Source: Motilimonas sp. E26 (GTDB lineage: Bacteria; Pseudomonadota; Gammaproteobacteria; Enterobacterales; CBDFNC01). Taken from it: a DNA stretch of 64,000 bases. Made by a program: the position numbers and the translations under genes. The stretch is from NCBI RefSeq assembly GCF_021278025.1, contig NZ_JAIBHJ010000004.1, forward strand, positions 62,001 to 126,000, given 5' to 3'. The notes under the pieces were generated by a model, which worked only from the letters and a program-made list of their open reading frames with translations, had not been told where the DNA came from and made no database searches. This document shows positions 1-64,000 of the stretch, one piece after another; position 1 is the first letter of the stretch, and each line of letters begins with the position of its first letter.

Positions 1-491
1 ATGAAGGCTGCATTTAGTAAAGTGTAATCAACGCCGAGCGCCAGTTTACACTCAGCTGGTAGGTGTTTGTAATCCGTATCTTGACGGCCTAGGCTTTGAT
101 CTAATAAGAGATCGGCATAAGGTGCTGGGCGGCAAAGGTCGTCGATAACCATCAATTTTGTGTGTGCTAGGCCACCACCTTGCTTAATCGTGTGTTGCCA
201 CTCAGAGTTGAGGTGATAGTGATCCACTATGAGCCAGCTGGGTGTTAGCGTTGTGAGGATCTCAAGAGTGGCTTGAGCATCTCCCGTTTCATCTGAGTTA
301 GATTGAGCGGTTAGGTAATACAATCGATAGCCTTGAGACTCAATTTTGTCGGGTTGAAATCCAGACATTTCTCTACAGATGAAAATGCACTCAACACCGC
401 ACTGAGCAAGGCTGTTTGCCAAAGTTAAACAACGCATTAAATGGCCAAAACCCAGTTGGCTACTGGCATCGACTCGAAACACAACTTTCAT
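1..491 (-). CDS. pseG: PseG-type UDP-sugar hydrolase (N-terminal part, runs off the window)
   Basis: This is the N-terminal 163 residues of a protein that continues past base 1. It starts MKVVFRVDASSQLGFGHLMR. The GxGHxxRC signature places a histidine at residue 17, the catalytic histidine position known for PseG, which removes UDP from UDP-2,4-diacetamido-2,4,6-trideoxy-altropyranose in pseudaminic acid synthesis. The ATG (491-489) shares one base with the TAA of the aminotransferase upstream, so the two are translationally coupled. The family call is firm. The exact sugar isomer is inferred from the neighbouring pseB and pseC. Confidence 0.85.
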   Translation of the reverse strand, partial: MKVVFRVDASSQLGFGHLMRCLTLANSLAQCGVECIFICREMSGFQPDKIESQGYRLYYLTAQSNSDETGDAQATLEILTTLTPSWLIVDHYHLNSEWQHTIKQGGGLAHTKLMVIDDLCRPAPYADLLLDQSLGRQDTDYKHLPAECKLALGVDYTLLNAAF

Positions 492-1765
492 TAACGCACC
501 TTAAAGACAGGCTCTATAACCGCCCCTTTCAATATTGTTCTAAGCGTGCCTTGTTGCCAGTGATGTTCGATAAAAGGCACTATTTCCTGGTATGCACTGA
601 TTAATCGCGTGATATCGTGGTGTTGATGAGCGTAGCTAATATTGTGCGTGCCGAGAGTGAGCATACCGCGCTGATACATTTCTTGCAAAAAGACGCTTTT
701 AATTAATTGTTCGCTATCATGGCTGAGGCTTAAAATGCTCCAGCTTGGATGCCCGACTAGCTTAAAGAGTTCACTTTTAGCAAGCAGCGACGCGAGGCCC
801 TGTTGCAGGCTTGTTCCCAACTGATTGATGTGCTCTGGCACTTGGCAACGGATCATCTTCTCGATACTGGCTTTTGCTGCAGCCAGAGATAACGCTTCAC
901 CACCGAATGTACCGGAGAAGAAAATATCTTCCATTAACATCATAATTTCTTTTTTACCAACAATCGCTGAAAGTGGGTAACCATTAGCCATGCCTTTTCC
1001 AAAGGTGGCTAGATCGGGCGTCACGCCGAACAAATGTTGCGCACCTTTTAAATCAAAACGAAAGCCAGTGATGATTTCATCGAAAATCAGTAAGCATTGA
1101 TGTTGCTCACATAGTGCCTTAACGCCCGCTAAATAACCCGGCTCAGGTTCAACTACATTCATTGGCTCCATGATCACGGCTGCAAATTCATGCTGGCTTA
1201 ATAGTGTGTTAAGTGCACTAAGATCGTTAAACGGAAAAGGATGAGTAAGGGCTTGAGTTGATTTTGGTACGCCTAAATTTCGACTGGTAGCCCCTATATA
1301 CCAATCTTGCCAGCCATGATAACCACATACGGCAATATGTTCTTTATTGGTAAAAGCACGTGCTAAGCGAATGGCGGCGGCGGTGACATCGCTGCCATTT
1401 TTACCGAATCGAACCATTTCAGCACAAGGGATCAAGTCGACGAGTAACTGAGCAACTTCGAATTCAAGTCTATGGGGCAGGGAGAAGCTAACCCCTTTAC
1501 TAATTTGTGCAATCACGGCACGGTCGACGTCGGGATCTTGATAACCTAAGCTGACACATAATAAACCGTTGATAAAATCAGTATATTGATTGTTATCGAT
1601 ATCCCATACTTGGCAGCCTTCGCCTCGCTCTAAAAATAATGGCGCTACGCCATAAGGTAAGCTCAATCGGCTTTTACTAAATGTCTGAGATGCAAGAGGG
1701 ATTAACGTCTTAGCTTGTTGATAAAAGTCACTGCTGGTTTGATATCTCGGATCTATTTGTGACAT
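491..1765 (-). CDS. Class III PLP aminotransferase of the glutamate-1-semialdehyde aminomutase type
   Basis: This 424-residue PLP enzyme has the fold-type I class III layout. A glycine-rich GKNGSD segment lies near residue 121, the cofactor-nitrogen-binding DEI at 229-231, and the Schiff-base lysine K257 in ATFGKGMANG. It resembles glutamate-1-semialdehyde 2,1-aminomutase, but its position between an spsF-like gene (13-base overlap) and pseG (1-base overlap) indicates work on a sugar or nonulosonic-acid intermediate, not haem synthesis. It is not a step of the classic Pse pathway, whose aminotransferase is PseC. It may put an amino group on the sugar chain or make an amino-acid substituent for the glycan. 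The substrate is unknown. Confidence 0.8.
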   Translation of the reverse strand: MSQIDPRYQTSSDFYQQAKTLIPLASQTFSKSRLSLPYGVAPLFLERGEGCQVWDIDNNQYTDFINGLLCVSLGYQDPDVDRAVIAQISKGVSFSLPHRLEFEVAQLLVDLIPCAEMVRFGKNGSDVTAAAIRLARAFTNKEHIAVCGYHGWQDWYIGATSRNLGVPKSTQALTHPFPFNDLSALNTLLSQHEFAAVIMEPMNVVEPEPGYLAGVKALCEQHQCLLIFDEIITGFRFDLKGAQHLFGVTPDLATFGKGMANGYPLSAIVGKKEIMMLMEDIFFSGTFGGEALSLAAAKASIEKMIRCQVPEHINQLGTSLQQGLASLLAKSELFKLVGHPSWSILSLSHDSEQLIKSVFLQEMYQRGMLTLGTHNISYAHQHHDITRLISAYQEIVPFIEHHWQQGTLRTILKGAVIEPVFKVR

Positions 1766-2493
1766 ACAGAAATCGCCTCATTGCGTTGATAGTGAGCGTT
1801 AATACCGCTTTGTTTAGGGTGTGCGTTTAACCAATCAATTATTTCTTGGTAAGTAAAATCTTTACCTTGTTCTGACATGCTTTGGTATATCTGCGACACT
1901 AACTCAAAATCATCTTGATTATCGACCGTTACTCGGAAATGGGATGTATCAGGTGAGGTGGTCAGGTTTGCTTGCACAAATGCATCCGGCGACTTCGCCA
2001 AATATAAGGTAACATGTTCACGCATTTTTTGCTCTTGAGCTTGATAATAGGCTTGTTGCAAGGCGTCAAATGTTATTACTTCTACGTCAAAGCCGTCGGC
2101 GAAAGTAGCTGGGTGGCAATTAGAGCTATAGTCTGCTTTCTGATTGATGTGTAGTGCTATTGTGTTATCAATAATTTTTGCGTCACTCAGTGGGCAATCT
2201 CCGGTCAATCTAACAATATGTGTTGCTTTGTAGTGACTGGCACAGTGATAAAATCGAGCTAAAACATCGTTCAGGCTACCTTGGAAAACTTCAACCTGAT
2301 ATTCTTGCGCAAAGGCTACCAAAGCAGAATCATCTATTTGGTCGCTAGTTGCTATTACCAGTTTATCGATTTTTTTACTTGCTCTTATACGTCGTATTTG
2401 ATGAGCTAGCATCGGTTCGCCTAAAATCTGTTTTAGTACTTTTTTAGGTAGTCGTTGCGACGACATTCTAGCTTGTAAAATGGCTAAGATCAT
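1753..2493 (-). CDS. SpsF-type cytidylyltransferase, probable CMP-nonulosonate activating enzyme
   Basis: The 246-residue protein begins MILAILQARMSSQRLPKKVL, the nucleotide-binding signature of SpsF/NeuA/KdsB-like cytidylyltransferases, and carries VRLTGDCPLSD, the metal and CTP-binding segment. In the Pse pathway PseF makes CMP-pseudaminic acid. No canonical PseF is visible in this part of the operon, so this gene could fill that role or activate an additional acidic sugar. It lies 31 bases after the aldo/keto reductase and overlaps the aminotransferase by 13 bases. The fold is clear and the substrate is inferred. Confidence 0.75.
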   Translation of the reverse strand: MILAILQARMSSQRLPKKVLKQILGEPMLAHQIRRIRASKKIDKLVIATSDQIDDSALVAFAQEYQVEVFQGSLNDVLARFYHCASHYKATHIVRLTGDCPLSDAKIIDNTIALHINQKADYSSNCHPATFADGFDVEVITFDALQQAYYQAQEQKMREHVTLYLAKSPDAFVQANLTTSPDTSHFRVTVDNQDDFELVSQIYQSMSEQGKDFTYQEIIDWLNAHPKQSGINAHYQRNEAISVCHK

Positions 2494-2524
2494 ATCGAGT
2501 GCATCTCGCTGTAGTCGGTTTCAT

Positions 2525-3400
2525 TCACGCTCTTTGTTTATTTGTCGGCCAGTTGGACGGAATAATGAGTTTAATATCTGTGTTGGCTAATTCTGCAAAG
2601 TTGATTACTTCTTGTCCCTGACTTTTTTTATAAGCCATGACAATCTCACTTAATTGCGCCACTGATTGACAACCAAGCACAAATCGTTCCACAAGAGGCT
2701 GAGAGTGACAAAAACTGAGCGCTAACTGCAACAGAGTAAGCTGATGTTGCTTGGCGAGTTTTTGGTAGGCTAGACGTTGAGCTTGCCAAGGTGAAAAATA
2801 GCTTGGCCATTGTGATTGACAGAGTAAGCCCTGCAGGAGTATCGAACGTGCGTGGATCCTTACCCCCTGCTCATTGAGTTGCTTGAGCATGCCTGACGAC
2901 GCAAACCGCTGATCAAATACATTCAATGGTAATTGTACTAAATCAATTTTGTATCGTTCGGTAATGGTTTTAGTTTGTATGGGGTCGTAAACTGAAACCC
3001 CCCAATGAGATATTTTGCCTTCGGCTTTTAATGCTGCAAGCGTACTGGCAATAACAGAGCCTTCTTTACTCAATAATACTTCAGGGCGATGAAGCATTAA
3101 GCCGCTAACTTGGCTTTGGTTTAGAAGGGATAAACTGTTGTTGAAGCTTTTAACTAGTTCTGTCTTTGTTGTGACATGGCCTAGTTTAGTGACAATATTG
3201 AACTCACTATTAAACGGCTTTAAAAGTGAGCCTAATACCTGTTCACTATTTCCATACATGGCCGCTGTATCTAAAGTATCGATGCCTACTTGTGTAGCAT
3301 AACAAAGTATTCGCCTCGCTTCTTCTAGAGGGACTTGTCCCGATGAATTTGTGACACCATAATCTAAGCCAAATTGAACACAGCCAAGTGCTAGCTTCAT
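2525..3400 (-). CDS. Aldo/keto reductase in the glycan operon
   Basis: The 291-residue protein is a single-domain TIM-barrel aldo/keto reductase. Catalytic residues appear as D44 and Y49 in DTLDTAAMYG, K72 in TKLGH, and a histidine in LMLHRPE. It would reduce or oxidise a carbonyl with NADPH in the cytoplasm. Its start overlaps the pseC stop by 4 bases, so it is co-translated with the sugar genes. The textbook CMP-pseudaminic acid pathway contains no aldo/keto reductase, so it probably tailors the sugar or a substituent. SpsF, aldo/keto reductase and class III aminotransferase are a grouping I recall from other glycan clusters. Confidence 0.8.
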   Translation of the reverse strand: MKLALGCVQFGLDYGVTNSSGQVPLEEARRILCYATQVGIDTLDTAAMYGNSEQVLGSLLKPFNSEFNIVTKLGHVTTKTELVKSFNNSLSLLNQSQVSGLMLHRPEVLLSKEGSVIASTLAALKAEGKISHWGVSVYDPIQTKTITERYKIDLVQLPLNVFDQRFASSGMLKQLNEQGVRIHARSILLQGLLCQSQWPSYFSPWQAQRLAYQKLAKQHQLTLLQLALSFCHSQPLVERFVLGCQSVAQLSEIVMAYKKSQGQEVINFAELANTDIKLIIPSNWPTNKQRA

Positions 3401-4556
3401 AAACAGGCCAGAAGTTGCTCGATAACAAAATCCTGTTCCACCTTTGTCAGGCTCGGATGCAATGGAAGTGAAATGGCTTCTTTATAGTATTGCTCAGATA
3501 CTGGGTAATCTCCTTCATTAAAGCCAAGGTGCTGATAATAAGGCTGCAAATGTACAGGAATATAATGTAGATTCACGCCGATGTTATTTTTACGTAACGC
3601 GTTAAAGACGCGGCGTTTAGCATTTAAGTCTAACCCCCTTAATCGCACCACATATAAATGATATGCACTGTATCCATCTAGGTTTTGTTTTAATGGTGTA
3701 ATTTGAGTGTTTGCGAATGCTTTATTATATCTTTTTGCTAATTGATGCCGTTGTTCAACCCACGAGTCTATGTCAGCAAGTTGGCGTAAACCTAAGGCGG
3801 CATGGATATCTGTCATGCGGTAGTTAAAACCAAGCTCGATTTGTTGATAATACCAATCACCGTGACTTTCACTTTGCATCTCATTGGGATCTCGTGTGAT
3901 ACCATGGCTACGTAATAGATGCATTTTTTTGGCTACATTAGCTTGATTGGTCAGTGCCATGCCTCCTTCACCACTAGTGATGATTTTGACCGGATGAAAG
4001 CTAAACACACAAATATCACTGTACTCACAGCTGCCTATTTTGTTATCGAGATAATTGCCACCTATGGCATGAGAAGCATCCTCGATAATTTTAAAACCGT
4101 ATTTTTTTGATAATGCTGAGATAGCCTTCATATCACAGCTTTGCCCTGCGAAATGAACGGGGATAACCACCTTAGGTAATTGGTTGTTAGTGGCTGCAGA
4201 TTCAAGTTTAGCGGTTAGGGCATCAATGCTTAAATTGCCTGTGGTGAGCTCAATATCGATAAAATCAACTTTGGCACCACAATATAATGCGCTATTACTG
4301 GATGCTACGAAGGTATTGACACTAGTCCAAACTATATCACCTGCACCGACATCGAGTGCTAAACAGGCAAGGTGCAAAGCCGAAGTTGCGCTATTACATG
4401 CAACCGCGTATTGCGCGTTGCAATATTGCGTAACAGCCCGTTCAAAAGCAGGGACTTGTGGACCTTGCGTTAAATATTCTGATTGCAGTACATCAACAAC
4501 GGCATTGATGTCAGCTTGTGAAATGGTTTGTTTACCGTAAGGGATATAGTCAGACA

Positions 4557-4557
<1 letters not shown>
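3397..4557 (-). CDS. pseC: UDP-4-amino-4,6-dideoxy-sugar aminotransferase PseC
   Basis: The 386-residue protein belongs to the DegT/DnrJ/EryC1 sugar aminotransferase family. The PLP lysine is K191 in FSFHPVKIITSGEGG, preceded by the EDASHA cofactor segment. PseC moves an amino group from glutamate to the 4-keto sugar made by PseB, the second step of pseudaminic acid synthesis. Its ATG shares one base with the pseB stop and its end overlaps the aldo/keto reductase start by 4 bases. The pseB-pseC pair is the most diagnostic feature of this operon. Confidence 0.93.
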
Positions 4558-5564
<1,007 letters not shown>

Positions 5565-5613
5565 TTAGAGGGTGCCTATACACACCAGTAGAACAACTCA
5601 ATTTGTCTTATTT

Positions 5614-5629
5614 TGCATTATTTATACCA
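5614..5629 (-). promoter_or_regulatory. Weak candidate sigma-54 promoter before pseB
   Basis: On the minus strand the sequence reads TGGTAT-AAATA-ATGCA, with the GG and GC dinucleotides ten bases apart as required for -24/-12 elements. Four of six and four of five consensus positions match. It sits about 70 bases before the pseB start, which would leave a leader of roughly 55 bases. The match is imperfect and this AT-rich region could give it by chance. Confidence 0.3.
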
Positions 5630-5739
5630 ACAGTGTCAGTATAGGTACTCAGTTTATTGATGATAAAGGGTTCGTTCGACCAATTAAGCGTCAACTATCT
5701 AATCAACGTCAAATTTGTGACTAATGTTCGGTTCTGAAC

Positions 5740-5767
5740 TTGTAGTCTGATTCAGATCCTCTAGAAT
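5740..5767 (+). promoter_or_regulatory. Candidate sigma-70 promoter of flrA
   Basis: TTGTAG at 5740-5745 and TAGAAT at 5762-5767 are separated by 16 bases, with the flrA ATG at 5830. The top flagellar regulator is usually transcribed by the housekeeping sigma factor, which fits. The -35 element is weak. The rest of the 5547-5829 intergenic region holds no open frame that I believe. Confidence 0.35.
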
Positions 5768-5779
5768 GGAGGCGTCAAT

Positions 5780-5810
5780 AAACCGCCTTTAGTCAATTTT
5801 CCAGCGGTTT
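5780..5810 (+). other. Inverted repeat in the flrA leader
   Basis: AAACCGC (5780-5786) pairs perfectly with GCGGTTT (5804-5810) around a 17-base loop. It lies between the proposed promoter and the flrA ribosome binding site (GAGGA at 5819-5823). It could be an operator half-site pair or a leader RNA hairpin. No T-run follows, so it is not a standard terminator. Confidence 0.4.
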
Positions 5811-5829
5811 GAGTTTATGAGGATCACCA

Positions 5830-7305
5830 ATGGCCGCACCTTTATCCGTGTTAATCATCGACAGTAACGAAGAGAACCAACGGTTACTGCAAACGATTTT
5901 ATCCTTTATTGGTGAGGAGTCTGAGCATTTAGCCGACTTGGATCAAGTTGAAATCATTACTCGCTATAAAGGCGTCCTTTTGGGGGAGATACCGCCCTCA
6001 AAAGCCCTTGAGATTGTTCAGCAGCATCCACAGTTGCCCTTTGTTGGGGTGTGTGAAAGCCTTGATTTAGATGCAGCAAATTATTTAGGTCGGTTAAGTC
6101 AGCCATTTAGTTATGATCAATTGACGCGCTTACTGCATCAGTGCCAATCTTATTTGACTCAAATCGGTGAGCTTAAAGATCAAAGCCAAAACTCCTATCT
6201 GTTAAAAATGCTGGTGGGTAAGGGCGATGCCATTCAAGAGGTGCGTCATTTAATTGAGCAGGTAGCGGGCACTGCAGCCAGTGTGTTGATTTTAGGTGAG
6301 TCAGGTACTGGTAAAGAGGTGGTTGCTCGCGCGGTCCATGAAATGTCAGATCGTAAAAATGGCCCTTTTGTACCAGTTAACTGTGGCGCTATCCCGCCAG
6401 ACCTGTTGGAAAGTGAGTTGTTTGGCCATGAAAAAGGCGCATTTACTGGCGCCTTTGCGGCGCGTAAGGGACGTTTTGAATTAGCTGAAGGCGGCACCTT
6501 ATTTCTAGATGAAATTGGCGACATGCCAATGCCGATGCAAGTGAAGCTGCTGCGAGTATTACAAGAGCGAACCTTTGAGCGTGTTGGCGGCGCTAAATCC
6601 CTACAGGCTAATGTGCGTGTTATTGCGGCGACACACCAAGGTCTTGAAGACATGATAGCCCAAGGGCGATTTCGTGAAGATTTATTCTATCGCTTAAATG
6701 TGTTCCCGATTGAAACGCCTGCTTTACGTGAACGTGAAGACGATGTGCCGTTATTATTACAAGAGTTATTGGCCCGTCATGAAACCATGCACAACGCCAC
6801 ACTGCGCTTTACGCAACGTGCTATAGAATCATTAATGTTGCACTCTTGGCCGGGTAATGTGCGAGAGCTGTCAAATCTGGTTGAGCGTTTATTGATACTG
6901 CATCCAAACAAGATTGTTGATGTGGCAGAGTTACCCGCAAAATATCGCCATCTGGAAACCGAAGATGCAACCATGGCGCTGCCGAGTGCATTTGCTGAAC
7001 GTGAAGCCTTGTTGAGCATCTTCAATGATGATTACGGTAAAGACGAGCAAGCGAAAACGACACCTGAGTCAGCTGAAGATGAGTTTGATTTACTAAGTGA
7101 AGGGTTTCAAACGAGTACAGCAGCGGCGCTACCCGAAGAAGGCGTGAATTTAAAAGATATGTTGGCCGAGTTTGAAGTGGATATGATCCGCCAAGCGCTT
7201 GACCAACAGGGGGGCGTGGTTGCTCGCGCCGCAGAGCAATTAGGGATGCGGCGCACCACCTTAGTTGAAAAAATGAAGAAATATGGACTTTCTTCAAAAG
7301 AGTAA
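5830..7305 (+). CDS. flrA: Flagellar master regulator FlrA (sigma-54 activator)
   Basis: The 491-residue protein has a receiver-like N-terminus (about 1-115), a sigma-54 AAA+ domain and a Fis-type helix-turn-helix at the C-terminus (HTH segment AARAAEQLGMRRTTLVEKM region). Walker A GESGTGKE is at 156-163 and the sigma-54 contact loop GAFTGA at 203-208. The receiver part shows no clear phospho-acceptor aspartate, as in other FlrA/FleQ proteins, which respond to cyclic di-GMP and FlhG. It sits at the top of the flagellar hierarchy and is expected to activate the flrBC promoter immediately downstream. The start follows a GAGGA site with good spacing. Confidence 0.95.
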   Translation: MAAPLSVLIIDSNEENQRLLQTILSFIGEESEHLADLDQVEIITRYKGVLLGEIPPSKALEIVQQHPQLPFVGVCESLDLDAANYLGRLSQPFSYDQLTRLLHQCQSYLTQIGELKDQSQNSYLLKMLVGKGDAIQEVRHLIEQVAGTAASVLILGESGTGKEVVARAVHEMSDRKNGPFVPVNCGAIPPDLLESELFGHEKGAFTGAFAARKGRFELAEGGTLFLDEIGDMPMPMQVKLLRVLQERTFERVGGAKSLQANVRVIAATHQGLEDMIAQGRFREDLFYRLNVFPIETPALREREDDVPLLLQELLARHETMHNATLRFTQRAIESLMLHSWPGNVRELSNLVERLLILHPNKIVDVAELPAKYRHLETEDATMALPSAFAEREALLSIFNDDYGKDEQAKTTPESAEDEFDLLSEGFQTSTAAALPEEGVNLKDMLAEFEVDMIRQALDQQGGVVARAAEQLGMRRTTLVEKMKKYGLSSKE

Positions 7306-7361
7306 TTTCTGTTTTATTACTTTTTTTCTCTATCTAACTAAAATATAACAGTTTAAAACTC

Positions 7362-7377
7362 TGGCACGAAACTAGCA
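7362..7377 (+). promoter_or_regulatory. Sigma-54 promoter of flrBC
   Basis: The element reads TGGCAC-GAAAC-TAGCA. It matches the -24 consensus perfectly and the -12 box at four of five positions, with exact spacing. It lies 40 bases before the flrB start in the 105-base flrA-flrB gap. This is the expected class II promoter for FlrA to activate. Confidence 0.8.
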
Positions 7378-7416
7378 TTAACTAGCTATAAGTTTATAAG
7401 CGCCAGGGTTTTGACT

Positions 7417-8487
7417 GTGATAGAAACGACATTAGCGAAAGAAGAATTTGCCGGTGAGCTTGCCATGTTAAGGGCACAACATTGCTCCTTGGCTAACGTG
7501 TTCGATTTACTGCCCTCTGGCGTGATCTTGCTCGACAACAACGGTCTGGTGACTCAAGCTAACCCTGTTGCCATTGAGCTGTTAGGCGACCCTTTGGTTG
7601 GTGAGTTTTGGTTTAATATCATTCGTCGTGCTTTTGCGCCGCAAGCCGATGACGGCCATGAAGTATCTTTGGTCAATGGTCGCAAAATTCAATTGTCTAT
7701 TTCCCCTCTTGAAGGCTTTTCAGGGCAACTGATCTCCTTAACCGATCTAACTCAAACCCGTGAACTGCAAGATAAAATGGCGCAGATGAAGCGCTTATCT
7801 GCCCTTGGTAATATGGTGGCCTCGTTAGCGCACCAAATCCGTACCCCGTTATCTGCGGCCATGTTGTATGCTGCTAACTTAGGCAGTGCCAGCTTGCCTG
7901 AAACGTCTCGTGTCAATTTTCAGAAAAAGCTCATGAGCCGCCTGCAAGACTTAGAAACCCAAGTGACAGATATGTTGTTATTTGCCCGCAGCGGTGAAAA
8001 GCAAGTTGTCGCAGACATTTCAATTCAAAGTTTATTACAAGAAGTGAAGCAAGGCTGTGATGCGATGATGGAGCGAGCCAATGCTAGCTTAAGCATTGCG
8101 TTACCTGACCCAGATCTTTATCTACTCGCCAATAAAAATGCCTTGGCTAGCGCTATCGGCAACTTGATCCATAATGCGTTGCAAGCCTGTGGCAGCGGCG
8201 CAAAAATTCATTTGCGTGCCAGTTGTAATGCTGACTCACAAGTGGAAATTAGCGTGTTAGATAATGGTCCTGGTATCGCGCCAGAGCAACTCCCCGAAAT
8301 TGTTCAGCCCTTCTATACCACTAAACCGCAGGGCACGGGGTTAGGGTTAGCCGTGGTGCAATCGGTAGCAAAAGCCCATGAAGGTGAAATGAAAGTGACG
8401 TCAGTGGTGGGGCAGGGCAGTTGCTTTACTTTATGTTTACCCTTACATGCAATCGCCAGTGTGCCAGCGCAAGTAGTAGGAGGATAA
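7417..8487 (+). CDS. flrB: Flagellar sensor histidine kinase FlrB
   Basis: This cytoplasmic histidine kinase has an N-terminal PAS-like domain (about residues 25-110), the dimerisation and phosphotransfer helix with LAHQIRTPLSAA (H139 from this start), and an HATPase domain with the N, G1 and G2 boxes (NLIHNALQA, DNGPGIA, GTGLGLAV). No membrane segment is visible. FlrB phosphorylates FlrC to turn on basal body and hook genes. I prefer the GTG at 7417 because AGGG at 7405-7408 is 8 bases before it. A TTG at 7411 in the same frame is the alternative and would add two residues. Confidence 0.93.
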   Translation: MIETTLAKEEFAGELAMLRAQHCSLANVFDLLPSGVILLDNNGLVTQANPVAIELLGDPLVGEFWFNIIRRAFAPQADDGHEVSLVNGRKIQLSISPLEGFSGQLISLTDLTQTRELQDKMAQMKRLSALGNMVASLAHQIRTPLSAAMLYAANLGSASLPETSRVNFQKKLMSRLQDLETQVTDMLLFARSGEKQVVADISIQSLLQEVKQGCDAMMERANASLSIALPDPDLYLLANKNALASAIGNLIHNALQACGSGAKIHLRASCNADSQVEISVLDNGPGIAPEQLPEIVQPFYTTKPQGTGLGLAVVQSVAKAHEGEMKVTSVVGQGSCFTLCLPLHAIASVPAQVVGG

Positions 8488-8491
8488 CCTT

Positions 8492-9886
8492 ATGTCTACA
8501 GCACAAATTTTAGTGGTTGAAGATGATGCAGGCTTACGTGAAGCGTTAGTCGATACCTTATTGTTAGCCAGTTACGAATGTACCGAAGCCGATAGTGGTG
8601 AGGCGGCATTAGTGCAGCTAAGCCGTCGTAAATTTGACTTGGTCATTAGTGATATACAAATGGGTGGCATGTCGGGTTTAACCTTATTGCAAAATATTAA
8701 AGCCAAGTATGCCGAGGTTCCGGTGTTATTGATGACGGCCTACGCCACCATTGATGATGCCGTTAAAGCTATGCGCGAAGGCGCGATTGATTATTTGGCT
8801 AAGCCTTTTGCGCCAGAGGTGTTACTTAATCAGGTGAGCCGTTATGCACCAGCACAAAAATGTGAAAAGTGCACGCCCGTGTATGGCGACCCGAGTACCG
8901 AAGCGCTATTAAAGCTTGCCGCTAAGGTCGCCAAAAGTGATGCGTCGGTGATGGTGACGGGCCCAAGTGGCGCAGGTAAGGAGATCATGGCTCGCTATAT
9001 TCATGATATGTCACCACGCGCTGATCAGCCTTTTGTGGCGATAAACTGCGCAGCAATCCCAGAAAATATGCTGGAAGCGACCCTGTTTGGTTACGAAAAA
9101 GGGGCATTTACTGGCGCAGTGCAAGCATGTCCTGGTAAGTTTGAGCAAGCGCAAGGTGGGACCATTTTACTCGATGAAATCACCGAGATGGCGCAAAGTC
9201 TACAGTCTAAGTTGCTGCGTGTACTGCAAGAAAAAGAGGTTGAGCGTTTAGGTGGTCGTAAGACAGTGAAACTAGACGTTCGGGTTTTAGCCACCAGTAA
9301 CCGAGATTTAAAGCAAGCGGTTAAAGATGGCTTATTCCGTGAAGATCTTTACTATCGATTGAACGTGTTCCCATTACAATGGCTACCTTTATGCCAGCGT
9401 CCAGGTGATATTATTCCTTTAGCGGAGCATTTGTTACAGCGCCATGCTAGTTCTGAGCTAGCACCAAAAATTTTAGACGCGGCTGTGCATCGCCTTACTC
9501 ATTACCCTTGGCCAGGTAACGTTCGTGAATTGGAAAATGTGGTGCAACGCGCCTTAATATTATCTGGTGGCGCTGACATAGACCTTGACCATTTAATATT
9601 AGAGGATGAGTTAAACGCGGCTGGTCAAACGAGTGCTCATAGCCAGCAGCAAGGTTCATTTAACTCAACAGCATTTATTGCACAAAATAATAGCGATACT
9701 GGCTCTACGGCCATCGTCGAGGAAAAACTGGGCGATGAGCTAAAACAGCAAGAACATCTTATTATTCTTGATGCCTTAAAAGCCTGTGATGGGAAACGTA
9801 AAGATGTTGCTGAAAAGCTTGGAATTAGCCCGCGAACACTGCGTTACAAATTGGCTAGAATGAAAGAAATGGGCATGGCGATATAA
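8492..9886 (+). CDS. flrC: Flagellar response regulator FlrC (sigma-54 activator)
   Basis: The 464-residue NtrC-family regulator has a full receiver domain with acidic pair E10-D11-D12 and phospho-acceptor D54, then a sigma-54 AAA+ domain (Walker A GPSGAGKE, GAFTGA loop) and a Fis-type helix-turn-helix at the C-terminus. It is phosphorylated by FlrB, whose gene ends 4 bases earlier. FlrC activates the class III flagellar promoters, and the sigma-54 element before fliE, 58 bases after the flrC stop, is an expected target. A terminator closes the flrBC unit. Confidence 0.95.
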   Translation: MSTAQILVVEDDAGLREALVDTLLLASYECTEADSGEAALVQLSRRKFDLVISDIQMGGMSGLTLLQNIKAKYAEVPVLLMTAYATIDDAVKAMREGAIDYLAKPFAPEVLLNQVSRYAPAQKCEKCTPVYGDPSTEALLKLAAKVAKSDASVMVTGPSGAGKEIMARYIHDMSPRADQPFVAINCAAIPENMLEATLFGYEKGAFTGAVQACPGKFEQAQGGTILLDEITEMAQSLQSKLLRVLQEKEVERLGGRKTVKLDVRVLATSNRDLKQAVKDGLFREDLYYRLNVFPLQWLPLCQRPGDIIPLAEHLLQRHASSELAPKILDAAVHRLTHYPWPGNVRELENVVQRALILSGGADIDLDHLILEDELNAAGQTSAHSQQQGSFNSTAFIAQNNSDTGSTAIVEEKLGDELKQQEHLIILDALKACDGKRKDVAEKLGISPRTLRYKLARMKEMGMAI

Positions 9887-9912
9887 ATAATAACTAGCTG
9901 ATTTAAAATAAC

Positions 9913-9939
9913 AAAAAAGACGGTTAAACCGTCTTTTTT
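9913..9939 (+). terminator. Rho-independent terminator after flrC
   Basis: GACGGT (9919-9924) pairs with ACCGTC (9928-9933) around TAA. Six A residues before it and six T residues after it extend the stem and make it work on either strand. It ends the flrBC transcript just before the fliE promoter. Confidence 0.9.
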
Positions 9940-9943
9940 ATTT

Positions 9944-9959
9944 TGGCCTGAAAATTGCT
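9944..9959 (+). promoter_or_regulatory. Sigma-54 promoter of the fliE operon
   Basis: The element reads TGGCCT-GAAAA-TTGCT. The -12 box is perfect and four of six positions match at -24, with correct spacing. It lies directly after the flrC terminator and 70 bases before fliE, where FlrC-dependent class III promoters are expected in polar flagellates. Confidence 0.8.
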
Positions 9960-10028
9960 ATTACTAATATAACGACAGGCCGAACAGGGCTTAGTCAACA
10001 ATTTGACAGGCATATTACAGAGGTCAAT

Positions 10029-10352
10029 ATGAATATTTCAGATACATCATCTCTTTTCAATGAAATGCAAGCCTTATCCGTTCAAGCTAAAGGTTTAGAG
10101 TCGCAACTCCCCGCTACCCAGTCCGCACAAGGGGACTTCTCACAACTTCTGAAACAAGCTATCGACAATGTAAATGGCTTACAGCAGAATACAAGTGAGT
10201 TACGAAACCGCTTTGAGATGGGGGATCGTGACGTAAGTTTAGGCGATGTTATGATTGCTGCCAGTAAATCCAGTGTTGCCTTTGAAGCAACGGTACAAGT
10301 GCGTAATAAGATGGTTGAAGCATATAAAGACATCATGAGTATGCCAGTGTAG
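10029..10352 (+). CDS. fliE: Flagellar rod adapter protein FliE
   Basis: The 107-residue protein is the usual length for FliE, which joins the MS-ring to the proximal rod. It has the conserved C-terminal block (SVAFEATVQVRNKMVEAYKD). An AGAGG site lies 5 bases before the ATG. It is the first gene of the basal body and export operon. Its last 57 bases, together with the start of fliF, are repeated in degraded form directly downstream. Confidence 0.95.
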   Translation: MNISDTSSLFNEMQALSVQAKGLESQLPATQSAQGDFSQLLKQAIDNVNGLQQNTSELRNRFEMGDRDVSLGDVMIAASKSSVAFEATVQVRNKMVEAYKDIMSMPV

Positions 10353-10480
10353 CCAAGCATTATTTAAGTGACTGAAGTAAAGTTAATACAAGTGCGTAAC
10401 AAGATGGTTGAAGCGTATTATAAAAAATCATGAGTATGCCAGTGTAGTAAGGAATCATTTAAGTGGCTGAAGCAAATCAA
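10294..10480 (+). repeat. Degenerate tandem duplication over the fliE-fliF junction
   Basis: Two head-to-tail copies of about 93-95 bases are visible. Copy 1 starts at 10294 and holds the 3' end of fliE plus a fliF-like start (GTG at 10368). Copy 2 starts at 10387 and holds a fliE-like tail, broken by a 2-base insertion, and the true fliF start (GTG at 10463). The GAGTATGCCAGTGTAG block is identical in both. Only copy 1 carries the intact fliE end and only copy 2 has a good fliF ribosome binding site (AAGGA at 10449-10453). Confidence 0.85.
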
Positions 10481-12178
10481 AATACAGACTTAATGGTAGG
10501 TGGTGATAGCACCGCGATGAGTCAAACAGATCAACTTGAGCAAGGCGAGCAAAAAAGTTCGCCTCTGGCAATGCTCGGAAATGTTGACGTATTGCGTCAA
10601 GTCACCATTATCATCGGTCTTGCTATTGTTTTAGCTATCGTGGTTATTTTGTGGCTGTGGGGTAAAGCGCCCGACTATCGCCCCTTAGGTAGCTTCCAAA
10701 CTGAACAGTTAATTACCACCCTTGACTTTTTAGACCAAGAAAAAATCCCTTACCAGCTAGAAGGCAACACTATTTTAGTGGTGGCTGAAGATTATCAACA
10801 AATTAAGTTGCGAATGACGCGAAACGGCGTTGCTCCAGTTGATGAAAAAGGCGATGAAATCTTAATGCAAGACATGGGCTTTGGCGTCAGCCAGCGCCTT
10901 GAAAGTGAACGCTTGAAATTAAGCAGAGAGCGTCAGTTAGCCCTTGCTATTCAAGCCATGAAAAATGTACAAAAAGCGCAAGTACTGCTGGCCATTCCAA
11001 AAGAAAATGTGTTTACCCGCCGTGAACAAAAAGCCAGTGCAACAGTGGTGTTGACCGTTAGTCGCGCAGACAGCTTAACGCAAGAAGAAGTGGACTCCAT
11101 TGTCGATATGGTTTCGTCCGCGGTGCAAAACCTTGAGCCCTCTCGTGTCACGGTCACCGATCAGCGTGGTCGATTACTCAATTCGGGGAGTCAAGATCCG
11201 TTAGCGGCGAAAAGCCGTAAAGAATTTGAGCTAGAGCGTAAACGCGAAGAAGAATACAGAAACAAAATTGACTCAATTTTAATTCCAGTGGTCGGGTTTG
11301 ATAACTATACCGCGGAAGTTGATGTGACTATGGACTTTACCGCAGTAGAGCAAACTCAGAAACGTTATAACCCCGACTTACCGGCATTGCGCAGTGAGAT
11401 GACCGTCGAAAACTCTACCATTGGCGGTGACGGTGCAGATGTGCCGGGGGCATTAACCAATCAGCCGCCAATGGACGCCAATATTCCTGAAGATGCAACA
11501 GGTGGCAATGGTGGAGGCGCGCCAGGGAGCAGTCACAAAGAAGCCACCCGAAACTATGAGTTAGACACAACCATTAGTCACTCACGTCAACAAAGTGGTT
11601 TTGTACGTCGTCTCACCGTGTCAGTTGCTGTTGACTATCAAACTGAAGCTGGAGCTGAGGGCGCGGTAACACGCGTGCCAAGAACCCAAGAACAGCTAGC
11701 CAGTATTCGTCGCCTATTACAAGGTGGTTTAGGGTTCGATGTGAATCGCGGTGACATTTTAGAAGTGGTGACAGTGCCGTTCAATCGTCCTGAATTGGAC
11801 AATATCGAGCCACCTCCATTTTGGCAGTCTGATCAGTTTTATCAAATGTTGCGCTTCGGCGGCTCAATGCTGGTTATTTTAATAGTGGTATTTGCCATTA
11901 TCAGACCTATGCTTAAGAAATTGCTTTACCCTGAATCGGTAGATAAAGAAGAGTTTGAAATGGGTGGTGCAGTGGGATCTTTGTCGGGAGATGATGACCT
12001 ACGACTTGTTGCCGCAGACTCAGGTGATGAGTTAGATTTTGGCATAAAAGATGGCCACTTCAATTTACCTGATTTACACAAAGACGAAGATTTAGTGAAA
12101 GCGGTTCGGGCGTTAGTGGCCAATGAACCTGATCTTTCAGCTCAAGTAATTAAAGATTGGTTGAATTCTGATGCCTGA
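10463..12178 (+). CDS. fliF: Flagellar MS-ring protein FliF
   Basis: The 571-residue protein has a membrane helix at about residues 48-68 and a second near 460-480. Ring-building motifs lie between them, and a short acidic C-terminal tail binds FliG. FliF forms the inner-membrane MS-ring on which the C-ring and export gate assemble. A glycine/asparagine-rich insert near residues 320-355 corresponds to the variable beta-collar loop. Translation starts at a GTG behind AAGGA, in the second copy of the duplicated junction. Its stop overlaps fliG by 8 bases. Confidence 0.96.
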   Translation: MAEANQNTDLMVGGDSTAMSQTDQLEQGEQKSSPLAMLGNVDVLRQVTIIIGLAIVLAIVVILWLWGKAPDYRPLGSFQTEQLITTLDFLDQEKIPYQLEGNTILVVAEDYQQIKLRMTRNGVAPVDEKGDEILMQDMGFGVSQRLESERLKLSRERQLALAIQAMKNVQKAQVLLAIPKENVFTRREQKASATVVLTVSRADSLTQEEVDSIVDMVSSAVQNLEPSRVTVTDQRGRLLNSGSQDPLAAKSRKEFELERKREEEYRNKIDSILIPVVGFDNYTAEVDVTMDFTAVEQTQKRYNPDLPALRSEMTVENSTIGGDGADVPGALTNQPPMDANIPEDATGGNGGGAPGSSHKEATRNYELDTTISHSRQQSGFVRRLTVSVAVDYQTEAGAEGAVTRVPRTQEQLASIRRLLQGGLGFDVNRGDILEVVTVPFNRPELDNIEPPPFWQSDQFYQMLRFGGSMLVILIVVFAIIRPMLKKLLYPESVDKEEFEMGGAVGSLSGDDDLRLVAADSGDELDFGIKDGHFNLPDLHKDEDLVKAVRALVANEPDLSAQVIKDWLNSDA

Positions 12179-13205
12179 TGAAAAAAAAGAACCCGAAAAA
12201 TTTGATATTGCGAATTTAGCTGGCGTAGAGAAATCAGCCATTTTAATGCTGAGTTTAACCGAAGAAGACGCCGCGCAAATTTTTCGTCATTTAGAGCCCA
12301 AACAAGTGCAACGTTTAGGTATGGCGATGGCGTCAATGCAAGATTTTTCGCAAGAAAAAGTCACCGCCGTACACCGTAGTTTTCTCGAAGATATTCAAAA
12401 ATTCACCAACATTGGTATTGGCAGTGAAGACTTTGTACGTAATGCTTTAACCCAAGCCTTAGGTGAAGATAAAGCGGGTAATCTCGTTGATCAAATTGTT
12501 ATGGGCAGTGGTGCGCGCGGTTTAGACTCCCTCAAGTGGATGGATGCTCGTCAAGTGGCCAGTATCATTCAAAACGAGCACCCGCAAATTCAAACCATCG
12601 TTTTATCTTACTTAGAGCCAGAGCAATCATCCGAGATCATGAGTCAGTTCCCTGAGCGCGTTCGCCTCGACTTGATGATGCGGATTGCTAACCTTGAAGA
12701 GGTTCAGCCCGCGGCACTGCAAGAGCTCAATGAGATCATGGAAAAACAGTTTGCCGGTCAAGCTGGTGCACAAGCGGCGAAAATGGGTGGCCTGAAAGCC
12801 GCAGCCAATATTATGAACTACTTGGATACCAGTATTGAGGGCCCATTAATGGACTCTATTCGCGAGTCTGACGAAGAAATGAGCCAACAAATTCAAGACT
12901 TGATGTTTGTATTTGATAACTTAATTGATGTCGATGATCGCGGTATACAAGCACTATTACGTGACGTCGCCCAAGACGTTCTGCAGCGTGCCCTTAAAGG
13001 TGCGGATGATCAGCTGAAAGAGAAAATCATGCGCAATATGTCCAAACGTGCTGCCGAAATGTTGGCTGATGATCTAGAAGCGATGGGGCCGGTGCGCGTC
13101 AGTGAAGTAGAATCGGCGCAGAAAGAGATTCTTTCTATTGCAAGACGTTTAGCTGACTCGGGTGAAATTATGCTCGGTGGTGGCGGTGGGGATGAATTCT
13201 TATAA
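12171..13205 (+). CDS. fliG: Flagellar motor switch protein FliG
   Basis: The 344-residue protein has the three FliG domains: an N-terminal FliF-binding part (GVEKSAILMLSLTEEDAAQI region), the middle domain with the EHPQ motif (QNEHPQIQTIVLSYL), and the C-terminal charged torque helix (VDDRGIQALLRDV region). It converts ion flow through the stator into rotation. It overlaps fliF by 8 bases and shares its last base with the fliH start. Confidence 0.97.
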   Translation: MPDEKKEPEKFDIANLAGVEKSAILMLSLTEEDAAQIFRHLEPKQVQRLGMAMASMQDFSQEKVTAVHRSFLEDIQKFTNIGIGSEDFVRNALTQALGEDKAGNLVDQIVMGSGARGLDSLKWMDARQVASIIQNEHPQIQTIVLSYLEPEQSSEIMSQFPERVRLDLMMRIANLEEVQPAALQELNEIMEKQFAGQAGAQAAKMGGLKAAANIMNYLDTSIEGPLMDSIRESDEEMSQQIQDLMFVFDNLIDVDDRGIQALLRDVAQDVLQRALKGADDQLKEKIMRNMSKRAAEMLADDLEAMGPVRVSEVESAQKEILSIARRLADSGEIMLGGGGGDEFL

Positions 13206-14182
13206 TGCCTCATTCACCAGAGCACGACAGTAAGCCAGAACTTTGGCAAATACCTGAGGTAGAAGAGCCTGTTAAGCGCACCGATACTAATGCCCTTAAT
13301 ATGCCTCCTGATTGGTTTCATCGAGAGGTAGAAGAAGAAATTGAAGAACTTCCCCCTGAGCCTCCCTCCCTCGAAGAAATAGAAGCTATCCGTGAAGACG
13401 CTTACCAAGAAGGGTTTGAGCAAGGACGAGAAGCTGGATTTGAACAAGGTGAAGCGCAAGGAAAAGCCGAAGGCTTAGCGAAAGGGCACGCTGAAGGCTT
13501 AGCGCAAGGTATCGCCGAAGGTTTAGCACAGGGCGCGGATGAAATCGCAAAACAATCCGCTATTTGGGCTAAGCTAACACAAGATTTATGTCAGCCCGTT
13601 GCTCATTTAGATCAAGAAGTAGAGCAGCAGCTAGTGAATTTAGTACTGCAGCTAACACAACACATTGTTAAAACTGAAGTAACTACCAATCCAAAAGTGA
13701 TACTTGGGGCATTGAAGCAAGCCATAGACGTGCTGCCTTTTGCCACTCAAACGGCGAAGTTGCACTTCCACCCTGATGATATTGCCATGATTGAAACGGT
13801 ATATAGTGCGCAAGAGTGTGAAAAACGTGGCTGGAGCTTAATTGCCGAGCCTAGTTTACAGCGCGGCGATTGCCAGGTTAAAACGGAATTATCCAGTGTC
13901 GATTACCCGTTAGAAATGCGAATAAACCAAGTATTAAAACAGTTTTTAACGCAAAATAATGCACATATACAACAAGCCTTAGGGGATGCCGAGAAAGAAG
14001 TACAGGAGATGCTGCCTGACCCGTTACCGGAGCCGGTTCATCGTGTGGTCCATGAACAGGAAAATACAGATGAAGTCACTTCGGTAGATAGTACAGAGTT
14101 ACCTCCTAATGCGCGCGAAAGCGTTGAAAATAATGACGACCCCAATACCATAACCGAGCCTCCTCATGACCCCGCTGGCTAG
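13205..14182 (+). CDS. fliH: Flagellar export ATPase regulator FliH
   Basis: The 325-residue protein has a proline/glutamate-rich N-terminus, a run of repeated GxxxG-type segments at about residues 70-110 that is typical of FliH, and a conserved C-terminal domain that binds FliI. The C-terminal 50 residues are acidic, asparagine-rich and probably disordered. FliH controls the FliI ATPase and links it to the C-ring. The gene overlaps fliI by 17 bases. Confidence 0.93.
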
Positions 14183-15509
14183 TCGTTTATCCCATTATCA
14201 AGCTGCCCATTTATCACCTAAACCGGTTGCCGCCGGAAAATTGACGCGTGTAGTTGGGCTAACGTTAGAAGCCATTGGCTGTACCGCTCCTTTAGGTAGT
14301 TTGTGTCAAGTTGAAACGATGGAAGGGCTAATTGAAGCCGAAGTGGTTGGCTTCTCGGGTGACAAATTATTCCTAATGCCAAGCGAACGTTTATCCGGTG
14401 TGTTGCCTGGGGCGCGTGTGATCCCAATGAACGAGACGCAGGGGATCCCCGTTGGCATGGAGCTACTGGGTCGAGTGATTGATGGGGTGGGCAATCCGTT
14501 AGATGGTCTAGGCGACATTATGAGCCACGAACGAGTCAAATACGGTGCCGCGCGTATCAATCCCCTTGCCAGAGATCCTATCCGCCATCCTATGGACGTA
14601 GGTGTTCGTGCCATTAACGCTATGATTACTGTGGGTAAAGGTCAGCGTATGGGGCTTTTTGCTGGATCTGGTGTAGGTAAAAGTGTGTTGCTTGGCATGA
14701 TGACACGAGGCAGCAGTGCCGATGTAGTGGTGGTAGGCTTGATTGGTGAACGTGGCCGTGAAGTAAAAGAATTTATAGATGATATTTTAGGTGAAGATGG
14801 GCGCGCGCGGGCGGTGGTTATTGCTGCACCGGCCGATGCATCACCGTTGATGCGATTAAAAGGTTGTGAAACCGCGTTGACCGTGGCGGAATATTTTCGC
14901 GATCAAGGGTTAAGTGTCTTGCTTCTGATGGACTCTTTAACCCGTTTTGCGCAAGCGCAACGTGAAATAGCATTAGCTATTGGTGAGCCGCCTGCTACCA
15001 AAGGTTATCCGCCTTCGGTATTTGCTAAGTTACCAGCTTTGGTAGAAAGAGCGGGTAACGGCAGTGGCGGACAAGGCTCGATCACGGCATTTTTCACCGT
15101 GTTAACGGAAGGGGATGATTTACAAGATCCGATTGCCGATGCTGCACGGGCCATTTTGGATGGCCACATAGTGCTTGCTCGTGAGCTAGCCGATGCGGGA
15201 CACTTCCCTGCCATTGATGTCGCAAAATCGATTAGTCGGGTTATGCCAATGGTGACAAGTGATGAGCATCAAATGCTGGCGCGAGCCATTAAGCAAGCTT
15301 ATTCGCTATATCAAGAAAATAAAGATTTAATCACTATCGGCGCCTACTCGAGAGGCAGTGACCCGCGTATTGATCAAGCGATGAAAATTAAGCCAAGATT
15401 GGATCACTTTTTGCAACAGCCAATGAAAGAGTCTGTTACTTATGAGAACAGCTTGAGTCAGTTAGCTGGATTGGCGCAAGAATTTGTCAACAGTGGTCAA
15501 CAGCGTTAA
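14166..15509 (+). CDS. fliI: Flagellum-specific export ATPase FliI
   Basis: The 447-residue protein is related to the F1 ATPase beta subunit. Walker A is [11 protein letters not shown], Walker B is in [18 protein letters not shown], and a [15 protein letters not shown] block marks the type III export ATPase family. It energises substrate unfolding and entry at the flagellar export gate. The ATG lies inside the end of fliH in another frame. Confidence 0.97.
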
Positions 15510-15567
15510 TAGTTTGCGTCATTGTTAGCAGGCAACGGGTTATTAAGTTGTAAAGGGTGATATTGAT

Positions 15568-16014
15568 ATGTCGGATAAAGCATTGCACTTGGTTCTAGAG
15601 CAACACATAAAGCACGAACAACAAGCCGCGCAAGAAATGGTACAAGCCCAGCAACAACTTATTGAGTTTCGCCAGCAGTTCGCTAACTTGCAAAATTACC
15701 GCAATCAATACGTTCAACAAATGCATGACAAAGGTGCAGCGGGCTTGTATGCCGATAGCTTTACTTACTATCAAAAATTTATTGTTAAATTAGAAAATGC
15801 GATGCAGCAACAGCAACAGGCCTTGCCACAGGTGATGCATCAAGTTGACGTAAAAAAACGCAACTGGGTGCAAGTGCAAAGTCAGCGTAAAGCAGTTGAA
15901 TCTTTACTGGCTAAACGTAAGCAAGTAGCACAACGAAAAGCGGATAAGCAAGAGCAAAAAATGCTCGATGAATTTTCAAACTTTCAGTACTTTCAAAAGC
16001 ACTCATCTCGTTAG
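15568..16014 (+). CDS. fliJ: Flagellar export chaperone FliJ
   Basis: The 148-residue protein is almost entirely charged and glutamine-rich helix, as expected for the two-helix coiled coil of FliJ, which sits in the FliI ring and escorts export chaperones. Its length matches the family. Identification rests on this composition and on the invariant place between fliI and fliK. Confidence 0.9.
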   Translation: MSDKALHLVLEQHIKHEQQAAQEMVQAQQQLIEFRQQFANLQNYRNQYVQQMHDKGAAGLYADSFTYYQKFIVKLENAMQQQQQALPQVMHQVDVKKRNWVQVQSQRKAVESLLAKRKQVAQRKADKQEQKMLDEFSNFQYFQKHSSR

Positions 16015-16023
16015 TAGTATCAT

Positions 16024-16039
16024 TGGATCGATTTTTGCT
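16024..16039 (+). promoter_or_regulatory. Candidate internal sigma-54 promoter before fliK
   Basis: TGGATC-GATTT-TTGCT has a perfect -12 box, four of six matches at -24 and correct spacing. It lies 72 bases before fliK in the 96-base gap after fliJ. It could start a separate fliK-flhB transcript. It is weaker than the fliE and flrB elements. Confidence 0.45.
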
Positions 16040-16072
16040 TCAGTAATTTAACAGTCGCCTATGTTGGCTTTT

Positions 16073-16088
16073 CGGCAAGTGTTTGCCG
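16073..16088 (+). other. Hairpin in the fliJ-fliK gap
   Basis: CGGCAA (16073-16078) pairs with TTGCCG (16083-16088) around a four-base loop, GTGT. No T-run follows, so it is unlikely to terminate. It would lie in the leader of any transcript started at the candidate promoter just upstream. Confidence 0.4.
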
Positions 16089-16110
16089 CTCAATAATACG
16101 GATGTAACGT

Positions 16111-18327
16111 ATGATGCAATCAGTTCAATCTCAGTTAAATAATGTCTCTGTATCGCAACCGAATGATTCTGCGGCGTTTATGGATCAAGAAGCTGACAGA
16201 CACATTGAATTTAAGCAAACCTATGAGGCTGCTAAAGCTAAGAAGGCGGAGCAACATGCTGATATTGAAAATGAGCAACAGGCAATACGTGCTAAGCAAG
16301 ATCAAGATATTCAGGCTGAAAAAGAGTTTGCAGATAAACAGAAAATAGAAGATGGCCAAAAAAAGGCTAATGAGTCGCTAACGGCGACAACTGACGGTAG
16401 CGAAAAGCAATCTGTAGCCTCTGACATAGGGCAAGATATCCTTGCTCAAATTAAGCAAGCAGAGCAACAGACCCCTAAGGCTCTGCGAGCTGATAGTACG
16501 GACTCTGCGGTTAAACCTGTGACCGCACTTAATTCTATCAGCCAAGCCTTAAAGCAAGCATTGCAACAGGAGTCTAATGAACAATCAGAAGAAGACTCAG
16601 CGTCGACCTATGAGTCATTGAATGATGCTCCTAGCCTAGCGAATTTGAGTGCAGATTCTTCTATTAGTAATGCTGAAGCATCACCTCATAGTAATGCTGA
16701 AGCATCACCTCAGTTTGAACAAGGCAAAATTAAAAGTACTGACAGCATTGAATCTTTACTCAATAAATTGACCTCTAAACTAGATGATGACGTTGTGGTG
16801 ACAGATCCGCACTCAGCGCTGAATCAATCAGAAATAAAAATAGCAAAGCAAGCTGCGCAAGAAACAGGCCCACTCGTTTCTGAAGAAGGGGTTAATCCGG
16901 AGACGGAGGAAGCGAAAGCTTTACAGCAGTTTGATACTCAGGCAGCTAAAGAAGCGGTTAATGTCGTAACTGAGGCAAAGGAGCAGTATGTTCAGTTAAG
17001 TCAACAGCGAGTAACGGCTGAGCAAAAAGAAAGTTCTGAAGGGGTTAAACCAATGGCGCAAGAAGCGGACGCTTTGGTATCAAAAAACATCCCAAAAGCG
17101 GATACTAGCGAACCCAACCAGCAGCAAGATACTCGAGTCGTTAGCCCAGCTCTGAACAACCAAGAGCCGAAGGCGGACGATACTGTTAGGCGTTCAGATA
17201 GCCATCAGGTACAAGGCGCAGAAACTAAGGCGACATTATTAGCCGAAAGTGAAGGTTATCAGGGAGCTAATTCTCAACTTAAGCCTTTAAATACACAGAC
17301 GACTAACATTGCTGAGACGGATGCGGTCGTAACAGATGTTGGAAAAGAAGCGGATAAATCCGTTGCAGTGGTTAATGCAGGCTTAGTGTCGTCGAAGGAA
17401 AAAGGCACCAATGTGACGACAGATGCGAAAGGGAATATTGTTGCAAATGCACCAGTAATCAATACTGAATCAGATGTGATGGCTAAGCGAACTGAATTTA
17501 AGCCAAGTGAGTTTGTTAATACACTGGACGCTAGCATGTCCGATAGCCAGGAAAAACCAGCTTCTTTGGGTGAGAAAGTTGAGCCAAATACAGCGAAGCT
17601 GCAAGCTAAAGAGCAGGTTAGTCAACTAGCTCAGCAGGAGCGTTTACTTAAAGAAAATCAGGCAATAGAATCATTTAAGAGCAATTTTAAAGAAGTTAAT
17701 ACAGACAGATATAATGCCCCTCAGCCAATGAATTTTGTACAACCGGCGGGCCAGTCAACAGCACCTGTAAGTCAAACATTTCAAGGTTTACATCATCACC
17801 AGCAACAACTAACCGCCGCGCAAAGTTTGAATAGTCAAGCTACGGCTAATATAAACGCTCAGCAAGCACAAACAACTAGCCAATTTGAATTGGGACAAAA
17901 GTTTGAGCTCGCTTCTCGTGAGGCGCCCACTATTATGCGTGAGCGGATCACCATGATGATGAATAAAGGGATAGGGCAGGCAGAAATACGCTTAGATCCA
18001 GCTGAGTTAGGCAGTATGCATGTCAAACTTTCGATGCAAAATGATCAGTTATCAGTCAGTATTCAAACGACGCAACCACAGAGTAAAGAGCTACTCGATC
18101 AGCATATGCCTCGGTTACGTGAAATGCTGACTCAACAGGGAATTAACCTAGGCGAAAGTCATGTAAGCCAACAGCAAAGTGGCTCACAACAAGGTGGTGA
18201 TTCCGCTCAAGGAAGTGGTTCAGGACAAGCCAGCACTGCTCAACAATCAAACATAGTTGAGGATTCACCGACCCAAACTGTGCGAAATTATGTGCAGTCA
18301 AACTCAGCAATCGATTTTTATGCTTAG
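16111..18327 (+). CDS. fliK: Flagellar hook-length control protein FliK
   Basis: The 738-residue protein has a very long, low-complexity N-terminal two thirds rich in Gln, Glu, Lys, Ala and Ser (the molecular-ruler part). The conserved C-terminal FliK domain contains IGQAEIRLDPAELGSMHVKL and LREMLTQQGINLGE, which contacts FlhB to switch export from hook to filament. A glutamine/serine/glycine tail follows. The N-terminal part diverges fast and includes a 24-base tandem repeat (16666-16713). The ruler is long for the family, which predicts a long hook if length scales as known in Salmonella. Confidence 0.93.
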   Translation: MMQSVQSQLNNVSVSQPNDSAAFMDQEADRHIEFKQTYEAAKAKKAEQHADIENEQQAIRAKQDQDIQAEKEFADKQKIEDGQKKANESLTATTDGSEKQSVASDIGQDILAQIKQAEQQTPKALRADSTDSAVKPVTALNSISQALKQALQQESNEQSEEDSASTYESLNDAPSLANLSADSSISNAEASPHSNAEASPQFEQGKIKSTDSIESLLNKLTSKLDDDVVVTDPHSALNQSEIKIAKQAAQETGPLVSEEGVNPETEEAKALQQFDTQAAKEAVNVVTEAKEQYVQLSQQRVTAEQKESSEGVKPMAQEADALVSKNIPKADTSEPNQQQDTRVVSPALNNQEPKADDTVRRSDSHQVQGAETKATLLAESEGYQGANSQLKPLNTQTTNIAETDAVVTDVGKEADKSVAVVNAGLVSSKEKGTNVTTDAKGNIVANAPVINTESDVMAKRTEFKPSEFVNTLDASMSDSQEKPASLGEKVEPNTAKLQAKEQVSQLAQQERLLKENQAIESFKSNFKEVNTDRYNAPQPMNFVQPAGQSTAPVSQTFQGLHHHQQQLTAAQSLNSQATANINAQQAQTTSQFELGQKFELASREAPTIMRERITMMMNKGIGQAEIRLDPAELGSMHVKLSMQNDQLSVSIQTTQPQSKELLDQHMPRLREMLTQQGINLGESHVSQQQSGSQQGGDSAQGSGSGQASTAQQSNIVEDSPTQTVRNYVQSNSAIDFYA
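16666..16713 (+). repeat. 24-base tandem repeat in fliK
   Basis: Two adjacent 24-base units (16666-16689 and 16690-16713) differ at one base and encode SNAEASPH and SNAEASPQ. The unit is a multiple of three, so gain or loss keeps the frame and changes ruler length by eight residues. Confidence 0.9.
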
Positions 18328-18394
18328 CCAAGCTATGGTCTAAAGCTATTGTTATGCAATAATTAAACTGATTTATTCTTTATGGACTGATGGT

Positions 18395-18919
18395 ATGGCT
18401 GACGAAGCAAATGAAAATCTGGAACTGAATGAAAAGAAAGGTGGCAAAGGTAAGTTAATTATTATCATTGTTGCAGTCGTGGTGTTACTCGCAGGCGGTG
18501 GTGGCGCTGCCTATTTTTTCTTAGCGGGTTCAGATGAAGCGGCTGCCACTGAAGGTAATGATTCGAAATCTACAGCCCCGAAGGTGGATGCCTCGACACT
18601 TAAAGCCATTTATGTTGGCATGCCTCGCGCCTTTGTTTTTAACGTGGCAGGTGATGGCAGAGATCGCTTGGTGCAAATCAAGGTGCAATTAATGGTGCGT
18701 GGGGTTGATAATGAGAACCTGACCAAAATGCATATTCCATTAATTGAAGGTACCTTGTTAAGTGTGTTTAGTGCCGCAACTGAAGAAGAATTACGCAGTG
18801 AGTCAGGTAAAAGTGAATTACGTAAAAAGTCCCTGCAAGAAGTTCAGAAAGCGATGAATGAAGTGGCCTCTGCGCCAACAGTGGAAGCCGTGTTATTTAC
18901 TGGTTTTGTATTGCAATAA
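18395..18919 (+). CDS. fliL: Flagellar basal-body-associated protein FliL
   Basis: The 174-residue protein has a short charged cytoplasmic N-terminus, one membrane helix (about residues 20-45, ending in a glycine-rich stretch) and a periplasmic domain with the stomatin-like FliL fold (VQIKVQLMVRG; LLSVFSAATEEELRSESG). FliL surrounds the stator and supports torque. It lies 26 bases before fliM. Confidence 0.94.
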   Translation: MADEANENLELNEKKGGKGKLIIIIVAVVVLLAGGGGAAYFFLAGSDEAAATEGNDSKSTAPKVDASTLKAIYVGMPRAFVFNVAGDGRDRLVQIKVQLMVRGVDNENLTKMHIPLIEGTLLSVFSAATEEELRSESGKSELRKKSLQEVQKAMNEVASAPTVEAVLFTGFVLQ

Positions 18920-18944
18920 TCCTTAAAGGTGTAATGGATTAATA

Positions 18945-20009
18945 ATGAGCGATCTTTTATCACAAGACGAAATTGATGCCCTCTTACATGGTGTTGATGA
19001 TGTAGAGGAAGAAGACGAATCCCCCATTGATAATGCCAATGCGGTCAATTTCGACTTCTCGTCGCAAGATCGTATTGTTCGTGGTCGAATGCCAACGTTG
19101 GAGTTGGTTAATGAACGTTTTGCCCGTCATTTACGCATCAGTCTATTTAATATGATGCGCCGTACTGCTGAAGTGTCTATTAATGGCGTACAAATGCTTA
19201 AATTTGGTGAGTATGTACACACCTTATTTGTACCGACCAGTTTAAACATGGTGCGATTTCGGCCGCTAAAAGGCACCGCGTTGATAACCATGGAGGCGCG
19301 GCTGGTCTTTATTTTAGTGGAAAACTTCTTTGGTGGTGATGGACGTTATCATGCCAAAATTGAAGGGCGAGAATTTACCCCGACGGAGCGTCGGATAATT
19401 CAAATGCTATTAAAAATTGTGTTTGAAGATTATCACGATGCTTGGGCACCGGTGATGGATGCTGAATTTGAGTATCTCGACTCTGAAGTTAACCCCGCCA
19501 TGGCCAATATTGTTAGCCCCACAGAAGTGATCGTGGTGAACTCCTTCCATATCGAACTGGACGGTGGCGGCGGGGATTTCCATATCGCAATGCCTTATTC
19601 AATGCTAGAGCCTATCCGTGAATTACTCGATGCGGGTGTGCAAAGTGATAAGGAAGATACCGACTTTAGGTGGAGCAAGGCCCTAAAAGACGAAATCATG
19701 GACGTACCTGTAGAGCTGAGCACTAAGTTATTGGAAACTACGTTAAGTTTGCGCGCCATCATGGATTTAAAAGCAGGTGATATTATCCCCATTGAAATGC
19801 CGGATACGATGACGGTTTTCATTGAAGATTTGCCCACTTATCGCGGTAAGATGGGAAGAACCAAAGACAATTATGCAGTGCGGATCACCGAAAAACTTAA
19901 ACGTCCTGATTCGGTGAAAACAGAGCTTGAGCTAGTGACCAGACAAGGCAAACGCATTAATAATGATGTTAGCCAATTAGAAGTTTTAGAGGATGAGATA
20001 GATGAGTGA
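18945..20009 (+). CDS. fliM: Flagellar motor switch protein FliM
   Basis: The 354-residue protein starts with the CheY-P binding peptide LLSQDEIDALLHG, followed by the CheC-like middle domain (with the conserved FGGDGRY segment) and a C-terminal SpoA domain shared with FliN. FliM binds CheY-P and sets the direction of rotation. Its stop overlaps fliN by 8 bases. Confidence 0.97.
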   Translation: MSDLLSQDEIDALLHGVDDVEEEDESPIDNANAVNFDFSSQDRIVRGRMPTLELVNERFARHLRISLFNMMRRTAEVSINGVQMLKFGEYVHTLFVPTSLNMVRFRPLKGTALITMEARLVFILVENFFGGDGRYHAKIEGREFTPTERRIIQMLLKIVFEDYHDAWAPVMDAEFEYLDSEVNPAMANIVSPTEVIVVNSFHIELDGGGGDFHIAMPYSMLEPIRELLDAGVQSDKEDTDFRWSKALKDEIMDVPVELSTKLLETTLSLRAIMDLKAGDIIPIEMPDTMTVFIEDLPTYRGKMGRTKDNYAVRITEKLKRPDSVKTELELVTRQGKRINNDVSQLEVLEDEIDE

Positions 20010-20388
20010 TGACCAGCAAATGGCCGATGAGTGGGCGGCGGCATTAGAAGAGGCTGAAGGGGGCGCTCAGCCCGCAGAGCTTGAGCAATTTGATACTGAT
20101 GATGGCCCTTCAATTTCGGCAGAAGAAAAACGCCGACTGGATGCCATTATGGATATTCCCGTTACAATTTCGATGGAAGTTGGGCGCAGTCAAATCAGTA
20201 TTCGTAACCTGCTTCAATTAAATCAAGGCTCAGTGGTTGAGTTAGATCGGGTCGCGGGTGAGCCACTGGATGTATTAGTTAATGGTACTTTGATAGCGCA
20301 CGGTGAAGTGGTCGTGGTAAACGATAAGTTTGGCATTCGTTTAACCGATGTCATTAGCCAAACTGAGCGGATCAAGAAACTAAAATAA
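20002..20388 (+). CDS. fliN: Flagellar motor switch protein FliN
   Basis: The 128-residue protein has an acidic N-terminal arm and the SpoA domain (MDIPVTISMEVGRSQISIRN; VNGTLIAHGEVVVVNDKFG), which builds the base of the C-ring and docks FliH. It overlaps fliM by 8 bases and shares one base of its stop with the fliO start. Confidence 0.97.
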   Translation: MSDDQQMADEWAAALEEAEGGAQPAELEQFDTDDGPSISAEEKRRLDAIMDIPVTISMEVGRSQISIRNLLQLNQGSVVELDRVAGEPLDVLVNGTLIAHGEVVVVNDKFGIRLTDVISQTERIKKLK

Positions 20389-20768
20389 TGAAATTACTGC
20401 TGTTGTTATCTAGTTTGTTTGTTTCCTTACCGAGTTGGGCGGCACCGGAGCCGCCTAGTGTCGATGTGATGGCGGTATTATCGGCTTTAATTTTCGTTAT
20501 TTTGCTCATTCTTGCGTTAGCTTGGCTATTTAACCAAAGTAAGTTAGGCCGTCACTTTGGCCAGCAAGGGATTAAAGTGATTGCCTCAACTCCGTTAGGG
20601 CGAAGAGAGAAGCTACTGGTGGTGCAGCTTGGCGAGCAGCAATATTTGTTAGCGGCGACGGCGCAACAAATTAACCTCATCGATAAATTAGATCAGCCTT
20701 GGCAGCCTCAACCAGTTGAATCAGTTAATTTTGCGGAGCAACTCGCTAAAATGATGAAAAAGAAATGA
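20388..20768 (+). CDS. fliO: Flagellar export assembly protein FliO
   Basis: The 126-residue protein begins with a signal-like hydrophobic stretch ending near SWA, followed by one strong membrane helix (about residues 26-48) and a small cytoplasmic domain ([20 protein letters not shown]). FliO helps FliP assemble into the export gate. The fliP ATG overlaps its stop by 4 bases. Confidence 0.9.
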
Positions 20769-21511
20769 GAAAGATACATCACTGGCTATGGCTAGCGGCT
20801 TTATTGTTAATCAGCGGTACCGCCGCTGCACAAACAGGCGCATTACCCGCCTTGACTGTGACGACCGGACCCGATGGTGCGCAAGAGTATAGCCTGACAT
20901 TGCAAGTGCTCGCGCTGATGACGGCAATGAGTTTTTTGCCAGCCATGGTGATAATGATGACGTCATTCACCCGCATTGTGATAGTCATGAGTATTTTGCG
21001 CCAAGCCTTGGGTTTACAGCAGACACCATCGAATCAAGTCATTATAGGTATAACCTTATTTATGACTTTTTTTATCATGGCGCCAGTGTTTGAGCGCATC
21101 AATAAGCAGGCTATCCAGCCTTACTTAGCGGAAGATATCCCTTTTGCTCAAGCTATCGAGCAAGGTCAAGGGCCATTAAAAGAGTTTATGCTGGCGCAAA
21201 CTAGGGTGACCGATCTTCAAACGTTTGTTGAAATGGCTGATATTGAAGTGGCAACGCCACAAGAAGTCCCTATCCATGTATTGATCCCAGCCTTTGTTAC
21301 TAGTGAGCTCAAAACTGCCTTTCAAATTGGCTTTATGGTGTTTATTCCTTTTTTGATAATCGATCTGGTGGTAGCAAGTATCCTGATGGCCATGGGTATG
21401 ATGATGTTATCGCCAATGATTGTGTCATTGCCATTCAAATTAATGCTATTTGTGTTAGTGGACGGTTGGAACTTGATCATAGGTAGCTTAGCCAGCAGTT
21501 TTGGTTTGTAG
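20765..21511 (+). CDS. fliP: Flagellar export gate protein FliP
   Basis: The 248-residue protein has a cleavable signal peptide (cut expected after GTAAA) and four membrane helices. The family signature [20 protein letters not shown] and the [14 protein letters not shown] block are present. FliP forms the core of the FliPQR pore. It overlaps fliO by 4 bases and precedes fliQ by 20 bases. Confidence 0.97.
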
Positions 21512-21531
21512 CCAAATCATAAGGAGCGTTT

Positions 21532-21801
21532 ATGTCACCGGAAGTCTTTGTTGATATTTTTAAACACGCTTTATGGTTAGTGCTGATCTTAGTTTGTGCG
21601 TGTATTATTCCTAGTTTGATCATTGGGTTAATTGTATCAATCTTCCAAGCTGCCACGTCAATAAATGAACAAACACTGAGTTTTTTACCGCGTTTGATTA
21701 TCACTATCTTAGCGTTAATGTTTGGCGCTCACTGGGGCTTTAGAATGCTAATGGAATTCTTTTATTCCATGATTGAACAAATCCCAAGTGTTGTCGGTTA
21801 A
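21532..21801 (+). CDS. fliQ: Flagellar export gate protein FliQ
   Basis: The 89-residue protein is two membrane helices with the ATSINEQTLSFLPR link seen in all FliQ. It wraps the FliP/FliR pore. A strong AAGGAG site precedes the ATG, and the stop shares one base with the fliR start. Confidence 0.97.
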   Translation: MSPEVFVDIFKHALWLVLILVCACIIPSLIIGLIVSIFQAATSINEQTLSFLPRLIITILALMFGAHWGFRMLMEFFYSMIEQIPSVVG

Positions 21802-22586
21802 TGAGTTATCCTGCTGATATTGTCATCACTTGGTTGTCGAGCTACCTTTGGGCCTTGTGTCGCATTGCTGCTTTATTGATGGTGATGACGGGGATTGGCG
21901 CCAAAACGACTCCCAAACGTATCCGTTTATTGCTCTCATTAGCTATTACTTTGATGGTTGTTCCCGTGTTACCTGATCCGCCACCGATCCCCTTGTTTTC
22001 CGGAGAAAGTGTATTAATTGTATTGCAGCAAATATTAATTGGCGCGGCGGTGGGGACGGTATCGGTATTTGTGATGCAAACTTTCGTCATTGCGGGACAA
22101 GTTATTGCGATGCAAACTAGCTTAGGCTTTGCCTCTATGGCGGATCCACTTAATGGCCAGACTTCTCCGGTTGTTGGTCAGTTTTATTTAATGCTAGTTA
22201 CGTTGCTTTTTTTTGCCGTAGATGGCCATTTAGTCATGATTTACATGATAGTGGAAAGTTTCACAACTTTGCCTATCTCGATGGAAGGCTTATCAGCTTT
22301 ACAATATCAAAAATTAGCCGGCTGGTTAGGCGTGATGTTTACAGCGGCGCTCGCCATGTCAATGTCATCTATTGTTGCGATGCTGTTGGTGAACTTCTCA
22401 TTTGGTATTATGACCCGAGCAGCGCCGCAGCTAAATATTTTCTCCCTTGGTTTTTCTATTAGTATGTTATTTGGCTTGTTCATTCTCTGGCTGACGATAG
22501 GTAATGTTGTCGAGCATTTCGATGCCCAATGGCTACGTGGTGCGAGCTTAATGTGTGAGTTGTTAAATGGTGCTTGCCGACCCTAA
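21801..22586 (+). CDS. fliR: Flagellar export gate protein FliR
   Basis: The 261-residue polytopic membrane protein has about six helices and the FliR features QTSLGFASMADPLNGQ and FGIMTRAAPQLNIF. It is the single-copy pore subunit that recruits FlhB. The start overlaps the fliQ stop by one base. A 78-base gap without clear signals precedes flhB. Confidence 0.96.
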   Translation: MSYPADIVITWLSSYLWALCRIAALLMVMTGIGAKTTPKRIRLLLSLAITLMVVPVLPDPPPIPLFSGESVLIVLQQILIGAAVGTVSVFVMQTFVIAGQVIAMQTSLGFASMADPLNGQTSPVVGQFYLMLVTLLFFAVDGHLVMIYMIVESFTTLPISMEGLSALQYQKLAGWLGVMFTAALAMSMSSIVAMLLVNFSFGIMTRAAPQLNIFSLGFSISMLFGLFILWLTIGNVVEHFDAQWLRGASLMCELLNGACRP

Positions 22587-22664
22587 CATTGATAATGATT
22601 GCCTGAGTTATGGTAAATAACTAAATGGCGTTGACAGACCTTAATTCAATGACGGAGCCTTAAT

Positions 22665-23795
22665 ATGGCAGAAGCTGACGGCCAAGAAAAAACCGAAGAC
22701 CCCACGGGGAAAAAACTCAGTGACGCGCGAAATAAAGGTCAAGTTACTCGCTCTAAGGACTTGGGGACGGCAGCTATTCTTATTATGGCTTCTTTTATTT
22801 TGATTATGCTTGGCGACAGCCTTGGCCATGCTTTTGTCATCATGATGACGGACGCATTTACTTTTGAGCGAGAAGCGGTGTTTGACCCTTCGCAAATGAT
22901 GGTGGTATTTGCGACAGGGATTGCTGAAATGGTGTTACCAACCCTAGCCATACTGATTGCTTTGTTTATAGCGGCCGTGGTCGGTACTATCGCATTGGGA
23001 GGCATGAACTTTAGTACCGAAGCCATGATGCCCAAATTTAGCAAGATGAGCCCTCTGGCTGGCTTCAAACGTATGTTTGGGACTCAAGGAGTAGTGGAGC
23101 TGTTAAAGTCAATCTTGAAAGTCGCCGTTATTGGATGTGGTGTATGGGGGATATTGCATTTTAGTTTTGCTGATATATTGGTGCTCAGTTCAACTCCATT
23201 TCCTTCCAGCGCAGAAGCGGCATTGGACATGCTGCTTTGGATGTTTCTTATTTTATGTATGAGTTTATTGGTGATTGTTGTGGTGGATGTGCCTTATCAA
23301 ATTTGGCATCAAAAAGAGCAATTAAAAATGACCAAGCAGGAAGTGAAAGATGAGCATAAAGACCAAGATGGTAAGCCGGAAGTAAAAGGGCGAATTCGGC
23401 GCTTACAAATGGAAGCGGCGCAGCGACGCATGATGGGAGAAGTACCTGATGCAGATGTTATTGTAACAAACCCGACTCATTACTCTGTGGCCATAAAATA
23501 CGACCCAAGTAAAGGGGGAGCCCCCATGGTCGTCGCGAAAGGGGTGGATCAAATTGCCCTTAAAATTCGAGAAATTGCGCGAGAGTATGAAGTGCCAGTA
23601 ATGAGCTCACCACAACTATGCCGGGCTATTTATCATACTACCGAGCTTGATCGCGAAATTCCCCATGAACTGTTTGTTGCAGTGGCGCAAATCCTTGCTT
23701 ATATCTTTCAACTTGAACAGTTTCGCAAAGGACGCGGTAAGAGGCCAACACCTTTACCCAAAGAGTTTGATATGCCACAAGGGTTTAAATACTAG
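22665..23795 (+). CDS. flhB: Flagellar export switch protein FlhB
   Basis: The 376-residue protein has four membrane helices and a cytoplasmic domain with the self-cleaving NPTH site at residues 269-272 (cut between N269 and P270). FlhB changes substrate specificity from rod and hook proteins to filament proteins when FliK signals. A second, stand-alone copy of the C-terminal domain type is encoded at 38066-38359 without this site. Confidence 0.97.
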   Translation: MAEADGQEKTEDPTGKKLSDARNKGQVTRSKDLGTAAILIMASFILIMLGDSLGHAFVIMMTDAFTFEREAVFDPSQMMVVFATGIAEMVLPTLAILIALFIAAVVGTIALGGMNFSTEAMMPKFSKMSPLAGFKRMFGTQGVVELLKSILKVAVIGCGVWGILHFSFADILVLSSTPFPSSAEAALDMLLWMFLILCMSLLVIVVVDVPYQIWHQKEQLKMTKQEVKDEHKDQDGKPEVKGRIRRLQMEAAQRRMMGEVPDADVIVTNPTHYSVAIKYDPSKGGAPMVVAKGVDQIALKIREIAREYEVPVMSSPQLCRAIYHTTELDREIPHELFVAVAQILAYIFQLEQFRKGRGKRPTPLPKEFDMPQGFKY

Positions 23796-23860
23796 AAATT
23801 TGAACTAAAGCGAACTTTTATGCTTTAAATTGCCTAACTTCTGCCTCAGCTTATTGCATT

Positions 23861-23876
23861 AGGCGTATTTATTGCA
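23861..23876 (+). promoter_or_regulatory. Candidate sigma-54 promoter of the flhA operon
   Basis: AGGCGT-ATTTA-TTGCA has a perfect -12 box, GGC at -24 and exact GG-N10-GC spacing. It sits 37 bases before the flhA ATG in the 118-base gap after flhB. In Vibrio the flhA unit is sigma-54 dependent, which fits. Confidence 0.6.
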
Positions 23877-23913
23877 TAGTGTTAAAACGTCATTTTTTTG
23901 TCGAATTATGTGA

Positions 23914-26016
23914 ATGAATTTAAAGTCAAACTTGGCTGGCTACTGGCAGCACAGGGATAAACTGCTAAAAGGCGTCGGTGCGCCGGTAATGGTTCTTGCA
24001 ACCTTAGGCATGGTTATCTTACCTATGCCAGCGTTTCTATTAGATATTCTATTCTCTTTTAATATTGCTTTAGCGCTCATTGTCCTTTTAGTGTCTATTT
24101 ATACAAAGCGGCCATTAGATTTTGCCTCGTTTCCGGCTGTGTTACTGATTGCGACGTTATTGCGTTTGGCATTAAATGTAGCCTCGACGCGAGTGGTGTT
24201 ACTTGAAGGGCATCAGGGCGGTGATGCTGCAGGTAATGTGATCGCGGCTTTTGGCTCGGTGGTCATCGGTGGCAACTATGCTGTTGGTTTAATCGTCTTC
24301 TTAATTCTAATGATTATCAACTTTGTCGTGGTGACCAAAGGTGCTGGTCGTATTTCGGAAGTAAGTGCCCGCTTTACCCTCGATGCCATGCCCGGTAAAC
24401 AAATGGCAATTGATGCTGATTTGAACGCTGGGATGATCGACCAAGAGCAAGCTCGAGTCAGGCGCGAAGAAGTGACGCGTGAAGCTGATTTCTATGGTTC
24501 GATGGATGGTGCCAGTAAGTTTGTAAAAGGGGATGCAATTGCCGGTATCCTGATCTTATTCATCAACATCATTGGCGGCTTTATTATCGGTATGGCGCAA
24601 CATGGCCTTAGCTTTAGCGATGCGGCCGAGATCTACACTTTGCTAACTATTGGTGATGGTCTTGTTGCTCAAATCCCTTCCTTATTACTTTCTATTGCTG
24701 CTGCAATCACAGTCACCCGTGAAAATCGCTCTGAAGACATGGGTGAACAGGTGATGGGCCAGATGTTCAGTAACCCTAAAGCTTTAATGATCACCGCAGG
24801 TATCTTAATTGTGATGGGGTTAGTGCCAGGCATGCCGCACTTTGCATTTTTGTCTTTGGGATTCGGTGCAGCGGGCGGAACATATTGGTTAATGAAAAAA
24901 CAAAAAGAGCAAGCTGCTCAGGCCTTGGTTGCCAGTGAGAAAAATGTAGCGGGTAGTCATCCGGCCAATAAAACGAAAGAATTGGGATGGGATGATGTGC
25001 AACCTGTGGATACGATCGGCTTGGAAGTTGGCTATCGATTGATTCCATTAGTGGATAAAAGCCAAGGTGGTGAGCTATTAGAGCGAATTAAAGGGGTACG
25101 TAAAAAATTATCGCAAGAGCTAGGCTTTTTGGTCCCCCCTGTCCATATTCGTGATAATTTAGATCTCCCGCCAAGTTATTACAGTATCTCCCTCATGGGG
25201 GTGACCAGCGGTCAGGCTGAAGTGCTACATGACAAAGAAATGGCGATAAACCCCGGTCAGGTATTTGGTACGGTGGATGGCGTACCAACCATCGAACCAG
25301 CATTTCAACTTGATGCACTTTGGATCTCACCGAGTCAGCGTGAGCATGCTCAAGCCATGGGCTATACAGTTGTTGATGCAGCAACCGTTGTAGCCACACA
25401 TTTGAGTCAAATATTAACTAATCATGCTGCGCAATTACTAGGGCATGAAGAAGTACAGAATTTATTAGACCTATTAGCAAAAAGTCATCCTAAACTTGTA
25501 GAAGGGCTAGTACCTGACATTTTACCACTAGGGGTGATTGTAAAAGTGTTGCAAGGGCTACTCAATGAAGGCGTGCCAATCCGTGATATTCGGACGATAG
25601 TGCAAACCTTGTCTGATTACGGCGTGAAAAGCCAAGATTCAGAAGTGTTGACGGCGGCTTGTCGGATCGCGTTAAAACGCATGATCAGTCAAAATATTGT
25701 CGGTGCAGAGCCGGAAATTCCAGTTATTACCTTATCACCAGAGTTGGAGCAGATTTTGCATAATTCTATTCAGGCTGGCGGGAGTGATGGTGCAGGTATA
25801 GAGCCTGGGCTAGCAGAGCGGATCCAACGCGCATTATTTGAAGCGTCTCAACAGCAAGAGCTTGCAGGTCAGCCCGCTGTTTTGCTAACGTCAGGCGTAT
25901 TACGTACTACCCTTGCTAAATTTGTTAAAAACACAATCCCTGGATTACAAGTTCTGTCATATCAAGAAGTTCCTGAAGATAAGCAGATTAGAATCGTTAA
26001 CTCTGTCGGGCAGTAA
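23914..26016 (+). CDS. flhA: Flagellar export gate protein FlhA
   Basis: The 700-residue protein has eight predicted membrane helices in the first 320 residues, with the FHIPEP-family loop containing SARFTLDAMPGKQMAIDADL, and a large cytoplasmic domain that forms the nonameric docking ring for chaperone-substrate complexes. An in-frame TGA lies directly before this ATG, so it is the earliest possible start, though its ribosome binding site is poor. It heads the flhA-flhF-flhG-fliA run. Confidence 0.97.
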   Translation: MNLKSNLAGYWQHRDKLLKGVGAPVMVLATLGMVILPMPAFLLDILFSFNIALALIVLLVSIYTKRPLDFASFPAVLLIATLLRLALNVASTRVVLLEGHQGGDAAGNVIAAFGSVVIGGNYAVGLIVFLILMIINFVVVTKGAGRISEVSARFTLDAMPGKQMAIDADLNAGMIDQEQARVRREEVTREADFYGSMDGASKFVKGDAIAGILILFINIIGGFIIGMAQHGLSFSDAAEIYTLLTIGDGLVAQIPSLLLSIAAAITVTRENRSEDMGEQVMGQMFSNPKALMITAGILIVMGLVPGMPHFAFLSLGFGAAGGTYWLMKKQKEQAAQALVASEKNVAGSHPANKTKELGWDDVQPVDTIGLEVGYRLIPLVDKSQGGELLERIKGVRKKLSQELGFLVPPVHIRDNLDLPPSYYSISLMGVTSGQAEVLHDKEMAINPGQVFGTVDGVPTIEPAFQLDALWISPSQREHAQAMGYTVVDAATVVATHLSQILTNHAAQLLGHEEVQNLLDLLAKSHPKLVEGLVPDILPLGVIVKVLQGLLNEGVPIRDIRTIVQTLSDYGVKSQDSEVLTAACRIALKRMISQNIVGAEPEIPVITLSPELEQILHNSIQAGGSDGAGIEPGLAERIQRALFEASQQQELAGQPAVLLTSGVLRTTLAKFVKNTIPGLQVLSYQEVPEDKQIRIVNSVGQ

Positions 26017-26034
26017 TCGACAGGAGACTGCAGT

Positions 26035-27453
26035 ATGAAAATTAAACGTTTTTTTGCCAAAGATATGCGCGCAGCACTGGCTGAAGTGAAGGACATTTTA
26101 GGGCCGGACGCAGTGATCATGTCCAACAAAAAAGTCACCGGTGGTATTGAGATTGTTGCGGCAGTAGATTATCAAGCGGCCACAGAATCAAAAGCGCAAT
26201 CTCGCGATGTAAAAGAAAATCGTGATTTGAAGGAAGACAGTGTTGTTTTGTCCAGTCGCCCACGCGCTAACTCAACTCAAGTGAGCAATGCCGCCATGGA
26301 GCAAGCTAAAACAATTAATGCACGCTCTGGGCAAAACCTTGCTGATTCACTGTCAGCACTGCTTAAAAAACAAGGCAGTCCGATGGCTAAACCGGCAAGG
26401 CCGAGTGCGAAACCCGCCACTTTGATGGAACAAAATGAGTGGGAACAACCAAAACCGCGTCCTGCGCCAGCGCGACCAGTGAAGTCTGCGCCAAGTAATA
26501 ATAGCAAGGATGATAAGATCTTAGATTCCATGCGCGAAGAAATGGCTTCGCTGCGTAAATTGTTAGAGCACCAAGTCTCAGGGTTGATGTGGCAAGAGCT
26601 AGAGCGCAAAGAGCCAGTTCGAGCAATGCTAATTAAATGGTTGAATAAATGTGGTTTTTCCGATGACATTTCGGATCAACTAGCCAGTTGTATTCCTGAA
26701 AGTTGTTCACCTGCAGAAGCGAAACAATACTTAACTCAATTACTTGAAGATCAAGTGACCATAGGTGAAAACGAAATTCTTAAATTGGGCGGCGCAGTTG
26801 CCCTGTTAGGGCCAACAGGGGTAGGTAAAACCACCACCATTGCTAAACTAGCAGCGCGTTTTGCTATGGAACATGGGGCTGACCAAGTCGGTTTGATTAC
26901 CACCGACACGTATCGTATTGGCGCCCATGAACAGCTAGCGACATACGGTAAAATTTTAGGTTGTTCGGTTCGCGTCGCCAAGGATGCCGATGAGCTATCT
27001 GATATTTTATATCAAATGCGAACTAAGCGATTAGTGCTGATTGATACAGCCGGAATGGGGCAGAGAGATGTTCGTTTATCTGAGCAGCTGGAAACCTTGA
27101 TGAAAAACTCGCGAGTGCGTATTCGCAGCTTTTTGGTGATCCCTGCCACTTCTCAGCGTCGAGTTGTACAAGAAGCCATCGAACATTTTCGAAGAATACC
27201 CTTATCTGGTTGTATTCTCACGAAACTAGATGAAAGTTTGAGTCTAGGTGAAATACTAAGTGTTACAATTAAGCATGCTTTACCTATTTCATATATTACC
27301 AATGGTCAAAGGGTGCCTGAAGATATCAAAATAGCCAGCGCCAAATATATGGTGTCCAGCGCGTTAAGTTTAATGGAGCAGGAAATGGCGAAAGACCAAC
27401 ATCAGTGGTATAGCGAAGCAGATGACTGCCACACTTCGGAGTATTATGAATAA
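26035..27453 (+). CDS. flhF: Polar flagellum placement GTPase FlhF
   Basis: The 472-residue protein has a basic N-terminal B domain, a proline/lysine-rich linker (about 60-160) and an SRP-type NG GTPase domain. G1 is GPTGVGKTTT, starting at residue 259, with TTDTYRIGAHEQL and LIDTAGMGQRD following. FlhF marks the cell pole where the flagellum is built. It is controlled by FlhG, whose start overlaps its stop by 8 bases. Confidence 0.96.
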   Translation: MKIKRFFAKDMRAALAEVKDILGPDAVIMSNKKVTGGIEIVAAVDYQAATESKAQSRDVKENRDLKEDSVVLSSRPRANSTQVSNAAMEQAKTINARSGQNLADSLSALLKKQGSPMAKPARPSAKPATLMEQNEWEQPKPRPAPARPVKSAPSNNSKDDKILDSMREEMASLRKLLEHQVSGLMWQELERKEPVRAMLIKWLNKCGFSDDISDQLASCIPESCSPAEAKQYLTQLLEDQVTIGENEILKLGGAVALLGPTGVGKTTTIAKLAARFAMEHGADQVGLITTDTYRIGAHEQLATYGKILGCSVRVAKDADELSDILYQMRTKRLVLIDTAGMGQRDVRLSEQLETLMKNSRVRIRSFLVIPATSQRRVVQEAIEHFRRIPLSGCILTKLDESLSLGEILSVTIKHALPISYITNGQRVPEDIKIASAKYMVSSALSLMEQEMAKDQHQWYSEADDCHTSEYYE

Positions 27454-28330
27454 ATCGATGTTAAATGATCAGGCGAGTGGGCTGCGAATGATGAAAAATA
27501 ACAAAGTTAAAGTGATTACCGTGACAGGCGGTAAGGGGGGCGTAGGTAAAACTAACGTTACCTTGAACTTGGCCGCTTCTCTCGCAGCACAAGGCAAACG
27601 CGTGTTAGTGCTAGATGCTGACTTAGGGTTGGCAAATGTGGATGTATTACTTGGCCTTCGTGTGACTAAAAATCTATCCCATGTTTTATCGGGTGAATGC
27701 ACCTTAGATGAAGTGATCATTGATGCACCTCAAGGGATGAAAATAATACCTGCTACGTCTGGCACAAAATCCATGGTGGAATTAACGCCAGCTGAGCACG
27801 TTGGCCTTATTCGAGCGTTTAGTGAGTTGCAAACACCTATTGACGTGCTGTTAGTCGATACTGCTGCAGGCATATCAGATATGGTGCTCAGCTTTGCTCG
27901 AGCAGCCCAAGATATCGTGGTGGTGGTCTGTGATGAACCTACGTCAATTACCGATGCTTATGCGTTAATTAAGTTGTTAAATACGCAATATGGCGTGTTT
28001 CACTTTAAGATTGTCGCTAATATGGTTCGCAGCTTACGCGAAGGGCAAGAATTATTTTCTAAGTTAACGCGTGTGACTGATCGCTTTTTAGACACGGCCT
28101 TAGAGCTTGTCGCTTGTATTCCATTTGATAACAATGTTCGTCAATCAGTACGCAAGCAAAAATTAGTCGTTGAGTCTTTTCCTAAATCTCCTTCATCATT
28201 GGCATTTAGAGCCTTATCCAGCAAAGCGATCACTTGGCCAGTACCCAATCAGCCTGGTGGCCACTTAGAGTTTTTTATCGAAAAACTGCTTGATAACACA
28301 GCAGACAAAAGAGAGAAAATTAGTGAATAA
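27446..28330 (+). CDS. flhG: Flagellar number regulator FlhG (MinD-like ATPase)
   Basis: The 294-residue protein begins with the DQASGLRMM segment, the FlhF-activating helix known in FlhG. A deviant Walker A follows (GGKGGVGKTN), then MinD-like motifs (DADLGLANVDVLLG; DTAAGI). FlhG limits flagellar number by stimulating FlhF GTPase and restraining FlrA. I place the start at ATG 27446, overlapping flhF by 8 bases. A frame-open start at 27422 would add eight residues without family support. Confidence 0.94.
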   Translation: MNKSMLNDQASGLRMMKNNKVKVITVTGGKGGVGKTNVTLNLAASLAAQGKRVLVLDADLGLANVDVLLGLRVTKNLSHVLSGECTLDEVIIDAPQGMKIIPATSGTKSMVELTPAEHVGLIRAFSELQTPIDVLLVDTAAGISDMVLSFARAAQDIVVVVCDEPTSITDAYALIKLLNTQYGVFHFKIVANMVRSLREGQELFSKLTRVTDRFLDTALELVACIPFDNNVRQSVRKQKLVVESFPKSPSSLAFRALSSKAITWPVPNQPGGHLEFFIEKLLDNTADKREKISE

Positions 28331-29039
28331 AGTCCATGCTTACACCAGTCAAGTTCAGCCGAATGAACTGGTTGAACGCTATGGAACCTTAGTGCAACGG
28401 ATTGCACATCACTTAATGGCGAGGTTACCTGCGAGTGTGTTGGTCGAAGATTTAACTCAAGCGGGTCTGATTGGTTTGCTTGAAGCCAGTCGGAATTTTG
28501 ACGCGAGCAAGGGAGCAAGCTTTGAAACCTTTGCCGGCATTCGCATCAGAGGTGCCATGCTTGATGAAATGCGTCGTGGTGATTGGGTGCCGAGAAGCGT
28601 GCATAAGAACAGCCGTCTCATTGCACAAGCTATCGACAGCGTAGAGAAAGAGTTGGGCTCTGATGCCAAAGACAGTGATATCGCTAACAAGTTACAAGTG
28701 AGTGTTGACGATTACCATGCCATGCTCAGAGATGTAAATAGTGGTAAATTAATAGGCATTGAAGACTTAGCCGTAGGCCAAGATTCCTTGCCATCAACAG
28801 AGCTGGATGAAAATTCGCCATTTGAAGGGGTTTTTGAAGAAAAATTTCAGTATGACCTCGCATCTTGTATAAAATCCTTACCCGAACGCGAAGCCCTTGT
28901 ATTATCTTTATATTATGATGAAGAGCTAAATTTACGTGAAATTGGTGAAGTGTTAAGTGTCAGTGAGTCGAGAGTTAGCCAAATACACAGCCAAGCTATT
29001 CACCGCTTAAAAGGGCGAATGCTTGATTGGCAAACTTAG
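28323..29039 (+). CDS. fliA: Flagellar sigma factor FliA (sigma-28)
   Basis: The 238-residue protein has sigma-70 regions 2, 3 and 4: LVEDLTQAGLIGLLEASRNF in region 2, and LSVSESRVSQIHSQAIHRLK as the region 4 helix-turn-helix. It drives late genes such as flagellin, motor and chemotaxis genes. I place the start at GTG 28323, overlapping the flhG stop by 8 bases, because this gives the family's usual length. An ATG at 28290 would add 11 unlike residues. Confidence 0.95.
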   Translation: MNKVHAYTSQVQPNELVERYGTLVQRIAHHLMARLPASVLVEDLTQAGLIGLLEASRNFDASKGASFETFAGIRIRGAMLDEMRRGDWVPRSVHKNSRLIAQAIDSVEKELGSDAKDSDIANKLQVSVDDYHAMLRDVNSGKLIGIEDLAVGQDSLPSTELDENSPFEGVFEEKFQYDLASCIKSLPEREALVLSLYYDEELNLREIGEVLSVSESRVSQIHSQAIHRLKGRMLDWQT

Positions 29040-29142
29040 CCTGTTGATATGATATTAAGTAACTATACTGATTTGTAGTATGTTACAGAACACTTCAGCA
29101 CATAGAGTTGAGTACAACCAACTGCCATTTGAGGAGAATAAG

Positions 29143-29526
29143 TTGGATAAAAACATGAAGATTCTAATTGTTGATGATTTTTCAACAATGCGAAGAATAA
29201 TTAAAAACCTATTGCGTGATCTTGGATTCAACAATACCCATGAAGCGGATGATGGTAGCACAGCGTTACCTATGCTGAAGAATGGCGATTTTGAATTTCT
29301 TGTTACCGACTGGAACATGCCAGGAATGCAAGGTATTGACTTGTTAAAAGAGGTACGTAAAGACGAAAGCCTTCGCCATCTGCCAGTGCTGATGGTAACG
29401 GCTGAAGCCAAGCGTGAACAAATTATTGAAGCGGCACAAGCAGGTGTGAATGGTTATATTGTTAAGCCATTTACTGCCGCAACGTTGAAAGAAAAGCTTG
29501 ATAAAATTTTCGAACGACTTCAGTAA
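29143..29526 (+). CDS. cheY: Chemotaxis response regulator CheY
   Basis: The 127-residue single-domain receiver has D11-D12 as the acidic pair, phospho-acceptor D56 (TDWNMPGM), a switch threonine (VTAEA) and K in VKPF. CheY-P binds FliM to reverse the motor. I choose the TTG at 29143 because GAGGAG at 29131-29136 is 6 bases before it and the resulting length fits CheY. The frame stays open to an ATG at 29080, but those residues match nothing in the family. Confidence 0.94.
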
Positions 29527-29532
29527 GGGGGC

Positions 29533-30288
29533 GTGATGACAAGCACCAACGAAGCACTGCTTTCGCTTGAGCAAGCACAGCATTTGGTTGAACTACTTAA
29601 GCTTGGCGAAGTTGCACAGGCGAATTCTTTGATTTCTGGTGTGCTGTCAGATCCCTCTAAGAACGAACTGTTTGAGCAAGTTGGTTTACTGACGCGTCAA
29701 TTACATGACTCGCTAATTGATTTTCAAAACGATAATCGCTTATCTGAATTAGCAAATAGTGAAATACCGGATGCGAAAGATAGACTGACTTACGTGATAG
29801 AAATGACGGATAAAGCGGCGAACCGAACCATGGATGCTGTGGATGAAAGCTTGCCCTTAGCCGATCGACTCAATGAGAACATCCAACAAGTTTTGCCAGG
29901 TTGGAACAGCTTGATGAATCGAGAAATCGAACTGGTTCAATTTAAGGAACTTTGTCACAAGTTAGACAAGATCCTTAAGGATTCAGAGCAGGACGCCGAT
30001 AAGTTAAAACACTTATTGACTGAAATTTTAATGGCTCAAGATTTTCAAGATTTAACGGGTCAGATGATCCGGCGCGTAATCACTTTAGTTCAGGAAGTGG
30101 AAGTGAAATTGGTAGAAATGCTGACTATGTTTGGTGAGTTTGAACAAAAACCAAAACAAAGTAGTACCGATGCACCTCGAATATCAGGGATTGAAGCTGA
30201 AGGCCCGATAATGAATGCCGAGTCGAGAGATGATGTCGTTTCGGGTCAAGATGATGTTGATGACTTGTTATCAAGTTTAGGATTCTAG
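29533..30288 (+). CDS. cheZ: CheY-P phosphatase CheZ
   Basis: The 251-residue mainly helical protein carries the CheZ catalytic segment with LMAQDFQDLTGQMIRR (the glutamine after DFQDLTG is the active residue). It ends with DDVDDLLSSLGF, a match to the C-terminal peptide that binds CheY. It removes phosphate from CheY-P. Starts at GTG 29533 or ATG 29536 are equally possible. Confidence 0.95.
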   Translation: MMTSTNEALLSLEQAQHLVELLKLGEVAQANSLISGVLSDPSKNELFEQVGLLTRQLHDSLIDFQNDNRLSELANSEIPDAKDRLTYVIEMTDKAANRTMDAVDESLPLADRLNENIQQVLPGWNSLMNREIELVQFKELCHKLDKILKDSEQDADKLKHLLTEILMAQDFQDLTGQMIRRVITLVQEVEVKLVEMLTMFGEFEQKPKQSSTDAPRISGIEAEGPIMNAESRDDVVSGQDDVDDLLSSLGF

Positions 30289-30297
30289 GAGTAGCGC

Positions 30298-32385
30298 ATG
30301 GGCTTTGAGGTCGATGAAGACATTTTACAAGACTTTTTGGTAGAAGCTGCCGAGATACTCGAGCTGCTTTCTGAGCAATTGGTTGACTTGGAAAAACAGC
30401 CGGATGATACCAATTTACTGAATGCCATCTTTCGAGGTTTCCATACCGTTAAAGGAGGAGCCGGCTTCCTCTCTCTTACTGAATTAGTAGATTGTTGTCA
30501 TGGTGCGGAAAATGTGTTTGACACATTACGTAATGGTGGCCGTCCTGTTAGTTCTGAGTTAATGGATACTATCCTTGAAGCCTTGGACTGCATTAATGAA
30601 ATGTTTGCGCAAGTGCAGGCCCGAGAGCCTTTAACGCCTGCGCCACAAGCTATCCTAGATGCCCTGCATAAACTGAGTCAGCCCGCTGGAGCTGAGCCCG
30701 TGGCCTCCCCTGAGCCTCATATTACCCCCGAACCGATAGCTGCACCTGAGCCTGAAATGACACAGGAAAGTTCTGCAACTGATGGTGCTGGCATTGATGA
30801 AATTACCGAAGATGAGTTTGAACGATTACTTGATGAGCTACATGGTAATTCAAGTCCATCGAAAGCTACAGCTTCGCCAAGTGTTAGCTCGGGAGACATC
30901 ACTGATGATGAATTTGAATCCTTGTTGGACGAGCTACACGGGAAGGGACAGCACAAAATTGCTGCGGCTCCTCCGCCAGCAGATGATAGTGTTATTGACG
31001 ATGATGAATTTGAGCGTTTACTTGATGAATTACATGGTGCAGGGCAAAGCCCAACTATAGCTAGTGCACCTGAGCCCAGTGAACCCGCTAAAGATACTGC
31101 TTCTGTCGCTCCAGCTCCTGCAGCCCCAGCGCCTGCCCCAGCGGCTGCAGTTAAGCCTCAGGCGCCTGTTGCTGCGGACAAACCTGCTACGAACAGGGCC
31201 AATCCACCTTCTCAAGGCGAGTCTACAGTACGAGTTGATACTCGCACCTTAGATGAAATAATGAATATGGTGGGCGAGCTTGTACTGGTTCGAAACCGTT
31301 TAGTGAGTTTAGGCATCAACAGCAGTGATGAAGCAATGGCTAAGGCCGTTGCTAATTTAGATGTTGTTACTGCTGATTTGCAAGGCGGGGTAATGAAAAC
31401 CCGTATGCAACCAATTAAGAAGGTGTTCGGCCGTTTTCCGCGGGTGGTGCGAGATTTAGCGCGAACACTAAAGAAAGACATTAATCTTACCCTTGAAGGT
31501 GAGGATACGGATTTAGATAAAAACTTAGTTGAAGCGCTTGCTGATCCCTTAGTTCACTTAGTGCGAAACGCGGTGGACCACGGGGTAGAAATGCCTGATG
31601 TGCGTGAACAAAATGGCAAGCCAAGAATGGGGCAAATTAAACTTTCAGCTTCGCAAGAAGGCGATCATATCTTACTGGTTATCCAAGATGATGGCGCTGG
31701 AATGGATGCAGAAAAACTTAAAAGCATTGCTATTAACAAAGGTATTCTCGATCCCGATACAGCAGCAAGGATGTCGAACACTGAGGCCTATAACCTTATT
31801 TTTGCCCCGGGCTTTTCAACCAAGGTTGAAATTTCAGACATTTCAGGTCGCGGCGTGGGTATGGACGTGGTTAAAACCAGTATCACTCAGTTGAATGGTG
31901 CAATTCATATTGATTCAAACCTAGGGACTGGAACTCGATTAGAAATTAAAGTTCCGCTTACACTAGCGATCCTACCCACACTCATGGTACTGGTTGGTAA
32001 GCAAACATTTGCTTTACCTTTAACGAATGTCAATGAAATTTTCCACCTGGATCTGCGTAAGACCAATATAGTGGATGGTCAGTTGACTGTTATTGTTAGG
32101 GAAAAAGCCATTCCGCTGTTCTATTTACAAGATTGGTTGATTAGAAATGGTGCCGCCCCTAGCCGTAAAAAGCGGGAAGGTCTAGGCCATGTTGTGATAG
32201 TGCAATTAGGTATGAAACAAGTTGGTTTCGTGGTTGACAGTCTAATTGGACAAGAGGAAGTGGTGATTAAGGCCCTTGATGATTTACTACAAGGCACGCC
32301 AGGCATGGCGGGTGCCACTATAACCAGTGATGGTGGTATTGCATTAATTTTGGATATCCCAAGTTTATTAAAGCATTACGCTTAA
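30298..32385 (+). CDS. cheA: Chemotaxis histidine kinase CheA
   Basis: The 695-residue protein has the P1 phosphotransfer domain with H49 in FRGFHTVKGGAGF, then no recognisable folded P2. A linker (about 130-300) carries three copies of a DEFERLLDELHG-type motif and an Ala/Pro-rich stretch. The P3 dimerisation helix pair (VRVDTRTLDEIMNMVGEL), the P4 ATPase (HLVRNAVDHG; DDGAGMD) and the P5 CheW-like domain follow. It phosphorylates CheY and CheB in receptor arrays. In Vibrio the linker between P2 and P3 binds the ParC/ParP polar localisation system, and parC and parP are present just downstream. Confidence 0.96.
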   Translation: MGFEVDEDILQDFLVEAAEILELLSEQLVDLEKQPDDTNLLNAIFRGFHTVKGGAGFLSLTELVDCCHGAENVFDTLRNGGRPVSSELMDTILEALDCINEMFAQVQAREPLTPAPQAILDALHKLSQPAGAEPVASPEPHITPEPIAAPEPEMTQESSATDGAGIDEITEDEFERLLDELHGNSSPSKATASPSVSSGDITDDEFESLLDELHGKGQHKIAAAPPPADDSVIDDDEFERLLDELHGAGQSPTIASAPEPSEPAKDTASVAPAPAAPAPAPAAAVKPQAPVAADKPATNRANPPSQGESTVRVDTRTLDEIMNMVGELVLVRNRLVSLGINSSDEAMAKAVANLDVVTADLQGGVMKTRMQPIKKVFGRFPRVVRDLARTLKKDINLTLEGEDTDLDKNLVEALADPLVHLVRNAVDHGVEMPDVREQNGKPRMGQIKLSASQEGDHILLVIQDDGAGMDAEKLKSIAINKGILDPDTAARMSNTEAYNLIFAPGFSTKVEISDISGRGVGMDVVKTSITQLNGAIHIDSNLGTGTRLEIKVPLTLAILPTLMVLVGKQTFALPLTNVNEIFHLDLRKTNIVDGQLTVIVREKAIPLFYLQDWLIRNGAAPSRKKREGLGHVVIVQLGMKQVGFVVDSLIGQEEVVIKALDDLLQGTPGMAGATITSDGGIALILDIPSLLKHYA
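30802..31038 (+). repeat. Three short motifs with an exact 96-base period in cheA
   Basis: Motif copies begin at 30802, 30898 and 30994, coding residues 169-183, 201-215 and 233-247. Each reads I-[TD]-[ED]-D-E-F-E-[RS]-L-L-D-E-L-H-G. The 17-residue spacers between them differ in sequence but not in length. Confidence 0.9.
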
Positions 32386-32407
32386 TGCTTCGAAGTTGAG
32401 AAGGTAG

Positions 32408-33556
32408 ATGTCAATAAAGGTATTAGTTGTAGATGATTCGAGCTTCTTTAGAAGACGTGTAAGTGAAATAATCAATCAAGACCCAATGTTAGAGGTGATT
32501 GATACAGCTAAAAATGGCCGTGAAGCGGTTGACATGGCGCAGCGGCTGAAGCCCGACGTGATTACCATGGATATTGAAATGCCGGTGTTAGATGGTATTT
32601 CAGCCGTGCGTGAAATCATGGCGTCGACGCCTACGCCTATTTTGATGTTTTCTTCTTTGACTCATCAAGGTGCGACAGCCACTTTAGAAGCACTAGAGGC
32701 TGGCGCGCTAGACTTTTTGCCGAAAAAATTCGAAGATATCGCGCGTGATAAGGAAGAAGCAACTCGCACTTTACAACAGCGAGTGAAAGCGATAGCCAGG
32801 CGTCGCGTTTTTTCTCCCCGCGCCGCTTCAGCAAATTTACGCTCTTCAGCTGCCGTGGGTTCAGCTTCTGCTGTAGAACTAAAAAGAAGGCCTGAATTAA
32901 ACGCTCGCGCGGCGGCACCGGTTGCACGCACCACCACGGCCAATGAGGTTCGTAGTACTCCCATTAATTTCAAACGAACTGGCAAAAGCTACGATATTCT
33001 CACTATTGGCACTTCTACTGGTGGTCCTGTTGCATTGCAAACAGTCTTAACAGCGCTTCCAGCGAACTTTCCACTGCCTATATTATTGATTCAACATATG
33101 CCTGCTACTTTTACAGCAGCATTCGCTGCTAGGCTTAATTCCTTATGTAAAATTAAGGTTAAGGAAGCACAAGACGGCGACCCTATTGTCAAAGGGCAAG
33201 CTTACCTTGCGCCCGGTGGTAAGCAAATGCTAGTTGAAGGCCGAGGAGCCAGTGCCCGTATTCGTATTATTGATGGTAACGATAAGGTTAATTATAAGCC
33301 TTGTGTTGATATTACGTTTGCATCTTTAGCTAAGCTCTATCAAAGCAAGGTTTTAGCTATCGTATTAACCGGAATGGGAGCTGATGGTCGCGATGGTGGC
33401 AGAATGTTGAAAAATATGGGGGCAACTATTTGGGCGCAAGATGAAAAAACGTGTGTGGTGTATGGCATGCCCCAAGCTGTAACCAAAGAAGGCATTTCTT
33501 CAGAATCATTGCCTCTTGATAAGGTGGCTCAGCGTATAATGACGGAATTTTCCTAA
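32408..33556 (+). CDS. cheB: Chemotaxis methylesterase/glutamine deamidase CheB
   Basis: The 382-residue protein has a receiver domain (phospho-acceptor D55 in TMDIEMP), an Ala/Arg-rich linker (about 135-190) and the methylesterase domain. Catalytic serine is in [10 protein letters not shown], histidine in [10 protein letters not shown] and aspartate in [11 protein letters not shown]. It demethylates chemoreceptors after CheA phosphorylation. The partner CheR is not in this window. Its stop shares a base with motC. Confidence 0.96.
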
Positions 33557-34308
33557 TGGATATCTTGGGGCTATTTGGTTTATTTCTAGCATTCGCCTCA
33601 TTGATAGTTGCTGAGTCATTCACAGGAGGGAATCTTTCATTTTTACTCAACCTTGCCGCCTTTGTTATTGTGGTAGGGGGGACTCTAGGTGCAGTTCTGT
33701 TCCAATCCACCGCCGATCAATTTCGCCATGCGGTAATGATGCTTCCTCAATTAGTTAATCCCCCTGTATACCCGGTAAAGCGGCAAATTACCCACTTAAA
33801 GCAATGGTCTTCTATCGCAAGAGCACAAGGTTTTTTAGCCTTGGAGTCAACTATTGAAGATAAGAATATCGATCCTTTTACTCAGAAAGGACTCTCCATG
33901 ATAGTCGATGGGATCGATGCCGTAACATTACGTAGTGTGTTAGAGCAAGAAGTTGACCTTAAGCAAGAGTACTATGAACGTAGTGCTAAGGTGTATGAGG
34001 CGATGGGGGGCTACAGCCCTACAGTGGGTATAATAGGTGCGGTTATGGGGCTTATCCAAGCTATGTCTCATATTGATGATCCAAGTGTGCTTGGTCGCGG
34101 TATCGCTGCTGCTTTTGTAGCGACTATTTATGGCGTCGGCTTTGCTAACTTTATTTTTCTACCCATCTGCCACAAATTAAGGGCGCTCAATTACAAACAA
34201 GCACTTTACCATGAAATGACTATTGAAGGGTTAGTGTCCATCGTTAATGGAGAAAATGCATTAGTTATAGAGCGTCGGTTAGAGTCTTTTTCTGTTGAGA
34301 GTCACTAA
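33556..34308 (+). CDS. motC: Flagellar stator protein MotC (MotA family)
   Basis: The 250-residue protein has four membrane helices and a cytoplasmic loop between helices 2 and 3, with the MotA/PomA pattern GGYSPTVGIIGAVMGLI on helix 3. It pairs with MotD to form an ion channel that pushes on FliG. The placement cheB-motC-motD-parC is the one known from Pseudomonas. Coupling ion (proton or sodium) cannot be fixed by eye. Confidence 0.88.
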   Translation: MDILGLFGLFLAFASLIVAESFTGGNLSFLLNLAAFVIVVGGTLGAVLFQSTADQFRHAVMMLPQLVNPPVYPVKRQITHLKQWSSIARAQGFLALESTIEDKNIDPFTQKGLSMIVDGIDAVTLRSVLEQEVDLKQEYYERSAKVYEAMGGYSPTVGIIGAVMGLIQAMSHIDDPSVLGRGIAAAFVATIYGVGFANFIFLPICHKLRALNYKQALYHEMTIEGLVSIVNGENALVIERRLESFSVESH

Positions 34309-34309
34309 T

Positions 34310-35269
34310 ATGACTCGGCGCGTTAAAAAAAAACATATCCCAGAGCATAACCACACCGAACGTTGGCTGGTTTCTTACGCTGACTATATGACCTTGATGT
34401 TTGCGCTGTTTGTTGTCCTCTACGCCGCAGCAACAGTTAATGAAGACAAATATAAGGTTGTCATAGAGAACTTTTATTCGGCAACAAAAGAGTTCTCAAA
34501 ACATGTCGAAGTTTCAGATACTGAAGGTATTTTAACTAATGAAGCGGATGAAATAATAGAAGAGCAAGGGGCTGGATTATTAGAGGATGCTGGCTCAATT
34601 GTTGATGGTGGCCAAGATCTTTCGAATTTAGATCGGAATAAGCTAGGCGCGCCACTTACCTCCCTTGAAACAGAATTAAATGAAAGCCTTTTAAAAGAAT
34701 TAGAGAATGGTCAAGCCAGCGTCACGCTTGATGGTGATTGGTTAACCATTGATATTAGTAGTGGCATTATTTTCCCCAGTGGCAGTGCACAAATTTCTAA
34801 CTCGTCGGCGCAGTTGCTCACTCGAATTGCTGACATTCTTTTACCCGTAAGCAACTTTTTACGAGTCAGGGGGTACACAGATAATCAAAAAATTAACAAT
34901 GAAGTGTTTTCCTCTAATTGGGAGCTATCAGTCGCGCGTGCGACCAGTATATTACGTCTATTAGAGCAAAATGGTATTAACCCAGCCCGATTAGCAGTCG
35001 AGGGGTATGGCGAATATTATCCGATTGTCAGTAATAAAGATGCCGCGGGCAGGCGTAAAAATCGCAGAGTGGTGATCGCGTTATCTAAGTATGCTTATGA
35101 GCCGCCCAGTACGGCGCTTCCATTGGTTAATGCATCAGGGAATCTCACCACAGAGGCGACGATAGAGCCTATACTTTCAGAAACATCGGCCGATACATCA
35201 GATGACAGTAAAATAATTGAAGTTGAGTTACCAAATGGTGGCTTACGAATAACCACACGACAGGAATAA
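34310..35269 (+). CDS. motD: Flagellar stator protein MotD (MotB family)
   Basis: The 319-residue protein has one N-terminal membrane helix with the ion-binding aspartate in SYADYMTLMFALFVVLYA. A linker follows, then an OmpA-type peptidoglycan-binding domain (LRVRGYTDN; NWELSVARAT; NRRVVIALS). It anchors the stator to the cell wall. I start at ATG 34310, directly after the motC stop, because the open frame's earlier start adds five residues inside motC. Confidence 0.88.
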   Translation: MTRRVKKKHIPEHNHTERWLVSYADYMTLMFALFVVLYAAATVNEDKYKVVIENFYSATKEFSKHVEVSDTEGILTNEADEIIEEQGAGLLEDAGSIVDGGQDLSNLDRNKLGAPLTSLETELNESLLKELENGQASVTLDGDWLTIDISSGIIFPSGSAQISNSSAQLLTRIADILLPVSNFLRVRGYTDNQKINNEVFSSNWELSVARATSILRLLEQNGINPARLAVEGYGEYYPIVSNKDAAGRRKNRRVVIALSKYAYEPPSTALPLVNASGNLTTEATIEPILSETSADTSDDSKIIEVELPNGGLRITTRQE

Positions 35270-35273
35270 ATAC

Positions 35274-36059
35274 TTGATAGTCTGGACAGTTGCAAATCAA
35301 AAGGGTGGGGTTGGCAAAACGACCACAGTTATCTCCCTAGCAGGTTTACTTGCTGAACGGGGTCACCGCGTTTTGTTAATTGATACGGATCCTCATGCTT
35401 CCCTAACAAGCTATCTTGGATACGATTCAGATCTAATCGATGGCACATTGTATGAGCTTTTTCAGACCCATTCACCTGATAAGGCGACGGTATTGCGATA
35501 TACCTTAAAAACACCATTTGAGGGGTTAGATATTATTCCGGCGAATATGGCTTTGGCGACGCTTGATCGCGTGCTTGGCAATCGAGAAGGCATGGGACTA
35601 TTTCTAAAGCGAGCACTCGATCAAGTCAGAGATGACTATGATTATGTATTGATAGATTGCCCACCTGTATTGGGGGTGATGATGGTAAATGCATTAGCAG
35701 CCTGCAGTCGGATATTGGTTCCAGTTCAAACTGAGTTCCTTGCCTTAAAAGGCTTAGAGCGGATGATCCGCACCTTCGATATTATGCAGCGTTCGCGGCC
35801 ACAACCATTTAAGTATTGTGTTATTCCAACCATGTTTGATAAGCGTACTAAAGCGTCTTTAAATACGTTGCAAGCAATTAAAGATAAGCATCCGAGGGAT
35901 GCGTGGAATTCAGTGATCCCGATTGATACTAAATTTCGTGATGCAAGTTTAAAGCATATTCCACCTTCTGCCTTTTCTCGAAACTGCCGTGGGGTATTTG
36001 CATATGAAACATTACTTAATCATTTACAGCAATTAGAGAATAAAGAGCAATCAAAGTAG
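35274..36059 (+). CDS. parC: ParA-like ATPase ParC for polar chemotaxis arrays
   Basis: The 261-residue protein is a ParA/Soj family ATPase: Walker A NQKGGVGKTTT near the N-terminus, LIDTDPHASLTSYLG as the switch I/A' region and DCPPVLGVMMVNA as Walker B. Lying between motD and a CheW-domain ParP gene, it matches ParC, which holds signalling arrays at the pole and distributes them at division. Translation starts at TTG 35274, five bases after the motD stop, with AGGA upstream. Confidence 0.9.
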   Translation: MIVWTVANQKGGVGKTTTVISLAGLLAERGHRVLLIDTDPHASLTSYLGYDSDLIDGTLYELFQTHSPDKATVLRYTLKTPFEGLDIIPANMALATLDRVLGNREGMGLFLKRALDQVRDDYDYVLIDCPPVLGVMMVNALAACSRILVPVQTEFLALKGLERMIRTFDIMQRSRPQPFKYCVIPTMFDKRTKASLNTLQAIKDKHPRDAWNSVIPIDTKFRDASLKHIPPSAFSRNCRGVFAYETLLNHLQQLENKEQSK

Positions 36060-36113
36060 CCTAAATGTGGCATGCTTAAGCATTAGAATTGATAATAGGA
36101 ATCAGGCTAAATA

Positions 36114-37031
<918 letters not shown>

Positions 37032-37141
37032 AAGTCTTTCTTCAAAGTTTTTGTTAAAACAAGCGAGTTTTTAAACCATTATTATCAGTGTCGTGCTAAT
37101 TTTATGTTAGAAAGCGATATTCTAGGTTAGAGGGAAAGCGG

Positions 37142-37630
37142 ATGAGTGAACAACGAAATGTAGCCGAAAATGTGTCTGAAGATGAAGTGTTACAATGGGT
37201 AACATTTCAATTAGAGCAAGAGACTTACGGCATTAACGTTATGCAAGTACAAGAGGTATTACGTTATACCGAAATAGCTCCCGTGCCTGGTGCGCCTGAT
37301 TACGTATTAGGTATTATTAATTTGCGTGGTAATGTTGTCACGGTTATCGATACCCGTTCTCGATTTGGATTGTGTCCATCAGAGGTCAGTGACAATTCAC
37401 GTATCGTGATTATTGAAGCTGAAAAGCAAGTTATCGGTATTATGGTTGATAGTGTGGCGGAAGTGGTTTACCTGCGCGCCTCTGAAATAGATACCGCGCC
37501 TAATGTTGGAACGGAAGAAAGCGCTAAATTTATTCAAGGCGTCAGTAACCGTGATGGCCAGTTGCTGATTCTTGTTGATTTGAACAAGTTACTCAGTGAT
37601 GAAGAGTGGGATGAAATGAGCGCATTATAA
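37142..37630 (+). CDS. cheW: Chemotaxis adaptor CheW
   Basis: The 162-residue protein is a single CheW domain with the signature VTFQLEQETYGINVMQVQEV, VPGAPDYVLGIINLRGNVV and ILVDLNKLL. It bridges receptors and CheA. A 110-base gap separates it from parP, so it may have its own promoter, although I found no strong element. Confidence 0.96.
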   Translation: MSEQRNVAENVSEDEVLQWVTFQLEQETYGINVMQVQEVLRYTEIAPVPGAPDYVLGIINLRGNVVTVIDTRSRFGLCPSEVSDNSRIVIIEAEKQVIGIMVDSVAEVVYLRASEIDTAPNVGTEESAKFIQGVSNRDGQLLILVDLNKLLSDEEWDEMSAL

Positions 37631-37633
37631 GCC

Positions 37634-38044
37634 ATGTTAGACCCATTAATTCAGACGAGCCTAATTGGGCTCGCATTACTGTTAGCTATTATTTCTCTTG
37701 TTTTTTCGGCGCTGGTGCAAAAAAAGCAGGCGAAGAAAATACAAGCCTTACAGCAATTAACAAAAGAGCTATTAAAATCAAAAGAGTCCCTCAATAAGCA
37801 AATCAGAGAGCTGCATTCAGGCTCAATTGGCTTAGGGAAAAAATTTCATCAATTAAATGAAGGGTTGAAAGAGGCCGTCGAAAAACAACAAGAAATTGTT
37901 GATACCGCACCTGACAATAAACTGTATACGCGCGCTGTGAAAATGGTCGCCCTTGGCGCTGGTTTAGAAGAACTGATGAATGAGTGTGAGTTACCAAAAG
38001 CGGAAGCTGAGTTGTTGCTCAGTTTACACGGCAAGTCTCGTTAG
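37634..38044 (+). CDS. DUF2802 membrane-anchored coiled-coil protein
   Basis: The 136-residue protein has one N-terminal membrane helix (about 8-28), a charged coiled-coil region and a small C-terminal domain (YTRAVKMVALGAGLEELMNE; AEAELLLSLH) that resembles a helix-turn-helix. It starts 3 bases after the cheW stop and matches the DUF2802 family found next to cheW in polar flagellates. I know no experimentally defined function. It converges on the minus-strand pair with 21 bases between. Confidence 0.75.
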   Translation: MLDPLIQTSLIGLALLLAIISLVFSALVQKKQAKKIQALQQLTKELLKSKESLNKQIRELHSGSIGLGKKFHQLNEGLKEAVEKQQEIVDTAPDNKLYTRAVKMVALGAGLEELMNECELPKAEAELLLSLHGKSR

Positions 38045-38065
38045 TTTACCTGCACTGATTAATGG

Positions 38066-38359
38066 CTATATCTTGATATCGACTTGCTCTAGGGGATGAT
38101 TCCAATGTTCTGGGAACTTTCCTTGGAGTAAGTATGAGAAACTAATCAGTTCGGCGATTACTGTATATAGAGCTTCTGGAATTTCTTCTCCCTGCTCTAA
38201 ACTGTCCAAAAGTGAAAGTAAGTGCTCATCTTGATGCACGATTAAGCCTGCTTCGAGAGCGGCTTTATTTAACGCTTCTGCTTCATGTTCCTGCTTTTTC
38301 TGGCTAACCACAGGTGACTTAGATTTATCCAAATATGAAATAGCAATGGATTTTTTCAT
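38066..38359 (-). CDS. Stand-alone FlhB C-terminal-like protein
   Basis: The 97-residue protein aligns by eye to the cytoplasmic C-terminal half of FlhB after the cleavage site: AISYLDKSKSPVV, EAGLIVHQDEHLLSLLDSLE, then EEIPEALYTVIAELISFSYLL, which mirrors FlhB's HELFVAVAQILAYIF. The NPTH cleavage site and all membrane helices are absent. Similar small proteins (FlhX type) are known in other bacteria, where one can replace the cut-off FlhB part. It lies 16 bases after the FliK-like gene on the same strand, which suggests the two work together. Confidence 0.75.
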   Translation of the reverse strand: MKKSIAISYLDKSKSPVVSQKKQEHEAEALNKAALEAGLIVHQDEHLLSLLDSLEQGEEIPEALYTVIAELISFSYLLQGKFPEHWNHPLEQVDIKI

Positions 38360-38375
38360 ACCGAATCCTTAAATA

Positions 38376-39206
38376 TTAAACGATGATATTGATAGCTGCT
38401 TCATTGTGTATTTCTTTACAAAAATCCTCAGTAACCTTTCCGAGGAAGCTTTGGCAATGGTTTCGTACACCAGCTTTGCTAAGTTGCTCGCTTAACAAGC
38501 CTTGGTAAGCTTGTATTCTCGCTAAATCTGCCTCATGAGTCGTGTAAAGTTTTATATCAACTATCGATTCCTCTATCACTGCATGGGCTAACATTTCATG
38601 GTCACTGATAGGCAGCTTAAGTTGTATTTGCCATTTTTTTTTGCCTTTTTCGCTTTTTTTTGGCTGTTTGATCTTCAGTTGCACTGTTTTTAATTGCTGT
38701 TGCATGAACCATGGTAATTGCATCAACCACACTTGATGGTTGGGAGTATCATGTTGCGATACTTGAATTCCTTGTAGTACATCTTTTATCGCGTGCTCTA
38801 AACTAGAGGCTTGCAAGTCTTTAAATTTCATTGTCAATGCGAGCCAGCGTAGTGCCAGTTGATTGGCCTTATTTTTTTCAGGGGATAAAAGCTGTTGCAG
38901 TAACGATGTTAATGCCGATGGGCTAGTGGGAAACAGCTGACCCAGCAAAGTATGTAGCGCCTTAGGTTGACTTGTGAGGGGGAGTTTTTTTAATAAGGCG
39001 ATAAGCTGAGACAAATGTGAAGACAGAGGTTGTTTTTTTGCCAAGAGAGTCAGTTGAGCCATTTGCTTATTAACTTCTTCTGCTGAGCTGGGAGCTAAAA
39101 GATCGGGTGAGCTATTTGCTACCCAGTTACTGTTAAACTCTTTTTTCTCCAGAACCTTTACGGGCTGCGAGAGGGGCGGAGTTGAGTTTATCTTTTGAGC
39201 CATCAT
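38376..39206 (-). CDS. FliK-like protein
   Basis: The 276-residue soluble protein has a variable N-terminal part, a helical middle with repeated leucine-rich segments, and a C-terminal part (about 185-270) that resembles the FliK C-terminal domain: WQIQLKLPISDHEMLAHAVI, then LSEQLSKAGV. It is much shorter than the FliK at 16111 and has no Gln-rich ruler. It is the first gene of a two-gene unit with the FlhB C-terminal-like protein. The assignment rests on weak pattern matching plus that partner gene. Confidence 0.55.
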   Translation of the reverse strand: MMAQKINSTPPLSQPVKVLEKKEFNSNWVANSSPDLLAPSSAEEVNKQMAQLTLLAKKQPLSSHLSQLIALLKKLPLTSQPKALHTLLGQLFPTSPSALTSLLQQLLSPEKNKANQLALRWLALTMKFKDLQASSLEHAIKDVLQGIQVSQHDTPNHQVWLMQLPWFMQQQLKTVQLKIKQPKKSEKGKKKWQIQLKLPISDHEMLAHAVIEESIVDIKLYTTHEADLARIQAYQGLLSEQLSKAGVRNHCQSFLGKVTEDFCKEIHNEAAINIIV

Positions 39207-39259
39207 CTATCCTGAGGTGAAATGTCGGTAAAACCAAGCTAAAACTGCGAGAACACTGG

Positions 39260-39288
39260 TTAATACAAGGTATTATCTGTGCTATGAT
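39260..39288 (+). promoter_or_regulatory. Candidate promoter of the ccm operon
   Basis: TTAATA at 39260-39265 and TATGAT at 39283-39288 are 17 bases apart, with a TG one base before the -10 (extended -10). It lies 32 bases before the ccmA start in the divergent gap with the FliK-like gene. Confidence 0.5.
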
Positions 39289-39320
39289 CCGCAGCCAATT
39301 ATAATCATAGTGCGTAACCC

Positions 39321-39980
39321 ATGCTGGAAGCAAAATCCCTCAGTTGCGTGAGAGAAGACAGGTTACTGTTCGAGGGTTTATCGCTTAAAGTTAAACCCGG
39401 TCAGATCATCCAAGTTGAAGGTCCAAATGGAGTGGGCAAGACCAGCTTATTCCGCTTATTAGTTGGACTTATGACACCTTACCATGGCCAAGTATTGTGG
39501 CAAGGGTTAGCTATATCTGACGATCGTGAAGCGTATCAACAAAATTTACTCTACTTAGGTCACCAGAGTGGGGTAAAGCCTGAGTTAAGTGCACTTGAAA
39601 ATTTACGTTTTTATCAAAAAATGTTTGAGCCTAGCTATCAAGGCGATCTTTACAGTGTGTTGGCACAGGTTGGTTTAGCTGGGCTGGAAGAGGTGCCCGC
39701 CGCGCAATTATCTGCCGGTCAGCAAAGGCGAGTGGCATTGGCACGGCTTTGGATTTCAACGGCGCCGCTATGGATTTTAGATGAGCCGTTCACTGCCATT
39801 GATAAAAATGGCGTGAAAGTATTAGAGCAACTGTTTGTTAAACATGCAGAGAATTCAGGCATGATCTTACTCACTACCCATCAAGACCTAAATTTGCCTG
39901 CGGCTGATTTTTCTAAATTGGTGATGGTCAAGCCATCATTAGAAGAGTTGTATGTTGGTATAGGTGCGGAAAAATGCTAA
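39321..39980 (+). CDS. ccmA: Haem exporter ATPase CcmA
   Basis: The 219-residue ABC ATPase has Walker A GPNGVGKTSL, the signature LSAGQQRRVALARLW, Walker B LWILDEPF and a switch histidine (LLTTHQD). With CcmB it powers release of holo-CcmE in system I cytochrome c maturation. It is the first gene of ccmABCDEFGHI and overlaps ccmB by 7 bases. Confidence 0.96.
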   Translation: MLEAKSLSCVREDRLLFEGLSLKVKPGQIIQVEGPNGVGKTSLFRLLVGLMTPYHGQVLWQGLAISDDREAYQQNLLYLGHQSGVKPELSALENLRFYQKMFEPSYQGDLYSVLAQVGLAGLEEVPAAQLSAGQQRRVALARLWISTAPLWILDEPFTAIDKNGVKVLEQLFVKHAENSGMILLTTHQDLNLPAADFSKLVMVKPSLEELYVGIGAEKC

Positions 39981-40642
39981 ACGCTTTTTATCAGGTCATG
40001 CGGCGTGAACTGTTAACGGCTTTTCGACGTATTGCTGACGTGTTTAATCCCTTATGGTTTTTTATCATAGTGATCACTTTGTTTCCTCTTGGCGTTGGGC
40101 CAGAGCCCCAGTTGTTGTTACGCATCGCCCCTGGCATTATTTGGGTGGCAGCGTTGTTGGCGTCACTACTTTCACTCGAGCGTTTGTTTAAAGATGACTT
40201 TAGCGACGGTGGTTTAGAGCAATTAATGCTCAGCCCTTATCCATTATCTTTGTTGGTCACGGCCAAGATCATTGCCCACTGGTTACTCACGGGTCTGCCT
40301 ATTATCTTAATATCGCCCTTAATTGCGGTCCTACTTTCACTTGATCTCAATACTTACTGGGCCGTGTTATTCACTTTGCTGATAGGCACTCCTATTTTGA
40401 GTTTCATTGGTGCAATAGGTGTTGCGCTGACGGTTGGCTTGAGAAAAGGGGGGGTTATTCTTAGCTTAATTATGCTGCCTTTGTGTATTCCTGTATTGAT
40501 TTTTTCGACCATGGCGATTGATGCTGCTAACTTTGGCCAGTCGTACATTGGTGCCTTAGCTATTATGGGCGCAATGCTTGTCACTGCGATTACCCTTGCA
40601 CCATTTGCAGTTGCCGCATCGTTACGAGTTAGTGTTAGCTAA
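39974..40642 (+). CDS. ccmB: Haem exporter permease CcmB
   Basis: The 222-residue protein has six membrane helices and the CcmB family segments DVFNPLWFFIIVITLFPLGV and RLFKDDFSDGGLEQLMLSP. It is the membrane partner of CcmA in the CcmABCD complex. A 145-base gap separates it from ccmC, the only large gap in the ccm set. Confidence 0.96.
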   Translation: MLNAFYQVMRRELLTAFRRIADVFNPLWFFIIVITLFPLGVGPEPQLLLRIAPGIIWVAALLASLLSLERLFKDDFSDGGLEQLMLSPYPLSLLVTAKIIAHWLLTGLPIILISPLIAVLLSLDLNTYWAVLFTLLIGTPILSFIGAIGVALTVGLRKGGVILSLIMLPLCIPVLIFSTMAIDAANFGQSYIGALAIMGAMLVTAITLAPFAVAASLRVSVS

Positions 40643-40787
40643 TTTTTAGTGTTATCCCGTACCCGTTTAGCTTTAAATGGGTGTGGGTTGCCAACAAAGT
40701 GTATTGTTTTACGACGTTGTATTTACAACATTGTTTTTATGATTAAGTGGGCATGGTTCGCTCATTAATAAAATAGAGAGTCAATCT
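40643..40787 (+). other. ccmB-ccmC intergenic region with a small inverted repeat
   Basis: The 145 bases carry GTTGT-ATTT-ACAAC (40716-40729). A poor promoter-like pair is also present: TTGTAT at 40717-40722 and TATGAT at 40738-40743, only 15 bases apart. I see no open frame. It may allow separate transcription of ccmC-ccmI. Confidence 0.3.
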
Positions 40788-41528
40788 ATGTGGAAGTGGT
40801 TACACCCTTATGCCAAAGCGCAAACTAGCTATGAACTGGCTGGAAAGCTTATACCTTGGTTTACTGTCGTTTGCTGCATTTCTTTTGCTGTTGGCTTAGT
40901 CTGGGGTTTAGCTTTCGCGCCTGCGGACTATCAGCAAGGTGATAGCTTTCGCATCATTTATATACATGTTCCCGCTGCTATTTTGTCTATGGGAGCCTAC
41001 ACCAGTATGGCCGTGGCGGCATTTATCGGTTTGGTTTGGCAAATTCGCCTTTCAGATATGGCCGTCGCGGCGATGGCTCCTGTGGGTGCAGTGTTTACTT
41101 TTATTGCTTTATTTACTGGCGCGGCCTGGGGCAAACCCATGTGGGGCGCTTGGTGGGTTTGGGATGCTAGATTGACCTCGGAATTGATTTTGTTATTTTT
41201 GTATTTGGGTGTGATTGCTTTATATAACGCGTTTTCAGACAAAGTGTTGGCAGGGCGAGCGGCCGGTATTCTGACCTTAGTTGGCGTGATTAATATTCCT
41301 ATTATTCATTACTCGGTGGAATGGTGGAATACTTTGCATCAAGGGGCTTCCATTACCAAGTTTGATAAGCCATCCATCGCGCTTTCAATGCTTTGGCCGC
41401 TGTTAATTATGTTATTAGCATTTGCGACATTTTTTGGTGCCCTAATGTTAATGCGTTTTCGTAATGAAATTTTGCAAAGAGAAAGTCATCGTCCTTGGGT
41501 TAAGGCCTTAGTGATGGGGGGTAAGTAA
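40788..41528 (+). CDS. ccmC: Haem-handling protein CcmC
   Basis: The 246-residue protein has six membrane helices, the tryptophan-rich haem motif WGAWWVWDARLTSELIL and flanking histidines (IYIHVPAA; IIHYSVEWW). CcmC loads haem onto CcmE in the periplasm. Its stop shares one base with the ccmD start. Confidence 0.97.
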   Translation: MWKWLHPYAKAQTSYELAGKLIPWFTVVCCISFAVGLVWGLAFAPADYQQGDSFRIIYIHVPAAILSMGAYTSMAVAAFIGLVWQIRLSDMAVAAMAPVGAVFTFIALFTGAAWGKPMWGAWWVWDARLTSELILLFLYLGVIALYNAFSDKVLAGRAAGILTLVGVINIPIIHYSVEWWNTLHQGASITKFDKPSIALSMLWPLLIMLLAFATFFGALMLMRFRNEILQRESHRPWVKALVMGGK

Positions 41529-41734
41529 TGGAATTTGTAAGTTGGGCTGATTTTTTTGCGATGGGCGGCTATGGCTTTTATGTTTGGTTGTCTTTTGGTG
41601 CGACGTTTATCAGCATGCTAGGGATAGTCATTGACACGCGAATGAAGCGGGCACGATTATTTAAACAAGTACGTAATAACATTGAGCGCAACAAGCGTAT
41701 GCAAGCCGCTCGCAGTATGGAGAATACGTTATGA
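41528..41734 (+). CDS. ccmD: Haem exporter small subunit CcmD
   Basis: The 68-residue protein has one membrane helix (about 12-36) and a basic C-terminus, typical of CcmD, which helps release holo-CcmE from CcmABC. It opens with [20 protein letters not shown], the family pattern. The ccmE ATG overlaps its stop by 4 bases. Confidence 0.93.
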
Positions 41735-42225
41735 ACCCAAGACGCAAAAAGCGCCTTGCCGTTATTTTGGCGATTGTACTCGGTATAGGCTCAGCAATTG
41801 GTTTGGTGTTATATGCCTTATCGCAAAATATTGATCTGTTTTACACGCCTTCAGAACTGGTTAAAGGTAAAGGCAAACAGCTTGTTAAACCAGAAGCAGG
41901 TCAGCGGTTAAGAATTGGTGGCATGGTTATGCCGGGTTCTGTAGTACGGGACCAAAGCAGTTTAAAGGTGAGCTTCAAACTCTATGATGCGGGTGGCGAT
42001 TTAGTCACTGTTGAGTTTGATGGTATTTTACCCGATCTATTTCGTGAAGGGCAGGGCATTGTAGCAATGGGCGTTTTAAAAGATGCGACCACAGTCACGG
42101 CGTCGGAAGTGTTGGCTAAGCATGATGAGGAGTATATGCCCCCTGAAATTGCTGAATCACTTAAAGGGATGCAACATTTCAAGCCTGAATACACCGAAGA
42201 ACAGTTAGAAGGCGCCCATAAATGA
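41731..42225 (+). CDS. ccmE: Periplasmic haem chaperone CcmE
   Basis: The 164-residue protein has an N-terminal membrane anchor and an OB-fold domain. The covalent haem-binding histidine lies in [11 protein letters not shown], the HxxxY type. It carries haem from CcmC to CcmF. It overlaps both neighbours by 4 bases. Confidence 0.97.
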
Positions 42226-44177
42226 TCCCTGAACTCGGTCAATTTACTTTAATCATTGCTTTCGGCTTAGCTGCTTTGTTGAGTTTTTATCCTCTTTGGG
42301 GTGCTTACAAAGGGCATGCAGGGTTAATGAATAGTGCTCGAACCTTAGCTGTATGCCAGTTCTTGTTTGTTGGGCTTTCTTATGCCTGTTTAACATACGC
42401 CTTTATTGTAAACGATTTTTCGGTGGCTTATGTGGCCTCACATTCCAACTCCGAACTACCATTGCAGTACCGTATTTCAGCGGTTTGGGGGTCACATGAG
42501 GGCTCTTTGTTATTGTGGATGCTGATTTTATCTGGCTGGACTGCCGCAGTTGCATTGCTCAGTAAAAATTTGCCATTAGAGTCTGCCGCACGTGTGTTAG
42601 CCGTCATGGGGATGTTGGGAGTAGGTTTTTACCTCTTCGTGATTGTCACTTCCAACCCCTTCGAGCGCACCTTACCTTACTTTCCTGTTGATGGCCGAGA
42701 TTTAAACCCGCTGCTGCAAGATATCGGTTTGATTTTACATCCTCCAATGCTTTACATGGGATATGTGGGCTTCTCTGTAGCGTTTGCTTTTGCGATTGCT
42801 TCTTTGATGCAAGGCCGTTTAGATTCAGCTTGGGCACGTTGGTCACGTCCTTGGACGATGGCCGCATGGGTCTTCCTAACGGCAGGTATTGCCCTTGGTA
42901 GCTGGTGGGCTTATTACGAACTCGGTTGGGGAGGCTGGTGGTTTTGGGATCCAGTAGAAAACGCTTCATTTATGCCTTGGATAGTGGGCACTGCACTGAT
43001 TCATTCTTTGGCGGTATCAGAAAAGCGGGGTGTATTTAAGGCTTGGACGGTACTGTTGGCTATTTCGGCTTTCTCATTAAGTTTATTGGGGACGTTTTTA
43101 GTGCGCTCTGGCGTATTAGTGTCGGTGCACGCATTTGCCAGTGATCCAGAGCGAGGCTTATTTATTTTAGGCTTTTTGATCATGGTTATTGGTGGCTCGT
43201 TGCTGTTGTATGCTTTTAAAGCCAATGCAGTTAAAAGCCGTGGTAGTTACAGCTTGTTTTCACGTGAGTCATTTTTACTGGGCAACAACATTTTGCTGAT
43301 TGCTGCTCTTATTGTGGTGTTGCTGGGAACTCTATTACCTTTAGTACATAAAGAAATGGGCTTAGGCAGTATTTCGATTGGTGAACCCTTCTTTAATCGT
43401 ATCTTCACCGTATTAATTGTGCCATTTATGTTGCTATTGGGTGTAGGCCCGTTGGTTCGTTGGAAAAAACAAAATCCCGGTGATTTAGTCGCAACACTGT
43501 TGGTTGCCATTGTCGCCTCCGTTGTTCTAACCGCTTGTTACATTATGGTCAGTACCCCTTACGTTACTTGGCTGGCTTTGTTGGGTTGCTTCTTAGGGGT
43601 TTGGGTTGTGGTAACGTCTTGCCAAGAAACTTGGCTGCGAGCAACTCATCGTCATCGTTTTTTCACTGGTGTTAAAAAACTCAGTATTAGTCACTGGGCG
43701 ATGATTACTGGCCATATTGGTTTTGCTGTGATGGTCATAGGTATCACTATGACGCAAAATTACAGCATTGAAAAAGATGTGAGAATGGTGCCAGGGGATC
43801 AAATTGAATTTGAGCATTATCGTTTTACCTTTGAAGGGGTAGATGCGCTAAAAGGCCCAAATTTCGATGGTCATACTGGGGTGTTGCGAGTGGATAGAGG
43901 TGATAAGTACGTGACGACCATGCGCGCAGAAAAACGCTTTTATCGGGTGCAGCGCAACGTGATGACTGAAGCAGCGATTGATGCTGGTTTCACTCGCGAT
44001 CTTTATGCGGCTCTTGGTGAGCAGCTGGATAATGGCGCTTGGGCATTACGTATTTACTACAAACCATTTATCCGTTGGATTTGGTTTGGGGCCCTCATTA
44101 TGGCTTTTGCCGGAGTGCTGATGATGTTAGATAAGCGCTATCGCTTTAGTGGAAAAGGAATGAGTAATGGACAATAA
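42222..44177 (+). CDS. ccmF: Cytochrome c haem lyase subunit CcmF
   Basis: The 651-residue polytopic membrane protein has the WWD haem motif [19 protein letters not shown] and conserved periplasmic loops with histidines ([22 protein letters not shown]). With CcmH and CcmI it attaches haem to the CxxCH of apocytochromes. It overlaps ccmG by 11 bases. Confidence 0.97.
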
Positions 44178-44703
44178 GCCTCGTCTTTGGCTCTTTCTGC
44201 TGCCCCTGGGGATATTTTTAGCGGCCGTGGTGTTCTTATTTAAGGGATTGTATTCTGATCCATCGAAATTAGAGTCGGCGTTGATTGGTCAACCCGTACC
44301 CACTTTTACCTTGCAAGATCTCTATGAGCCAGAAACGCGTCATGATGCGTCGATTTTCAAAGGTAAGCCGATGTTACTTAATGTTTGGGCGACTTGGTGC
44401 CCAACTTGTTATGCAGAGCATACTTACTTGAACAAGTTGGCTGCTGACGGTGTTTACATTGTAGGTTTGAATTATAAAGACGATAGAGAAAAAGCCATTC
44501 GCTGGTTGACGGATTTAGGTAATCCTTATCAAGTGAGCTTGTACGATAAAGACGGCATGTTAGGGTTGGATTTAGGCGTGTATGGTGCACCTGAAACTTA
44601 CTTAATAGACAGTCAAGGTGTGATCCAATATCGTCATGTCGGTGATGTTAACGATCACGTTTGGCAGCAAACCTTATTACCTATTTTTAAGGATTTGAAG
44701 TAA
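44167..44703 (+). CDS. ccmG: Thiol:disulfide reductase CcmG (DsbE)
   Basis: The 178-residue protein has an N-terminal membrane anchor and a thioredoxin fold with active site WATWCPTCYAEH and the cis-proline GAPETYLID. It keeps the apocytochrome CxxCH cysteines reduced for haem attachment. It shares one base with the ccmH start. Confidence 0.96.
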   Translation: MDNKPRLWLFLLPLGIFLAAVVFLFKGLYSDPSKLESALIGQPVPTFTLQDLYEPETRHDASIFKGKPMLLNVWATWCPTCYAEHTYLNKLAADGVYIVGLNYKDDREKAIRWLTDLGNPYQVSLYDKDGMLGLDLGVYGAPETYLIDSQGVIQYRHVGDVNDHVWQQTLLPIFKDLK

Positions 44704-45161
44704 TGCGTATTATTACTTTATTGCTTATTTCATTGATGAGCAGCGCGGGTTTAGCAGCAATTCAAGTTTACGAGTTTGATAGCCAAGAGCAGGAAGTTCT
44801 TTATCAGCAGTTAACTAAGGAGCTGCGTTGCCCTAAATGCCAAAACCAAAACATTGCAGATTCAAATGCGCCATTGGCACAAGATTTACGCCAAAAGGCA
44901 TATGAATTAGTTAAAGAAGGCAAGAATAGGGAGCAAGTGGTTGATTATATGGCCGCTCGTTTTGGTAATTTTGTCACCTATGATCCACCCATGACACCCG
45001 CGACCATCTTCTTGTGGTTAGGGCCGCTATTTTTTGTGTTGGGTGGGTTAGCTGTATTGGTTTTCAGAACGCGTAAAAATGCCGCCTTAGCTGAAAAACC
45101 GGTGATGGATCCGGCAGAGCAAGCAAGGCTGGAGCGAATTTTAAATGGAGATAAAGACTAA
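44703..45161 (+). CDS. ccmH: Cytochrome c maturation protein CcmH
   Basis: The 152-residue protein has a signal peptide (cut near LAA), the redox motif LRCPKCQNQNIADSNAPLA and a C-terminal membrane helix (TIFLWLGPLFFVLGGLAVL). It is the short CcmH form without the TPR domain, which is encoded separately by the next gene. It handles apocytochrome thiols. Confidence 0.96.
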   Translation: MRIITLLLISLMSSAGLAAIQVYEFDSQEQEVLYQQLTKELRCPKCQNQNIADSNAPLAQDLRQKAYELVKEGKNREQVVDYMAARFGNFVTYDPPMTPATIFLWLGPLFFVLGGLAVLVFRTRKNAALAEKPVMDPAEQARLERILNGDKD

Positions 45162-46396
45162 TGCTGCTTTTTTGGCTGTTATGTATTTTGCTGTTAGTCA
45201 TTGCGAGCTTAGCTTTAATCGTACCGGTTTTAAGAAACCGTCAAGTGATTGAAGCTGATCGAGATAGTCTGAATAAAACCTTGTACAAAGGACGCGTTAA
45301 AGAAATTGAGCAAGACGTTGAGCAGGGGCTTGTGGCTGAGCAAGCTGCGGTACTGACTGAACTACAGCAAAATTTGTTAGAAGATGTGGTAGAGGCTAAA
45401 TCATCGGCTCAGCGTATTAATTTAACTTTGCTATTGCTCCCAGGAATCATATTATTTTTTGGGATATGTATTGGCCTATATTTACAATATGGCGCGGGTC
45501 AACAAGTGAGTCATTGGCAAAGTGTGATGACCAACTATGAAACCCTACAGCATAAAATGACCATGCAGGATGGCCAGCCTCCTTCAAAACAAGAAGTTGA
45601 CGATTTTATGTTAGCCTTACGTACTCATCTTGCTAATCAACCCGATGACACGCAAGGTTGGTTAATGTTGGGCCGCCTTGCTTTTGCCTTACGCGACGGC
45701 CAATTGGCCCAAGATGCACTACATAAAGCTTATAAACTATCGCCAGCAGACAGTCATGTACGTGTCGCATATGCTCAAGCGTTGTTGCAGACAGAGGATG
45801 CGTTAAAGCTTAAACAAGCGGAAAACCTGATTATTGCTACCGTAGGGCTTGAGCCAGATAATATTCAAGCCTTATCTGTCTATGCCTTTATGGCGCTGCA
45901 ACAAGAAGACTTTGCGGGCGCGATTGAACGCTGGCGTAAAATACTGCCTTTGCTCGCGCCATCGAGTGAACGCTATGGCATGGTTAAAAACAGTATCGCT
46001 TATGCCCAGCAGCAACTGGCGAAAGCAAATGAGGCGAAAAAAGGCTCGCCAGCAGGCTCGATGACTTATCAAGTAAAAGTGACGATCAGCGAGCAAGTCG
46101 ATTTACCTGAAACGGGTTATTTGTTTGTTTTTGCGCAAATGGTTAATGGTCCTAAGATGCCACTAGCGGCAAAGAAACTGCCTTTATCTGAGTTTCCAGC
46201 CACTGTCACCTTGTCTGATGCTGACGCGATGATGCCTGAGTTAAAGTTAAGCCAACAAGCTGAGTTTATTATCAAGGCTCGCATATCTAATGATGAGAAT
46301 GTAGCGGTTGCGGCAGGAGAGTGGGAAGGTGAGAGTAGTGTGATTAAATCGGGTCAAAAAGGTGTCATAGAAATAGCCATCGATCATAAGATATAG
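45161..46396 (+). CDS. ccmI: Cytochrome c maturation TPR protein CcmI
   Basis: The 411-residue protein has two membrane helices (about 2-20 and 90-112), a leucine-rich loop and a periplasmic TPR domain (GWLMLGRLAFALRDGQLAQD and following repeats). A C-terminal beta domain follows (YQVKVTISEQVDLPETGYLF). It binds the C-termini of apocytochromes for the CcmF/CcmH lyase. It ends the ccm operon. Confidence 0.93.
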   Translation: MLLFWLLCILLLVIASLALIVPVLRNRQVIEADRDSLNKTLYKGRVKEIEQDVEQGLVAEQAAVLTELQQNLLEDVVEAKSSAQRINLTLLLLPGIILFFGICIGLYLQYGAGQQVSHWQSVMTNYETLQHKMTMQDGQPPSKQEVDDFMLALRTHLANQPDDTQGWLMLGRLAFALRDGQLAQDALHKAYKLSPADSHVRVAYAQALLQTEDALKLKQAENLIIATVGLEPDNIQALSVYAFMALQQEDFAGAIERWRKILPLLAPSSERYGMVKNSIAYAQQQLAKANEAKKGSPAGSMTYQVKVTISEQVDLPETGYLFVFAQMVNGPKMPLAAKKLPLSEFPATVTLSDADAMMPELKLSQQAEFIIKARISNDENVAVAAGEWEGESSVIKSGQKGVIEIAIDHKI

Positions 46397-46411
46397 TGTT
46401 ACTATTAATCT

Positions 46412-46433
46412 AGTCAGCGCTGCAGTGCTGACT
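46412..46433 (+). terminator. Palindromic hairpin after ccmI
   Basis: AGTCAGC (46412-46418) pairs with GCTGACT (46427-46433). The whole 22-base element is a near-perfect palindrome broken only by one G-T pair. A CTTTTTG tract follows ten bases later. It probably ends the ccm transcript before the mlaA-like gene. Confidence 0.5.
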
Positions 46434-46450
46434 GGTTTAATGCTCTTTTT

Positions 46451-47227
46451 GTGTATTTTATAGGTATGTATGTGATCTACGCTTTATTTAAACGACTATC
46501 TGTAGTGATAGTGGGAATTTTTTTGTTCTTCTCTGCATCTGTAGCAGCCATTAAGCCTGTCGACGACAGTCTAATTAGCGATCCTTTTGAAGGGGTGAAC
46601 CGCGTAGTTTGGGATTTCAACTACGCCCTAGACCAGTCTATCTATGTTCCCGCGACTAAAGCCTATCTGCATCTCCCTGAGGGGAGCCGAGAAGCCATCA
46701 ATAACTTTATTTTGAACTTTGATGAGCCTTCTAGCGCAGTTAACCATTTGTTGATGCTTGATATTGAGTCATCAATGGGGAGCGTCATGCGCTTTGTAGT
46801 CAATACTACATTTGGTATTGGTGGGTTGATTGATGTTGCTGGGCGCAGTGGTTTAAAGCGTAATCGGGCCGAATTCCAAAGCGTATTAGCGATGGTTGGG
46901 GTCAATCATGGGCCTTACCTTATGGTGCCATTTTATGGCCCTCGCACCACTCGAAAATTGGTCGGTGGGATTGTTGATGGGCTGTATTTCCCATTCAGTG
47001 AGTTTACTTACTTTGAATACTTACTTCATTGGGGAACAGACGCGCTATATAAACGTGCTATTTTATTGGATCAAGATCCTTTAATTGAGCAATCACTGGA
47101 CTCGTATATTTTTATTCGTGATAGTTATATTCAATATCAGAACTTTCAAACGGAAGGCTCTAACCTTGTTTCGCCTATAGGGCCGTCTCTATCAGATGAA
47201 GAATTGGAAGAGTTTATGAATGAGTAA
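46451..47227 (+). CDS. mlaA: MlaA/VacJ family protein without lipobox
   Basis: The protein (258 residues from GTG 46451; also possible from ATG 46466 or GTG 46472) matches MlaA across its length: DPFEGVNRVVWDFN, DEPSSAVNHLL, NTTFGIGGLIDVAG, GPYLMVPFYGP and SYIFIRDSYIQ. MlaA removes misplaced phospholipid from the outer leaflet with MlaFEDBC, which is not in this window. The N-terminal hydrophobic stretch ends SASVAA-IK and has no cysteine, so a signal peptidase I cut looks likelier than lipid attachment. It overlaps the response regulator gene by 8 bases. Confidence 0.85.
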   Translation: MYFIGMYVIYALFKRLSVVIVGIFLFFSASVAAIKPVDDSLISDPFEGVNRVVWDFNYALDQSIYVPATKAYLHLPEGSREAINNFILNFDEPSSAVNHLLMLDIESSMGSVMRFVVNTTFGIGGLIDVAGRSGLKRNRAEFQSVLAMVGVNHGPYLMVPFYGPRTTRKLVGGIVDGLYFPFSEFTYFEYLLHWGTDALYKRAILLDQDPLIEQSLDSYIFIRDSYIQYQNFQTEGSNLVSPIGPSLSDEELEEFMNE

Positions 47228-48251
47228 AAGCAGTTATACACTTGCTGACTTTACCTTTCTAGTTATTGAAGATGAGGCGGTTTTTCGCGAGCAATTAGCG
47301 GCCTTTTTAAAGCAACGGGGCGCTATCGTTGCAAAAGCAGAAAATGGCCGTCATGGGCTGACTCTTGTTGCCGATTTAAAGCCAGACTTAGTGCTGTGCG
47401 ATTTGTATATGCCTGAAATGAACGGTCAGGAAGTCATTAAGTCTATTTTGCGTCAGTATCCGAATCTGCCTGTTATTGTCATATCGGCAGCAAGTGAAAT
47501 GGTTGAGATAGAAGAAGCATTGCGTCACGGCGCGAAAGATTACTTCATGAAGCCACTGCAAAACTGGCTCACAATAGAACAAAGTATTTTATCGATTTTA
47601 AAACCGAAATTATCGGGTTTTGAAGTACTATCGAATAAACATATGGCCGATGCTGAATTAATGAGTCATATGGCCCACTTTCGTCAAGATGATCCAGCTT
47701 CTACGCTTTTGATGCAAGAGTTAGCGAGTGCAAAAAACTTTGACATCAGTGGTTTTTCTTTCCGTGTTGACTCGCAACCGTTGGGTTTGCTACTTGTTCA
47801 TTATCCATTAAGTCAGCATGAGGTATGTGTGTTTGTGCTTGATGTTTCTTTGTTTGGTACTGAAGCGGCTGTTATAGGGGTTTTGCTTAAAAGTTTACTT
47901 AATGACTCATACCGTCAACATCAGTCAAATAGCCATTATCGTTTGCGATCACCAGCTCAAATGATTCGCTTTCTAAATGATCAAATACATGATTTAGCAT
48001 TGTCACATCCAGTTAATGCAATCCAATGTTATCTTGATGCTAGCCGACATTGTCTGACTTATTCAAATGCTGGCTTTGCCCCCCCTAATAAATTATTTCA
48101 ATACACGGGGATGGGACTTGGTATATTAGCAGGGCACAGGTATCAGCAGGATCGGATCGCGCTCCCTAACTTGCTTAAGTTAAACTTTACCTCTCAACTG
48201 GGCAATGTGTTGAAATTAGATGTATCAAAGAATGAATCGGTGCCACTATAA
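47220..48251 (+). CDS. RssB-like response regulator with degenerate phosphatase-like domain
   Basis: The 343-residue protein has an N-terminal receiver (FLVIEDEAVFREQLAAFLK; phospho-acceptor aspartate in LVLCDLYMPEMNG; KP in YFMKPLQNW) and a C-terminal domain related to PP2C/SpoIIE phosphatases (FDISGFSFRVDSQ; FVLDVSLFGTEAAV; NAIQCYLDASRHCLTYSNAG). Metal-binding aspartates of active phosphatases are not conserved. Length and layout match RssB, the adaptor that presents the stress sigma factor RpoS to ClpXP. The role in RpoS turnover is an inference. It is translationally coupled to the mlaA-like gene. Confidence 0.7.
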   Translation: MSKSSYTLADFTFLVIEDEAVFREQLAAFLKQRGAIVAKAENGRHGLTLVADLKPDLVLCDLYMPEMNGQEVIKSILRQYPNLPVIVISAASEMVEIEEALRHGAKDYFMKPLQNWLTIEQSILSILKPKLSGFEVLSNKHMADAELMSHMAHFRQDDPASTLLMQELASAKNFDISGFSFRVDSQPLGLLLVHYPLSQHEVCVFVLDVSLFGTEAAVIGVLLKSLLNDSYRQHQSNSHYRLRSPAQMIRFLNDQIHDLALSHPVNAIQCYLDASRHCLTYSNAGFAPPNKLFQYTGMGLGILAGHRYQQDRIALPNLLKLNFTSQLGNVLKLDVSKNESVPL

Positions 48252-48280
48252 TCGAGTGACACCTAGAGAGGCTGGCGCGT

Positions 48281-48598
48281 CTATTTTACTGCTAATAGAT
48301 CTTTATTATTATCTAAAATACTTTGGCCAATACCATCTACTTCAAGTAATTGGTCGACATTTTTAAACTGACCAATCTCTTTACGATAAGCAATAATCGC
48401 TTTTGATTTTTTCTCACCAACCCCCTTTATTTTAGTGAGCTCGTCTTCAGTTGCAGTATTAATATTAATCACTTGTTGGCTAACTGCTGTTATCTCTTGA
48501 GTAGCGCCAGTATCTGTTGCTGTATCGGCTGCTAAGGCAACTTGGCTCATAGATGTTACTGCAAATAAAGATGCGGCAATAAACGTACGTAGTTTCAT
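48281..48598 (-). CDS. comEA: ComEA-type helix-hairpin-helix protein
   Basis: The 105-residue protein has a signal peptide (cut expected after VALA) and a C-terminal pair of helix-hairpin-helix motifs (INTATEDELTKIKGVGEKKSKAI; VDQLLEVDGIGQSILDNNKD). Such periplasmic proteins bind incoming double-stranded DNA in natural transformation. Other competence genes are not in this window. It converges on the RssB-like gene with 29 bases between. Confidence 0.88.
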   Translation of the reverse strand: MKLRTFIAASLFAVTSMSQVALAADTATDTGATQEITAVSQQVININTATEDELTKIKGVGEKKSKAIIAYRKEIGQFKNVDQLLEVDGIGQSILDNNKDLLAVK

Positions 48599-48767
48599 AA
48601 TTATCCTCTATTGATTATTTTGTTAGTTGCAGGGGTAAAGGTAGGAGATAAATTTGATAATGAATGGTTTTTTACTCTTTATTGTGAAATGTATCAATAA
48701 AGTGGTTGCTAAACTTTATTTGGCAACATAAGTATTTGGCAAGAGCAGTGGATAAATATGAATGGGG

Positions 48768-48798
48768 CCAGCACATGAAGGAATTATTCATGTGCTGG
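48768..48798 (-). other. Perfect 12-base-pair stem-loop between yciI and comEA
   Basis: CCAGCACATGAA (48768-48779) pairs perfectly with TTCATGTGCTGG (48787-48798) around a 7-base loop. It follows the stop of yciI on the minus strand. No T-run is seen on either strand, so it could be a factor-dependent end, an mRNA-stabilising stem or a protein-binding site. The rest of 48599-48829 shows nothing clear to me. Confidence 0.6.
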
Positions 48799-48829
48799 AT
48801 TATTATGTGTGAAAATTATTCAGGAGGGG

Positions 48830-49129
48830 TTAAGGCAGAACGAGTTTGAAGGGTTTGACTTCAACATTTGCATAAACACCAGCGGCTACATAAGGATCCT
48901 GCTCTGCCCAAGTCTTCGCTTCATCAATAGACGAAAATTTAGCAATTACTACCGATCCGGTAAAGCCTGAATCCCCTGGATTTTCGTTGTCTATGGCTGG
49001 TGATGGACCTGCCACCAACAGGCGTTGTTCGGCGTTTAGTGCTTCTAGGCGGGCAAGATGAGCTGGCCGAGCTTGCTGGCGCAGTGCTAAGCTGTTAGCA
49101 ACATCTGAAGCATAGATGGAGTACCACAT
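48830..49129 (-). CDS. yciI: YciI family protein
   Basis: The 99-residue protein is a YciI-like small protein of ferredoxin-like fold: MWYSIYASD start, [20 protein letters not shown] with the conserved histidine, and [20 protein letters not shown]. The biochemical role in bacteria is not well settled. It follows yciB by 4 bases, the same pairing as in Escherichia coli. Confidence 0.92.
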
Positions 49130-49133
49130 AAGA

Positions 49134-49673
49134 TTATTCCTTATCTTCTTGAGGGAGATACTTGTATAAATAAATACCAGTGAGAAAGGTAAAAATGAGC
49201 ATTAAGCCCATCAAACCAAATACTTTAAAGTTGACCCAAATATCTTGCGATAGGTAGAAAGCTACGTAAACATTCAGGGTACCGCAGAAAATAAAAAACA
49301 GCGCCCAAGCAATATTTAAATTATGCCAAACTGCCTCAGGTAGGGTGAGCTCTTTACCGAGCATTTGTTTTATTAAGTTCTTCTTAAGCACATACTGGCT
49401 GAACAATAATCCCGCAGCAAACAGGCAATAAATCACCGTGACTTTCCACTTTATAAACGCATCATCACGTAAAATAAGGGTGAGAGCACCAAATGCAATG
49501 ACCATCACAAAGGTAATGAGGTGCATTTTTTCTAATTTTTTATATTTAAACCAGTTGAAAGCGAGCATGATACCGGTTGCTAACATGAGCGCGGCAGTGC
49601 CAACATAGATGTCGTAAAATTTGTAAGCAACGAAAAAAATAATTAGCGGGATAAATTCAAAAAACTGTTTCAT
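49134..49673 (-). CDS. yciB: Inner membrane septation protein YciB (IspZ)
   Basis: The 179-residue protein has five predicted membrane helices and starts [20 protein letters not shown], the family's hallmark. Conserved [19 protein letters not shown] is present. It is linked to cell division and envelope synthesis in enteric bacteria. I start at ATG 49673. The frame opens four residues earlier (49685), but those are absent in the family. Confidence 0.93.
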
Positions 49674-49750
49674 TGTCATCATCAAATCGTTAATTAATGA
49701 GATGTGTAGTGTACTATTTTCTTCGTTGATAAAAAAGTTACTTTATCGGG

Positions 49751-49789
49751 TCAAACAGGTGTCAGCTGAGCTAACAGACACCTATTTGA
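49751..49789 (-). other. Long stem-loop between glnD and yciB
   Basis: Bases 49751-49763 and 49777-49789 pair over 13 positions with one mismatch (AGGTGTC against GACACCT at the core). It follows the glnD stop by a few bases on the minus strand. No T-run follows, so termination is uncertain. Confidence 0.5.
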
Positions 49790-49795
49790 TGATGT

Positions 49796-52408
49796 TTAAG
49801 AGTGTGCGTCACAGGCGAGAGCAGCAACTAATGCTTGTTTTAATTCATTTTGCTGCTCAGAGTTTAATGCGTGACCGTCTTCGGTAGTGACAATGAAAAA
49901 ATCTTCTACCTGTTCACCTATTGTGGTGATTTTTGCTGTATGCAGCACCACATCTAGCTTTTGGAAAACATCCCCGATGGTTGCTAGTAAGCCGGGTGAA
50001 TCATAAGCAATCAGCTCCATCATGGTGCGATGATTTTTATTACTGAGAAAGTTCACTTGAGTGGCGACCGAAAACTGCTTTTTTCGGCGCGACAATCGCT
50101 GGGTGCGTGCGACCACTTTTTCAGGGTGAGTCAATGCTTGCTCTAATGCCGGCTTTATTTCACGCGTTCGGTCGATGGCTAACGGCTCGCCATCTGGCTC
50201 TAACACAATAAACGTGTCTAGGGTGTAGCCGTCACGACTATTCATAATGGTCGCATCGTGAATGTTGAGGTTTTTATTGTTTAACTCGGTGGCCACAGTG
50301 GCAAATAAGTCTAATGAATCTTTACAATAGATGAACACTTCATTGCCTCCTCGAGAGGCGCGCTTGCTGATCACCACTAGGGGTTTGTCTTTCTCATAGT
50401 GCTGCAGAATATACTCGCTGTGCCAAGCAATCTGCGACGGTGTGTGGCGTAAGAAATAGTCTGCTTTAAAGCGCTTCCAAAGGGTTTCTACGGCGTTTGA
50501 GTTAAATGCCTTACTGAGTAACTTGTTCAGTGCTTGTTGCTTGTGATCGCGGATACGGCTACGTACGTCAATGGGTTTTTCTAGGCCTCGTCTGAGGGCT
50601 TTCTGGGTTTGATAATAGAGCTCTTTGAGTAACGCGCCTTTCCAGCTATTCCAAACATCATCATTGGTCGCACAAATATCGGCGACGGTAAGCAGCAACA
50701 GGTAATTAAGGTATTTTTCATCTTGTACAACACGCGCAAATTCGGTGATCACATCTGGGTCTTGAATATCACGGCGCTGCGCTGTTACCGACATAACTAA
50801 ATGATGTTTAACTAACCAAGCGACCAAACGACCATCATGAGCACTTAAACCGTGTAAATCACAAAATGCTTGGGCATCAATGGCGCCGAGTTCAGAATGG
50901 TCGCCTTTTCTCCCCTTGGCTATATCATGAAAAATAGCGGCCAAAAAAAGTAATTCAGGCTTTTTAATAGTTGGAAAAAGATCGCCACAAATAGGGTGTT
51001 CTACTTTTGATTCCTTGGTCGGGAAATTGTAAATATACTTAATCAGTCGATGAGTATGTTCATCTACAGTGTAAGCGTGGAAAAGGTCAAATTGCATTTG
51101 TCCTAAAATTTTATTCCACTGCGGAATGTAAGCGGCTAAAACGCCATATTTGTGCATTAAGGTAAGGGGTAAGCCCATTCCTCTAGGGTGTTTAAGCAGA
51201 GCCATGAATTTTTCACGACAAGGTGGTATGTCTTGTAACCAATACGTGAGTCGACGTCGACTTTCTCGAATTTCACGTAAGGTTGTGGAATAAATGCCTT
51301 TGATATTTGGGTTGTCAGCAATGTGCAGGAACAGTTGTAAAATGCTTTCGGGACGATGAAAAAATTCCCCAGCCGTTACGAGTACGATCAGATCGCCCTT
51401 GAGCTGAAAATGATCATCAATGGGCACTGATTCTATTTCTGCATTGCCTAAAATATCTTCATCAAAATGTTGTAGTAACATTTCGTTTAGCTCTGCCACT
51501 CGCCGTATGGTGCGATAGAACTGTTTCATCATGGTCTCTATGCCAGCATTACCTTGTCCTTGATAGCCTAGTTTGGTGGCAACATCGGTTTGGTAGTCGA
51601 ACAGTAGGCGGTTGTCGGCACGATTAGTGACGAGGTGTAAGGCAAAACGGATCTTCCAAAGAAAGTTCTGACACTCAAGTAACTCACGATATTCAGCTTG
51701 GGTGAGATAATTATCGATGGTCATTTCAAGTAAGTTCGCTGCGCCAAAATGGCGCCTTGCTACCCAATATAAGGTATGAAGATCACGTAAACCGCCGGGG
51801 TTACTTTTTATATCAGGCTCAAGGCTATAACCATTATCGCGATAATTGAGATGACGCTGGCGTTGCTCTTCGCGTTTCGCACTAAAGAAGGCAGTAGAAG
51901 GCCAAAATGTTGGAGCATGTAATCGCGTTTTAAGGGTTGTAAAGGTGGTTTCATTACCAATGATTAAACGACTCTCAATAAGGTTTGTGGCAATAGTAAT
52001 ATCTTCTAACCCCAATTGAATACAATCATCAATGGTTCTTACGCTATGGCCAATTTCGAGACGCAAATCCCACAGGAAAGTAATAAATGCACTGATTTGT
52101 TGCTCGATTTCAGAGCAAAGAGGCTGAGCGCTTAATAGCAATAAGTCGATGTCTGATTTTGGGTGAAGCTCACCGCGACCGTAGCCGCCAACAGCGACTA
52201 AGCTAAGCTCTTTCGCCATTCCATCGGTAAATTTATGCCAAAGTCGAGTTAACAGCTGGTCCATAAAATCGGAGCGCTCTAGCACCAGCTCACTGATATC
52301 ATCCAGCTGACTGAAGGCCGCTGCTTGTTTAGCGTTAAACTCCGCCATTGCCTCTTTGACACTCTTAAGTGACAGGTCGTCTAAAGCTAATGTCTCAGTG
52401 GCTTGCAT
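49796..52408 (-). CDS. glnD: PII uridylyltransferase/uridylyl-removing enzyme GlnD
   Basis: The 870-residue protein has the nucleotidyltransferase domain (VGGYGRGELHPKSDIDLLLL), a PII-UTase helical region, an HD hydrolase domain (AAIFHDIAKGRKGDHSELG) and two C-terminal ACT domains (TFIVLEPDGEPL; LIAYDSPGLLATIGDVFQ). It senses glutamine and modifies PII proteins to control nitrogen metabolism. It lies 38 bases after map, its likely operon partner. Confidence 0.97.
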   Translation of the reverse strand: MQATETLALDDLSLKSVKEAMAEFNAKQAAAFSQLDDISELVLERSDFMDQLLTRLWHKFTDGMAKELSLVAVGGYGRGELHPKSDIDLLLLSAQPLCSEIEQQISAFITFLWDLRLEIGHSVRTIDDCIQLGLEDITIATNLIESRLIIGNETTFTTLKTRLHAPTFWPSTAFFSAKREEQRQRHLNYRDNGYSLEPDIKSNPGGLRDLHTLYWVARRHFGAANLLEMTIDNYLTQAEYRELLECQNFLWKIRFALHLVTNRADNRLLFDYQTDVATKLGYQGQGNAGIETMMKQFYRTIRRVAELNEMLLQHFDEDILGNAEIESVPIDDHFQLKGDLIVLVTAGEFFHRPESILQLFLHIADNPNIKGIYSTTLREIRESRRRLTYWLQDIPPCREKFMALLKHPRGMGLPLTLMHKYGVLAAYIPQWNKILGQMQFDLFHAYTVDEHTHRLIKYIYNFPTKESKVEHPICGDLFPTIKKPELLFLAAIFHDIAKGRKGDHSELGAIDAQAFCDLHGLSAHDGRLVAWLVKHHLVMSVTAQRRDIQDPDVITEFARVVQDEKYLNYLLLLTVADICATNDDVWNSWKGALLKELYYQTQKALRRGLEKPIDVRSRIRDHKQQALNKLLSKAFNSNAVETLWKRFKADYFLRHTPSQIAWHSEYILQHYEKDKPLVVISKRASRGGNEVFIYCKDSLDLFATVATELNNKNLNIHDATIMNSRDGYTLDTFIVLEPDGEPLAIDRTREIKPALEQALTHPEKVVARTQRLSRRKKQFSVATQVNFLSNKNHRTMMELIAYDSPGLLATIGDVFQKLDVVLHTAKITTIGEQVEDFFIVTTEDGHALNSEQQNELKQALVAALACDAHS

Positions 52409-52446
52409 GGGCAGCTCCTATTTATGGTTAAAGTAGTGGAATTGGC

Positions 52447-53247
52447 CTAGGCGTGATTAATCACTCGTTCAATGGTTTCGTCTTGACGTAGGGTTAATAT
52501 TTCGCAGCCTGTTTCTGTCACCAGTAAAGTATGCTCCCACTGTGCAGAGCGGGAACCGTCTTTGGTTGTGACCGTCCAACCATCTTTTTTATCTAATTTA
52601 GTATGTCGCTTACCTAAATTGATCATAGGTTCAATGGTGAAGCACATGCCAGGCTCTAAAATAAGCAACGCATTGGGGTCGGTTTTGCTTTTATAGTGCA
52701 GCACTTGCGGCTCTTCATGAAAGGTTGCGCCAATACCGTGGCCACAATATTCACGTACAACCGAGAACCCGTTTTGTTCGGCATGGGCTTGTATCACTGC
52801 ACCTATCTCGCCAAGGCGAATACCTGGTTTAACTAACTTAATGCCTTTGTATAAACATTCTTGTGCGTTTTGCACTAATTTTTTCGTCAACGGATTCGCG
52901 TCGCCGACCACAAACATTTTTGATGTATCACCGTGATAACCGTCTTTAATCACTGTGATGTCGATATTAATAATATCGCCATTACGTAGTTTTTTGTGGT
53001 TTGGGATACCATGACAAACTACTTCATTTACCGAGGTACAGATAGATTTAGGAAAGCCGTGATAATTTAATGGTGCGGGGATGGCTTGTTGTACATCAAC
53101 AATAAAATCATGACATTTTTGATTCAGCTCGTCTGTTGTTACCCCTTTTACAACAAAGGGTTCGATCATTTCTAGCACATCGGCAGCCAGTTTCCCAGCA
53201 ATGCGCATCTTTTCAATTTCTTCAGCTGTTTTGATTACTACACTCAT
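52447..53247 (-). CDS. map: Type I methionine aminopeptidase
   Basis: The 266-residue enzyme has the pita-bread fold with metal ligands in NIDITVIKDGYHGDTSKMF, EYCGHGIGATFHEEP and FTIEPMI, and E in QWEHTLLVTE. It removes initiator methionine from new proteins. I start at ATG 53247 (MSVVIKTAEEIEKM) because AGAGA lies before it. The open frame reaches 53304, but those 19 residues overlap the rpsB promoter region and are unlike the family. Confidence 0.96.
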   Translation of the reverse strand: MSVVIKTAEEIEKMRIAGKLAADVLEMIEPFVVKGVTTDELNQKCHDFIVDVQQAIPAPLNYHGFPKSICTSVNEVVCHGIPNHKKLRNGDIINIDITVIKDGYHGDTSKMFVVGDANPLTKKLVQNAQECLYKGIKLVKPGIRLGEIGAVIQAHAEQNGFSVVREYCGHGIGATFHEEPQVLHYKSKTDPNALLILEPGMCFTIEPMINLGKRHTKLDKKDGWTVTTKDGSRSAQWEHTLLVTETGCEILTLRQDETIERVINHA

Positions 53248-53310
53248 GATTATCTCTTCTTTTGTGTGACTGGCGCGGGGATGTTTTTGTCGCCAATTCC
53301 GCATCTCAGA

Positions 53311-53346
53311 TTGTGATTATGACTTGGGTATGGTATAAAGCGCGCC
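53311..53346 (+). promoter_or_regulatory. rpsB promoter with GC-rich discriminator
   Basis: TTGTGA (53311-53316) and TATAAA (53334-53339) are 17 bases apart and are followed by GCGCGCC. A GC-rich discriminator is typical of stringently controlled ribosomal promoters. The resulting leader would be about 170 bases. Confidence 0.75.
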
Positions 53347-53521
53347 GGGAATTGGCAATGTGAAATTACATTGTTAACCAATAATCGGTCACGATTAAGT
53401 AGCCGACAACCCGAAATCAACTTAATTAAACAACACACACACATCGTCACATATTTCGGGGTGCCTGTTAAGGGTCGAGATTATGGGATGTGTGGAGGCC
53501 TAACCCCAAGAGGAATTTAAC
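53347..53521 (+). promoter_or_regulatory. Long rpsB leader, possible S2 autoregulatory region
   Basis: About 170 bases lie between the promoter and the rpsB ATG (53522), ending with an AGAGG site at 53510-53514. In Escherichia coli and relatives the rpsB leader is known to be the target of repression by ribosomal protein S2. I cannot confirm the conserved fold by eye. Confidence 0.4.
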
Positions 53522-54256
53522 ATGGCTAATGTATCAATGCGCGAAATGCTGAAGGCTGGTGTGCACTTCGGTCACCAAACTCGTTACTGGAACCCAAAGA
53601 TGAAGCCTTTCATCTTCGGCGCTCGTAATAAAGTACACATCATCAACCTTGAGCAAACAGTTCCAATGTTCAACGAAGCTCTGGATTTCATTTCTGGCGT
53701 TTCTGCGAAAAAAGGTAAAGTTCTTTTTGTTGGAACTAAACGTGCAGCAAGCGTGGCAGTAAAAGAAGCAGCAATAAGCTGTGACCAGTTCTACGTAAAC
53801 CACCGCTGGTTAGGTGGTATGTTAACAAACTGGAAAACTGTTCGTCAGTCTATCAAGCGTCTAAAAGAGCTAGAAGCTCAAACTGAAGATGGCACATTTG
53901 ATAAGCTAACGAAGAAAGAAGCGCTAATGCGTTCTCGTGAACTTGAGAAGTTAGAGAAAAGCTTAGGTGGTATCAAAGATATGGGCGGTCTACCTGACGC
54001 ACTATTCATCATTGATGCAGACCATGAGCATATCGCTATCAAAGAAGCGAACAACTTAGGCATTCCTGTAGTTTCTATCGTTGATACTAACTCAAACCCA
54101 GACGGCGTAGATTTCATTGTTCCAGGTAACGATGATGCTATCCGTGCGGTACAGTTATACCTAACTTCTGCTGCTGATGCAGTAAAAGCAGGTCGTCAAC
54201 AAGATATCGTTGTACAGGCTGAAGAAGACGGCTTTGTAGAAGAAGCTGCAGAGTAA
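53522..54256 (+). CDS. rpsB: 30S ribosomal protein S2
   Basis: The 244-residue protein matches S2 throughout ([59 protein letters not shown]). It completes the 30S subunit together with S1. Codon choice is strongly biased to highly expressed forms compared with the flagellar genes. It is followed by an intercistronic hairpin and tsf. Confidence 0.99.
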
Positions 54257-54300
54257 TAACGGCTTTCGCCCTTATTAACCAAACCATTTTTTTTTGGTTA

Positions 54301-54326
54301 ACAGGGGCCCTTAGGCCCCTGTTTTT
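54301..54326 (+). terminator. Terminator or attenuator between rpsB and tsf
   Basis: ACAGGGGCC (54301-54309) pairs with GGCCCCTGT (54314-54322) around CTTA, followed by a short T-run. It lies 29 bases before tsf, so it probably lowers but does not stop read-through. An upstream AACCAAA/TTTGGTT repeat (54277-54300) may fold as an alternative stem. Confidence 0.8.
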
Positions 54327-54354
54327 CATCTTTTTATTGTTGAGGAAACTCAAA

Positions 54355-55206
54355 ATGGCAATTACTGCTGCTCAAGTTAAAGAACTGCGCGATCGTACCG
54401 GTGCGGGCATGATGGATTGTAAAAAAGCACTTCAAGAAACCAATGGTGATATCGAAGCTGCTATCGAATTTATGCGTAAAAATGGCCAAGCAAAAGCGGC
54501 CAAAAAAGCAGGTAACATTGCTGCTGAAGGTGCTATTTTAATCAAAACTGCAGGTAATGTTGCGGCTTTAGTTGAAGTTAACTGTCAAACAGACTTCGTA
54601 GCTAAAGATGCGAACTTCCTAAGTTTTGCTAATGAAGTGGCTGATGCAGCTGTTGCTTCTAAAGTAACCATCGAAGAGCTACAAGCGCAATTCGAAGAAA
54701 AGCGCATTGCACTTGTGACTAAAATTGGTGAAAACATCAATGTACGTCGCGTGTCTTACGTTGAAGGTGTAAACCTGGCTTCATACTCGCACGGTTCGAC
54801 AATTGGTGTTGTTGTTGCAGGTGAAGGTGATGTTGATTCACTAAAGCACATTGCAATGCACGTTGCAGCGAGCAAGCCTGAATACGTTAACCCTGAAGAC
54901 GTACCAGCTGAAGTTGTTGAAAAAGAGCGTGAAATTCAAATCGATATCGCGATGAATGAGGGTAAGCCTCAAGAAATCGCTGAGAAGATGGTTGCTGGCC
55001 GTATGAAGAAGTTCACAGGTGAAGTTGCCCTAACTGGCCAACCTTTCATCATGGAACCAAAGAAAACGGTAGGCGCTGTGCTTAAAGAGAAAGGTATCTC
55101 TGTTTCTAGCTTCGTACGTTTAGAAGTGGGTGAAGGTATCGAGAAGAAAGAAGAAGACTTTGCTGCTGAAGTTGAAGCGCAAATTGCAGCTTCTAAAGCT
55201 AAGTAA
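54355..55206 (+). CDS. tsf: Elongation factor Ts
   Basis: The 283-residue protein equals the Escherichia coli length. It has the N-terminal UBA-like part ([20 protein letters not shown]) and the core that contacts EF-Tu ([13 protein letters not shown]). It exchanges GDP for GTP on EF-Tu. I start at ATG 54355, 9 bases after GAGGA. A frame-open TTG at 54337 lies within the leader. Confidence 0.99.
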
Positions 55207-55233
55207 GCTCTGCTTTTGTAGATCATAAGTATT

Positions 55234-55255
55234 AGCCGCGGCCATTGCTGCGGCT
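55234..55255 (+). terminator. Hairpin after tsf
   Basis: AGCCGC (55234-55239) pairs with GCGGCT (55250-55255), followed by GTTTT. It is a plausible weak terminator 26 bases before pyrH. Confidence 0.55.
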
Positions 55256-55280
55256 GTTTTGCAACTAGGAATCGCGTAAA

Positions 55281-56027
55281 ATGAGTACCAATCCGAAACC
55301 AAGCTATAGACGAATTCTGTTAAAACTAAGTGGTGAAGCCTTGATGGGCGAAGAAGGCTTTGGCATTGATGCCAAAGTACTAGAACGCATGGCGCAAGAA
55401 ATTAAAGAATTAATTGAACTAGGTGTTCAAGTTGGATTGGTCATCGGTGGCGGTAACTTATTCCGCGGCGAAGGCTTAGCGAAAGCGGGTATGAATCGCG
55501 TAGTGGGTGACCACATGGGCATGTTGGCAACGGTGATGAATGGTTTAGCCATGCGTGACGCTTTGCATCGTGCATATGTTAATGCTCGCTTGATGTCCGC
55601 CATTCCGTTAAAAGGTGTGTGTGACGATTATAACTGGGCAGAAGCAATCAGCCTACTTAAGTCTGGTCGAGTGGTTATCTTTTCAGCCGGTACTGGCAAC
55701 CCCTTCTTTACGACTGACTCAGCAGCATGTTTACGTGGCATTGAAATTGAAGCTGACGCCGTGCTAAAAGCGACGAAAGTTGATGGTGTTTATGATGCTG
55801 ACCCTATGAAAAATCCTGATGCAGTTTTGTATGATGAACTTGATTATTCTACTGTTCTTGAAAAAGAGCTGAAGGTAATGGACCTTGCGGCCTTTACACT
55901 GGCTCGTGATCATGGTCTGCCAATCCGTGTGTTTAATATGAACAAGCCTGGAGCGCTACGTCGCGTGGTTATGGGTGAAAGTGAAGGCACAGTGATAAAA
56001 GCGCCAAGTGTTTCAGAAGAAGAATAA
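55281..56027 (+). CDS. pyrH: UMP kinase PyrH
   Basis: The 248-residue amino-acid-kinase-fold protein has [21 protein letters not shown] and [15 protein letters not shown]. It makes UDP from UMP and is allosterically controlled by GTP and UTP in related bacteria. It lies between tsf and frr as in most proteobacteria. Confidence 0.98.
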
Positions 56028-56077
56028 GGCTACTTGGTTGATATAATCTAGCCTAAAATGTTTAAAAGGAATATACC

Positions 56078-56635
56078 GTGATTAATGAAATTAAAGACGA
56101 CGCTCAAACGCGCATGAGCAAAAGTATCGATGCACTGAAATCGCAACTGTCTAAAATTAGAACAGGCCGCGCGCATCCAAGTTTATTAAGCAACATCACC
56201 GTATCATATTACGGCGCAGATACCCCTCTTAACCAAGTGGGTAACGTAAGTACTGAAGATTCTCGTACGCTTACCGTGACAGTATTTGATCGCGCGATGA
56301 TCCAAGCGGTAGAAAAAGCAATTATGTCTTCCGACCTAGGGCTGAATCCTAACTCAGCAGGCGCCGTGATTCGCATTCCTCTTCCTGCGTTAACGGAGGA
56401 GCGCCGTAAAGACCTTATCAAAGTCGTTCGTGCAGAAGCTGAAGCTGGCCGTGTGGCTATCCGTAATATTCGTCGCGATGCTAATAGTGATTTAAAGGCA
56501 TTAGAAAAAGAGAAAGAAATCAGTGAAGACGAACTACGTAAATCTGAAGATGATGTACAAAAATTAACGGATGCAGCCATTAAAGAAGTGGATAGTATTC
56601 TAGCGATTAAAGAGAAAGAGCTAATGGAAATCTAA
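56078..56635 (+). CDS. frr: Ribosome recycling factor
   Basis: The 185-residue protein matches RRF ([44 protein letters not shown]). With EF-G it splits post-termination ribosomes. Translation begins at GTG 56078, 7 bases after AAGGA (56067-56071 region). A terminator follows. Confidence 0.98.
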
Positions 56636-56657
56636 ATTCGCTTAGATATTAGCTGTT

Positions 56658-56687
56658 AACGCCGTGTGTTAACACGGCGTTTTTTTG
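56658..56687 (+). terminator. Rho-independent terminator after frr
   Basis: AACGCCGTGT (56658-56667) pairs perfectly with ACACGGCGTT (56672-56681) around GTTA, followed by a run of T. It separates frr from uppS by only about 20 bases. Confidence 0.92.
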
Positions 56688-56707
56688 TCCATCACGAGAG
56701 GTTATTT

Positions 56708-57448
56708 GTGCAGGAAATGAATGTCGTTCCTCAACACGTTGCAATTATCATGGACGGTAATGGGCGCTGGGCAGAGCAAAAAGGCAAAATTCGTGTTTTT
56801 GGTCATCAAGCCGGTGTTAAATCTGTAAGACGTTGTGTATCGTTTGCCACGCAAAATAAAATTAAAACCTTGACCCTGTTTGCGTTTAGTAGTGAAAACT
56901 GGAAACGGCCGCCTGCTGAAGTTTCAACACTCATGGAATTGTTTTTCACGGTACTTAATCGTGAAGTAAAAAAATTACATAAAAATAATATTTGTCTACG
57001 CATTATTGGTGATTTGAGTGCTTTTTCACCGCGCCTACAAGAAAAAATAAAACAAGCTCAACAGCTTACTAAAGATAACTCAGGTCTAATCTTAAATATT
57101 GCGGCAAACTATGGTGGCCGTTGGCACATCGCGCAAGCGGCACAGGCATTGTCGGGTAAGGTGCTAGCGGGCGACATTAAAGTAGCGGACGTCACCGAAC
57201 AGACGCTAGATAATGAAATTAAAAAACTGCCATTAACAGACGTCGATTTAATGATTCGCACAGGCGGTGAGCAACGCATTAGTAACTTTTTACTCTGGCA
57301 GCTGACATATGCAGAGCTGTACTTTACTGATACACTTTGGCCAGATTTTAACGAAGATAGCTTTGCTTTGGCATTGTCTAGTTTCGGTAACAGGGAACGA
57401 CGCTTTGGCCATACCAGTGCTCAAGTGCAAGCATTAAAACAAGGGTAG
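56708..57448 (+). CDS. uppS: Undecaprenyl diphosphate synthase UppS
   Basis: The 246-residue cis-prenyltransferase has the active-site [25 protein letters not shown] and [19 protein letters not shown]. It makes the C55 lipid carrier for peptidoglycan and glycans. I choose GTG 56708, as GAGAGG (56696-56701) is well spaced. ATG 56717 is the alternative. The open frame reaches back to 56666, inside the terminator. Confidence 0.95.
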
Positions 57449-57452
57449 CTTT

Positions 57453-58301
57453 TTGTTAAAACAACGAATTATTACGGCCGGTGTGTTAGCTCCAATGACC
57501 ATAGCCGCCATTTTTTTACTTCCTTTAAAACTATTTTCTTTACTGGTTGCTGCCATTTTTTTGTTAGCTTCTCGTGAATGGGGAAGCCTCGTCTCTCGTG
57601 AAAAACGAGCATTTATCCTCTATCCATTTGGCTTGGTGTTGGGCGCTTCCTTAATCGCTATTCCGGTCGAGGGGATTTGGCTGACGCAGATAAACCATTA
57701 TGTCTTAGGTATATTAAGTGCTGGAGGTTTATGGTGGTTATGCTGTTTAGCGTTGGTGCTCACTTTCCCTAACAGTGCAAAACTATGGCAAAGCCAAGCT
57801 TGGCTAAAAGGAATATTTGGTCTGCTGACCTTAATGCCGTTTTTTTGGTCGTTATTAACGTTGCGCAGTGTTAACTTCTATCACGAGCCGCAGCAAGGCG
57901 CGTGGCTGGTGCTTTTCGTTATGTTATTGGTTTGGGGCGCCGATACCGGCGCTTATTTTACGGGTAAATCCTTGGGTAAGCATAAATTGGCACCTAAGGT
58001 AAGCCCCGGCAAGACCATTGAAGGCTTTGTTGGTGGTTTGATATCAACGGTGATCATTGCTTTTATTGCTATGTATGCTTTTGCAATTGAAGCTGACAAA
58101 CAACTTTTGTTTATCGTTGCGGCTGTTATTACCAGCTTGGCATCAAGCCTAGGTGATTTGAGTGAAAGTATGTTCAAACGTCAAGCGGGCATTAAAGACA
58201 GTGGAACATTGTTGCCGGGTCATGGTGGCGTGCTTGATCGCATCGATAGTTTAACGGCCGCGTTGCCGGTGTTTACCCTTTGTTATATTGCTTGGTTGTA
58301 A
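57453..58301 (+). CDS. cdsA: Phosphatidate cytidylyltransferase CdsA
   Basis: The 282-residue polytopic membrane protein has the CDP-diglyceride synthase signature SMFKRQAGIKDSGTLLPGHG, followed by GGVLDRIDS. It makes CDP-diacylglycerol, the precursor of all phospholipids. It starts at TTG 57453, 4 bases after the uppS stop, with AAGGG upstream. Confidence 0.96.
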   Translation: MLKQRIITAGVLAPMTIAAIFLLPLKLFSLLVAAIFLLASREWGSLVSREKRAFILYPFGLVLGASLIAIPVEGIWLTQINHYVLGILSAGGLWWLCCLALVLTFPNSAKLWQSQAWLKGIFGLLTLMPFFWSLLTLRSVNFYHEPQQGAWLVLFVMLLVWGADTGAYFTGKSLGKHKLAPKVSPGKTIEGFVGGLISTVIIAFIAMYAFAIEADKQLLFIVAAVITSLASSLGDLSESMFKRQAGIKDSGTLLPGHGGVLDRIDSLTAALPVFTLCYIAWL

Positions 58302-58304
58302 TTT

Positions 58305-59504
58305 GTGATGAAAAAACTGGCTATTCTTGGCGCAACAGGCTCTATTGGTAGCAGCACTTTAGCTGTTTACGCTGAAAACATTGAAACGATGTCGCTGACT
58401 TTGTTGAGTGCGTGGCGTAACGTCGACAAGATGGTTGAGATATGTCGCCTTTATCAAGTTCCTTTCGCTTTTATGTCATGCCCTAGCGCGAATACACAGC
58501 TGAAACAGCAGTTGCAGCAAGATGTAACTCAAGTCTTAGTTGACCAAGCTGAATTTGAAGCATGTATCGCTGGTGTTGAAGTTGATGCTGTTATGGCCGC
58601 TATTGTTGGCGCGGCCGGTCTTGCACCGACCTTAGCTGCGGTGAATGCTGGTAAACAAGTGTTCCTAGCTAATAAAGAAGCCTTAGTGATGTCTGGGGCG
58701 CTATTTATGGACGCGGCGCAACGCAGTGGTGCGCAAGTGCTACCCGTTGACAGTGAGCATAATGCCATTTTTCAGTGTTTACCGCCTGAATGCCAAGGAG
58801 CTATTGGTCACTGTAACCTCAAACAAAGTGGTATTTCACAACTGATATTAACGGGCTCCGGTGGACCATTTTTAACCACACCTGTTAGTGAATTCAAGCA
58901 CCTTACTCCAGCACAAGCAGTCAATCACCCAAACTGGTCAATGGGGCCAAAAATTTCAGTTGATTCGGCTACGATGATGAATAAGGGCTTAGAGTACATT
59001 GAAGCGAAGCGCCTGTTTAATACCGAAAAATCTGATATTCAAGTGTTGATACACCCGCAATCCGTGATCCACTCGATGGTGCAGTACATCGATGGTTCTG
59101 TATTAGCGCAGATGGGGCTACCAGATATGCGCACCCCCATTGCTCATGTCATGCAATATCCTGAACGTATTCAAAGTGGGGTTGCTCCCCTTGATTTTAC
59201 ACAAACTAGTCAGTTGACTTTTGCTGCGCCAGATTTTGAACGTTATCCCTGCCTTAAACTTGCAATTGAAGCTTGTTACGCAGGGCAAGGTGCTACCACT
59301 TTACTCAATGCCGCAAATGAAATTGCGGTAGAGGCTTTTTTACAACACAAAATTCGTTTTGACCAAATCGCATCAATATCCGCGGATGTGTTATCCATGT
59401 TTGCTAATAGCCACGCTTCATCAATTGAAGAGGTGATGGCCCTAGATGGTTTAGCACGTAATAAGGCATTGAGTTTAGTTGCAACAAGGGTGAGGCAAGC
59501 TTAG
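58305..59504 (+). CDS. dxr: 1-deoxy-D-xylulose 5-phosphate reductoisomerase
   Basis: The 399-residue protein has the NADPH motif [13 protein letters not shown], the [11 protein letters not shown] and [11 protein letters not shown] metal/substrate segments and a helical C-terminus ([14 protein letters not shown]). It makes MEP, the committed step of non-mevalonate isoprenoid synthesis. Start at GTG 58305 or ATG 58308. Confidence 0.97.
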
Positions 59505-59506
59505 CC

Positions 59507-60862
59507 ATGATAGACTTTTTCTGGAATACGGCCTCTTTTATTATTGCGTTGGGAATTCTCGTGACCATCCACGAATTTGGTCACTTCTTGGTCGCAAGGC
59601 GCTGTGGCGTTAAAGTGCAGCGCTTTTCTGTTGGATTTGGTCCGTCTCTATATACCCGAACGGCACAAGATGGCACTGAGTACACTCTTGCTGCAATCCC
59701 TTTGGGTGGATATGTCAAAATGCTCGACAGCCGTTTAGAGAAAGTGCAAGAGCAAGATTTGCACTTAGCGTTCAATTGTCAATCGGTTTGGAAGCGCATT
59801 GCAATAGTGGCCGCAGGACCGGCTGCCAATTTTATTTTGGCCATCATCGCTTTTTGGCTTGTGTTTATGCTTGGCACCACCACTGTTAAACCTATGGTGC
59901 CCGAGGTTGAGGTTAACTCACCAATAGCGGCTGCTGGCCTTGAAACCCCTTTTGAAGTGATCGCTATTGGTGATACTAAAACACCTGATTGGCAAGAAGT
60001 GAATCTAGCGTTGGCTGGCTACATTGGGGATGAGGAACTGACTCTTTCTTATATCGGCCCTGCGAGCAATCAAGTTAAGCAAGTGGTCATTGACTTAAGT
60101 CAATGGCAGTTTGATCCCAAAAAAGTATCACCTATTGAGAGCTTAGGCTTCAAACCCTATCGGCCAACAGTCCACTTAGAAGTCGCGCAAATAACACCTA
60201 ACTCTGCCGCCGAGCAAGCGGGGTTAGCTGTTGGCGATAAATTTATTAGTGCTAATGGTAACGCGCTGCAGAATTGGCAGCAATGGGTAGAGGAGATCCG
60301 TACGCACCCAGCTCAAGTTATGGCTATTGAAGTGTTAAGGGATAATCAGACACTATCACTTAATATCACACCTCAGGTGAGGAAAGATGAGTTAGGTAAT
60401 GAAATTGGTCATATTGGCGTTTCGCCTCTTGTTGATTCATACCCTAGAGAATATATTATTACCACCCAGTATGGCCCCGTTGATTCCCTTACTCGGGGGA
60501 TTGAGAAAACTTGGCACCTGACAGCATTAACCTTTGACACCTTAGGTAAGCTAATTACAGGTACTATTTCTATCAATAACTTAAGTGGGCCGGTCTCTAT
60601 TGCAAAAGGCGCGGGTGCTAGTGCAAGCTATGGATTAGTCTATTTTTTGGGTTTTGTCGCATTAATCAGTGTAAATTTAGGTTTAATCAACTTATTTCCG
60701 CTTCCGGTACTTGATGGCGGCCACTTGCTTTATTACTGTATAGAGCTTATTAGTGGTAAGCCCGTCCCTGAACGGATCCAAGAAATCGGTTTTAGAATAG
60801 GTGGCGCTTTTATTTTACTCTTGATGAGCGTCGCGCTGCTCAACGACTTCAACCTGTTATAG
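59507..60862 (+). CDS. rseP: Site-2 protease RseP
   Basis: The 451-residue membrane metalloprotease has the zinc motif HEFGH (residues 22-26), two tandem PDZ domains and the second active-site segment NLFPLPVLDGGHLLYY. It cuts the anti-sigma factor RseA after DegS to release sigma-E, and clears remnant signal peptides. It lies 2 bases after dxr and 25 bases before bamA. Confidence 0.97.
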   Translation: MIDFFWNTASFIIALGILVTIHEFGHFLVARRCGVKVQRFSVGFGPSLYTRTAQDGTEYTLAAIPLGGYVKMLDSRLEKVQEQDLHLAFNCQSVWKRIAIVAAGPAANFILAIIAFWLVFMLGTTTVKPMVPEVEVNSPIAAAGLETPFEVIAIGDTKTPDWQEVNLALAGYIGDEELTLSYIGPASNQVKQVVIDLSQWQFDPKKVSPIESLGFKPYRPTVHLEVAQITPNSAAEQAGLAVGDKFISANGNALQNWQQWVEEIRTHPAQVMAIEVLRDNQTLSLNITPQVRKDELGNEIGHIGVSPLVDSYPREYIITTQYGPVDSLTRGIEKTWHLTALTFDTLGKLITGTISINNLSGPVSIAKGAGASASYGLVYFLGFVALISVNLGLINLFPLPVLDGGHLLYYCIELISGKPVPERIQEIGFRIGGAFILLLMSVALLNDFNLL

Positions 60863-60887
60863 GGCATAAAGGACAAATAATAACAAG

Positions 60888-63317
60888 ATGGCTAAACGCA
60901 GATTCTTAACCCCAAGCTTATTAATGGGCGCATGTTTATTCTCACATTCGGTGATAGCTGAATCATTTACTGTTGAAGACATTAAAATTGAAGGGCTACA
61001 ACGTGTAACCCTCGGTGCTGCGCTGTTAAATCTACCAATACGAGTTGGTGATGATGTCGATTCTTTCGCTCTATCTCAGGCAGTTAAGTCACTTTACGGT
61101 TCAGGTAATTTTGAAGATGTAAAAGTATATCGTGATAATGGTCAACTCATTATTCAGGTAATTGAGCGTCCAACGATCAGTAATATTGAGCTTTCGGGCA
61201 ATAAAGCAATTAAAGAAGAGCAGCTACAAGAGAGTTTAAAGGCTTCTGGTGTCCGGATTGGTGAAGCGCTGGACCGAACTTCTCTCGCAAATATAGAAAA
61301 AAGCCTAGAAGACTTTTATCACAGCGTGGGTAAATACGGTGCAAAAGTAACCGCTATTGCAACGCCTTTGCCACGTAATCGTGTTGATTTGAAGTTCAAC
61401 TTTATCGAAGGACGCAGTGCAGCGATCCAACAAATAAATATTGTTGGTAACACTGTTTTTAGTGAAGAAGACTTATTAAAACAGCTTGAACTAACTGACA
61501 GTGCGCCTTGGTGGAACTTTCTTGCCGACAATAAATATCAGAAGCCAAAGCTAGCGGGTGATTTAGAAACATTACGCAGCTACTACCTTGACCGCGGCTA
61601 TATTCGCGTTAACCTGGATGCAACCCAAGTGGCGATGACACCTGATCGTAAAGGTATCTATATTACGGTTAACTTGGATGAAGGTGAAAAGTACACAGTT
61701 AAAAATGTTGCTTTGACTGGTAACTTGCTAGGTAAAGAAGAGGATATTACGCAGATAGTTGCATTGGCAGCGGGTAATACTTATTCCGGTGCCGATGTCA
61801 CAGCAGCGGAAGAGTCAATTAGTAAGTACCTAGGTCGTCATGGTTATGCCTATCCTAAGGTAACCACTTATCCAGAAGTTAACGATGATGATAAGACCGT
61901 TTCATTAACCATTGCTGTTGACCCTGGACAACGTATTTATGTTCGTCGCATTAATATCAGTGGTAACCAAGAAACTAAAGATGTGGTGCTAAGGCGTGAA
62001 ATACGTCAAATGGAAGGAACTTGGTTATCAAGTGAAAATATTGAGTTATCGCGTGGCCGTCTAAATCGATTAGGTTACTTTGAAACCGTTGGCATTAATA
62101 CCAACCGCGTTCCAGGTCGTGAAGATCTTGTTGATGTTGACATTCAAGTGAAAGAACAAGCTGCGGGCACTGTCAATGCCGGTATTGGTTATGGCACTGA
62201 GTCGGGCATTAGCTTACAGGCTGGTGTGCAGCAGAATAACTTTTTAGGCACAGGTAATGTGGTAGGCATTAACACATCGTTAAATGACTACTCAAAGAGT
62301 ATTGACTTAAACTTTACCGACCCGTACTTCACCCGTGATGGAGTGAGTGCTGGTGGGCGTATTTTTTACAGCCAATTTGAGGCAGGTAAAGCCAACATTG
62401 TTGACTATAACAATACCACTTATGGCATCAGGGGCGAATTAGGTTTCCCTGTTGATGAGTTCAATCGCTTAAATTTTGGTATAGGACTAGAGCGCAATGA
62501 AATTTCCCAGCTAAAGGCTTACTCGCAAGTTCAGCAATTTTGGAACATCTATAAAAGCCAACTAAAAAAAGATGGCACAGTGGCATTTGATACACTCGAT
62601 TTTACCGCAAGTTGGACACGTAATACCCTTGACCGAGGCCAGTTTGCAACTTCTGGTTCGTACCAATCTTTATTTGGTAAGGTAACGGTGCCAAGCTCTG
62701 ATTTACAATACTTTAAAATTAACTACGAAATACGAAATTATTACCGTATTAGCGGTGATGGCAGTTGGTCTTTTCTTACTCGTGGTACAGCTGGGTACGG
62801 TAATGGTTATGGAAATGTTGATAAAAACGATCAAATACTGCCTTTTTTTGAAAACTTCTATTCGGGTGGCTTTAGCACTATACGTGGCTTCACCAGTAAC
62901 ACAGTAGGCCCCAAAGCATTGCATCTGCTTAACCAAGGGGGGAACAATGGTGTTGTTGCTACCGATGACTCGGTGGGTGGCAATGCCGTTTATACCTTGA
63001 GTACTGAGTTAATTATGCCGACGCCATTTTTAGATGAAGCTTATACTCGTCAAGTTCGAACCAGCTTTTTTATTGATGCTGGCGAAACTTGGGATACCGA
63101 GTTTAACTCTAATTGGGCCAATACCAGTTATTGTGCACAAAACTGTGATTACTTAGGTGATTACTCTAAACCGGGACGTATTCGTGTTTCTGCCGGTGTT
63201 CAAGTCCAGTGGTTGTCTCCAATGGGACCACTTGTTTTTACCCTAGCTCAACCATTAAAAGAGTATGCCGGTGACAGGACCGAAGTATTCTCCTTTAATA
63301 TCGGGCGAACATTCTAA
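60888..63317 (+). CDS. bamA: Outer-membrane protein assembly factor BamA
   Basis: The 809-residue protein has a signal peptide (cut expected after SVIA), five POTRA domains (about 25-420) and a 16-strand beta-barrel. The barrel includes the lid-lock motif STIRGFTSN and a C-terminal aromatic residue (NIGRTF). It inserts beta-barrel proteins into the outer membrane. Loop cysteines in CAQNCDYLG match the pair seen in other BamA loops. Confidence 0.98.
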
Positions 63318-63337
63318 TTTTTGATAGGAGTTATCCA

Positions 63338-63853
63338 TTGAAACAGTTAATTAAAGCGGTAAGTTTAAGTTTAGCCTTAGTGGCAGGGTCATTTTCTAGC
63401 GCGGCATTAGCTGCTGAAAAAATCGCTGTGGTTTTTCCTGCAGAAATTTTCCAGCAGTTGCCACAGAAAGATCAAATCATTGAAAAGCTTAAAAAAGAAT
63501 TTCAACCACGTATCAACGAAATGAAATCGTTAGAAAACAAAATTAAAGCAAAGCAAGAGAAAGAAAAGCGCGATGCTGAATTGATGTCTAATGACAATAA
63601 AACCAAGTTGTCACGTGAAATCCAAAGCTTAGTTTCTGAATATCAGTTAAAACTTAAAGCTTTCGAGGAAGATAATCGTCGTCGTCAAGGCGAAGAGCAA
63701 AACAAAATGCGTGAAAAAGTAGTGAAAGCAATTGATGCTGTAGCGAAACGTGAAGGTTACGATCTCGTGCTTAACGGTGAAGCGGCTATTTTCGCTAAGC
63801 CAAGCTTAGATATTTCAAAGAAAGTGATTGCTGAAATTGGTAAGAGTAACTAA
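63338..63853 (+). CDS. skp: Periplasmic chaperone Skp (OmpH)
   Basis: The 171-residue protein has a signal peptide (cut after AALAA) and the long charged helical tentacles typical of Skp, ending in a short beta core. It carries unfolded outer-membrane proteins to BamA. Start is TTG 63338 behind AGGAG (63327-63331). Confidence 0.95.
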   Translation: MKQLIKAVSLSLALVAGSFSSAALAAEKIAVVFPAEIFQQLPQKDQIIEKLKKEFQPRINEMKSLENKIKAKQEKEKRDAELMSNDNKTKLSREIQSLVSEYQLKLKAFEEDNRRRQGEEQNKMREKVVKAIDAVAKREGYDLVLNGEAAIFAKPSLDISKKVIAEIGKSN

Positions 63854-63855
63854 GC

Positions 63856-64000
63856 GTGTCGCAAATTACTTTAGCTGAGCTAGCTGATAAAATTGGCGCA
63901 AAGTGTCATGGTAATGGCACTTTAGTTATCAATAAAGTTGCCTCTCTTGGTCATGCTGGCCCTAATGAAATAGCTTTTTTTTCTGACGCTAAGTATCTAG
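63856..64000 (+). CDS. lpxD: LpxD, UDP-3-O-acylglucosamine N-acyltransferase (5' part)
   Basis: The frame starts at GTG 63856, 2 bases after skp, and is open to the window's end (48 codons): MSQITLAELADKIGAKCHGN, then IAFFSDAKYL. This is the LpxD N-terminal uridine-binding domain. LpxD adds the second acyl chain in lipid A synthesis. The hexapeptide repeat part lies beyond the window. Confidence 0.92.
   Translation, partial: MSQITLAELADKIGAKCHGNGTLVINKVASLGHAGPNEIAFFSDAKYL

Follow-up and report, generated by a model that had tools for sequence, protein, structure and literature searches.

A FliK-type protein and a soluble FlhB C-terminal domain encoded as a pair in Motilimonas: a plausible modifier of flagellar export switching

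In Salmonella, the C-terminal domain of FliK acts on that of FlhB, the FlhA-C ring changes, and hook export ends (PMC10965912). We analysed a 64,000-nucleotide stretch of the Motilimonas sp. E26 genome (hereafter the window; contig NZ_JAIBHJ010000004.1, positions 62,001 to 126,000), which encodes a full FliK and a full FlhB and, at some distance, a further two minus-strand genes for a small FliK-like protein (here FliK2) and a protein resembling the C-terminal domain of FlhB alone (FlhX). The question raised by this locus is what a second version of these two switch partners might be for. The initial annotation had given the coordinates, lengths and spacing of the two genes, and the ORF list agrees with it throughout: they lie on the same strand, FliK2 first, 16 bases apart. 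It had also placed a FliK of 738 residues and an FlhB with NPTH in the export operon, as is the case (NPTH at FlhB residues 269-272). The features concerned are as follows.

38376..39206, minus strand: FliK2, 276 aa (ORF; leave-out profile, E=4e-20; AlphaFold and Foldseek; purifying selection); regions in the AlphaFold model: disordered 1-33, helical 42-146, beta-rich switch domain 148-255
38442..38765, minus strand: FliK2 residues 148-255, Flg_hook/T3S4-like domain after a family-specific W-x-x-E-L-P strand segment (pLDDT ∼80-97; leave-out profile alignment over residues 97-260)
38066..38359, minus strand: FlhX, 97 aa, soluble, FlhB-CC-like (Pfam/NCBIfam; AlphaFold and Foldseek; residue comparison)
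16111..18327, plus strand: canonical FliK of the same flagellar system, 738 aa (Flg_hook, 1.3e-25)
22665..23795, plus strand: canonical FlhB, intact NPTH and complete CC domain (TIGR00328, 2.4e-125; sequence)
37634..38044, plus strand: DUF2802 protein of the FipA type, outside the pair, tail to tail with FlhX (PF10975, 1.1e-22)
39321..39980, plus strand: ccmA-like ABC ATPase, first gene of the ccm operon, outside the pair, divergent from FliK2 (ORF)

The pair thus lies between the ccm operon and the tail of a chemotaxis cluster (cheW, DUF2802). Its upstream region, considered for a flagellar promoter, is conserved across three Motilimonas genomes, with no sigma-factor site assigned. FipA, a DUF2802 protein, is a recently described recruiter of FlhF and determinant of polar flagella (PMC11620751). 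Among named organisms, M. cestriensis (92%) and M. eburnea (61%) have the FlhX closest to that of the window. The genome of the window holds a single FlhA, and its only FlhB-C matches are FlhB and FlhX; with one full FliK, one full FlhB and one FlhA, the pair comes on top of just one flagellar system. A second flagellar system or a lateral substrate, the latter suggested in the initial annotation, is disfavoured for this genome on the same counts of FlhA and full FlhB. A second full-length gene of the FlhB/SctU type (G037:C26:14431-15459; 320 bits) is present in M. cestriensis and absent from the genome of the window.

Domains and residues of the two proteins

FlhX matched Pfam Bac_export_2 at 32.8 bits (gathering score 24.4), with residues 4-73 aligned to profile positions 262-333, and TIGR00789 (flhB_rel) at 41 bits (E=1.6e-10), which is under the equivalog cut-off of 117.35 bits. 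Its AlphaFold model (pLDDT 86) retrieved the FlhB C-domains of Aquifex and Salmonella (3b1s, 3b0z) and the C-domains of PscU and YscU in Foldseek, all at probability 1.00. The transmembrane domain and NPTH autocleavage site of a full-length FlhB are both lacking, and what is present is the FlhB-CC fold without a membrane part, as described in the initial annotation. FlhX is in this respect a recognised protein, since stand-alone, FlhB-CC-sized proteins with the FlhB-C fold and no transmembrane part are known as FlhX or FlhB2 (TIGR00789; HP1575 of Helicobacter pylori, YlqH of Bacillus). HP1575 reportedly represents an FlhB 'spare part'. The gammaproteobacterial FlhX differ from TIGR00789 in having a C-terminal motif of their own, G-(K/R)-x-P, located after the last helix.

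Fold and core residues are shared with FlhB-CC and with YscU, PscU and EscU of type III secretion systems; the residues common to FlhX and FlhB-CC are A-V-A-L-x-Y, A-P, A-K-G and I-P-x-x-L-Y-x-x-(I/V)-A. The differences from FlhB-CC are nevertheless systematic. The NPTH motif was found in none of 182 FlhX family members, and a comparison of 55 FlhX with 14 FlhB sequences placed the start of FlhX just past the position of the NPTH site, the preceding strand beta1 being missing. Residue 321 is deleted and leucine occupies the position of FlhB Tyr323 in all 55, while G352 (98%) and K353 (84%) are conserved across the FlhX family. FlhB Y323D bypasses FliK, and the Tyr323-type position in FlhB/YscU-type proteins is a site of FliK-type bypass mutations (PMC3040844). 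These residues mark FlhX as a separate subfamily rather than an FlhB in decay.

FliK2 was harder to place, as the window protein alone gave no acceptable match in the family libraries or the PDB. Homologues were therefore collected as the gene just upstream of FlhX; 54 of 60 such relatives match Flg_hook (PF02120), and a profile built without any Motilimonas sequence scored the window FliK2 at 68.5 bits (E=4e-20), against at most 8.1 bits (E=0.13) in 1000 shuffles. The same leave-out profile also recovered the window's canonical FliK at 46 bits, and the top PDB sequence match of the full profile was Salmonella FliK-C (2RRL, E=4.9e-6). The AlphaFold model contains a confident beta-rich domain with a long helix (residues 148-255), the combination also found in FliK-C and in the T3S4 domain of PscP. 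A Foldseek search of 350,542 PDB chains with this model ranked the PscP substrate-specificity-switch domain (5CUK) first (probability 1.00; TM 0.57 normalised to the PscP target) and FliK-C (2RRL) second (probability 0.99), with E-values of ∼0.08 that make this predicted fold match support rather than proof. Taken with the profile, it indicates that FliK2 is a divergent member of the FliK-C/T3S4 domain superfamily, and the FliK-like character proposed in the initial annotation for the 276-residue protein has thus held up.

Unlike FliK-C, the FliK2 family carries an extra conserved segment before the domain (L-A-R-x-Q-x-x-Q-L ... W-x-x-E-L-P ... L-x-I), and most of the canonical FliK matches listed begin past it, near FliK2 profile position 105. 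The long N-terminal ruler of a canonical FliK is missing from the window FliK2, which in its 276 aa has ∼33 disordered N-terminal residues followed by a helical region. The view of FliK2 as a small, ruler-less, reduced form applies to Motilimonas (269-276 aa) and fails for its relatives, which are mostly long (median 526 aa, up to 1278); across the family the N-terminus varies in length and the C-domain is conserved. The extremes are ORFs of 1278 and 1204 aa in an uncultured proteobacterium (L050) and a member of the Succinivibrionaceae (L074), more than four times the Motilimonas length and with the same FlhX partner. Relative to the closest relative, both FliK2 (dN 0.13, dS 0.83) and FlhX (dN 0.05, dS 1.9, the latter near saturation) are under purifying selection, which rules out a chance ORF or a decaying gene.

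Co-inheritance, adjacency and flagellar context

A set of 274 genomes, sampled evenly from the Gammaproteobacteria, was searched with both the FlhX and the FliK2 profile, with thresholds (E<1e-13 for FlhX, E<1e-15 for FliK2) each set in or near the gap between strong matches and matches to canonical FlhB or FliK. Based on a match to flagellar FlhB, FliK or FlhX, 152 genomes were counted as having flagellar export. In counts compiled from transcribed match lists, both genes were found in 96 of these, FlhX only in six, FliK2 only in one and neither in 49, and a diverged FliK2 adjoins FlhX in four of the six FlhX-only genomes. The resulting correlation (phi 0.90) compares with 0.33 for a control pairing of FlhX with the flanking DUF2802 gene. 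FlhX and FliK2 were gained or lost concordantly in all 11 families of mixed state, a few of the genomes concerned being incomplete drafts. The two genes are adjacent in 94 of the 95 genomes in which both could be placed; the exception (G346) keeps both, ∼350 kb apart. About half of 163 pairs have an [AGT]TGA motif in which the stop codon of the upstream gene and a possible start codon overlap, which suggests coupled translation. Long open frames behind several apparent FlhX gene fusions proved, in all those inspected, to be read-through in another frame over the normal FliK2 stop in G+C-rich DNA. The co-occurrence anticipated in the initial annotation was therefore observed, and, since flagellated bacteria, in many cases, either retain both FlhX and FliK2 or lack both, the two are almost certainly partners; at the level of gene content, a functional pair of FliK-type and FlhB-C-type proteins is well supported. 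The pair is missing from about one third of the flagellated genomes sampled, so it is not essential for switching.

The same pair occurs in the same order in Pseudomonas aeruginosa, likewise beside ccmA (WP_003083123.1 and WP_003083121.1). There FliK2 has 492 aa and matches Flg_hook (1e-18), and the genes overlap by 4 bases, in contrast to the window. NCBI already names both genes singly, those of P. aeruginosa as 'flagellar hook-length control protein FliK' and 'EscU/YscU/HrcU family ... switch protein'. Adjacency of 'flhX-fliK' is mentioned in passing for Nitratiruptor (PMC9321776). A search of the open-licence literature found no functional study of the pair.

Outside the class the picture is mixed. 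In two genomes that were inspected, FlhX is part of the flagellar operon and is followed by flgF-flgG-flgA-flgH-flgI (neighbours identified by reading the sequences); in one of the two, a DUF2802 gene and a FliK-like ORF precede FlhX. A clostridial record has a flagellin gene after the pair and, before FlhX, an 847-aa protein that matches the FliK2 profile (E=2e-4). Some FlhX genes show no detectable FliK-like neighbour; in four such loci (L162, L163, L168, L188) the FlhX-type gene adjoins a CorA-type transporter-like gene. In Bacillus, the FlhB-like ylqH follows ylqG, as in the pair, and overlaps it by 4 bases. The end of YlqG gives a weak alignment to the FliK2 profile (E=0.001-0.003, better than 40 shuffles), whereas YlqG gave no match to Flg_hook; homology to FliK2 is thus suggestive only. 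The B. velezensis YlqG (L219:2301-4004), which overlaps the FlhB-like ylqH and whose end resembles FliK2, is annotated 'glycosyl transferase', likely a misannotation.

The pair depends on flagellar genes. Among the FlhX-positive genomes in which the FlhX profile did not pick up FlhB, a full-length FlhB is encoded in two; another (G177; 81% complete) has no FlhB or FlhA matches. A complete genome without FlhA and FlhB (G132) keeps the locus, with FlhX cut within its domain and the FliK2 ORF shortened; it was rejected as a sign of a non-flagellar role because of this cut frame. The G132 locus (L192, G132:C1:2588000-2598000) retains cheW, a DUF2802-like gene and FliK2; its FlhX breaks off at the junction with a sequence (GESLF...KFVLGIQAQANSKN) that is also present at the end of a nearby ORF and may be a mobile repeat. 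The pair was also considered as a marker of polar flagella and rejected, given the weak DUF2802/FipA correlation and the occurrence of FlhF in most flagellated genomes with or without FlhX.

An accessory export switch and its alternatives

The reading that we favour, at a probability of roughly 0.6, is that FliK2 and FlhX are dedicated partners in an accessory switch for flagellar type III export. It is based on the homology and fold of both proteins, their co-inheritance and adjacency, their dependence on flagellar genes, and selection. FliK2 would contribute its T3S4 switch domain, of the FliK type, and FlhX would substitute, in soluble form, for the C-terminal half that FlhB yields on cleavage. 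On the model of FliK-C and FlhB-C, the FliK2 C-domain would most likely bind FlhX, and the complex, its two parts made together, may work at the gate formed by FlhA and FlhB, where it would bias substrate switching or set its timing. With no NPTH, no residue 321 and leucine for Tyr323, FlhX would behave as an FlhB-CC that is always in the processed state and tuned differently, and not as a one-time switch. We infer the physical binding, the action at the gate and any effect on rod, hook or filament export from the better-known system, and a role of the pair as a modifier of substrate switching, put forward in the initial annotation, is in this sense plausible. That distal-rod genes lie nearby in some lineages is no more than a hint at an earlier step such as the rod.

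The main rival, which we consider possible though rather doubtful, makes FlhX a cytosolic chaperone that would shield the switch domain of FliK2 from acting too early on FlhB and then deliver FliK2 to the gate, to be exported as a further protein that measures or switches. In its favour, FlhX is a small, acidic protein (median pI 5.2; 5.1 in the window) and the window FliK2 is basic (pI 9.4), yet the FliK2 C-domain is near neutral family-wide (median pI 6.4). Similarly, a C-domain conserved behind an N-terminus that takes FliK2 from 269 to 1278 aa is as expected of an exported ruler-type protein, as the frequent [AGT]TGA overlap would be of such a couple, but the length of the Motilimonas FliK2 leaves no room for a long ruler. 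The fold of FlhX, moreover, is that of FlhB-C and of no known export chaperone.

That same fold, with boundaries equal to those of the post-cleavage FlhB fragment, would suit a back-up FlhB-CC accompanied by a back-up FliK, for which HP1575 offers a precedent, going by a title (Wand et al. 2006, cited in PMC3040844). We regard this as improbable: the FlhB of the window is complete, and FlhX departs from FlhB at conserved positions (321, Leu323, G352, K353), so that it is under a constraint of its own. The strict pairing with FliK2 is likewise unexplained by a back-up role. Going by the neighbours instead, the pair might serve chemotaxis, polar placement via FipA or cytochrome c maturation, as it is often found where a che cluster ends or next to ccmA, and here is tail to tail with a FipA-type gene. 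This is very improbable, because the neighbours vary (among 113 FlhX loci of at least 5 kb, all of these genes are missing from 22, and those of the ccm group are the only ones in 18), the correlation with DUF2802 is weak, and FlhX lies beside distal-rod genes in the two genomes outside the class.

The accessory switch pair could be extended further, although only tentatively and with more doubt than confidence, to an ancient second export switch composed of a FliK-like protein and an uncleavable, retuned FlhB-CC. Such a switch might govern a step other than the classic hook-to-filament transition (e.g. distal rod completion or a reset between rounds) in about two thirds of the sampled flagellated Gammaproteobacteria, and possibly in the Bacillota as YlqG-YlqH.

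FlhX proteins have been known for some twenty years, and to our knowledge 'spare part' is the only function so far proposed for them. New here are the FliK-type partner with which FlhX comes, the evidence of their joint loss and the altered switch loop. FlhX can be told from a back-up by this partner, by the missing cleavage site and by a change in the same loop whose mutation in FlhB bypasses FliK. Genetically tractable flagellated bacteria carry the pair, and its co-inheritance turns the FlhX puzzle into a two-gene question of how type III export changes its cargo.
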